Source of the DNA: an uncultured Verrucomicrobiota bacterium
GTDB taxonomy: Bacteria; Verrucomicrobiota; Verrucomicrobiia; Limisphaerales; UBA9464
Assembly (NCBI GenBank): GCA_903880005.1
Contig: CAIRNV010000190.1
Location: forward strand, 1 to 36,511
Length of the DNA: 36,511 nucleotides
Direction: 5' to 3'
A model generated the notes under the pieces. It searched no databases, was not told the DNA's origin, and was given only the letters and a program-made list of their open reading frames with translations. Position 1 is the stretch's first letter; every line of letters begins with the position of its first letter. A program made the translations under genes and the position numbers. Positions 1 through 36,511 of the stretch are shown here, one piece after another.

Positions 1-63
1 CTGGCCCTTTGCCGCTCTCGGCCGGCGTCCAGGCCCACGAGCGGCCGCCTGCGCCCCGCCCCA

Positions 64-84
64 ACCTCACCTGCAGGGTGAGGT
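64..84. other. Perfect 8-bp hairpin downstream of the subtilase gene
   Basis: ACCTCACC at 64-71 and GGTGAGGT at 77-84 form a perfect 8-bp stem around a 5-nt loop. It lies about 100 bases past the stop of the minus-strand subtilase gene. No T-run follows on either strand, so a classical intrinsic terminator is not supported. It may still protect the 3' end of the transcript. The remainder of 1-183 holds no gene I can support. Confidence 0.4.
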
Positions 85-167
85 CTAGAATTCATCCAAA
101 AGGGCCTCTTTGCCCGAATGGGACGGCCATTTCCTCGCCCTGAAGCCCTCTTCAACTGCCGTTTCTA

Positions 168-186
168 GGTTCAATCGTCCCGCCTA
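168..186. repeat. Solo right end of the 170-bp repeat family, overlapping the subtilase stop
   Basis: The stretch reading TTCAATCGTCCCGCCTA resembles the right terminal inverted repeat of the full elements (AACTGAATCGTCCCGGCTA at 17266-17284), with a few substitutions. Its final CTA is the reverse complement of the TAG stop of the subtilase gene. No matching left end or core is seen upstream within the window. It is therefore either a solo end or a decayed copy. Confidence 0.5.
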
Positions 187-3100
187 CGGCGTGACGCGAA
201 CGCGGAACAGGTAGGTGACCTTGGGGTCCAGCGCGGGCAGCACGGCGGTCATGAACGTCCCGTCCCCTCGTTCAGGCTGGCCAAACGGGAGCCATGATTG
301 CAGGTCGCTCGAAATCTCCAGCACATACTCGCGACCGGCCATCGTGGGCCATCGCAGGGCGACCGTGCGATTCGCCAGCTCGCGCGGCACGGTGATGGAG
401 AGCGTGGAGGTCCGGTCCTTGGGATCCGTGCCAGCCATGAACTCGGACAGGTCGGATGCGCCGTCGCCGTCGCTGTCGTGCCAGGACGGCGTGGACAGCA
501 ACGACCCGAAAAAGCGCGACTCCCAAAGGTCGGAGATGCCGTTGGCGTTGGCGTCGGGGAACGCGTAGCGACCGGCGATGACGGTGAGGTTGGTGGAGGC
601 GCCGATCGTGAAGGCCTGCGGCGCGGGTGGCTGGTAATAGCGGACCGGCGCCCATGCGACGGTGTACTGGCCCGGGGGCAGGTTGGTCCTCCATGACGTT
701 CCCTCGCCCACCCACTGGTTGGTGCCGGCCGACACGACGAACCGCGCCTGGGCGAGGCTGTTGCTGACCACGATGCCGGTCTCGGCGACGGACTGGATGC
801 TGACGCCCACGTCGTCCACGAGCCACCCGAGGCGGTCCGTGGCGCTGAAGCTGAACATTTGGTAGTTGAAGCGGAAACGCACGACGCCGCCGAGATAGGG
901 GGTGAGGTCGATGGACTCCTGCACCCAGCCGCCTGAGTCCTCCGTCGAGTTGGCATACAAGGGCCGCCAGGTCGCGCCGTTGTCCGTCGTCACCGCAACC
1001 TGGGCCGCCTCGATCGTCAGGTCGCCGAACTCGTCGTCCGAGTCCTCGGGGGTTCGGAAGTCGAACACATGCCAGAAGGTGAGCCGGGCGCGGTTGCCAC
1101 CGCCGAGGTTGATGGCGGGCGTGACGAGGTCCGTGATGGCGAAGTCCACGGGCGCGCCTTCGAGGTTGGTTCCCCAGCACGCGTCGCCGCTGTGGGCCGT
1201 GACGCCGTGGCGATTCACCGGCGTGCCATGGCTCCAGCCCGCGAGCGCGAATCCACCGCCGCCCTCCTCGTCGTCGCCCCCACCCACGAGCACCCCCTCG
1301 TCGTTGTACACGGCCCAGCCCTCGATGCCCGACTCCAGGTCGTCGAGCCAAGGCGGGTTCATGGGCGTGAGGGTCTTGAAGGTGTGGAACGTGCCGTCGC
1401 GGTTGTCCGTGATGGCGTTCCCGGCGACGTCGCGGCTGACGACGACGAAGTAGTACTGCTTGTCCGGCAGCAAGCCCGTGACGAGCACCTCATGCGTGGT
1501 CCCTCGTTCCGCCGAGTAGGCGGCGCGCGTCAGGAACTTCTCGTCGCCGCCTCCCTCCCCAAACCGGACGAGCGCGTCGGCGGGCTTGTCCGTGGTCCAT
1601 GACACCAGGACCTCGTTGTAGGCGGGATCGACGGACACGCCCGAGATCCGGGGCGGCACCGTGTCCACGATGGCCGTCGTGGAGACCTCGCGCCCCGCGC
1701 CGTCGGCATACCGGACCTCGATCCAGTCCTGGTCGCGCGCGGGCAACCGGACTGGGGCGCCCGGGACCGGGGCCGGTCCGGACACGGGAGGTGACGCGAG
1801 GACGAACGTGCCTCGGAACACGCCGCGCACGGCGGTTGCGAAGCATTCGAGCCGGGCGGGCGCGGCCGCCGAGGCGGTGGCGACGGAGACGACGATGGAA
1901 TTGCTGGTGGCAAGGCGGGCGTCCGACACCTCCACCACGCCGGTGCCCGGGACGGTGAACGCCTCGCTGCTGAGGGCGACCGTGGACAATCCCCGCAGGC
2001 CCGGGACGAGGAACTCGAGCGCGTTGCCCAGAACCGTCGAGCGATTGTTCGGGGCCGCGGCGTCCCAAGGAAACGCCTCCAACGGCACGGTCAGGAACAC
2101 GCCGCGGCCTTGGCTGTCGTCGCCAGTCCTTGGGAACCGCAGCCCCACCACGCGGCCGTCCTCCTGCAACAGGATGGGCGCCGCGTTGGTCGATGCCTGG
2201 AGGTGATCCGGGCCGTCCTCCCATCGGATGCCCAGCAAGTCGATGAGGAAGCCGCTGGGGAACGCCGAGTAGTCCAGGTCCATCGACAACGGCCCCGCGA
2301 TGGGGTCGCCCTGGACGCCGCCGACGCGCACGGCGCCCTGGTCCTCCTGGAAGCCCGCCACCCGCAGCGTCCGCGTGGCGAAGGCTGACTGGTTCAATTC
2401 CTTGAGCCGGGTCAGCAGGTCGAACGAACTCACGAACAACGCCCCCCCGCCCGCGACGTAGGCTTCCATCGCGGCCGTCATCCCGGGCGGCGGTGCCTGG
2501 AGTTCCTCCGGCCGCCACGCGACGGCCCGGTAGGGCCTCAATTGCTCCGCCGTGGGCGCGCCGCCGCGCTCGGCCGTGTTCCAGACATCGTGTTCCACGC
2601 CCAGCGCCGCGAGCGTGTCCGTCCAGGTCTCGATCCCGGGATAGGGCGTCTCGGCGAGCAGCTCGGAGAAGATCGACTCGGGCGAGTACACCAACAGGAC
2701 GGTCGCCGGTCGCGGCGTGACGACGCGGAAGTAGAAGCCGCCGTTGTCGTTGGTGGACACGTTTCCGGCGCGGTCGATGGCGAGGAGCTTCCAGAAGATC
2801 GTTTGGCCCGGCTCCAGCGGCGGCAAGGACAGCCGCGGCTGCGTCCGGTACGCCAGGTCCTCCAGCACGTTCGTCACGGCGTTGGTCGTCCCGTACACGA
2901 CCCGCGACCGGGATGGCTCGCTGGACAGCCATGACAACGTGACCCGTCCAAATTCCGCGACGGAGCCGACGTCGCTCGTCACCGGCGCCACGTTGTCCAC
3001 GGAGGCCTCGGCCGACCGCACCCCCGGGGGTTGCGCGTCGGTGTACGAGGCCAGGAGGGCGTCGCCGTGCGCCACGGTCAACTGGCCCGGGCCGGGCGTC

Positions 3101-5424
3101 CCCGTCACCAACGCCACCGATCCCGTGAACGTGTTGGCGGCGGACGTTCGACGCAGGATCAAGGCGAGGACGTTGGTGGGCGACCCCGAGCTCACCGACA
3201 CGGTCGCCGTGGACTGGCCCTTCAAGCCGTCGTCCAGCAACCGCAAGGTGGCGATTGAAGGGGCTTGGAACGCGGCGGCATCCCAGGAAAGCAATCCCTC
3301 GCCGGGGGCGGGCAGCCGCCCGGACACGACGAGCGCGAAGTCCTGCCGCGGGGTGCCGGGACGGCCGCGGATGTCCTTGGGGACGTTCACGGCCCGGACG
3401 CGCACGAGCCATTCCCCGGCGGCAGGGGACGCGAGATGGACGGCTTCCACGTTGTTGATGCGGTCCCCGATGGGCGTGCCTGCGACGGACTCGCCCTCGG
3501 CGAAGGCGTTGCCTCGGTAGAGGATTCCGGCCGGCGACACGACCTCGAGGTCGAGGTCGTTGACCATGGCCGGGATGGCGGCGGGCAGCCCGGGCGCATC
3601 CGTGTAGGACAAGGTCACCTTCAAGGGTTCACCCGCCGCCACCACCACGCGCTTTTCCCACGCCTGTCCAACGGACAGCTCGACCGGTTGGTCGGTGAAG
3701 TCGAAGCGACGCTCGGAGTCGATCAGGGTCTCGAGATTGATGCGGCCCCAGCCCTCGTCCGGGTTCGGCACGGGCGCGGTGTCCCCCACCAAGACGCCGG
3801 CGTCGTCCGGGTCGTCCGGGTCCGACGGCACCAAGGCCGTGCCCATGTCGTCGGCGGAGTTGATCAAGGCGGCCTTGACGAGGGCGGGTGAAGGGGTGGA
3901 GCCGCCCCGGGTCTCGCGATGCCATTGGATGAAGACCGCGCAGGCGCCGCTGGCATGGGGGCCTGCCTGCGACGTCCCGCCTTGATACAGGTAGTTGTCG
4001 TTGATGGGCGACCACGCGTTCTCCTCGCCAGCCGCCTGGGACTTCAACGACGCAATCCACGTCCCGGGCGCGACCACGTCCGGCTTGATACGACCGTCTT
4101 CCGCTGGGCCGCGGCTGGAGAAGTCCGCCATGACCTCCTGGCCGTCGGCGTAGATGCCGAAGGTGAAGCGGTTGTTCTGGCACGCACCGGTGGCGATGAC
4201 GTTCTTGCCGACGGCCGGCGCCCCGATGGTTTGCCCCCCTGGTCCTGAGTTGCCCGCGCTGAACTCGAGGACGTACGCCTGGTCGCCGGGAGTCAGGGCA
4301 TCGGCATCCCGTACCAGTCCGTCGAACTCGGCCGCGCTCAGGTCGTAGCGACCCTGCGTGTCGTCGCCCCACGAGTTGGAGCCCACCGTCGCGCCGGCCC
4401 GGACGGCGTCCCGGGTGAGGGTCTCGAACGTGGGAGGGGGGCGGTAGCCGCCTTGGCCGTCAAAGATGCGCTGGGCCACGATATGGGCGCCCGGGGCGAC
4501 GCCGAGGCCGTACAACGCGCCGTCATCATCCTTCTGCCCCAGCGCGCCGTTGCCCGCCACGATGCCCGCGCAGTGCGTCCCGTGGCTGTGCTCGTCCGAG
4601 GCGTCCTCCAGCCCGTCATAGGCCAGCAAGGCATCCACGCGCCCATCCAGGTCTGGGTGCATCAGGTCGATGAATCCCAAGTCCAGGCCGGAGTCCGCGA
4701 CGGCCACGGTCACGCCCGAGCCGTCAAACCCGAGCTGGTGCACCCACGCGAGGTCGCCCGCCTCGCCCGTCTCGCCGGCGACGACCTTGGTGGAGACCTC
4801 GTCCTGGAGGCGCATGCGCGGGGCCAATTCCACCCAGACGACGTCTTGCGACCGAGCCACTTGAACCAACCCGCGCCGGTCCAGCCTGCCCGAGACCACC
4901 GGCCCCAAGGGCATCGACGCATGGACGTGCGCGGCGGAAAGCAACGACGCCGTCGTCGTCTCGGCGACCCCTCCGCTGCCGGGCCGCACGAGGATTTTGA
5001 CCGCCACGGCGTTGGACGCGTTGCCGGCCAACGCGCGCATCACCCCGAGGTGGACCTTGTGCCGGGGTTGCAGCGGCCCCACCCACCGCACGAAGTCGAG
5101 GGAACGGACCGATGCGAGCCTTGCCCCGCGCATGCGCACGACGAAGGCGTCGTCGGGGACGTAATACAGCAGGTCCACGCCGGCCGCCGCCAACGTCTCG
5201 GCCCATGCGGGTTGGATGCGACTCTCGAATTGGACGAGCCAAAGCCCGTCCACGGTGGGTGCCTCCACCCGGCTCGGCGTGGCGCCGACCGCCGTCTTGG
5301 GCGGGGTTTGGATGGTTTCGTTGCGCAGCCGCAGGGTCTTCCAAGGCTCCGCGCCGTGGGCCTGGATCAACACGAACAACGCAAGGAAACGCGCCCACCA
5401 CCGGAAGCACATCGCGGGGTTCAC
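184..5424 (-). CDS. Secreted multidomain subtilisin-like serine protease (peptidase S8)
   Basis: This 1746-residue exported protease should cleave proteins outside the cytoplasm. A hydrophobic signal peptide covers about residues 7-24 (ARFLALFVLIQAHGA). The S8 catalytic domain spans about 225-580, with Asp244 (AVADSGLD), His281 (SHGTHCAG), oxyanion Asn392 (SAGNSG) and Ser485 (GGTSQAGP). Behind it are a beta-sandwich proprotein-like domain (about 580-700), a fibronectin-III-like module (815-900), and a Rossmann-like module resembling a glutamine amidotransferase fold (905-1140). A second fibronectin-III module (1257-1352), an immune-inhibitor-A/MAM-like jelly roll (1358-1545), a calcium-type DSDGDGASD repeat (about 1623-1670) and a terminal beta module (1697-1746) follow. 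The start is GTG at 5424, or ATG at 5412; GAGGA precedes both at imperfect spacing. It is far longer than a typical subtilase. The stop lies in a repeat end. The protease call is secure; the substrate is unknown. Confidence 0.93.
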   Translation of the reverse strand: MNPAMCFRWWARFLALFVLIQAHGAEPWKTLRLRNETIQTPPKTAVGATPSRVEAPTVDGLWLVQFESRIQPAWAETLAAAGVDLLYYVPDDAFVVRMRGARLASVRSLDFVRWVGPLQPRHKVHLGVMRALAGNASNAVAVKILVRPGSGGVAETTTASLLSAAHVHASMPLGPVVSGRLDRRGLVQVARSQDVVWVELAPRMRLQDEVSTKVVAGETGEAGDLAWVHQLGFDGSGVTVAVADSGLDLGFIDLMHPDLDGRVDALLAYDGLEDASDEHSHGTHCAGIVAGNGALGQKDDDGALYGLGVAPGAHIVAQRIFDGQGGYRPPPTFETLTRDAVRAGATVGSNSWGDDTQGRYDLSAAEFDGLVRDADALTPGDQAYVLEFSAGNSGPGGQTIGAPAVGKNVIATGACQNNRFTFGIYADGQEVMADFSSRGPAEDGRIKPDVVAPGTWIASLKSQAAGEENAWSPINDNYLYQGGTSQAGPHASGACAVFIQWHRETRGGSTPSPALVKAALINSADDMGTALVPSDPDDPDDAGVLVGDTAPVPNPDEGWGRINLETLIDSERRFDFTDQPVELSVGQAWEKRVVVAAGEPLKVTLSYTDAPGLPAAIPAMVNDLDLEVVSPAGILYRGNAFAEGESVAGTPIGDRINNVEAVHLASPAAGEWLVRVRAVNVPKDIRGRPGTPRQDFALVVSGRLPAPGEGLLSWDAAAFQAPSIATLRLLDDGLKGQSTATVSVSSGSPTNVLALILRRTSAANTFTGSVALVTGTPGPGQLTVAHGDALLASYTDAQPPGVRSAEASVDNVAPVTSDVGSVAEFGRVTLSWLSSEPSRSRVVYGTTNAVTNVLEDLAYRTQPRLSLPPLEPGQTIFWKLLAIDRAGNVSTNDNGGFYFRVVTPRPATVLLVYSPESIFSELLAETPYPGIETWTDTLAALGVEHDVWNTAERGGAPTAEQLRPYRAVAWRPEELQAPPPGMTAAMEAYVAGGGALFVSSFDLLTRLKELNQSAFATRTLRVAGFQEDQGAVRVGGVQGDPIAGPLSMDLDYSAFPSGFLIDLLGIRWEDGPDHLQASTNAAPILLQEDGRVVGLRFPRTGDDSQGRGVFLTVPLEAFPWDAAAPNNRSTVLGNALEFLVPGLRGLSTVALSSEAFTVPGTGVVEVSDARLATSNSIVVSVATASAAAPARLECFATAVRGVFRGTFVLASPPVSGPAPVPGAPVRLPARDQDWIEVRYADGAGREVSTTAIVDTVPPRISGVSVDPAYNEVLVSWTTDKPADALVRFGEGGGDEKFLTRAAYSAERGTTHEVLVTGLLPDKQYYFVVVSRDVAGNAITDNRDGTFHTFKTLTPMNPPWLDDLESGIEGWAVYNDEGVLVGGGDDEEGGGGFALAGWSHGTPVNRHGVTAHSGDACWGTNLEGAPVDFAITDLVTPAINLGGGNRARLTFWHVFDFRTPEDSDDEFGDLTIEAAQVAVTTDNGATWRPLYANSTEDSGGWVQESIDLTPYLGGVVRFRFNYQMFSFSATDRLGWLVDDVGVSIQSVAETGIVVSNSLAQARFVVSAGTNQWVGEGTSWRTNLPPGQYTVAWAPVRYYQPPAPQAFTIGASTNLTVIAGRYAFPDANANGISDLWESRFFGSLLSTPSWHDSDGDGASDLSEFMAGTDPKDRTSTLSITVPRELANRTVALRWPTMAGREYVLEISSDLQSWLPFGQPERGDGTFMTAVLPALDPKVTYLFRVRVTP

Positions 5425-5460
5425 GTCCTCGACGCTAGCCAGACTCGTGCCGTCCTCAAG

Positions 5461-5497
5461 CGTCCGGGCGACGCCGCCTTGATCCCTGATCCGGACG
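5461..5497. promoter_or_regulatory. Dyad symmetry between divergent protease and regulator genes
   Basis: CGTCCGG at 5461-5467 and CCGGACG at 5491-5497 are perfect inverted 7-mers 23 bases apart. They sit in the 120-bp space between the divergent subtilase and response-regulator genes. An operator is possible, but in DNA this rich in G+C such a dyad can arise by chance. I could not place convincing -35 and -10 boxes. Confidence 0.2.
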
Positions 5498-5544
5498 AAA
5501 CCCCTCCCTTCAAAACCGCATCATGATGCTATTGCGATGCCGCT

Positions 5545-6294
5545 TTGGGTCTGGATACAACACGCGGTGTGAGTGCCCCGTCCCCTTGCCCGCCTGCCCA
5601 GGCAATTCGAGTCGCCTTCCTGGAGGACTACGCGCCCATGCGGGATTCCCTCGCCCAGGTCCTCTCCCGTGCTGCCGGATTCCAACTGGTCGGCGGCTTT
5701 GCCACCTTGCCGGACCTCCTCGGGGCGCTGGCGATCCAACCCGCCGACGTCGTCCTCATGGACCTCCAGCTTGGGAACACCATGGATGGGATACGGGCCA
5801 CCGCCGAGGTCCGAAGCCGGTTCCCGGCCACGATGGTCTTGGTGCTCACCCTCTACGACCAGCCCAAGGTGGTCTTTGACGCGCTGAGCGCCGGCGCGGT
5901 CGGCTACCTGCTCAAGAGCGCCACGTCCGAGGCCATCCTTGCGGCGATCCAGGAGGTCGCGGCCGGCGGGGCCCCGATGACTGGTTCCATCGCGCGCATG
6001 GTCATCGAGCGTTTCCATCGGGGTGCGGCCTTGGCCTCGGGTGGCTCGTCCCAGGTCCGGTCCGACGAGCCTTCCCAGGAGCCGAATGACCCAGAGGTCC
6101 TGAGCCTTCGTGAGATCGAGGTCCTGGGCGCGTTGGCCACGGGGTGTCGATACAAGGAGGTCGCCGCAAGGCTCGGCCTGAGTCACAACACCATCCGGAG
6201 CCACGTTCGTCGGATTTACGAGAAGCTGCATGCCCACGGGGTGATGGAAGCAGCCCGCAAGGCCAAGGCCGCCGGCGTCCGGTTGCCCGGGTGA
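5545..6294 (+). CDS. NarL/FixJ-type response regulator (receiver + LuxR HTH)
   Basis: A two-component transcription regulator of 249 residues or slightly fewer. The receiver domain (about residues 20-135) has the acidic pair Glu27-Asp28, the phospho-acceptor Asp73 in LMDLQLG, Thr102 and Lys124 (GYLLK). A linker of about 50 residues leads to a LuxR-type helix-turn-helix at about 185-245 (LSLREIEVLGALATG, then LSHNTIRSHVRRIYEKL). The first candidate start is TTG at 5545; GTG at 5569 in the same frame would still keep the whole receiver. Neither has a good ribosome site. No histidine kinase is encoded nearby, so it is an orphan here. It is divergent from the protease gene and could regulate it, but that is inference. 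A family repeat begins just after its stop. Confidence 0.9.
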   Translation: MGLDTTRGVSAPSPCPPAQAIRVAFLEDYAPMRDSLAQVLSRAAGFQLVGGFATLPDLLGALAIQPADVVLMDLQLGNTMDGIRATAEVRSRFPATMVLVLTLYDQPKVVFDALSAGAVGYLLKSATSEAILAAIQEVAAGGAPMTGSIARMVIERFHRGAALASGGSSQVRSDEPSQEPNDPEVLSLREIEVLGALATGCRYKEVAARLGLSHNTIRSHVRRIYEKLHAHGVMEAARKAKAAGVRLPG

Positions 6295-6300
6295 GCCCAC

Positions 6301-6402
6301 GCCAGGACGATTCGGACACGTTGAAGAGCTATCCCGGCGCCGGCTGTGTCGCGAAACAGCGGCAGGATGCCGCTGCCACTCTCATTCCTGCATCGTTCCG
6401 GC
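6301..6402. repeat. Probable decayed short element abutting full repeat copy 1
   Basis: GCCAGGACGATTC at 6301-6313 matches the left terminal repeat of the family (GCCGGGACGATTC) with one difference. CTGCATCGTTCCGGC at 6388-6402 matches the right end (CTGCATCGTCCCGGC), also with one difference. Between them is unrelated sequence containing a perfect hairpin, CAGCGGCA/TGCCGCTG, at about 6357-6375. The right end directly abuts the left end of the full copy, giving a near-perfect 25-bp palindrome at the junction. It starts 6 bases after the response-regulator stop. Confidence 0.4.
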
Positions 6403-6572
6403 TAAGCCGGGACGATTCAGTTGGGAGGGAAGTGATTGCGAAGCAGATGCTTGCGCAAGACGAGGAGTGAGCGAGGCGCGGGCCGGTACGAGGCCCGTAA
6501 CGAGCGAGCGACGAAGGATTTGCGCAAGCAGATCGAGCAAGCACGACCGATCCAACTGCATCGTCCCGGCTA
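6403..6572 (+). repeat. 170-bp interspersed inverted-repeat element, copy 1 (complete)
   Basis: This copy has the same length as copy 2 and aligns with it without gaps. The left end is TAAGCCGGGACGATTCAG and the right end CTGCATCGTCCCGGCTA, which are inverted repeats of each other. Inside are a 10-bp complementary pair, GCTTGCGCAA (6449-6458) with TTGCGCAAGC (6520-6529), and a central hairpin, GGGCC/GGCCC (6480-6484 and 6492-6496). The element fills the convergent space between the response regulator and the lamin-tail/CotH gene, and its last three bases provide the TAG stop of the latter. It contains no open frame that looks like a transposase. Confidence 0.85.
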
Positions 6573-9500
6573 GGGCCCTGCGATGACTTGGATGAACCGC
6601 GTGTCGTCGGCGGACGGGATGGGGATTTCCACGGTGCGCGCGTCGCCGGCAGGGATGTCGGAGAGCTTCTCCCACGAGCCATCGACGAGGCGGGTGCGCC
6701 AGCGCACGGAATACGCAACGCCTGCCTGCGTCCCGAGGCGAAGAGCCGGGGGCGGGCCGTGCAACATGGACAGGACAGGCGGGCTCACGGCGGCCCGGGC
6801 CACCACCGTGACCGTGTCGGAGGCCGTCCGCGCGCCGTCGTGGACGGTGAAGCGAAGGACGTAGGTGCCGGCCGCGCCAAAGGCAGCCGACGTGGCCGGG
6901 GAATCCGGCGGGTCGAACGTCACCGTCCCGGGCCCGCTGACCGTGCTCCAGGAGAAGGTCGGGACGCCGGGAAGGGCGGGAAGGCCGTCGTCCGTGAAGC
7001 CGGCCACCAGCCTGGCGACGCCGGGCAGCCGGATCTCGGCGGATGCCGGGGCCTTGGCGGTGGGGGCTGCGTTGGCCCCGAGAACGGTCGCTTGCAGGGC
7101 CAGGTCAAACCCCAGGTCCGAACTCGTGCGATTCACCTGGTGAATCTCCACGGCCAGCACGTTGTCACCATCCACCAGCAACGCCGGCGACACGGTTCCC
7201 TCCACGGGCGTCGTCTCGTCGGCTCCTCCTATGGTCTGGCTGGCGAACGTGCCGAAGGAAATCGCGCCCTCGGGCATCGCCGACCGCATCACCTCGGCTC
7301 CATTCAGGTACACCACGCCGCCATCGTCGCGGATCAACTGGACCTTGAGGTCCTTGACGGCCGCCGCCGAAGGCACGTTGAACCTCAGGCGAAAATAGGC
7401 CGTCGGGATGCGATCGAGAATGCTGCCCCCTGCAATCGTCGTGACCTCGCCGTCGCCCCCATACCCGAGGCGCGCCTTGCCTGTCTTCCATCCCGTGTCC
7501 GCAAACGTTCGCTCGCGCCATGCGCTGCCCAGGTCCTGTCGTTGGTCGAAGTATCGCCAGGTCGATCCAAACGGCACGAGGGTCGCGGCCTCCCCGGGGC
7601 GCGCCACGGTGAGCTGCACGTCGTCCGTGGCCTCGCGTTCGCCATCGGACGCCCGCCAGCGGAGGACGTAGGTGCCTTGGCCGGGCAATTCGACGACGCC
7701 GTTGCTTGCCCCGGGCGCGCGAAACACGACGCCGCGCGGCCCGGAAACCTGCGTCCATTCGCCGGACAAGCGCGCCGGCTCGGGAAGGCCGTCGTCGGTC
7801 GCCCAACCTTCGAGAGCCACGGAAAGCGGAAACGCCGCGGACAACCACTCTCGGTCGGGCCCGGCGGACACGCGCGGCGATCGATTGGAACCGGCCGCCG
7901 CGCCGGGCGTGGGCCCGCCCGTGGCCGCGCGCCAGGCATTCGGGTCATTCCCGTACAACGCCGGCGCGCGTCGTTCCAACGAGACGCCGCCCAGCCCCGC
8001 CGCGATGGGCCATGGCGCTTCGCCGTCATAACGCGCCTCGTCCACGGTCACCCTCGGCACCACGACCGAGACCGCGCCGGAGGGCAGGGTCACGGTCGTG
8101 GGCCCGTCTGGCTTCTGGAGGCGGAGGAACTCGCCATCGGACTGGAGGGTGCCCTGCCAAGGGCCCAGCACGACGACCGACGCCGGCAGGCCGTAGGCTT
8201 GGCGGAACCGCCCGGGATCCGTCCCGGCGATGACGACGTGGGCGCCGGATGCGAGGACGAATCCCCGTGGGAAGGCGAAGTCGATCCCGGACACCCCCCA
8301 GGTGTTGTCGGGGTTCGCCGGGTCGAACAGCGGGACGTCGAGGCCGGAACGGTTCCACAGCTCCACGAATGGCAGATCACCCGGGCCGGGGGCGTAGTGG
8401 ATCTCCTGCAACACGACGGGCGGGAGCTCGGGAGGGCTGTTCGCCGCGCCCAGCGTGGGAGCCGCGGACCTCACCATGGACACGTGGCCGGATGAGTTCG
8501 TCCAGCGCACGAAGGTCTCCCCGTTGAACGAGGCCCCGAACGACACGCCATCGACATGGCCCGTGAGACGGCCCTCGGCGTCGGCGCTCAGGAGGTACAC
8601 CTGGTCGCCCAACGACGAGAGCCGGAATGCGTTGGTGCCCTGGTTGACGTCATGGAAGGCCGATTCATCCAGCACCAGCCATCCGCCCGGCGGAAGCAGG
8701 GTGCCAGCCGGGATCCGATACTTGGCGGGGCGTGACGGGTCGTCCGTCAGCCACCAGCCACCCACGGGCGCGACGACGGGGTTGGGATTGAACAACTCGA
8801 CGGTGTCCAGCGCCGGCGGGTCCGTGTGGGCGAGGACCTCGTTGACGATCACGGGCAAGATGCCCGCAGAGACGTCCTCGGCCCCGGGCGATCCTCCCAC
8901 GCGCGAGCTGGCACGCCACGCCGCCGCGTCCCCGGGCCCGGGCTGGGCAATGGGGTTGGTGGGAACCAAGGAGAAGCCGAGGCCATCCGCGCCCGCAGGC
9001 CACGCCGCGCCCACGCCGTACAACACTTCCATCACGAGCCCGCCCGCCGGGTCGGCCAACGCCAGGCGCTCGCCCGTGTTCGACAATTGGCCGGTGTACA
9101 CAAAGTCCGGCGCGACGCCGGCGTAGCGATTCGTGAACGCAGCCCGGTTTTCCGCCAGCACCAGGAACGAGCCCCCTTCCAGCAACGTCCCCATGGGGAA
9201 CTCCAACCCGATGCCATCGACGAAGCGGAACCCCGACAACTCCACGGCGGACGAGCCGATGTTGTGCAGCTCCACGAACTCGAACTCGTCGCGGGTGAAA
9301 GCCCCGGACGGGTCGGCAGCTGGCCGGTAATGGATCTCGGAAAACCGCAGCCCGGAGACGTCTTGGCGCACGTGGAAGGTGGCCTCCACCAGCGGGCTCC
9401 ATTCGTCGATGCCGGGCTCCACCCGGTGGACGCGTGCCTTGATGACGCGCGCGGAGCGCAGGGCGATGGGGTCCGTGTAGCGGCGCGACGCGGCGGACTC

Positions 9501-11810
9501 GGCGCCGCTCGGGGAACGCGGGTCGGAGCCATCGGACGTGAAGACCACGAAGCCCGCGCCGGGGTTGGCCAGGGTGACGACCGAGCCGGGGGCGACGATC
9601 CCGCCGAAGGGCGACATGGAGGGTGCCGCGATGACCGGGAAGAGGTTCGCGGCGCGAAGCTGGCCAAGGACGATGTTGCCCCGGGATGGGAGGTAGGCGT
9701 TGAGGATGCGGTTGGCGGCGGGGAGCCAGTGGCCGTCGCGGGTCAGGGGCGTGGATGTCTTGCTATCTCCCCATCGCGCGGACTCGGCCACCACGGGGAG
9801 GAAGAGTTGGTTCGTGCGTGCGGCGAAGCGGCCCTGGGCGGCGGCGGCCGTCAGGGCCCCTTGGTTGAAGAAGTGGCGTTGGACGCGGTCGGCGACGCGA
9901 AGGCGGAAGGACGGGCTTTGCCAGAGTCGCTGCCAAATGTATTGGGGGTTCGAGTACACGACGGAGTCGTTGCCCGCGGCGAAGGGCCCGACCCGGTTTT
10001 GGTTGACGTCGAGCAGCGTGTGCTCGGCGTCGTGGGAGATGAAGCGGAAGCCGCCGTGGGCGCCGGTGCGGTCGCGCAGGCCGTACCAGTTGTTGGGCCG
10101 GGTGTTGCCGAGGAAGTTCGAGATCGGGGCGTCGAGGTTGCCGCCAAAGACGATCACGAGCATGTAGTCGATGAGGTTGTCGATCTCGAGGAGGTTCTCG
10201 TAGGCGGCGTTGGGCGTGCCGTCCGGGTTGCGGCCCTGGACGCGCCAGAAGGTCGTCTCGGCATTGGATGCCGTGATGGCCTTGCATTGGTTGTAGAGCC
10301 GGGTCCACGCGTCGAGCGTGCCGTCCGTCGCGTTGATGGCATAGGGCCCCGCCTCGACCTTGATCACGTCGTAGTCCTCGGGGCGTCCGCCGAAGTAGGC
10401 GGAGCCAAAGTTGGCCTCCGGCCGCTCGCACGAGTTGAAGATCCCCCAGTACACGCCGTTGATGTAGAGGTGGTAGTAGTTGCCGCGCTCGCCTTGCTGT
10501 CCCATGGCCAACTGGGTGTCCCGCGAGAACACGTCGCGGATGAAGACCCCGTTGGAACCGTCGCCGGGGTCGAAGCTCCACGAGTAGTTTTGGAACGTCC
10601 GGAGATCGAGCGCGTCGAACTCCTCCACGCCGCCGGCATGCAACGGGAACCGAAGCTTGTCCACGCCGTAGGCTTCCCGGAAGAAGAAGCGGAACGCGTG
10701 CTTCGGGTTGCCCGTGGAACGGCTGAACCCCCCGCGAATCCGCACGCCGCAGTCGGCCTGGAAGCCCGTTCGCCCGTCCGGGAAGATCAGCTCCAACGAC
10801 GCCGGCCGCTCCCAGTCGCGGCCGTCCTGCCCCGGGTTCGAGAAGATGCCCGTCGCACCGTCGAACAGGTTCGAGAGCGTCGTTACCAGGCTGAAACTCG
10901 GCAGCGCCTTCAACGCCGGGATGATCTGCGCCGCATACGTCGGGGAGTCCACGATCCGCGGATCCATGCCATAGTTGTACGTTTGCGACTGGCTTCCCGG
11001 CGTCGGCCACTCCGGCCATGGCACCGCCCCGGTCGGTGACTGACGGATCACGTCCCCCAGGAACAAGTACGTCTGCGTGTCCACGTCCGACGGTTGCAGC
11101 CCCGCCTTGAACGCCGCCGCCCGCATGACCGTCGTGCGGGACACCCGCACCGGCCCCCCATACACCGTCCCCGTGGTCGCCGTGGGCGGCGCGCCGTTCG
11201 TCGTGTAGCGGATCGTCGCCCCCGCCGTGGCGCACGTGATGGCCAGGTCGAACGGTTGGTCGAACACGCCCCGGTCCACGCTGAACTTCGTGTCCGCCAC
11301 GAAGTCGCCCACGCCCCCCGCGTTCGCCGCGCCCGGCGTCGGCGGGTTGAAGTAGTAGGCCTGGCCGGCCCGCGTCCCATACGAGATGTCCGCCCGCTGG
11401 GACGGATACGAGGGCGCGAACTCGGTCGCGGCCGGCCCCTCGGGCGGGAACAGCGCGAGGTATTCGCCATCGGCCGACAAGCTGAAGCTGGTGTGCAGGG
11501 GCGCCGCGTTGTTGGTCCGGTTCTTGCCCGAGGCGAACACGACGAGGTACGCGCCGGGTGAAAGGGTGACGGTGGGAAACACCCACTTGCGGGGGGCGCC
11601 TGCGTCGTCCGTGAGGGACCAGCCCTGCAAGTTGACTGGCGCCGTGCCCCCGTTCCACAGCTCGATCCAGTCGGGTCGATCCCCGTCCGCATCCACCAAC
11701 CCCTTGCCGTTGCTGGCAAGGAACTCGGTGAGCACCACCTGTCCCATCACCCGTGCACCCAGCACCCCGGCGAGGAGCCCCACCCATGTCGCCCGTTGCA
11801 AATTCTTCAT
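6570..11810 (-). CDS. Giant secreted lamin-tail-domain / CotH protein
   Basis: A 1746-residue exported protein. ATG at 11810 is chosen because it is preceded by GGGGG at good spacing and opens a signal peptide (MKNLQRATWVGLLAGVLG); an in-frame ATG lies at 11822. In order: lamin-tail domain 1 (about 23-150), a chitobiase-C-like beta module (175-250), a CotH-like region (about 340-620, with NPKHAFRFFFREAYG and FRFISHDAEHTLLD), and a second beta module (735-800). Lamin-tail domains 2, 3 and 4 follow (about 815-960, 985-1120, 1130-1290), then PKD-like 1 (1312-1403), a jelly-roll segment (1410-1580), PKD-like 2 (1583-1672) and a terminal beta module. CotH relatives include atypical secreted protein kinases, but activity here is unproven. 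Lamin-tail domains are common in surface proteins of this phylum. The stop codon lies in repeat copy 1. The domain calls are good; the role is unknown. Confidence 0.88.
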   Translation of the reverse strand: MKNLQRATWVGLLAGVLGARVMGQVVLTEFLASNGKGLVDADGDRPDWIELWNGGTAPVNLQGWSLTDDAGAPRKWVFPTVTLSPGAYLVVFASGKNRTNNAAPLHTSFSLSADGEYLALFPPEGPAATEFAPSYPSQRADISYGTRAGQAYYFNPPTPGAANAGGVGDFVADTKFSVDRGVFDQPFDLAITCATAGATIRYTTNGAPPTATTGTVYGGPVRVSRTTVMRAAAFKAGLQPSDVDTQTYLFLGDVIRQSPTGAVPWPEWPTPGSQSQTYNYGMDPRIVDSPTYAAQIIPALKALPSFSLVTTLSNLFDGATGIFSNPGQDGRDWERPASLELIFPDGRTGFQADCGVRIRGGFSRSTGNPKHAFRFFFREAYGVDKLRFPLHAGGVEEFDALDLRTFQNYSWSFDPGDGSNGVFIRDVFSRDTQLAMGQQGERGNYYHLYINGVYWGIFNSCERPEANFGSAYFGGRPEDYDVIKVEAGPYAINATDGTLDAWTRLYNQCKAITASNAETTFWRVQGRNPDGTPNAAYENLLEIDNLIDYMLVIVFGGNLDAPISNFLGNTRPNNWYGLRDRTGAHGGFRFISHDAEHTLLDVNQNRVGPFAAGNDSVVYSNPQYIWQRLWQSPSFRLRVADRVQRHFFNQGALTAAAAQGRFAARTNQLFLPVVAESARWGDSKTSTPLTRDGHWLPAANRILNAYLPSRGNIVLGQLRAANLFPVIAAPSMSPFGGIVAPGSVVTLANPGAGFVVFTSDGSDPRSPSGAESAASRRYTDPIALRSARVIKARVHRVEPGIDEWSPLVEATFHVRQDVSGLRFSEIHYRPAADPSGAFTRDEFEFVELHNIGSSAVELSGFRFVDGIGLEFPMGTLLEGGSFLVLAENRAAFTNRYAGVAPDFVYTGQLSNTGERLALADPAGGLVMEVLYGVGAAWPAGADGLGFSLVPTNPIAQPGPGDAAAWRASSRVGGSPGAEDVSAGILPVIVNEVLAHTDPPALDTVELFNPNPVVAPVGGWWLTDDPSRPAKYRIPAGTLLPPGGWLVLDESAFHDVNQGTNAFRLSSLGDQVYLLSADAEGRLTGHVDGVSFGASFNGETFVRWTNSSGHVSMVRSAAPTLGAANSPPELPPVVLQEIHYAPGPGDLPFVELWNRSGLDVPLFDPANPDNTWGVSGIDFAFPRGFVLASGAHVVIAGTDPGRFRQAYGLPASVVVLGPWQGTLQSDGEFLRLQKPDGPTTVTLPSGAVSVVVPRVTVDEARYDGEAPWPIAAGLGGVSLERRAPALYGNDPNAWRAATGGPTPGAAAGSNRSPRVSAGPDREWLSAAFPLSVALEGWATDDGLPEPARLSGEWTQVSGPRGVVFRAPGASNGVVELPGQGTYVLRWRASDGEREATDDVQLTVARPGEAATLVPFGSTWRYFDQRQDLGSAWRERTFADTGWKTGKARLGYGGDGEVTTIAGGSILDRIPTAYFRLRFNVPSAAAVKDLKVQLIRDDGGVVYLNGAEVMRSAMPEGAISFGTFASQTIGGADETTPVEGTVSPALLVDGDNVLAVEIHQVNRTSSDLGFDLALQATVLGANAAPTAKAPASAEIRLPGVARLVAGFTDDGLPALPGVPTFSWSTVSGPGTVTFDPPDSPATSAAFGAAGTYVLRFTVHDGARTASDTVTVVARAAVSPPVLSMLHGPPPALRLGTQAGVAYSVRWRTRLVDGSWEKLSDIPAGDARTVEIPIPSADDTRFIQVIAGP

Positions 11811-11958
11811 GGAAACCCCCATGAAACGCCCGTGGGCAGCAAACCTCAAGCCATGCAACCGGCACACCCCTGGGACCGCGCCCGTCCCCGGGCGCTCCCT
11901 CCTGCCCAAGCGGCCGGAGACAGCCGCGCTCCCAGGCCAAGATGCCGCACCTCCGTGC

Positions 11959-11978
11959 GCCGGGTGAGGGCACCCGGC
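11959..11978. other. Intergenic hairpin (8-bp stem, AGGG loop)
   Basis: GCCGGGTG at 11959-11966 and CACCCGGC at 11971-11978 form a perfect 8-bp stem around four bases. It lies upstream of the lamin-tail/CotH start and downstream of the minus-strand operon that ends at 12082. No T-run follows. It could be a terminator or a small intergenic repeat unit. Confidence 0.4.
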
Positions 11979-12005
11979 CTACAGTCCTCACAGCACCGGA
12001 GTGAA

Positions 12006-12066
12006 GGTGGCAGCGGCATCCCCCCGCGGTTCGTGACCCAGCCCGAGCCGAGACGGCTCTGCCACC
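12006..12066. repeat. Structured intergenic palindrome sharing a 15-mer with 6365-6379
   Basis: GGTGGCAG (12006-12013) and CTGCCACC (12059-12066) are perfect inverted 8-mers. They enclose a smaller hairpin, GAGCCG-AGA-CGGCTC (12045-12059, sharing one base with the outer stem). GTGGCAGCGGCATCC at 12007-12021 recurs as its exact reverse complement at 6365-6379, inside another hairpin between genes. This points to a second small intergenic repeat family, distinct from the 170-bp one. It follows the operon end at 12082. Confidence 0.45.
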
Positions 12067-12081
12067 TGTCCCAAACCTTCC

Positions 12082-12711
12082 TCAAACCCCCAGGACCCGC
12101 CGCGCCGCCACCTGCAAGAATGCTCGTCGCTCCACCGTCAGACCCGCGCCGAGCCGCCGCACGCCGCCGCCCCGCAGCACCACCTCCAACACCGTCGTCT
12201 CCCGCGCGTCCCCATCCGAGTCGCGCCAACGCTTCGTCACCCACCGCACATCCTCCACGTCGGCCACCGCAAACCGTCGCGTCCACCCCACCGGGCCCAC
12301 GGACCTCCGGATCCATGCGTTCGGCCCCGACCTTCCCACCTCCGTCTTCCCGGCCAGCGCGAGGCACAATTGCACCGCGAGGATGAAGCTCGCCGCGACG
12401 AAGGGGAGCAGGAAGACGGCAAGCAACCCTTCGCCGCCTCCCGCCAGCCGAGCCTCCGCCCACCCCTCGGGCAACGTCATCCCGACGGACCGCGCGGCCC
12501 AGGACGCGCAGACGCCCACGAAGGAGCCCAAGACGGAGTTCCAGAAAACCGAGAAGACCAGGAGGAACCCTGCGGCCACGAGCGATCGCTCGCTCGCCCC
12601 CGCGACCGCCGCGTCGGGTTCCCATCGCAGCCAACATCCCCCCGGTGGCCGGTCGAGGAGGGCGACGTCGGGCGTGGGCGCCGGCGTTGCTTCAAGCGAT
12701 GCCCGCGTCAC
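12082..12711 (-). CDS. Small membrane protein of unknown function
   Basis: A 209-residue protein that I do not recognise. GTG at 12711 is chosen because it overlaps the stop of the upstream CotH gene as GTGA, a typical sign of translational coupling. Upstream in-frame starts would run into CotH coding sequence. Two hydrophobic segments are visible, at about residues 40-65 (LVAAGFLLVFSVFWNSVLG) and 93-118 (LLAVFLLPFVAASFILAVQL). They are followed by a soluble tail rich in beta-type sequence, with ARETTVLEVVLRGGGVRRLG suggesting a PH-like fold. The overlap suggests it works with, or is dosed with, the CotH protein. It could be a membrane partner; no enzyme motif is seen. Confidence 0.7.
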   Translation of the reverse strand: MTRASLEATPAPTPDVALLDRPPGGCWLRWEPDAAVAGASERSLVAAGFLLVFSVFWNSVLGSFVGVCASWAARSVGMTLPEGWAEARLAGGGEGLLAVFLLPFVAASFILAVQLCLALAGKTEVGRSGPNAWIRRSVGPVGWTRRFAVADVEDVRWVTKRWRDSDGDARETTVLEVVLRGGGVRRLGAGLTVERRAFLQVAARRVLGV

Positions 12712-14573
12712 GGCTTGGCCTTGTCCTCGTTCTCCTCCAGGCGCGTGATGACGAAGCCGTCGGCGTCCAACAACGCCTCGCCCCGCCATGCGGCGAATTC
12801 CACGACGACATCAATCTCCGTCTCCGGCTCGCCGATGGCGAACTCCACCGACAAGGGCGTCCAACCCTGCGCCGCCGCGACGATCTCGGGCATCTCATGG
12901 CCCGCCGCCCGGAACCCAAGGTGCGCCGAGGGATCGGCCCCGCGGACCTTGAGGCGGCCCGTCACGCGATACCGGCCGGGGTCGAGCAGCAGGGAGGAAC
13001 GCCAGGCGGCGGCGCCGAAGCCACCCGTCATGCGGATGGACAAGGCGTTGCCGTCCTCCGTGACGACGCGTTCGCATTGGGGGCGGCTGTTGCGACCGCG
13101 CCGCGCCTGCGGCGTCCAGTCGCGGAGGATGGCCGAGTCGCCCTTGGCCACCAGCTTGGGCCTCGCCACGACCCACGACACCTGCTGGGTGACCGACTGG
13201 ACGCGGGCCTGGATCAAGCGGCAGTACTCCTCGACCCACTGCGCATGCTCCTCGGCCGCGGACTTCGAGTACGCCGCCAACGTAGGCTGGATCCGGGCCG
13301 CGATGTCCCGCGCCTGCCGGAGCAACGCCTCCTCATGAAACACGTTCGTGGCCAGGTGCCCGATGCGCGCCAGGTATCGCCGGCGTCCCTCGGGATGCTC
13401 CAGGACGGCGGCGGCCACCTGGGCGCGCATGGGCATCCGGATCGACGCCGAGGTCGGCATGCGCTGCCCAACGCCAAACGTCTGGTCCAGCCCGTGCGGC
13501 ATGAACACGAGCCGGCCCGTCTTCGGGTCGTCGTAGATCCGGTAGTTGTTCCGGTTGATGGCGTACCCGTCCCAGTTGCACACGAAGACGTCCACGGCCA
13601 CGAGGGAGATGAATCGCTCCACGTCGAGCGTGTTGGTAAGGGCGGCCCAGCGGCGGCCGGGGTTGGACTCCTCCAAGGCCTTGCCGAGGCGCCCCAGGCC
13701 CGGGTGCTGGTCCTTGTGCTTGCCCGACACCACTTCCAACGGCCGCTCCAACACATCCTGCACGAACCCCCCGTCGTAGAGGTTGCCGTCATCGTCCTCG
13801 AAATGCTGCCGGACGAAGGCCTTGCCCCAGCCCTCGGCCAGGACGTACAGGCCAAGGTCGCGCCCGTTGACCTCGACGGTCACGTGGTCCGTCCTCGGCA
13901 CCGGCACGCCCGCCTGTCGATACAGGTCGCGGCACAGCGTCTCGCTGACGAACGTCGGGTCCTGCACCGAGTTGTTCAGCGAAACCTTGGGCATCCCGCG
14001 GAACACCTGGCCCTTCGCGTGCTTGCCGAAGTTCAGCGTGAACGCCGGCTTGTCGTCGTACGGTCGGAAGCTGCCAGCCGCGCCCTTGAGGTGCAGCGCC
14101 ACGTTGGTGAAAACCTCGTCGCCGCAACGAACCGTCGCGCGCACCTCCGGGCGGTCCGGGTCAAGCCCCATGCCAAACCCGCGAAAACGGTGGGGCTGCG
14201 AGCGCAGCGCGTCCTCGGCCTCGCCGGACATCTCGATGCGGATGCGTGCCAGGTTGGTGGGCAATGACGTCGGCTGGAGGGCCCGTGCGTCCATGCGCGG
14301 GGAACGCCGCGGCCCTCGCCCCTCCCCGCCGCGCCATCGGCCTTGCTGGGCCAACGGATGATCCTCCGGGCGAAACCACCGGCCTTCCGTCACCACGTTG
14401 TAGCCCACCAACACCGCCAGGAACGTCCACAGCAACGCCGTGAACGCCACGGACCAAGGCGAACGGCGTCGCCGGATCGTCGGCAGCGGCGGCGGGACGG
14501 GCCGCGCCCACGGCGGCAAGGGCGGCGGCAACGAAGGGGGCTGTGGCGTTGCGTTGGGAGGCGCGTCGGACAT
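12708..14573 (-). CDS. Membrane-anchored CotH kinase family protein
   Basis: A 621-residue protein. A proline-rich cytoplasmic start is followed by one membrane segment at about 38-60 (SVAFTALLWTFLAVLVGYNV), so the rest is probably outside the membrane. The CotH domain spans about 105-430. Likely family residues are Lys175 (DDKPAFTLNF), Asp335 (CNWDGYAINRNNY) and Asp363 (PHGLDQTFG), the lysine and two aspartates expected of an atypical kinase-like site. A beta-rich carbohydrate-binding-like region closes the protein (about 500-610). Bacillus CotH phosphorylates spore-coat proteins; the substrate here is unknown. The start ATG at 14573 has AAGGCC upstream. The stop overlaps the start of the next gene, and a pseudopilin gene lies 61 bases upstream. 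The pair may couple a pilin-like component to a surface kinase; this is inference. Confidence 0.88.
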   Translation of the reverse strand: MSDAPPNATPQPPSLPPPLPPWARPVPPPLPTIRRRRSPWSVAFTALLWTFLAVLVGYNVVTEGRWFRPEDHPLAQQGRWRGGEGRGPRRSPRMDARALQPTSLPTNLARIRIEMSGEAEDALRSQPHRFRGFGMGLDPDRPEVRATVRCGDEVFTNVALHLKGAAGSFRPYDDKPAFTLNFGKHAKGQVFRGMPKVSLNNSVQDPTFVSETLCRDLYRQAGVPVPRTDHVTVEVNGRDLGLYVLAEGWGKAFVRQHFEDDDGNLYDGGFVQDVLERPLEVVSGKHKDQHPGLGRLGKALEESNPGRRWAALTNTLDVERFISLVAVDVFVCNWDGYAINRNNYRIYDDPKTGRLVFMPHGLDQTFGVGQRMPTSASIRMPMRAQVAAAVLEHPEGRRRYLARIGHLATNVFHEEALLRQARDIAARIQPTLAAYSKSAAEEHAQWVEEYCRLIQARVQSVTQQVSWVVARPKLVAKGDSAILRDWTPQARRGRNSRPQCERVVTEDGNALSIRMTGGFGAAAWRSSLLLDPGRYRVTGRLKVRGADPSAHLGFRAAGHEMPEIVAAAQGWTPLSVEFAIGEPETEIDVVVEFAAWRGEALLDADGFVITRLEENEDKAKP

Positions 14574-14634
14574 CGGGAGGCCTTGGTTGATGGGATGGGA
14601 ACGCTTGGGCCCGGGCTCGTGGCGAAGGGCTCGT

Positions 14635-15111
14635 TCAGTCCTGCAACAGGTCGATCACGCGGATTCTCAGGTTTTGCTCGCCGGTCGCGGGCGACGCGCC
14701 CACGTCCAACACCACGAAGTCCGCCGCCGCGTCGGCCGCGAAGGGATGGAACACCACCGATCCCAGCCGCAGCCACTCGGAGGTCGTGGACCTGAGTTGG
14801 CACGCGGCGATGAAGCCGGTCAACGACAGTTTCCCGTGGCCCGGATGGGCCGTGCGAAACGCCGAGTAGCGACCCCGGATCTCGGCGAGGGCGACCGGTG
14901 TCGTGGCCGTCCCGGCGCTGGCGACGCCGGCGACCCCACGCGCCTTCCGCAACGCCTTGCCCATGGGCGCCAGCATCAGCGAGGCCAGGATCCCGATGAT
15001 CGCCATCACGCACAGCAACTCGACCAAGGACACGCCCAACGCTGCCCGGCGCCCGGCGCGCGACGCGCGACCTTGGCCGGAACGATGGAATGGGAGGGAA
15101 GGTGATGTCAC
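14635..15111 (-). CDS. Type II secretion / type IV pilin-like pseudopilin
   Basis: A 158-residue prepilin-like protein. After a basic 26-residue leader comes the cleavage and methylation motif G26|VSLVE, with Glu at +5 of the mature protein (Glu31). A hydrophobic helix, LLCVMAIIGILASLMLAPM, follows. The soluble remainder is short and unlike major pilins. Proteins of this kind are numerous and scattered in this phylum, and no secretion ATPase or prepilin peptidase is encoded here. The start is GTG at 15111. The first about 14 codons coincide with a sequence very like the left end of the 170-bp repeat, so part of the leader appears to be repeat-derived. A start closer to the motif is conceivable. 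Confidence 0.85.
   Translation of the reverse strand: MTSPSLPFHRSGQGRASRAGRRAALGVSLVELLCVMAIIGILASLMLAPMGKALRKARGVAGVASAGTATTPVALAEIRGRYSAFRTAHPGHGKLSLTGFIAACQLRSTTSEWLRLGSVVFHPFAADAAADFVVLDVGASPATGEQNLRIRVIDLLQD
15072..15108. repeat. Solo left end of the 170-bp repeat inside the pseudopilin leader
   Basis: CTTGGCCGGAACGATG at 15072-15087 differs at one base from CTTAGCCGGAACGATG at the left end of copy 2 (17114-17129). It is followed by TGGGAGGGAAGGTGA (15091-15105), corresponding to TGGGAGGGAAGTGA in the full copies. No core or right end follows. The segment lies within the first codons of the pseudopilin gene. Confidence 0.65.
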
Positions 15112-15156
15112 GGGAGCTTCGCGGTCCCGCGATGCGCGCGCGGGACGTTGGGGTCG

Positions 15157-16086
15157 TCAAAACGTCTCCGGCACGCCCTCCTCGAGGAAGCGGATGCGAT
15201 CCAACGCGCCAGCATTGCCCCCCAGCTCCCGCAGCCATCGCGCCGGCTCCTCCATCGACTCGAAGCTCAGCTTGAACGTCCCGAAGTGCATCGGCACGAA
15301 CCAACGGGCCCCAAGGTCCAGGAAGGCCCGCAACGCCTCGTCCGGCCCCATGTGGACCCGACGAAAGCTGTCGGGGTAGTAGGCGCCGATGGGAAGCAAG
15401 GCGACCTCTGGGCGCAGGCGCCGGCCAATCTCCTCAAACCCATCGAAGTAGGCGGAGTCGCCGGCGTGGTAGAGACGGCGCCCACGGTGCTCCAGGACGA
15501 ACCCGCCGTACCCACGGTGCTCGTCACGCAGCGTCCGCGCCCCCCAGTGCTTGGCCGGGACCAGGGTGACCTTCCAGTCGCCGGACCCAAACGACTCCCA
15601 CCAGCGCAGCTCGATCACCCGCGCAAAACCCAGCCGCTTGGCAAGGGGCCCGCACCCCCACGGCATCACGGCCACCTTGGGCGACGTCAGCCGCCGGAGC
15701 GTCGGCTTGTGGAAGTGGTCGAAGTGCGCGTGCGTCAGCAAGACCAGGTCGATGGGCGGCAGGTCCTCGATCCGCAGGCCCGGCCGGCGCAGGCGCTTCA
15801 ACAGGAACAGCCAGTTCGCGAAGTTGGGATCCACCAGGACGTTCAACCCGTCGAACCGCGCCAGAAACGACGCATGCCCGATCCACGTCAACGACAGCCC
15901 GTCCTCCCCCAGCGGCGGGAATTCCGGCGTCTTCGTCGAGCCCGTCCGCTTCGTCAGCCACGCCTTCCACACCATCTCGCGGAAGAACGTCTTGGGATTG
16001 AAGTGGTTCGACGGCGTCAGCTCCTTGAACGACCGCGGCAGCCGCCTGCGAGGTCCGGGCGGCGTGTTGGGCGTGACGGGCGACAT
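15157..16086 (-). CDS. MBL-fold metal-dependent hydrolase (UlaG / NAPE-PLD-like)
   Basis: A 309-residue cytoplasmic enzyme of the metallo-beta-lactamase fold. The metal site is clear: His119-Ala-His121-Phe-Asp123-His124 in LTHAHFDHFH, then His180 (PAKHWGAR), Asp210 (HAGDSAYF) and a late His in VPMHFGTFKLS. The opening block (WIGHASFLARFDGLNVLVDP) and the pattern of conserved segments resemble the L-ascorbate-6-phosphate lactonase / N-acyl-phosphatidylethanolamine phospholipase D branch. Length fits that branch. The start is ATG at 16086, with GGGA a little upstream. It lies 23 bases after the STAS gene and 45 bases before the pseudopilin, so co-transcription is likely. The true substrate cannot be read from sequence. 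Confidence 0.92.
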   Translation of the reverse strand: MSPVTPNTPPGPRRRLPRSFKELTPSNHFNPKTFFREMVWKAWLTKRTGSTKTPEFPPLGEDGLSLTWIGHASFLARFDGLNVLVDPNFANWLFLLKRLRRPGLRIEDLPPIDLVLLTHAHFDHFHKPTLRRLTSPKVAVMPWGCGPLAKRLGFARVIELRWWESFGSGDWKVTLVPAKHWGARTLRDEHRGYGGFVLEHRGRRLYHAGDSAYFDGFEEIGRRLRPEVALLPIGAYYPDSFRRVHMGPDEALRAFLDLGARWFVPMHFGTFKLSFESMEEPARWLRELGGNAGALDRIRFLEEGVPETF

Positions 16087-16109
16087 GATGCAATCCCGCT
16101 CGTCGTGGC

Positions 16110-16679
16110 CTACGGCGCGGCCGGCGTCGCCGTGGGTTCGCCCGTCCCCTTGGCCTGACCCGGTCCCAAGCCGCCGCCGCGTGCCAGCTCCTCGCCGAGC
16201 ATCCGGCGCAGGTCCGCGAACCGCGACTCGTTGGCCTGGCTCAGGCGCCCCAGGTTCTCGTGCGCATCCAGGCAGAACCTCCCGATGTCCTCCCGGCTGG
16301 CCACGCCGGACGGCAACGCATGCATGGGCGCGTCCAAGGGCAACGGCTCCCCCTCGGGCGCCACGCGCAGCAACGGAAGGACCTCCAGGTTCGCCAGCCC
16401 GTCCACGATGCGCGCCCGGGCGTCATGCAGGACGAATTGCACGAGCGGCTTGCCGTCGTGCGACGCCTCGGCCAACCCCGCCAACGTCCCGGAGAACGTG
16501 CTGTCCAACAGGGGGCATCCAGCCAACGCCAGATGAACCTCGCGCACGCCTTGCGCGGCCATCTGCCGCACCGCCGCGTCGAAGTCCCGCGCCCGCTCCA
16601 CCGCCGCGCGGCCATTGATCCGAATCACGGCCACCCGACCGGCGCATGCGAGATGGATTCCTGGAAGGCTCGGTTCCAT
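16110..16679 (-). CDS. STAS-domain protein (anti-sigma-factor-antagonist-like)
   Basis: A 189-residue protein. Residues 7-105 fit the STAS fold, with the segment CPLLDSTFSGTLAGLA containing Ser60 after Asp59 at the position that is phosphorylated in SpoIIAA-type antagonists. Such proteins release an anti-sigma factor when unphosphorylated. The C-terminal 80 residues add a helical stretch (about 125-165, SREDIGRFCLDAHENLGRL) and a low-complexity glycine/proline tail that classic SpoIIAA lacks. No kinase, phosphatase or sigma factor is encoded nearby. ATG at 16679 is first in the minus-strand run. It could instead be a structural scaffold, because many STAS proteins have no sigma partner. Confidence 0.85.
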   Translation of the reverse strand: MEPSLPGIHLACAGRVAVIRINGRAAVERARDFDAAVRQMAAQGVREVHLALAGCPLLDSTFSGTLAGLAEASHDGKPLVQFVLHDARARIVDGLANLEVLPLLRVAPEGEPLPLDAPMHALPSGVASREDIGRFCLDAHENLGRLSQANESRFADLRRMLGEELARGGGLGPGQAKGTGEPTATPAAP

Positions 16680-16686
16680 GTCCTAC

Positions 16687-16735
16687 CCCACGCTCCCGCC
16701 ACCCTCCCCGCACGTCAAGCGTGGGGGCCGCCCGA
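16687..16735. other. 8-bp inverted repeat upstream of the STAS gene
   Basis: CCCACGCT at 16687-16694 and AGCGTGGG at 16728-16735 are perfect inverted 8-mers, 33 bases apart. They lie immediately before the ATG of the minus-strand STAS gene, so they would be in its 5' leader or promoter. They may be an operator or a leader hairpin; the wide loop makes this weak. Confidence 0.25.
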
Positions 16736-16741
16736 CCCGAC

Positions 16742-16836
16742 CCCGCAACACCCGAAGGACAAGGCTCTTGCGAAGGAAGGTTCCGCCCACCGGCCCGATC
16801 CGATGGACCCGCCTCCGTCCCGTCGGATCGTCCCGA
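16742..16836. repeat. Decayed right half of the 170-bp repeat family
   Basis: CGAAGGACAAGGCTCTTGCG, beginning at about 16753, closely matches CGAAGGACGAAGCTCTTGCG in copy 3 (36465-36484). The similarity continues with GAAGGAAGGTTCC against GAAAGAAGATCC. ATCGTCCCG at 16828-16836 then matches the right terminal repeat. The intervening bases are diverged. Read by eye, this is a degenerate copy lacking a recognisable left half. The rest of 16680-16950 holds nothing else I can support. Confidence 0.4.
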
Positions 16837-16950
16837 AAGAGCCCTCGGGGTCATGCCCGGCCCGGTCCCCCGGGGGGCATGGCATCCGGACCGATGGAGG
16901 GGTCCGGTCCGTCGCGATGTCACCCGATCCCGGTGGGAACGGCGGCGTGC

Positions 16951-17112
16951 CTACTTCGACTCCTTCGGCTTGAACTCGCGCGCCATCCGTTGGCCCTCGG
17001 CCCGTTGCTCGGTGGTGAGGCGTTTTTCGATAAGGTCGATGGCCCTCCGCGCCTGTTCGTCTCCTTGGGCCCCGGCCAGCAAGCACCACTTGTAGGCCTC
17101 GGCGTCCCCTTG
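16951..17112 (-). pseudogene. C-terminal remnant of a Sel1-repeat protein
   Basis: About 53 codons encode QGDAEAYKWCLLAGAQGDEQ and then the tail IEKRLTTEQRAEGQRMAREF. The first part is a Sel1 (TPR-like) repeat, and the tail is of a kind I associate with Sel1 proteins of Verrucomicrobiota. Normal Sel1 proteins have several such repeats and a signal peptide. Here only the last one remains. Its open frame runs on into repeat copy 2, which begins directly at the break, so a chimeric frame can be read up to an ATG at 17256. The sequence beyond the repeat (17286-17512) shows no upstream Sel1 part. The gene is broken; expression of the chimera is unlikely. Confidence 0.75.
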
Positions 17113-17114
17113 GC

Positions 17115-17284
17115 TTAGCCGGAACGATGCAGTTGGGAGGGAAGTGATTGCGCAGCAGATTCCTTCGCAAGACGAGGAGTGAGCGAGGCGCGGGCCGGTG
17201 CGAGGCCCGTAACGAGCGAACGACGAAGGATTTGCGCAAGCAGATCGAGCAAGCACAACCGACCCAACTGAATCGTCCCGGCTA
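17115..17284 (+). repeat. 170-bp interspersed inverted-repeat element, copy 2 (complete)
   Basis: The 23-bp ends at 17115-17137 and 17263-17285 are inverted repeats matching at 21 of 23 positions (TTAGCCGG-R-ACGAT-K-CAGTTGGG). Outside them the symmetry continues as CTTGGC against GCCAAG-like bases for a further 6 bp with one mismatch. The central hairpin is GGGCC (17192-17196)/GGCCC (17204-17208). Compared with copies 1 and 3, its left inner arm is of copy-3 type and its right arm of copy-1 type, leaving mismatches. It has the same orientation as the other copies and is joined directly to the Sel1 remnant. Confidence 0.88.
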
Positions 17285-17512
17285 AGGCAAGCACCGCCCG
17301 CGCCCTCGGGTCAACGGAACCGTCCACGGCAGCATCCCCGAGTCGATTCATCGGCATCCTTGGGTCCGGGCGCATGCTCCATGGATGACGCCCCCCGACT
17401 GCGACCGATCCGTGTCGTCCGTGCCCTGCCCACTTTGCGGCCTGAATTTGGCCCCGAAAACCAACCCCGTCGGCGTCCACATTCCCGAGGCAAGCCCACA
17501 CGACCTGGCGGG

Positions 17513-20500
17513 TCAATCGTTGAGGGGTTGAGTGGATCGCAGGTAGGCGAACAGGTCGCGCACCTGCTGGTCCGTCAGGCCGGCCATCAAGCCCTCGGGC
17601 ATGAGGCTGCCACCCATGGGCTCCATCCCGGCCAGCTCCGAAGTCCCCAGCGCCACCGCCTGCCCGTCCGCCGTCCTCAACACCACCCGTTGCGCGTCCT
17701 TCTCCACCACGAACCCCGAAAGGCTCCGCCCGTCCCGCGTCTCCGCCAGGTAGGCCTCGTACCCCTCCCGTACCTCCGCCGACGGGTTCACGATGTTCAA
17801 GGCTAGGTTCGCGAGGTCCGTGCGCTGGTACGTCGTCAGGTCCGGCCCCACCTCGCCGCCCTTGCCAAACAACCGGTGGCAGCCGCCGCACGTCTCCATG
17901 AACAGCCTCTTGCCGGGGTACGGGTTCCCCGTGGTCGCGCCCACGACCTCCACCAGGCGCCCGATCTCCTTCTCCATGTCGGCCGACGTGGCCTGCCGCA
18001 TCGCAGGCCACAGCTCCGAGGTCAACCGGGCGACCTCGTCGCCCTTGAGGGCCTTGAGGCGACGCGCCACGTCCATGGGCACGGCGGCGACGGGCACGGA
18101 CCCGGACTTCACGGCGCGCAGCAGCACGACGGCCCACGCGGGGCGGGTGGCCAACGCCGACACCGTGGCGGTTCGCAACGCAACAGGGAGGGACGGCAAC
18201 ATCGTCGCCAGCTCCACGGCGATGGCGGGGGCCTCGTGCGCCTGCAACGCCCCGATGGCCGCACGGCGAACGTCCGTGTTCTTCCCGTCGCGCACGAGGG
18301 TCATCATGGCGTTGACGGACCTCGGCTCGCGCGTTTCACCCAGCACCTGGACCAGTTGCGCGCGCATGCCCGCGTCCGCCTTCTCGTCCCCGACCACGGC
18401 GAGGGCCCGCTCCACGGCGTCCGCCTTGCCGCGCCTCAACCCGATGAGCAACGACTCCGCGCGGGCTGCCTCCATGGCCGACACAAGGTCCTCCGGCAAC
18501 GCAGGCAACGCACGGCCGCGCATCGCCTCCTCCATGCCACGGACCAACCGTGCCGTCGCGGCGGCGTCGGGCGACGCCCGGAACAACCGGGCCAACGCGG
18601 ACAAGTCGTCGGTGGCGCCCGTGGCGGACCAACGCCGGGCCAGGCGCGTCAGGAGGTGCTCCTGGACCAGCGGCGCGCGCCACAGCTCGCGATCGGACAT
18701 GAGGCCCAGCACGGCGGCGCGGTCCGAGGTGCACCAGCCCTCGACGGCCCACCACAGGAGCAACGGCTGGCGCGCATCCTTGGCGTCGGCGTCGTTCATG
18801 AGGAGGCCCCGGACGACGGGCAACCCCTGGGCTGCGGGCAACCGCCGGGCGGAGCACGCCAACTGGGCGCGCACCTCGACGTCGGGCTCCGACAAGGCCA
18901 ACGCCGCGAGGCGCCCCGCCAGCGCCGGACCGGCCTGGCCACCGTCCCCGATCCAGCGGGCCGTCCATGCGCGCACCACGGGGTCCACGTGCCCCAGCAA
19001 ACGCGCGGCGCGCGTCTCGTCGAGCCACCCCAGTTGCCACAAGGCCCACAGGGCCTCGCGTCGAACCTCCACGCCCGGCGCCTCGGCCCGGTCCAGCATC
19101 GACTCGAGCCGCGGCACCACGTCCCGGGCATTCCTGTCCGCGAGGAGCCGGAGCGCCGTCTGGCGCAGGAAGCGATTCGTGTGGGCAAGGGCGTCCACCA
19201 GCGCGTCGGGCCCCTGCCCTGCCAACGACGGCATGCGCCCCGGGCGAACGTCCTTCCTGCGGAGCCGGTACACGCGCCCGTTGGAGGGATCGACCTGGCC
19301 CTCGTGGTTCCGGTAATGGTTCACCTGGCGGTCGTACCAATCGCACACGTAGAGGGCGCCATCGGGCCCCAGCTTGATGTCCACGGGACGGAACCACGGG
19401 TCCATCGTGCGCACGGGGTGGCCGACGTCGCGGGTGCGGAAGGTGGAGCCCTCGCGCACGATCTCGGACATGACCACGCGGCCCTGCAAGGGCTCCACGC
19501 CCAGCAGGCGTCCGGCGAACTCGGGGCCCAGCCCGCCCGAGTCCTCGATCACGAACGTGTGGGTGAATCGGTCCACGTCCGGATGCCGCATCGCGGGGAA
19601 GTACCCGTAGGCATGGGGGTTCGACAACGGGCCGTGCTTGTCGAAGCCCTTCTGCAAGTAGGCGCCCTGCATGTAATGGAACCCGCGCGTGTTGCCGCCG
19701 TTGTGCCCCGAGAACACGCGCCCACCCGAGTCGATCTCCAGGCCGAACGCGTTGCCCCCGCCCTCGCTGAACACCTCGTACACGCGTTGCCCGGGGTGGT
19801 AGCGCCAGATGTTCTGGCCCTGGGAATACACGGGCCGCTGGGACTTCGGGCGACCGTCCGCGCCGTGCACGAGAATGTTCCCCGTCACGGTCGAGCCCTG
19901 GCATCCGTACAGCCATCCGTCGGGCCCCCACCGCAGCGAGTTCGCCACCGAGTGCGTGTCCTCCAGACCAAACCCGGACAACCGGACCTCGGGGTCGCCG
20001 TCCGGCACGTCGTCGGCGTCGCGGTCGGGGTAGAACAGCAAGTACGGCGGGTTCAAGACCCACACCCCGCCCCGTCCAAACGCCACGCTGGTCGCGATGT
20101 TCAGTCCATCCACGAACACCTTGTGCGTCTCCATCGTCCCGTCGCCGTCGCGGTCCTCGTGGATGCTGATGCGGTCCGCGCCCTTGAAGTGGTGGGGGGG
20201 CGGGGGCGGGACGCGGTCATAGACGGCCCGCCAAAAGTTGTCCCGCGACACCATCTTGAGCCCGGCTGGGTGGGGGTATTGGCGGTATTCGACAACCCAC
20301 ATCCGGCCACGCTCGTCGAACGTGACGAACACGGGCTGCGCGATGTCCGGCTCCGAGAGCACGAGGTCCCACGCGAGGCCCGGCATGACCTCGAAGCGAC
20401 CCGCCGCGTCCGCCGGCTTCAAGGGCCCGGCCGGGGCCGTCGCGGGCTTCGGCGGCGCCGCCGCGCCGGGCTCGGCCGCCCGGGGCGGGGCGGCGGGCGC

Positions 20501-22048
20501 GGGCGGGATGAAGTCGTCGAGCGCCCAGAGCATCCCGTTGAGCAACAACCGCTGGAACATGGGCTTGGCAAAGTCCTCGGGGCTCCCCAGGGACGTGTAG
20601 AAGACGCGTCGATGGTCGCGCGTGTTGACCCACGCCACGGGCTCCACGTCGGACTTGCCGTCGGCCGTGCGACCCACCAGCAACGGCGTCACGGTCCGGT
20701 AGGGGTTCCGGCTGCGATACAGGTGCGACTCAAACGTCTCCTCGGGCCCGACGCCCGTCAGCACGGGATGGCCCGCCGTCTCGGTCACCTGCCGTACGAC
20801 CGTCTGGCGGCCAGGCCCCTTGCCGTAGTGGTTCTCGTACCTTGCGCCGAGGATCTCCTCGTCGAACCCCGGCCACGACTGGTCGGCGGAGGCGTTGCCA
20901 CCGGGTTGGAAGGCATGGCTGGCGGTGCGAATCCCCACGAGCGGCTTGCCCGCCGCAAGGTGCGCCCGAAGCAACGCCATCATGCCCGGCGGCGCGGGCC
21001 GACGGCGGACGCTCACGACCACCAGGTCCGCGTCGCGCAGCGCCTCCCAATTCTTGAAGTCGCCGTCGCCCTCCTTTTGCGACGCCTCGACGAGGTCGAT
21101 GTGGTAGCCACGAAACCCAAGGTGCTCCCGGGCGAAGCGAGGCAACGTCTCCCAGGTGCGGTACTCGTTCTCGCCGATCACCAGCGCCACCCGGCGCGCC
21201 CGGTCGCCCCGGAAGCGAAAGGGCTCGCCGCCGAGGACGTCGGCGCTGGTGACGCTCGGGCACCAGAACTTCTCGATGTGCTCCACCACGAGCTCGGTGC
21301 CGCGGAAATGCGAGACGAAGGGCGGCCGGCGGTGGTTGTACATCGAGTCGGTCATGTCCCGGACGAGCAACACGTTCTGCCCCTGCCGGACCATCTGTCG
21401 GATGGAGAAGGGGCGGCCCAGCACGCACATGTTGATGTGCACGCCCATGACCAGGACGTTGGTGATGCCGCGCTGGCGCATCAGGTAGAAGGCCTCGGCC
21501 GAGTCCGTGATGGCGTCGCCCTCGCGGATCTCCAGGGCGGGATGCTGCCGGCTCCACGCCTTGAACGACGGGCAGTCGGGGCATCCGTCGCAGCCGCCGT
21601 CCGAGTCGTCGATTGGGAGCGGCCCCTCCACGTCCGGCTTGAGCGAGCACCAGTTTTCCAGCGGGACGGCCGTGGGCGCCTTGGGGGCCGACCTCGCGAG
21701 CGCCCGCCCGGGGTGGTCCTTGTAGAAGTCCATCGTGTCGCTGGGGCAATGGATGACGAGGCAACCGCGGGCACGCAGGGCGGCGACGAGCTGGTTCATG
21801 CGCGGGGCCATCTCCCCCACGCGCTCGGTGGCGTCCGGGCAATGGTGCTTGTCCCACATGTCGCACACGATCACGGCCGTCCGCGAGGGCTCCCACGACG
21901 CCGCCGTCTCGCGCACGGCCCAGTCGTTGGTGCCGGGCCCGCTCCGCGTGCGGATGCGAGCCTTCATGAGGAGCGGGCCGGCCGCGTCCATCGAGAACGC
22001 CAGCCAGCACAGCACGCCCGTCCAGAGCCAACGCGGGGAAGCCTTCAT
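17513..22048 (-). CDS. Isochorismatase-ThuA-PVC dehydrogenase-HEAT-cytochrome c fusion
   Basis: A 1511-residue exported protein with signal peptide at about 5-23. Residues 55-270 are an isochorismatase-like cysteine hydrolase, with Asp63 (VIVCDMWDKHHC) and nucleophile Cys208 (MGVHINMCVLG). Residues 285-515 resemble ThuA (class I amidotransferase-like fold; LVVVSVRRR, LVGIRTASHAF, HRRVFYTSLGS). A proline/alanine linker (515-548) leads to a PVC-type membrane-bound dehydrogenase beta-propeller (551-930; FVTFDERGRMWVVEY, LRWGPDGWLYGCQGS, IKLGPDGALYVCDWYDRQVNH). HEAT-like helices follow (940-1350), then a heme domain with Cys1387-Gly-Gly-Cys1390-His1391. The last three parts are the usual PVC dehydrogenase architecture. 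ThuA is often fused to it; the added cysteine hydrolase is unusual. It probably oxidises a sugar or related substrate in the periplasm and passes electrons to the heme. The start ATG at 22048 has a weak ribosome site. Confidence 0.9.
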   Translation of the reverse strand: MKASPRWLWTGVLCWLAFSMDAAGPLLMKARIRTRSGPGTNDWAVRETAASWEPSRTAVIVCDMWDKHHCPDATERVGEMAPRMNQLVAALRARGCLVIHCPSDTMDFYKDHPGRALARSAPKAPTAVPLENWCSLKPDVEGPLPIDDSDGGCDGCPDCPSFKAWSRQHPALEIREGDAITDSAEAFYLMRQRGITNVLVMGVHINMCVLGRPFSIRQMVRQGQNVLLVRDMTDSMYNHRRPPFVSHFRGTELVVEHIEKFWCPSVTSADVLGGEPFRFRGDRARRVALVIGENEYRTWETLPRFAREHLGFRGYHIDLVEASQKEGDGDFKNWEALRDADLVVVSVRRRPAPPGMMALLRAHLAAGKPLVGIRTASHAFQPGGNASADQSWPGFDEEILGARYENHYGKGPGRQTVVRQVTETAGHPVLTGVGPEETFESHLYRSRNPYRTVTPLLVGRTADGKSDVEPVAWVNTRDHRRVFYTSLGSPEDFAKPMFQRLLLNGMLWALDDFIPPAPAAPPRAAEPGAAAPPKPATAPAGPLKPADAAGRFEVMPGLAWDLVLSEPDIAQPVFVTFDERGRMWVVEYRQYPHPAGLKMVSRDNFWRAVYDRVPPPPPHHFKGADRISIHEDRDGDGTMETHKVFVDGLNIATSVAFGRGGVWVLNPPYLLFYPDRDADDVPDGDPEVRLSGFGLEDTHSVANSLRWGPDGWLYGCQGSTVTGNILVHGADGRPKSQRPVYSQGQNIWRYHPGQRVYEVFSEGGGNAFGLEIDSGGRVFSGHNGGNTRGFHYMQGAYLQKGFDKHGPLSNPHAYGYFPAMRHPDVDRFTHTFVIEDSGGLGPEFAGRLLGVEPLQGRVVMSEIVREGSTFRTRDVGHPVRTMDPWFRPVDIKLGPDGALYVCDWYDRQVNHYRNHEGQVDPSNGRVYRLRRKDVRPGRMPSLAGQGPDALVDALAHTNRFLRQTALRLLADRNARDVVPRLESMLDRAEAPGVEVRREALWALWQLGWLDETRAARLLGHVDPVVRAWTARWIGDGGQAGPALAGRLAALALSEPDVEVRAQLACSARRLPAAQGLPVVRGLLMNDADAKDARQPLLLWWAVEGWCTSDRAAVLGLMSDRELWRAPLVQEHLLTRLARRWSATGATDDLSALARLFRASPDAAATARLVRGMEEAMRGRALPALPEDLVSAMEAARAESLLIGLRRGKADAVERALAVVGDEKADAGMRAQLVQVLGETREPRSVNAMMTLVRDGKNTDVRRAAIGALQAHEAPAIAVELATMLPSLPVALRTATVSALATRPAWAVVLLRAVKSGSVPVAAVPMDVARRLKALKGDEVARLTSELWPAMRQATSADMEKEIGRLVEVVGATTGNPYPGKRLFMETCGGCHRLFGKGGEVGPDLTTYQRTDLANLALNIVNPSAEVREGYEAYLAETRDGRSLSGFVVEKDAQRVVLRTADGQAVALGTSELAGMEPMGGSLMPEGLMAGLTDQQVRDLFAYLRSTQPLND

Positions 22049-22079
22049 GGGCCCATCGTGCCACCACGCCGCCGCCCAG

Positions 22080-22113
22080 TGCCAGCCTTTGGGCCTTCAA
22101 ACCCGGGCTGGCA
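22080..22113. promoter_or_regulatory. Perfect dyad in the divergent promoter region of the polyamine cluster
   Basis: TGCCAGCC (22080-22087) and GGCTGGCA (22106-22113) are perfect inverted 8-mers with an 18-base spacer. They sit in the 122-bp gap between the divergent dehydrogenase fusion and the DUF4178 gene. This is a plausible operator for either or both transcripts. No regulator gene is adjacent, and no clear promoter boxes could be assigned. Confidence 0.35.
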
Positions 22114-22170
22114 ATCCCCTCGTCCCTCGGTAGCGTCCGGCCGCCGTGCGGTTGGGCCGCCGGCCGCTTG

Positions 22171-24222
22171 ATGTACGCCTCCTCGCATCCCTGCCCCAAC
22201 TGCGGCGCGCCGGTGCCGTTCGCTTCGGCCATCGCGGTGTTCGCCGTGTGCGGGTTCTGCCGGTCGTCCGTGGTCCGGCGGGACGCCCAGGTGGAGTCCA
22301 TGGGACGGCAGGCGCAGCTCCCGCCGGACCTCTCCCCCTTGCAGGTCGGCACCCAGGGCACGTGGCAAGGCAAGGCCTTCACCCTCGTCGGGCGCGTCCG
22401 CGTCGGCTACGCGGAGGGCACCTGGAACGAATGGTGCGCCGACTTCGGCGACGGGACATGGGGCTGGATCGCCGAGGCGCAGGGCTTCTTCATGGCGAGC
22501 CTGGAGGTGGCCCCGCCCGACGACCTGCCCGGGGTCGCCGCATGGCGGAACCAGCAGGAGGCGGCCGCGGCCGCGGAGGGTTATTCCCTGCTGGATGCCC
22601 GACTGACGCGGGGTCGCGAGGCGATGCGGGTCGGCGCGACGATCCAGGTGGCCGGCGTCGCGTACCGCGTCCGCGACACGAAGCAGACCGTGGTGCTGGG
22701 ATCCGAGGGCTCGCTTCCGTTCACGGCCATCCCGGGTCGTTCGGCCATCAGCGCGGACCTCGGCGCACCGGGCCGGCGCTTCGCCAATGTCGAGTACGCC
22801 GAGGACGGCATCCGGGTCTTCATCGGGTCGGTGTGCACCTTCGGGGAACTGGGTTTCACGCAACTGCGTCCCCTGCCCGGCTGGACGGCCGGGGCGGCGG
22901 ACGCGGGCGCGCAGGGGATCGGGGCGTTGAACTGCCCGTCCTGCGGGGCCGCCATGGCGTTGCGGGCGGCGGGGCAGACGATGACGGCCGGTTGCGCCGG
23001 CTGCGGGGCGTTGCTGGACACCAGCCATCCCGACGTCCGCCTCGTGGACACGGCCATGCAACGGCAGGCGGCCGTGGCCGCCAAGGTCCCGATCGGGCGC
23101 CGCGGCACGCTGCGCGGCGTCGAGTGGGAGTGCATCGGGCTGCTGCGTCGGCGCGACGGCGAGGGGTACTCGTGGGACGAGTACCTGTTGTTCAACCCCT
23201 TCGCGGGCTTTCGCTGGCTCGTGACGTACGACGGGCATTGGTCGTTCGTGGAGATGTTGCTGGAGGCGCCCCGGGAGGAGGGCGGCCGGGTGACGGTGGA
23301 GGGCCGTGAATACAGGCTGTTCTCGCGGGGGATGGCCACGGCCACGCATGTGCTGGGCGAGTTCTACTGGCAGGTGAGGCACGGCGAGCAGGTCGCCACG
23401 GAGGACCATGTGGCACCGCCATGGGTGGTGTCCCGGGAGTCGTTCGGGGCGTTGTCGGAGGAGACGTGGTCGCGCGGCGAGTACCTCGCGGGGGCGGAGG
23501 TGTTCGCGGCGTTCGGTTTGGAGGGGACGCCGCGCGAGCCCTTGGGGATCTACCTGAACCAACCCAACCCGCACCGCGACAAGGGGCGGACGTTGCGTTG
23601 GCTGTTTCCCGTGTTGGCGGGGGCGACGCTGGTGCTGGCGTTGATGGCGGCGGCGGGCAAGGACAACGAGCTGGCGTTGCGGTGGCACTTCCAGCCGAGG
23701 GACGCCGGGACGAACGGGGCCGTGGTGGGCGAGCCGTTCGTGCTGAAGGGCGCCCGGAGGCAGGCGGTGGAGGTGGAGCTCGACGCGCCCGTGTCCAATG
23801 GCTGGCTGGAGGTGGAGGGCGACCTGGTCAACGTCGCCTCGGGCCAGGTGGAGCGGGAGTTTGTCCTGGGGGTGGATTACTACAGCGGAGTCGAGGGCGG
23901 CGAGGCATGGCAGGAGGGCGAGACGCGGCGCTCGGTGGTGCTGGGCGCGGTGCCGCCGGGCCGGTACCGGCTCGTCATGGAGACGTCCATGGAGCCCAGC
24001 CTGCCGGACCTGCCGGTGCAGGTGTCCGTGCGGCGGGACGTGATGATCTGGTCGAACGTGTGGCTCGCGCTGGTTGGCTTGATGGCGTACCCCGTGTACC
24101 GCTGGGCGCGCGAGGCGTCCTTCGAGCATGGCCGCTGGTCCCTGAGCGAGTTCCAGCCGTCAGGCAAGGCGGACCCGTCCGGGGACGGGGACGACGACGA
24201 CTCGTTGTCGTCCACCAACTGA
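22171..24222 (+). CDS. DUF4178 protein with two zinc ribbons and two membrane segments
   Basis: First gene of the polyamine cluster. ATG at 22171 is preferred (683 aa) over the adjacent TTG at 22168; residue numbers below count from the TTG. Two homologous halves each begin with a zinc ribbon: Cys9/Cys12 with Cys28/Cys31, and Cys256/Cys259 with Cys276/Cys279. Each ribbon is followed by a DUF4178-like beta domain (about 55-230 and 305-460). The first domain has WNEWCADFGDGTWGW and the second SWDEYLLFNPFAGFRWLVTY. A membrane segment at 477-496 (RTLRWLFPVLAGATLVLALM), an extracytoplasmic beta domain (about 500-622) and a second membrane segment (627-643) follow, with an acidic tail. DUF4178 has no established biochemical role; I know it as occurring beside DUF350 and polyamine enzymes. 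Here it likely couples a cytosolic sensing or binding part to the membrane. Confidence 0.85.
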   Translation: MYASSHPCPNCGAPVPFASAIAVFAVCGFCRSSVVRRDAQVESMGRQAQLPPDLSPLQVGTQGTWQGKAFTLVGRVRVGYAEGTWNEWCADFGDGTWGWIAEAQGFFMASLEVAPPDDLPGVAAWRNQQEAAAAAEGYSLLDARLTRGREAMRVGATIQVAGVAYRVRDTKQTVVLGSEGSLPFTAIPGRSAISADLGAPGRRFANVEYAEDGIRVFIGSVCTFGELGFTQLRPLPGWTAGAADAGAQGIGALNCPSCGAAMALRAAGQTMTAGCAGCGALLDTSHPDVRLVDTAMQRQAAVAAKVPIGRRGTLRGVEWECIGLLRRRDGEGYSWDEYLLFNPFAGFRWLVTYDGHWSFVEMLLEAPREEGGRVTVEGREYRLFSRGMATATHVLGEFYWQVRHGEQVATEDHVAPPWVVSRESFGALSEETWSRGEYLAGAEVFAAFGLEGTPREPLGIYLNQPNPHRDKGRTLRWLFPVLAGATLVLALMAAAGKDNELALRWHFQPRDAGTNGAVVGEPFVLKGARRQAVEVELDAPVSNGWLEVEGDLVNVASGQVEREFVLGVDYYSGVEGGEAWQEGETRRSVVLGAVPPGRYRLVMETSMEPSLPDLPVQVSVRRDVMIWSNVWLALVGLMAYPVYRWAREASFEHGRWSLSEFQPSGKADPSGDGDDDDSLSSTN

Positions 24223-24305
24223 GCGGGGCATGCAGGAAGCAAACGAAGCGAGGCCACGAACATGGACCGATCACGCCAGCGACAAGGAAAGCCAAGGAAG
24301 CACGC

Positions 24306-24452
24306 ATGAAGCCCCGGACACCGATCTATCTTGTGTACGGGCTCGCGTTGTCCGCCCTCGTGGCGGCGGCGAGCCGGTACGGATTTAGCCCGCTGGCCTT
24401 TGGCGGGCCCACGAGCCTCCGGTCCTCGACGCCGGGGCTCCAGCACAAGTAA
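24306..24452 (+). CDS. 48-residue single-pass membrane peptide
   Basis: A small gene between DUF4178 and DUF350, with AAGGAAG ahead of ATG at 24306. It encodes 48 residues with one hydrophobic stretch (IYLVYGLALSALVAAASRYG) and a short polar tail ending in LQHK. The next gene starts 7 bases after its stop with the same AAGGAAG ribosome site. The strong site, tight spacing and membrane character support a real gene. I recognise no family. It may be a small subunit of the same membrane assembly. Confidence 0.65.
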   Translation: MKPRTPIYLVYGLALSALVAAASRYGFSPLAFGGPTSLRSSTPGLQHK

Positions 24453-24459
24453 GGAAGCC

Positions 24460-24687
24460 ATGAACAACCTCGAAGCCTCACGCATCCTCGGGCTGGCGGC
24501 CGCCAGCGTCATCTACTCCGTCATCGGGCTTGGCACGTTCCTCGCCTGTTTCTGGATCGTGGACAAGCTCACCCCGGGCGACCTGTGGAAGGAGCTCGTG
24601 GAGAAGAAGAATACGGCGGTCGCTATCTTCTTCGGTTTCCTGGCGCTGGGCATGAGCCTGATCATCGCCGCGTGCCTCCACGGCTGA
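24460..24687 (+). CDS. DUF350 family small membrane protein
   Basis: A 75-residue inner-membrane protein with two hydrophobic helices (about 10-35, ILGLAAASVIYSVIGLGTFL, and 50-72, TAVAIFFGFLALGMSLIIAA). These are joined by a charged loop, DKLTPGDLWKELVEKKN, where the acidic/basic pattern and the LVEKKNTAVA motif are typical of DUF350 (the E. coli YjfL family). Many members have two or more such repeats; this has one unit. ATG at 24460 follows AAGGAAG. Its molecular role is not established, but relatives are encoded near polyamine and glutathionylspermidine-type enzymes. Context makes it the membrane component of this cluster. Confidence 0.85.
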   Translation: MNNLEASRILGLAAASVIYSVIGLGTFLACFWIVDKLTPGDLWKELVEKKNTAVAIFFGFLALGMSLIIAACLHG

Positions 24688-24694
24688 CCCCTCC

Positions 24695-26209
24695 ATGAAC
24701 GAGCGCGCCACGCGCCTGTTGCTGCTGGCGAGCGTCTTCGTCATCGCCACCTGCGGCCTCATCTACGAGCTGGTGGCGGGGACGCTTGCCTCGTACCTGC
24801 TCGGCGACTCCGTCACGCAGTTCTCCACCGTCATCGGGGTCTATCTGTTCGCGATGGGCGTTGGGTCGTGGCTCTCCGGGTTTGTCACCCGCCACGAGGC
24901 GCGCCTCTTCGTGCAGGTCCAGCTCCTTGTCGGGCTCGTCGGGGGCGGCTCCGCCGCGTTGTTGTTTGCCGTGTTCCCGCACGTGGACGCGTTCCGGCCC
25001 GTGCTGTACGGCCTGATCCTGACGGTGGGGACGCTTGTCGGCCTCGAGATCCCGCTCCTCCTGCGAATCCTCAAGGACCGCATCGCCTTCAACGACCTCG
25101 TCGCCAAGGTCTTCACCTTCGACTACGTCGGCGCGCTCCTCGCGTCGCTGCTGTTCCCCCTCGTCCTCGTCCCGCGCCTGGGCCTGATCCGGGCGTCATG
25201 CCTGTTCGGCATGCTCAACGTGGTCGTGGCGCTGCTGAGCGCCCGCGTGTTGCGGCTGGACGGCCCATGGGCCGCCGCCACCCGCTGGTGCGGGGCCCTC
25301 CTGCTCGCCCTCCTGGGCGCCGGCATGGCCGCGTCCTCCCACATCCTCGCATGGTCCGAGTCCCAGATGTACGCCGACCCCGTCGTGCACGCCGTGTCCA
25401 CGCCGTACCAACGCATCGTGCTGACCCGCGGCGCGGGGGACCTGCGGCTTCACCTCAACGGCAACCTCCAGTTCAGCTCGCGCGACGAGTACCGCTACCA
25501 CGAGGCGCTCGTGCATCCCGGGTTGTCCCGCCTGCCGGACGCCCGTCGCGTCCTCGTGCTCGGTGGCGGCGACGGCCTCGCCATCCGCGAGGTCCTTCGG
25601 CATCCCGGCGTGGAGCAGGTCACGCTGGTCGATCTCGACCCGGCCATGACCCGTTTGTTCGGCTCGCAGCCGATGCTCCAGGGGCTGAACGGCGACGCCT
25701 TCGCATCGCCCAAGGTGTCCGTCGTCAACGAGGACGCGTTTGCCTGGCTGGAGCAACCCCGCGGCACCTTCGACTTCGTGGTCGTGGACTTCCCCGACCC
25801 GACCAACTTCAGCCTCGGCAAGCTCTACACCACGACGTTCTACCGTCGCCTGGCGCGCGTGATCGCGCCCGAGGGCGCGTGCGTGGTGCAATGCACGTCC
25901 CCATGGGCCGCGCGCCGCGCGTTCTGGTGCGTCGATGCCACCCTTCGTGCCGCCGGGTTTCATACGGAGCCGTACCACGCCTACGTGCCGAGCTTTGGCG
26001 AATGGGGCTTCATCCTCGCCTCCGCGCGGCCCCTCGCCGGGAGCCCCCGCCTGCCCGACGGGCTTCGCTTCGTCACGGGCGACACGCTGCGGTCGATGCG
26101 TGAGTTCCCGCCGGACATGGCGCGTGTGCCCACCGAGCCCAACCAACTCAACAACCAGTCGCTCGTCCGTTACTTCGAGGAGGACTGGGCGCGCGCCACG
26201 GGACGCTGA
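24695..26209 (+). CDS. Membrane-fused spermidine-synthase-like aminopropyltransferase
   Basis: A 504-residue protein. Residues 1-225 carry about six or seven membrane helices, and residues 228-480 form an aminopropyltransferase fold. The nucleotide motif is GGGDG at 290-294, with Asp313 and Asp315 in LVDLDP. The active-site block is Asp365-x-x-Asp368 in VVVDFPDPTNFSLGKLYT, and YHEALVHP is also conserved. The enzyme should move an aminopropyl group from decarboxylated S-adenosylmethionine to an amine acceptor, at the membrane. SpeD, which makes that donor, is encoded two genes downstream. Soluble SpeE is about 280-300 residues, so the membrane half is the special feature. It might act on a lipid- or envelope-linked amine rather than free putrescine. 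No putrescine synthesis gene is in the window. Confidence 0.88.
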   Translation: MNERATRLLLLASVFVIATCGLIYELVAGTLASYLLGDSVTQFSTVIGVYLFAMGVGSWLSGFVTRHEARLFVQVQLLVGLVGGGSAALLFAVFPHVDAFRPVLYGLILTVGTLVGLEIPLLLRILKDRIAFNDLVAKVFTFDYVGALLASLLFPLVLVPRLGLIRASCLFGMLNVVVALLSARVLRLDGPWAAATRWCGALLLALLGAGMAASSHILAWSESQMYADPVVHAVSTPYQRIVLTRGAGDLRLHLNGNLQFSSRDEYRYHEALVHPGLSRLPDARRVLVLGGGDGLAIREVLRHPGVEQVTLVDLDPAMTRLFGSQPMLQGLNGDAFASPKVSVVNEDAFAWLEQPRGTFDFVVVDFPDPTNFSLGKLYTTTFYRRLARVIAPEGACVVQCTSPWAARRAFWCVDATLRAAGFHTEPYHAYVPSFGEWGFILASARPLAGSPRLPDGLRFVTGDTLRSMREFPPDMARVPTEPNQLNNQSLVRYFEEDWARATGR

Positions 26210-26215
26210 CACGCC

Positions 26216-27868
26216 ATGCCGCCCGCCCCGAAACGCCCCGCCCGCCCGTCCCCGTCCCCGGGTGCCCCACCCATCTCCCGACGCCGCTTCATCGCCTCGG
26301 GCGCGGGGCTCGCCACGAGCCTCGCCGCCTGCACGCCTCGGGGGCGCATGGAGGGCTCGCTGCAACGCCCGGGCATGGACGCCGGGCATCGTTGGCGGGA
26401 CGGCCACGCCCCGTCGGCCGCGGCCCTGGAGGATGTTGATGTCGTGGTGGTGGGCGGCGGCATCTCCGGCTTGGTTGCCGCGCGGGCCCTGTGCGCGCAA
26501 GGCCGCCTCAAGGTCCGCCTGCTCGAGCTTTGCGACGAGCCCGGCGGCAACTCCTCCGGCGGGAACATCGCCGGCATCCCGCATCCTTGGGGCGCCCACT
26601 ACGTCCCGATCCCCTCCCCCGAAGCCCAGGACTTGGTCGGGCTCCTCCGCGAGCTGGGCGTGGTCACGGGGATCGACGCGGCGGGACGGCCGGCATACCG
26701 CGAGGAGTACCTGTGCCATGACCCGGAGGAGCGCCTGTTCCTCCACGGCCGCTGGCAGGACGGGTTGGTGCCCAACCTGGGCCTGTCGGCGCGTGAACGT
26801 GCCGAGATCGGCGAGTTCCTGGAGCGCATGAATGTGCTGCGCGACGCCCGGGGTGCCGACGGGCGACGCGCGTTTGCCATCCCCGTGGATGCGAGCAGCG
26901 GCGACGCCCGGTGGCGGGACTTGGATCGCGAGACGTTCGCCGCGTGGCTGTCGCGGGAGGGGTTTCGCTCGGCGCCGTTGCGTTGGTACATCGACTACTG
27001 CTGCCGCGACGACTTCGGCATGGACGCCTCCAAGGTGAGCGCGTGGGCCGGGCTTCACTACTTTGCCTCGCGCGATGGGCTGGCCGCCAACGCCCCGTCC
27101 CACTCGGTGCTGACGTGGCCCGAGGGCAACGCCTGGCTGGCCGGCCGGTTGCGCGAACCGGTGGCCGTCGCCGACGCGCTGCGCCCCGGGGTGATGGCCA
27201 CGCGCGTGGAAGCATTGCCCAACGCCGTGCGCGTGGACGGCTGGGACGTCCGCCAGTCGCGCGCGGTGGGCTGGAAGGCGCGGCACGTCGTGCTGGCCGT
27301 CCCCAGCTTCGTCGCCGCCCGGTTGATGTCCGGCAACCGCCCCGTGGCGACGCCCCCGGTCCAACACGCCCCCTGGTTGGTGGCGAACCTCTGGCTGGAC
27401 CGCGCCCCGGACGGGCGCGGCGCGCCGCTGTCGTGGGACAACGTCTGGATGGAAGGCCGGGGGCTGGGCTACGTGGTGGCCAACCACCAGTTCCTTCGGC
27501 GCAACCACGATGGCCTTGTCATCACCTACTACCTGCCCCTGGATCATGCGGAGCCCCAGGCCGCGCGCCGTGAGGCGGCTGCGTGGGACTGGGGCACCGC
27601 GCGGGACCTCGTCCTGGAGGACCTTCATCGCGTCCACCCAGGCCTGGGCGGGATCACGCGCCGCCTCGACGTGCGCGTCTGGGGCCACGGCATGGCGACG
27701 CCCACGCCGGGGGGAATTTGGGGAGGGGATCGCAATGTGGATGGGCGCGCGGGCGAACGCGTCTGGCTCGCCCACACGGACCATGGCGGCATCTCCATCT
27801 TCGAGGAGGCGCACGCCCAAGGCCTGAGGGCCGCGCGAGGCATCCTCCACGCCCAGGGGATTTCATGA
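26216..27868 (+). CDS. Exported FAD-dependent oxidoreductase of the polyamine cluster
   Basis: A 550-residue flavoprotein. The N-terminus has a twin-arginine-like motif, SRRRFIASGAGLATSLAAC, which also ends in a possible lipobox with Cys39. It may therefore be Tat-exported and perhaps lipid-anchored. The dinucleotide-binding motif DVVVVGGGISGLVAARAL is at about 75-92, followed by an acidic residue about 20 positions on (RLLELCDEPGG). The overall layout and the C-terminal VWGHGMATPTPG block resemble the flavin amine oxidase superfamily. The gene follows the aminopropyltransferase by 6 bases and overlaps speD by ATGA, so oxidation of an amine or polyamine product is a reasonable guess. The exact substrate is not readable. 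Confidence 0.85.
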   Translation: MPPAPKRPARPSPSPGAPPISRRRFIASGAGLATSLAACTPRGRMEGSLQRPGMDAGHRWRDGHAPSAAALEDVDVVVVGGGISGLVAARALCAQGRLKVRLLELCDEPGGNSSGGNIAGIPHPWGAHYVPIPSPEAQDLVGLLRELGVVTGIDAAGRPAYREEYLCHDPEERLFLHGRWQDGLVPNLGLSARERAEIGEFLERMNVLRDARGADGRRAFAIPVDASSGDARWRDLDRETFAAWLSREGFRSAPLRWYIDYCCRDDFGMDASKVSAWAGLHYFASRDGLAANAPSHSVLTWPEGNAWLAGRLREPVAVADALRPGVMATRVEALPNAVRVDGWDVRQSRAVGWKARHVVLAVPSFVAARLMSGNRPVATPPVQHAPWLVANLWLDRAPDGRGAPLSWDNVWMEGRGLGYVVANHQFLRRNHDGLVITYYLPLDHAEPQAARREAAAWDWGTARDLVLEDLHRVHPGLGGITRRLDVRVWGHGMATPTPGGIWGGDRNVDGRAGERVWLAHTDHGGISIFEEAHAQGLRAARGILHAQGIS

Positions 27869-28239
27869 AGCCGAAGACCCTGGGTTGGCATGTCCTCATG
27901 GAACTCAGCGGGTGCGACCCGGAGCGCCTCCGTCGGGTGGCGGGCATTCGCGCGGCGATGCGGGAGGCGGCCCGCCTCGCGGGCGGGACGATCGTACGTT
28001 CCGTGTTCCACGCGTTCAGCCCGTGGGGGGTCAGCGGCGTGGTGGTGATCGCGGAGTCCCACCTGACGATTCACACGTGGCCCGAGCATGGCTACGCGGC
28101 GGTGGACGTCTTCTCGTGCAGCCCGCGATTGAGCGCGGCCGCCGTTCGGTTGCACCTGCGACGCGCGCTGGGGGCCCGGTCCGTCACGGTCACGCGGCTC
28201 CGTCGGGGCCCGGTGCCGGCGGCGCGACGGCGGACGTGA
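27865..28239 (+). CDS. speD: S-adenosylmethionine decarboxylase proenzyme (SpeD, class 1B type)
   Basis: A 124-residue pyruvoyl enzyme precursor that makes decarboxylated S-adenosylmethionine, the aminopropyl donor. Self-cleavage at Glu64-Ser65 in AESHLTIHTWPEHGYAAVDV yields the pyruvoyl group. His70 and Cys85 keep the same spacing as Ser63, His68 and Cys83 of the Thermotoga enzyme. Length matches the bacterial/archaeal short form. The C-terminal tail is very basic (RRGPVPAARRRT). ATG at 27865 overlaps the stop of the oxidoreductase as ATGA, tying its translation to the cluster. Having SpeD here shows that aminopropyl transfer is the chemistry of the cluster. Confidence 0.95.
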   Translation: MKPKTLGWHVLMELSGCDPERLRRVAGIRAAMREAARLAGGTIVRSVFHAFSPWGVSGVVVIAESHLTIHTWPEHGYAAVDVFSCSPRLSAAAVRLHLRRALGARSVTVTRLRRGPVPAARRRT

Positions 28240-28326
28240 CGGGGTGACGGGGGTGTGGTGGAGAGCGTCCTTGACCCCTTGGCGGCGAGTGAAGCAGGGT
28301 GCGGTTGTGCTCGTTGGGCACTCTTC

Positions 28327-29352
28327 ATGTTTGCGCAGCTAAAGGGCTTATTCTCCAACGATATCGGCATCGACTTGGGAACCGCGAACTCGCTCGTTTA
28401 CGTGCGGGATCAGGGCATCGTGCTCCGGGAACCCTCGGTCGTGGCGATCCAGGCGGGGACGACGACCGTCCTGGCCGTTGGCGAGGAGGCCAAGCGCATG
28501 CTGGGCCGCACGCCCGGCAACATCGTCGCCATCCGTCCCATGAAGGATGGCGTCATTGCAGATTTCGAGATCACCGAGGCGATGCTGCGGCACTTCATCC
28601 AGAAGGTGCATCATCGCAAGCTGATCGCGCCACGGGTCGTGGTGGCGGTGCCGAGCGGGATCACGGAGGTGGAGAAGCGGGCCGTCAAGGACTCCGCCAC
28701 CCACGCCGGGGCCCGCGAGGTCTATCTCATTGAGCAGCCGATGGCGTCGGCCATCGGCGTGGGGCTGCCGGTGCACGAACCGGCCGGGAACATGATCGTG
28801 GACATCGGCGGGGGAACCTGCGAGATCGCGATCATCTCCCTGGCGGGCATCGTGTTCAGCCGCTCCGTCCGCGTGGGCGGCGACGAGTTCGACGACACCA
28901 TCGTCGCGCACATGAAGAAGGCCCATAACCTCATGATCGGCGAACGCACCGCCGAGGAGATCAAGATTCGCATCGGGTCCGCCTTTCCCCTCGAGCAAGA
29001 ACTGACGCTCGAGGTGAAGGGGCGGGACTTGTCGGCCGGTCTGCCGCGCACCGTCACGGTGCGCTCGGAGGAGATTCGCGAGGCGCTCCAGGAACCCCTC
29101 TCCAACATCTTGGAATCCGTACGCATCACGCTCGAACGCTGCCCGCCCGAGCTCTCGGCCGACTTGGTTGACCGGGGGATCGTCATGGCAGGCGGCGGCG
29201 CGTTGCTTCGCAACATCGACCGGTTGGTCTCCCAGGAGACCGGCCTGCCGGTGCACATTGCGGACGACCCGCTCAGCGCGGTGGCCACGGGTACCGGCAG
29301 GGTGTTGCAAGAGCTGGCGTTCCTCAGGCGCGTCGCCTCCTCCAGCACCTAG
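28327..29352 (+). CDS. mreB: Rod-shape-determining actin homologue MreB
   Basis: A 341-residue bacterial actin that forms membrane-bound filaments steering lateral wall synthesis. Phosphate-1 motif [15 protein letters not shown] is at about 12-26, and phosphate-2 motif [13 protein letters not shown] at 157-169. The adenosine motif [13 protein letters not shown] lies near the C-terminus. An amphipathic start ([10 protein letters not shown]) fits membrane binding. ATG at 28327 is chosen over an in-frame start at 28255, because it gives the usual length and the standard MreB N-terminus. It begins the mre-rod operon, 87 bases after speD on the same strand. A TTGACC box at 28271 could be a -35, but no good -10 follows. 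Confidence 0.97.
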
Positions 29353-29416
29353 CCCCCATGCGCCATCCTTCCTCCTCCCCGGCCCACCGCGTTCGCCCCG
29401 CCAAACGGGACGAACC

Positions 29417-30220
29417 TTGCTGAAGCGACCCCAAACCATTGTCGTCTCCGCCGTCGCGCTCCTGCTGGTGCTGCTGCTCAACCTGCCGGCCGGCGCGGCC
29501 GCGCGACTCAAGCTGGCGTTGGGCGGCCTGTTCCTCCCCCTCCTGGGCATCTCCTCCGCCAGCCAGTCCTTCGTGGACCGCGCCAGCTACGAGCTGCTGC
29601 CCCGCGCCACGTTGATCGCCGAGGTCCAACGCCTGGAAAAGGACAACGCCGCCCTCCGGGTCGAGGCCGCCCTGGGCGCCGAGGCGGCGGCGGAGAACCA
29701 GCGGCTGCGAGCCCAGCTCGGGTCGCTGCCCCGCGGCGCCTGGCGCCCGCGGCTCGCCCGGGTCGTGGGACGCGATGCCTCCACGTGGTGGCGCACCTGC
29801 CTGATTGACTACGGGTCCCGGGATGGGGCCGTCGTGAACCAACCCGTGGTCACCGCCCAGGGCCTCGTCGGCCGCATTGCATCCGTCGGCCACAGCCACA
29901 GCCAAGTGGCCTTGGTGGGCGACGCCTCCTGCGGCGTGGCCGTGCTGGTTTCCGAGACGCGCGACCACGGGATCGTGGCGGGCGGGCAATCCACGACCGA
30001 CGCCGGGATGGTGGAGATGACGACGTTCCAGCAGACGCCCGGGATCGTGTCCGGGCAGGTCGTCCTGACCAGCGGCGAGGGCGGCGTGTTCCCCAAGGGC
30101 CTGGTGGTCGGCACGGTGGTGGACGCGCGCCCGGCGCGGTCGGGCCTTTTCACGAGCGCGCGCATCCGGCTGGGCGCGCACCTGAACCGGCTGGAGGAAG
30201 TGTGGGTGTTGGCGCCATGA
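29417..30220 (+). CDS. mreC: Rod-shape-determining protein MreC
   Basis: A 267-residue periplasmic scaffold that links MreB to the elongation penicillin-binding protein. One membrane helix lies at about 7-25 (TIVVSAVALLLVLLLNLPAG), a coiled coil at about 62-102 (IAEVQRLEKDNAALRVEA), and a beta-rich MreC core follows with NQPVVTAQGLVGRIASVG and GGVFPKGLVVGTVV. The likely start is TTG at 29417, with GGGA upstream; no in-frame ATG precedes the helix at the right place. Its stop overlaps the mreD start as ATGA. Length is usual for the family. Confidence 0.93.
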   Translation: MLKRPQTIVVSAVALLLVLLLNLPAGAAARLKLALGGLFLPLLGISSASQSFVDRASYELLPRATLIAEVQRLEKDNAALRVEAALGAEAAAENQRLRAQLGSLPRGAWRPRLARVVGRDASTWWRTCLIDYGSRDGAVVNQPVVTAQGLVGRIASVGHSHSQVALVGDASCGVAVLVSETRDHGIVAGGQSTTDAGMVEMTTFQQTPGIVSGQVVLTSGEGGVFPKGLVVGTVVDARPARSGLFTSARIRLGAHLNRLEEVWVLAP

Positions 30221-30768
30221 ACTGGGCTTCCCCCATCGTGTTGTTCGTGGCGGGCTGGCTGGCGGCGTTCGCCCCGACCCAGTTCGTGGTGTTGCGCGAC
30301 CTTTTGGGCGCGCCCGTGTCGTTGGGACCCGCCTTGGTCGTCTATGCCGCGTTCACGCACGGGCTTCCCACGGCGACGCTGTTCGCCGCGATGCTGGGGC
30401 TGGGGTCCGACGCGTTGTCCGGTTCCCGGCTGGGCTTGGGGGCGTTGATGCCAATTGCGGCGGCCTTCTTCCTGAGCACGCGGCAGCACCTGCTGCTGAG
30501 GGACGAGCGTTACGCGCAGTTCTGGCTGGGGCTGGGGGCCGGGGTGGCGCTGCCCCTGGGCCACGGCTGGATCCTCGTGGCCGCCCATGCCGAGCCGGCC
30601 ATCGGGTGGCATTCGGTGCGGCAGTTGCTCGTGCTCGGGGTCCTCAACGGCGCGGCGTGCCCGGCGTTCTTCTGGGCGTTCGACCGGCTACGCCAATCCC
30701 TCGAATACCCCGCGGCCCCCACCTCGTTCCAGGCGGGGTTGCGGGAAATGAAGCGAGGTCGTTCCTAG
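30217..30768 (+). CDS. mreD: Rod-shape-determining protein MreD-like membrane protein
   Basis: A 183-residue inner-membrane protein with about five hydrophobic helices, typical of MreD in size and position. MreD sequences diverge widely, so the call rests mainly on location between mreC and the penicillin-binding protein. ATG at 30217 overlaps the mreC stop (ATGA), giving MNWASPIVLFVAGWLAAF. A slightly longer frame from 30202 is less likely because it would lie inside mreC. Confidence 0.85.
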   Translation: MNWASPIVLFVAGWLAAFAPTQFVVLRDLLGAPVSLGPALVVYAAFTHGLPTATLFAAMLGLGSDALSGSRLGLGALMPIAAAFFLSTRQHLLLRDERYAQFWLGLGAGVALPLGHGWILVAAHAEPAIGWHSVRQLLVLGVLNGAACPAFFWAFDRLRQSLEYPAAPTSFQAGLREMKRGRS

Positions 30769-30771
30769 GCC

Positions 30772-32784
30772 ATGCTCGTCCTCGACCAAATCAACAAGGG
30801 CGACGGATCCCTGCGCTTGGTGGCGTGGTGGGTGTCCGCCGGCCTGCTGGTCCTCGCCGCCGGGCTGTGGCGCATCCAGGTGATGCAAGGGGACCGATAC
30901 CGCGAGCGGCAGGAGACGCAGTCGTTCCGGTCGGTGCGTGTGCCCGCGTTGCGAGGGCGAATCCTGGATCGCAACGGCCTTGCGCTCGTGGACAACCAGC
31001 CCCGGTACCGGCTGGACGTGTACCTCGACGAGCTGCTGCCGCAGTTCGCGGCGGAGGAGAAGCGACTTCGCAACCTCCAGCTCGCGGCCCGCGGCCTGAC
31101 CAACACCGCGCCCGCCGGCCTGTGGGAACGCCTGGCCGCGCGTCTCGGACGCAAGCCCCGCCGGCCCTCCCTCAGCGCCAACGAGCGCGAGTGGCTGCGT
31201 CGCGCCGCCCGCCATGCCGTCGTCTCCAACATCGTCGGCCAGGTCAACCAACGCCTCGGGCTCCAGATCGTGAAGACCGAGGAGGACCTCTTCCGGCATT
31301 GGCAGCAACAGCGCGCCCTGCCGTTCCCCCTCGTCAACCGCCTCGCGCCCGCCCAGGTCGCCATCCTCACCGAGCAAGGCTCGTCCATCCCGGGCGTGGA
31401 GCTGGACCTGGTGCCCAGCCGGCTCTACCCGCACGGCCCGCTGGCCGCCCATGTCCTCGGCTACGTGAAGTCCACCGAGGACCCCGACCCCGCCGAGGAT
31501 CGCGACTTTGACTACCGGCTCCGCGACTACCGAGGGGAGATCGGCCTCGAGGCCGCCTATGACCGGGTGCTGCGGGGCGTGGCCGGCGCCAAGAGCATCC
31601 TCATCAACTCCTCCGGCTACCGGCATCGGCAGGGCGAGGTGTTGCTGGAGGCCCCGGTCCCGGGCGACCACGTGGTCACCACGCTGGATCTTCCCCTGCA
31701 ACGCATGGTGGAGAAGTCGCTCTCCCTCGTCTCCGGGGACGAGCGCGGCGCCGCCGTCGTCGTGGACGTCCGCAACGGGGACATCCTCGCCATGGCGTCC
31801 GCGCCGTCCTTCGACCCCAATGGATGGATCGACGGGATCCGCCGGGCGGACTACGAGCGGCTGCTGGACCCGAAGATGCGGCCAATGTTCAACCGGGCGA
31901 CGTATGGCTCCTACAACCCGGGCTCGACCTTCAAGGTGATCACGGCCCTTGCCTGCCTCGACGCCGGGGTGCTGACGCCCGCGTCCGTGAACGAGCGCAT
32001 GCACACGCTCGGCTACTACCGGCTCGGCCGGAACCATGTCATCGACGACACCGCCCCGGCGGGTGACTACGACTTCAACCGCGCCTTCATCAAGTCGTCC
32101 AACGCCTACTTCATCGAGCACGGCCTTCGCCTGGGCCTCGGTCCCCTGCTGTCCTACGCCCGGCGCTTTCACCTGGGCGAGAAGACCGGCCTCAGGATCC
32201 AGGAGGAGACCAGCGGCATCCTGCCGGAGGCGTCGGGGATCCCGAACGCGTTCGCCGCCGGCAAGACGGCCAACCTCTCCATCGGCCAGGAGCTCACCGT
32301 CACCCCCCTTCAACTGGCCCTGGTCTTCGCCGCCGTTGCCAACGGCGGGTCCGTCTGGTGGCCCCGGCTCGTGGATCACGTCGAGCCCGGCGAGGCCCTC
32401 TCGACGGAGGCACACCAGTCGGTGCGGTCCGGCCAGCTCCGCGACCGCATCGAGATCCCGCGCCCCCACCTCGCCATCGTCCATGCGGCGATGCGCGACG
32501 ACGTGGCCCTGGACGACGGGACGGGCCGCGCCGCCCGCGTGCCGGGCTTCGCGGTTTGCGGCAAGACCGGCACCGCCGAGGTGAAGTCCGGGCGCAAGCT
32601 CGTGGACCGCATCACGTGGTTCGCCAGCTTCGCCCCGTTCGAGTCGCCCCGGTATGCGGTCGTGGTGATGGTCGAGTCCGGGGGGTCGGGCGGCCGCACC
32701 TGTGCGCCGGTGGCGCAACGCATCTACGAGCACCTGCGAGATCGCGAGCGCGGCACGCTCTCGCAAGGAGGGATGTCCCCATGA
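30772..32784 (+). CDS. mrdA: Penicillin-binding protein 2, elongation transpeptidase
   Basis: A 670-residue class B penicillin-binding protein that cross-links peptidoglycan during cell elongation. A single membrane anchor is at about 16-34, and the pedestal/dimerisation region begins near RVPALRGRILDRNGLALVDN. Catalytic motifs of the transpeptidase are Ser385-Thr-Phe-Lys388 (YNPGSTFKVI), Ser442-Ser-Asn444 and Lys598-Thr-Gly600 (GKTGTAEV). Length is a little above the usual 600-650. It starts 3 bases after mreD, and its stop overlaps rodA as ATGA. Its usual partner glycosyltransferase, RodA, is encoded next. Confidence 0.96.
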   Translation: MLVLDQINKGDGSLRLVAWWVSAGLLVLAAGLWRIQVMQGDRYRERQETQSFRSVRVPALRGRILDRNGLALVDNQPRYRLDVYLDELLPQFAAEEKRLRNLQLAARGLTNTAPAGLWERLAARLGRKPRRPSLSANEREWLRRAARHAVVSNIVGQVNQRLGLQIVKTEEDLFRHWQQQRALPFPLVNRLAPAQVAILTEQGSSIPGVELDLVPSRLYPHGPLAAHVLGYVKSTEDPDPAEDRDFDYRLRDYRGEIGLEAAYDRVLRGVAGAKSILINSSGYRHRQGEVLLEAPVPGDHVVTTLDLPLQRMVEKSLSLVSGDERGAAVVVDVRNGDILAMASAPSFDPNGWIDGIRRADYERLLDPKMRPMFNRATYGSYNPGSTFKVITALACLDAGVLTPASVNERMHTLGYYRLGRNHVIDDTAPAGDYDFNRAFIKSSNAYFIEHGLRLGLGPLLSYARRFHLGEKTGLRIQEETSGILPEASGIPNAFAAGKTANLSIGQELTVTPLQLALVFAAVANGGSVWWPRLVDHVEPGEALSTEAHQSVRSGQLRDRIEIPRPHLAIVHAAMRDDVALDDGTGRAARVPGFAVCGKTGTAEVKSGRKLVDRITWFASFAPFESPRYAVVVMVESGGSGGRTCAPVAQRIYEHLRDRERGTLSQGGMSP

Positions 32785-34004
32785 GCGCCCCCGCCGTGCC
32801 CCTTCCCCTGCCCCGCCTGCCACGCGAGCACGTCGTGGAACGGTCCCTTTGGATCGCCGTGCTGGGGCTGATGCTGGTGGGCTTCGCGTTCATCTTCTCC
32901 GCCACGGGGGCGAGCGAGACCGCCCGGGGCGCCGCGTGGTTCGACCGGCTCGCGGTGCGCCAGGCCATCGCCTACGGCCTTGGGGCGGGCTTGGTGGTGG
33001 CGTCGTGCCTGGTGGACTACTCCCGGCTCGCGCGTTGGTCGCTGGTGGCGTACTGGGTGTCCATCTCCCTTCTCGTGTGCGTGTACCTCTTCGGCGTCGA
33101 GCGGCTGGGTGCGAAGCGGTGGATCGCCCTGGGGCCCGTGCAGTTCCAGCCCTCGGAGTTCGCGAAGCTCGCCTTCCTGTTCGCCTTCGCCAACTTCCTG
33201 TCCCGCCCCCAGGGCGAGCTCGCCTCGCGCGCCATCTTTGCCAAGGCCCTGGGCATGGCCTTCCTCCCCTTCGCGCTCGTGCTCAAGCAGCCGGACCTGG
33301 GCTCGGCGCTCGTCTTCATGCCGTCGGCGATCGTCATGCTGCTGGTGGCGGGCGTGCCGGGCCGGCTTCTGGGCCGGTTCCTGGGCGGGGCCACCGGCGT
33401 CGTGTTGCTGGTGCTCCTCCAGGTGCTGTTCCTCCCGCCGCAATGGCGTTTGATCAAGCTCGAGGAATACCAGCGCCACCGGCTCCTCGTGTACTTCAAC
33501 ATGGACTTCGCCGACCCCGGCGCCTCCGAGGCCCAGCGGACGGCCGCGAGGGCCGAGAAGGCCAACAAGAGCTACAACGTGGACCAGGCCCTCATCTCCG
33601 TGGGCTCCGGCGGCCTCTGGGGCAAGGGCTGGCGGCAGGGCACCCAAGGCGCCTTGGGATACCTCCCCCGCGCCGTCGCCCACAACGACTTCATCTTCTC
33701 CGTCATCGCCGAGGAAACTGGCTTTGCCGGGTGCATCGTCGTGCTCGGCTTGTACGGCGCCGTCCTCTTCTCCGGCATCAAGGTCGCCGGCCAGGCGCGC
33801 GACCGCCTCGGCCGCATCCTCGCCTCGGGCGTCGTCGCCCTCCTTTTCACGCACGTGTTCGTCAACATCGGGATGAACATCCGCCTCATGCCCGTCACGG
33901 GCATCCCGTTGCCCCTGCTGTCCGCAGGCGGCACCTCGGTGGTGTGTTCGCTCCTGGCGATCGGCGTGCTCCAAAACATCCATCAGAACCGCAAGAACTA
34001 CTAG
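32781..34004 (+). CDS. rodA: Peptidoglycan glycosyltransferase RodA (SEDS family)
   Basis: A 407-residue protein with about ten membrane helices that polymerises lipid II during elongation. SEDS signatures include AKRWIALGPVQFQPSEFAKL, the loop YNVDQALISVGSGGLWGKGW, and NIRLMPVTGIPLPLLSAGGT near the end. ATG at 32781 overlaps the PBP2 stop by four bases. It closes the shape operon; the ribonuclease gene follows after 18 bases. Confidence 0.96.
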   Translation: MSAPAVPLPLPRLPREHVVERSLWIAVLGLMLVGFAFIFSATGASETARGAAWFDRLAVRQAIAYGLGAGLVVASCLVDYSRLARWSLVAYWVSISLLVCVYLFGVERLGAKRWIALGPVQFQPSEFAKLAFLFAFANFLSRPQGELASRAIFAKALGMAFLPFALVLKQPDLGSALVFMPSAIVMLLVAGVPGRLLGRFLGGATGVVLLVLLQVLFLPPQWRLIKLEEYQRHRLLVYFNMDFADPGASEAQRTAARAEKANKSYNVDQALISVGSGGLWGKGWRQGTQGALGYLPRAVAHNDFIFSVIAEETGFAGCIVVLGLYGAVLFSGIKVAGQARDRLGRILASGVVALLFTHVFVNIGMNIRLMPVTGIPLPLLSAGGTSVVCSLLAIGVLQNIHQNRKNY

Positions 34005-34022
34005 TCAACCATCCTTTCCACC

Positions 34023-36353
34023 ATGAGCTACCAAGTCTTCAAGAAGGGCCGCGGAGGATCCACGTTCAAGCCCTCGGGCGGCATCGCCGCCGGGCCAGCC
34101 CGCCCGGCCGCCACCCCGCAACAATCTTCGCAGTCGTCCCCGCCGCCCAGGACCCGGGACTCATCCGCGGCCCACGCCGAGGAACGCCGCAACCGCCGCC
34201 GCCTCGAGGAGGAAATCCGCCGCGCCGAAAACCTCGCCGCCGGCCTCCCCGAGGACGCCGTGCCCGAGTCCGCCCCGGACTATGCCGCCTCCGGGCGCGA
34301 CCAGTCGTACCGGCGCCCCATCGACGACGACGACGAGTCCCATGAGCCCCGGCGGACGGGCGCCCGGCCCGACGACGACCGCGACCGTCGCGACGACGAG
34401 CGCGGCGACGCCGTCCACCGCGACGACGAGGGGGAACGCGACGAGGCCGGGGCAGATGGCGACGCGGATCGTGAGGGCGAACGCGAGGGCGAACGCGAGG
34501 GCGACTCCGACGCAGGGCGCGACCGCGCCCGGGGCGGACGCGGCCGACGAGGCCGTTCCCCGCGTCGGCGCGGGCGCGGCCGCGACTCGGATGACGCGCC
34601 GCGCCTCGACCGCGAGGGCCGCGGGGAGGGCCAGGAACGGGCCGGGGGCGATGATCGCGACGAGGATTCCGGGCGACGCGACGAACGGTCGCGTGCCCAC
34701 GCCGAGCCTCAGAGGTCCGGCGGCCGGGACGCCGCCCGCAAGGTTCGGGAGCCCGTGGAGCCCGAGCCGAAGGTCTCGAAGGAGGTCATCATCAGCGCGG
34801 AGCCGCTCGAGAGCCGCGTGGCCGTGCTCGAGGACAGCCGGCTCGAGGAGTTCACCGTCGAGCGCACGAACGACGCCCGGCTCGTCGGCTCCATCTACAA
34901 GGGCAAGGTCAAGAACCTCGAGGACAACCTGAAGGCCGCGTTCGTGGACATCGGCTTCGAGAAGAACGCCTTCCTCCACTACTGGGACATCGTGCCCAGC
35001 TCCCTGGACTCCAACGTCGAGATCGTGGAGCGCCATGACGGCCGGGCGCGCCGCAACGACAAGCCCAAGTTCACCCAGAAGGACGTCCCCCGCCTCTTCC
35101 CCCCGGGCTCGGAAATCATCGTCCAGGTCACCAAGGACGCCATCGGCACCAAGGGGCCCCGCGTCACCACCAACCTCTCCCTGCCCGGACGCTACCTCGT
35201 CCTGCTTCCCAACTCCGACCAGTCCGGCATCTCCCGCAAGATCGAGAGCGGCGAGGAACGCCAGCGCCTGAAGAAGATCGTCCGCGAGCTCTCCATCCCC
35301 GAGGGCATGGGCGTCATCGTGCGGACCGCCGGCGAGGGGAAGCTCAAGCGCTACTTCATCCGCGACCTCGCCATGCTCCTGGAGGAGTGGAAGGAGGTGC
35401 AACAGCACATCAAGGAGCAGCCGCTCGCCACCTGCGTCTTCCAGGAGCCCGACCTCATCGAGCGCACCGTGCGCGACTTCCTCACCGAGGACGTGACCCG
35501 CATCGTCATCGACAACCACGGCAAGTTTGAATACATCCGCGACGCGATCGCCCGCATCTCCAAGCGGTCGTCCGGGCGCATCCACTTCTACAACGAGGCC
35601 GAGCCCCTGTTCGACCGCTTCAACATCACCCGGCAACTGGAGTCCGCCTTCTCCCGCCAGGTCTCCCTCAAGTCGGGCGGCTACCTCGTCATCGACGAGA
35701 CCGAGGCGCTCGTGGCCGTGGACGTCAACACCGGCAAGCACAAGGGCGGCAAGGACCACGACTCCGCCATCCTCCGCGTCAACCTGGAGGCGGCCGACGA
35801 GATCTGCCGCCAGCTCCGGCTCCGCAACATGGGCGGCATCATCGTCCTGGACTTCATCGACATGCGCTCGCGCCGCGACCAGCAGCAGGTGTACCAGCGC
35901 GTCAAGGAGGGCCTCCGCCGCGACAAGGCCAAGACCCACGTCCTCGCCCTCTCCCCCCTCGGCCTCATGGAGATGACCCGGCAACGCCAGACCGAGTCCG
36001 TCCAGTCCTCCCTCTACGAGGACTGCGTCCACTGCCGCGGCCGGGGCTTCATCAAGTCCGCCGAGACCATGTCCGTCGAGATCCAGCGCAAGCTCACCGC
36101 CATCCTCAAGGCTCGTCCACGCGACGACTCCGACTTCCAGGTCAAGGTCGTCTGCAACCCCCGCGTCCTCGACCGCCTGCGCACCCGCGACGAACGCCTC
36201 CTCATCGACCTCGAGAAGCGCTTCTTCGCCAAGCTCACGTTCCGCCCCGACGGCTCCTTCCACAACGAGCAGTGGATCGTGTACAACGCGCTCACGAACG
36301 ACGAGATCGCCCGCGCGGGCATCGACGAGCAGCACCATCAACACGGGGCCTAA
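34023..36353 (+). CDS. Ribonuclease E/G with a long disordered N-terminal extension
   Basis: A 776-residue endoribonuclease of the RNase E/G family for mRNA decay and rRNA processing. The catalytic core starts at about residue 253. It has an S1 RNA-binding region (about 285-390), then Asp567 (VAVDVNTGKHKGG) and Asp610 (GGIIVLDFIDMR), and the zinc-link Cys668-x-x-Cys671 (CVHCRGRG). The 43- and 58-residue spacings match Asp303, Asp346 and Cys404 of E. coli RNase E. Residues 1-252 are low-complexity and highly charged (REGEREGEREGDSD; RGGRGRRGRSPRRRGRGR), whereas E. coli RNase E carries its disordered scaffold at the C-terminus. Start is ATG at 34023, 18 bases after rodA. Co-transcription with the shape operon is likely. 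A repeat element starts 8 bases after its stop. Confidence 0.95.
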   Translation: MSYQVFKKGRGGSTFKPSGGIAAGPARPAATPQQSSQSSPPPRTRDSSAAHAEERRNRRRLEEEIRRAENLAAGLPEDAVPESAPDYAASGRDQSYRRPIDDDDESHEPRRTGARPDDDRDRRDDERGDAVHRDDEGERDEAGADGDADREGEREGEREGDSDAGRDRARGGRGRRGRSPRRRGRGRDSDDAPRLDREGRGEGQERAGGDDRDEDSGRRDERSRAHAEPQRSGGRDAARKVREPVEPEPKVSKEVIISAEPLESRVAVLEDSRLEEFTVERTNDARLVGSIYKGKVKNLEDNLKAAFVDIGFEKNAFLHYWDIVPSSLDSNVEIVERHDGRARRNDKPKFTQKDVPRLFPPGSEIIVQVTKDAIGTKGPRVTTNLSLPGRYLVLLPNSDQSGISRKIESGEERQRLKKIVRELSIPEGMGVIVRTAGEGKLKRYFIRDLAMLLEEWKEVQQHIKEQPLATCVFQEPDLIERTVRDFLTEDVTRIVIDNHGKFEYIRDAIARISKRSSGRIHFYNEAEPLFDRFNITRQLESAFSRQVSLKSGGYLVIDETEALVAVDVNTGKHKGGKDHDSAILRVNLEAADEICRQLRLRNMGGIIVLDFIDMRSRRDQQQVYQRVKEGLRRDKAKTHVLALSPLGLMEMTRQRQTESVQSSLYEDCVHCRGRGFIKSAETMSVEIQRKLTAILKARPRDDSDFQVKVVCNPRVLDRLRTRDERLLIDLEKRFFAKLTFRPDGSFHNEQWIVYNALTNDEIARAGIDEQHHQHGA
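34473..34508 (+). repeat. 12-bp tandem repeat in the ribonuclease N-terminal region
   Basis: GAGGGCGAACGC occurs exactly twice in tandem (34473-34484 and 34485-34496), followed by a partial third unit, GAGGGCGACTCC. It encodes the EGER repeats. Because the unit is a multiple of three, slippage would change the length of the disordered region without breaking the frame. Confidence 0.75.
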
Positions 36354-36361
36354 ACCACCCC

Positions 36362-36511
36362 TTAGCCGGAACGATTCAGTTGGGAGGGAAGTGATTGCGC
36401 CGCAGATTCTTTCGCAAGACGAGGAGTGAGCGAGGCGCGGGCCAGTGCCAGGCCCGTAACGAGCGAAGGACGAAGCTCTTGCGAAAGAAGATCCAGCAAG
36501 CACGACCGATC
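36362..36511 (+). repeat. 170-bp interspersed inverted-repeat element, copy 3 (cut by window end)
   Basis: The left end TTAGCCGGAACGATTCAG begins 8 bases after the ribonuclease stop. The copy follows the other two without gaps for 150 bases, so about the last 20 bases lie outside the window. Its inner arms 36407-36419 and 36477-36489 are perfectly complementary over 13 bp, with base changes relative to copy 1 on both sides that keep pairing. The central hairpin is GGGCC (36439-36443)/GGCCC (36451-36455). Orientation is the same as in copies 1 and 2. Confidence 0.85.

Follow-up and report, generated by a model that had tools for sequence, protein, structure and literature searches.

Bacterial MITEs such as NEMIS, RUP and ERIC (PMC3733652) and QMITE2, which forms a large stable hairpin (PMC10969869), are, as far as the excerpts of these two papers go, small intergenic elements that lack a transposase, carry terminal inverted repeats (TIRs), duplicate their target and can fold into a hairpin. 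The GTAG palindromes and other REPs, which occur in the verrucomicrobium O. terrae, are described in the same excerpts as interspersed palindromes of 20-40 bp that are often linked to RAYT (PMC3733652). The insertion sequences (ISs) of the IS1380 family (NF033539; PF13701) are a third point of comparison and carry a transposase.

We analyzed a stretch of 36,511 nucleotides (hereafter the window), which corresponds to contig C190 in a draft assembly of 5.02 Mb, 492 contigs and 96.6% completeness (G000, hereafter the own genome). It contains a 170-bp element that has all the MITE traits listed above, from the TIRs and target duplication to the intergenic position and hairpin, but that differs from these MITEs, in properties measured for the element only, by an interior better conserved than the TIRs, by covarying helices and by strand-specific tandem G.A mismatches. 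With the REPs and GTAG palindromes it has in common that it is an interspersed palindrome of Verrucomicrobia; it is, however, 170 bp long, has target duplications and bears IS1380 ends. Finally, the 18-bp ends and the CTNAG target are of the kind found in an IS1380-family IS present in the same genome, whereas the element itself lacks a transposase and resembles the ISs at their ends only. Stable MITE hairpins and verrucomicrobial GTAG REPs were already known.

The initial annotation, which was made from the sequence of the window, could not match this family to a named one. This holds for the resources that we searched. We obtained no match to the window in Rfam 15 at the gathering threshold, and a further Rfam search gave three matches no better than chance (best E 0.66), each scoring well under that threshold. 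In the open-licence literature we found no description of the element or of an IS1380 MITE in Verrucomicrobia.

Structure of the element and its copies in the window

The window carries two full copies on the plus strand, copy 1 at 6403-6572 and copy 2 at 17115-17284, and a third (36362-36511, plus strand), 7 bp past the gene 34023-36353, that is truncated where the contig stops at 36511. As initially proposed, all three share one orientation and can be aligned without gaps. Copy 1 is bordered by TAA on the left and TAG on the right, which agree at the middle base, and on the right it overlaps the stop codon of a gene encoded on the minus strand (6570-11810). Copy 2 is bordered by TTA and TAA and thus lacks an exact duplication.

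In copy 1, the left TIR (6406-6423, plus strand, GCCGGGACGATTCAGTTG) is of the kind found at the ends of the IS1380 partner described below (GCCGKAACGATTCAGTTG), and the right TIR lies at 6553-6570 (plus strand, CAACTGCATCGTCCCGGC). Between them, on the same strand, are the 5' strand of a covarying middle helix (6448-6459, with its partner at about 6519-6530), the 5' half of a conserved core (6461-6477, CGAGGAGTGAGCGAGGC), a tip hairpin (6478-6498, GCGGGCC...GGCCCGT) that is replaced in other lineages with its pairing largely kept, and the 3' half of the core (6499-6517, AACGAGCGAGCGACGAAGG), with which the 5' half forms tandem G.A mismatches. The inner GGGCC/GGCCC hairpin of the initial annotation is therefore present. 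The TIRs of 23 bp that it proposed exist as arms, but the inversion runs well past 23 bp, and the whole 170-bp element is one imperfect palindrome. As to coding capacity, three of the six frames are open throughout (56 codons), but none of the three has a match in Pfam at E up to 0.1.

Four partial ends had also been proposed. The one at 16742-16836 is supported at 16743-16807 by a decayed internal/3' fragment of a copy (plus strand, 18.7 bits), and the one at 15072-15108 corresponds to a weak 5'-end trace (15072-15120, plus strand, 9.6 bits). Much of the interval 6301-6402 is another interspersed repeat, with a very weak 3'-end relic of the element at its right end (about 6388-6406, plus strand, GCATCGTTCCGGCTAAG, 3.6 bits) that is joined to copy 1 via a shared TNA. 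The partial end at 168-186 gave no profile match at E up to 100.

The other repeat in much of 6301-6402 (GGCAGCGGCATCCTGCCGC) has TIR-like edges. An interspersed repeat around GGCAGCGGCATCCTGCCGCTGG was observed in the window at 6322-6390 and 12000-12060 as well as in L135, L141, L145, L151 and L152. It has a REP-like look and is sometimes clustered with AAGCGGCTGGAAGCCGCTTCC; its seed was matched exactly 7 times in 426.6 kb.

Abundance and genomic setting

A 19-base core string with up to 3 mismatches matched the own genome 375 times, versus 17 times for the reversed control, so that roughly 360 recognisable cores are present. The family is thus genome-wide, as the initial annotation had suggested, and not confined to the copies of the window. 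Its estimate was about one trace per 5 kb; a profile search of 426.6 kb (the longer contigs plus the window) recovered 59 traces, which corresponds to about one per 7.2 kb. Of these traces 32 were at least 150 bp long, 9 were of 70-110 bp and 18 of other lengths.

Based on the gene calls of a simple hexamer gene finder, none of these 59 traces lay mostly inside a predicted gene; 27 were located in gaps between tandem genes, 14 in convergent gaps, 8 in divergent gaps, and 10 where the stretch begins or ends. The 27 tandem-gene traces exhibited no orientation bias to the neighbouring genes (11 same, 16 opposite). This argues against a simple function in host mRNA and would rather speak for the element's own spread. 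The stop codon of a gene was exactly the duplicated TNA in 7 of 59 copies. Unoccupied CTNAG sites numbered 191 in genes and, outside genes, 39 in non-coding positions versus 10 at stops; a preference for stop codons was consequently rejected, the 7 copies showing no enrichment above the available sites.

Copies were also found nose to tail with one common TNA, and two tandem copies lie within a DDE transposase gene (L196, positions 1-430 of contig C31 of the own genome). Several contigs of this genome (e.g., C15, C110, C112, C336, and C245) start or stop in or near a copy, and the family thus seems to limit the assembly. Shorter deletion derivatives, a further trait in common with other MITEs, occur with about 85 bp at six positions (L143:4826, L145:3571, L146:10026 and 17891, L153:164, and L135:2669). 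Short forms without the core exist, and these six are all joined at the direct repeat GCAGAT, due either to repeated slippage or to the amplification of a short subfamily. Since such a junction can arise by in-place slippage, these short forms are no proof that the core is dispensable. Other length variants have about 13 extra bases 5' of the core 3' half (L120, L124, L125, L131, and L063) or extra bases in the tip loop (L074, L108, L122, L123, and L126).

Target duplications and empty sites

The element and its flanks follow the pattern C-TNA-GCCGG...CCGGC-TNA-G. The 148 full-length contexts were reduced to 127 copies by removing hits of 30 bits or less; 87 of these had both ends by the end pattern and 57 were solitary, including L061, which was retained in spite of a visibly wrong right end. 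The base N agreed at both ends in 23 of the 31 solitary copies of the own genome (2000 shuffles: mean 11.6, maximum 20). For the solitary copies of its relatives the count was 19 of 26 (shuffles: mean 7.5, maximum 15). Agreement was thus above every shuffle in both sets, and in G007 all three TNA bases agreed in 9 of the 9 listed copies. The duplication may measure 3 or 5 bp, two lengths that are indistinguishable because the C and the G of CTNAG are fixed.

We also recovered empty sites in sister genomes from the genus. The 87-bp copy at L135:2669 is absent from the orthologous gene junction in six of the seven matching genomes (G002, G003, G004, G005, G007, and G008, with 20-31 bases between the flank matches), the seventh, G001, having 95 bases between them. 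The 172-bp copy at L148:10704 is absent in all five matching genomes (G002, G003, G004, G007, and G008, with 24-58 bases between the flank matches). Mobility, which the initial annotation had inferred, is thus supported both by target duplications and by two insertion sites that are empty in relatives.

A candidate IS1380 partner

A transposase of the IS5/IS1031 type, a type that duplicates TNA, was the first candidate for a partner; it was dropped once the PF01609 search had led to an IS1380 element. This element, on contig C131 of the own genome, encodes a transposase of 463 aa that scores 242.4 bits against the NCBIfam IS1380 model (NF033539, cut-off 180 bits) and also matches PF13701. On the right this IS terminates in CAACTGAATCGTTACGGC, with TAAG next to it, and the contig begins within the left TIR (AACGATTCAGTTG). 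Complete left ends, located after CTAA, were recovered on two more contigs of the same genome (beginning with CTAAGCCGGAACGATTCAGTTG and CTAAGCCGTAACGATTCAGTTG; L225 and L228), and by the sum of these coordinates the IS would be about 1.51 kb long. The 18-bp ends and the CTNAG target are common to this IS and to the element. IS1380 elements make duplications of 4-5 bp, which would fit CTNAG. The transposase flanked by the same ends, whose search the initial annotation had recommended, was found on C131.

The 170-bp element has the TIRs, the small size and the lack of a transposase of a MITE. In view of its copy number, its target duplications, the empty sites and the ends and target that it shares with the IS1380 element, the initial view of a MITE-like, genome-wide family was right. 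As judged from these sequence comparisons, the element is very probably a MITE served by the IS1380-type transposase of the same genome; an enzyme of the C131 type would move the gene-less element by recognizing the ends and target common to both.

The element profile, run on the 37 loci from two IS1380 searches, touched the ISs at their ends only. The one full element among these loci (L229) adjoins a second IS1380 of the own genome (C188), which at 176.6 bits is under the cut-off. Among 23 DDE loci, element copies were found, besides C131 (L187), in L196 and L204, with no sign that the DDE genes of these two loci are flanked by element ends. Homologous ISs in G052 (C603), G028 and G001 carry such ends on the left and on the right, each next to TNA, and right ends alike were also observed in G015, G049 and G052 (C57). 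Five of the six genomes with such ISs (G001, G015, G028, G049, and G052) lack the element or have a 33-bp trace only. In a search of 24 genomes, the IS1380 model exceeded its cut-off only in G000, G002 and G003. Among the 16 carriers of the element searched, all of them drafts, 15 had no full IS1380 above the cut-off and G000 alone passed, a weak negative since draft assemblies tend to lose repeats; the putative partnership with IS1380 is thus supported for the own genome only. No partner IS was found for the end form of G046, and the IS1380 relative of that genome (C8) has different ends (TAGAAACGGCAGTT...). An end resembling those of G007 and G046 (TACTGCATGGATACGGCTT) was observed at about 120-142 of L298 (G003:C88), in or beside an IS1380 reading frame; G003 is without the element's core pattern.

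The initial annotation had also considered a REP-like family, for which mobilization of a REP/REPIN by a RAYT (Y1) transposase would be expected. Y1_Tnp genes are indeed widespread (51 of 58 genomes, including the own genome with 2 matches). Yet G004, which is 91% complete, has 16 exact core matches and no Y1_Tnp match, and the element profile gave no match at 30 Y1 loci of relatives, most of them from element-free genomes, nor at C432, where one of the own genome's two Y1 matches lies. No RAYT gene flanked by element ends was thus found at these loci, and a RAYT linkage of the repeat was rejected. As the element has, in addition, target duplications and IS1380 ends, we regard a RAYT-driven origin as highly improbable.

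Distribution among genomes

A DNA search of 58 genomes gave matches in nine. They were strong in G000 (the own genome), G004, G007, G023, G027, G029 and G046, and amounted to traces in G001 and G012. A gapped pattern of the core matched 16 genomes, spread over three genera of two families, when 320 genomes from the order were searched, and its control matched none. When 387 genomes from the whole phylum were searched with a covariance model built on the interior, the own genome alone was recovered, a weak negative since 10 candidates were scored per genome under strict filters. Viral contigs (searched with the exact pattern), plasmids and phages yielded no element match.

The copies were collected by similarity to one copy and partly by the core string (copies of G000 and G004 only), so that conserved stretches were favoured. 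The alignment used below (A2) comprises 59 of the 125 listed copies, namely a random 14 of the 75 from G000, 6 of the 11 from G004 and all others; 42 of these 59 served to build model R1.

Fold, paired changes and conservation of the core

With RNA parameters, the plus strand of copy 1 forms one full-length hairpin of -95.7 kcal/mol (z -11.7), and the minus strand folds less well (-75.3 kcal/mol, z -6.7). With DNA parameters the values are -49.8 (z -8.1) and -43.3 (z -5.9), respectively, and the upper stem of the plus strand adopts a different fold. Under RNA parameters this upper stem consists of short G-C steps alternating with tandem G.A mismatches. Among the 127 copies, G.A made up 58-65% of the symmetric internal-loop mismatches of the plus strand in each of seven genomes, as counted from minimum-energy RNA folds, which favour G.A.

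The consensus structure of A2 (59 copies from seven genomes and two families) contains 40 pairs, of which 24 changed on both sides; 95.5% of the cells were paired, versus 85.0% in shuffled and 27-41% in slid controls. The inner helices, considered without the ends and lower arms, gave a similar picture: two-sided changes in 14 of 20 pairs and 95.6% of the cells paired (26-47% when slid). The paired changes are clearest at the tip, where GCGGGCC/GGCCCGT, GCGTATC/GATACGT, GCGCATC/GATGCGT, GTGGACC/GGTCCGT and GTCCCGC/GCGGGAT replace one another between the same core halves, the gapped pattern having left the tip free. Imperfect tips also exist, in G007 (GCGTATC/GATCCGT) and in some copies of G046 (C8 and C17).

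Comparison of four lineage consensuses (G000, G007, genus g3, and G046) gave identities of 0.91 and 0.97 for the two core halves, versus 0.79 and 0.73 for the TIRs, 0.71-0.77 for the other arms and 0.58 for the tip. The contrast between the core and the rest was smaller copy by copy, with 0.876 and 0.763 for the core halves, 0.686-0.745 for the TIRs and arms and 0.457 for the tip; the value of the 3' half rose to 0.861 without the columns of the 13-base insertion present in 5 of the 59 copies. Between lineage consensuses, the G.A-rich core is thus the most conserved part of the element, above the ends that face the transposase.

These observations could be due to an ordinary MITE with an unselected interior, the palindrome being kept by repair between the arms (template switching) and the core conservation reflecting common ancestry and the similarity search. 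In agreement with this, both bases of a pair were exchanged for a different Watson-Crick pair in 64 cells within G000, as expected from arm-to-arm correction or from subfamilies. Moreover, a single copy or its core had served as the query by which the copies were collected, and large stable hairpins occur in other MITEs, as the excerpted description of QMITE2 indicates (PMC10969869). Nevertheless, repair between the arms should erase the G.A mismatches, yet these are frequent in each of the seven genomes, and the mismatch-forming core halves are the best conserved parts (0.91/0.97 versus 0.58-0.79 elsewhere), the reverse of what is expected if the ends alone matter. We give this explanation a little less than an even chance.

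We lean slightly towards the view that the folded plus strand is under selection, as single-stranded DNA or as RNA. Such selection would account for the strand bias and the paired changes as well as for the persistence of the G.A mismatches, whereas arm-to-arm repair accounts for the paired changes and not for the persistence of the mismatches.

Discussion

If the folded plus strand is selected, its likeliest role, which we suggest with reserve, would be to serve the propagation of the element itself, for example if a transposase or a host factor acted on it as single-stranded DNA or as an extruded DNA hairpin. A role as RNA would be the main alternative.

Another reading is that the element is the vehicle of a structured RNA (a terminator, a small RNA or a protector of mRNA 3' ends), with selection in the host acting on the RNA fold and mobility only spreading it. 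The very strong RNA fold of the plus strand and the intergenic location of the copies are in line with this possibility, as are the non-Watson-Crick pairs of the four lineage consensuses, which on the plus strand comprise 14 G.U, 0 A.C and 1 other. The lean of the consensuses towards G.U is, however, partly built in, since the RNA folding program chose the pairs, and the one-sided changes within G000 copies were 41 G.U, 30 A.C and 121 others. Single-stranded DNA also tolerates G.T. The unbiased orientation to tandem genes reported above, the lack of an Rfam match and the absence of a T run 3' of the hairpin in the flanks listed further argue against a structured RNA selected in the host, which we consider unlikely.

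Returning to selection on the folded strand, its most far-reaching version would be a gene-less element whose selected product is its own folded strand, a tandem-G.A hairpin bounded by IS1380-type ends that changed between lineages and acting as single-stranded DNA or RNA in its spread or in the host, i.e., a SINE-like parasite of bacteria. We propose this version only tentatively, as a speculation with the chances against it.

MITEs are usually taken as passive, their ends alone mattering; here the interior is best kept and the ends drift. The dependence of a gene-less bacterial transposon on a structured single strand thereby becomes directly testable, and an abundant repeat of uncultured Verrucomicrobia is provided with a candidate partner, the IS1380 transposase, and with a target rule, CTNAG.
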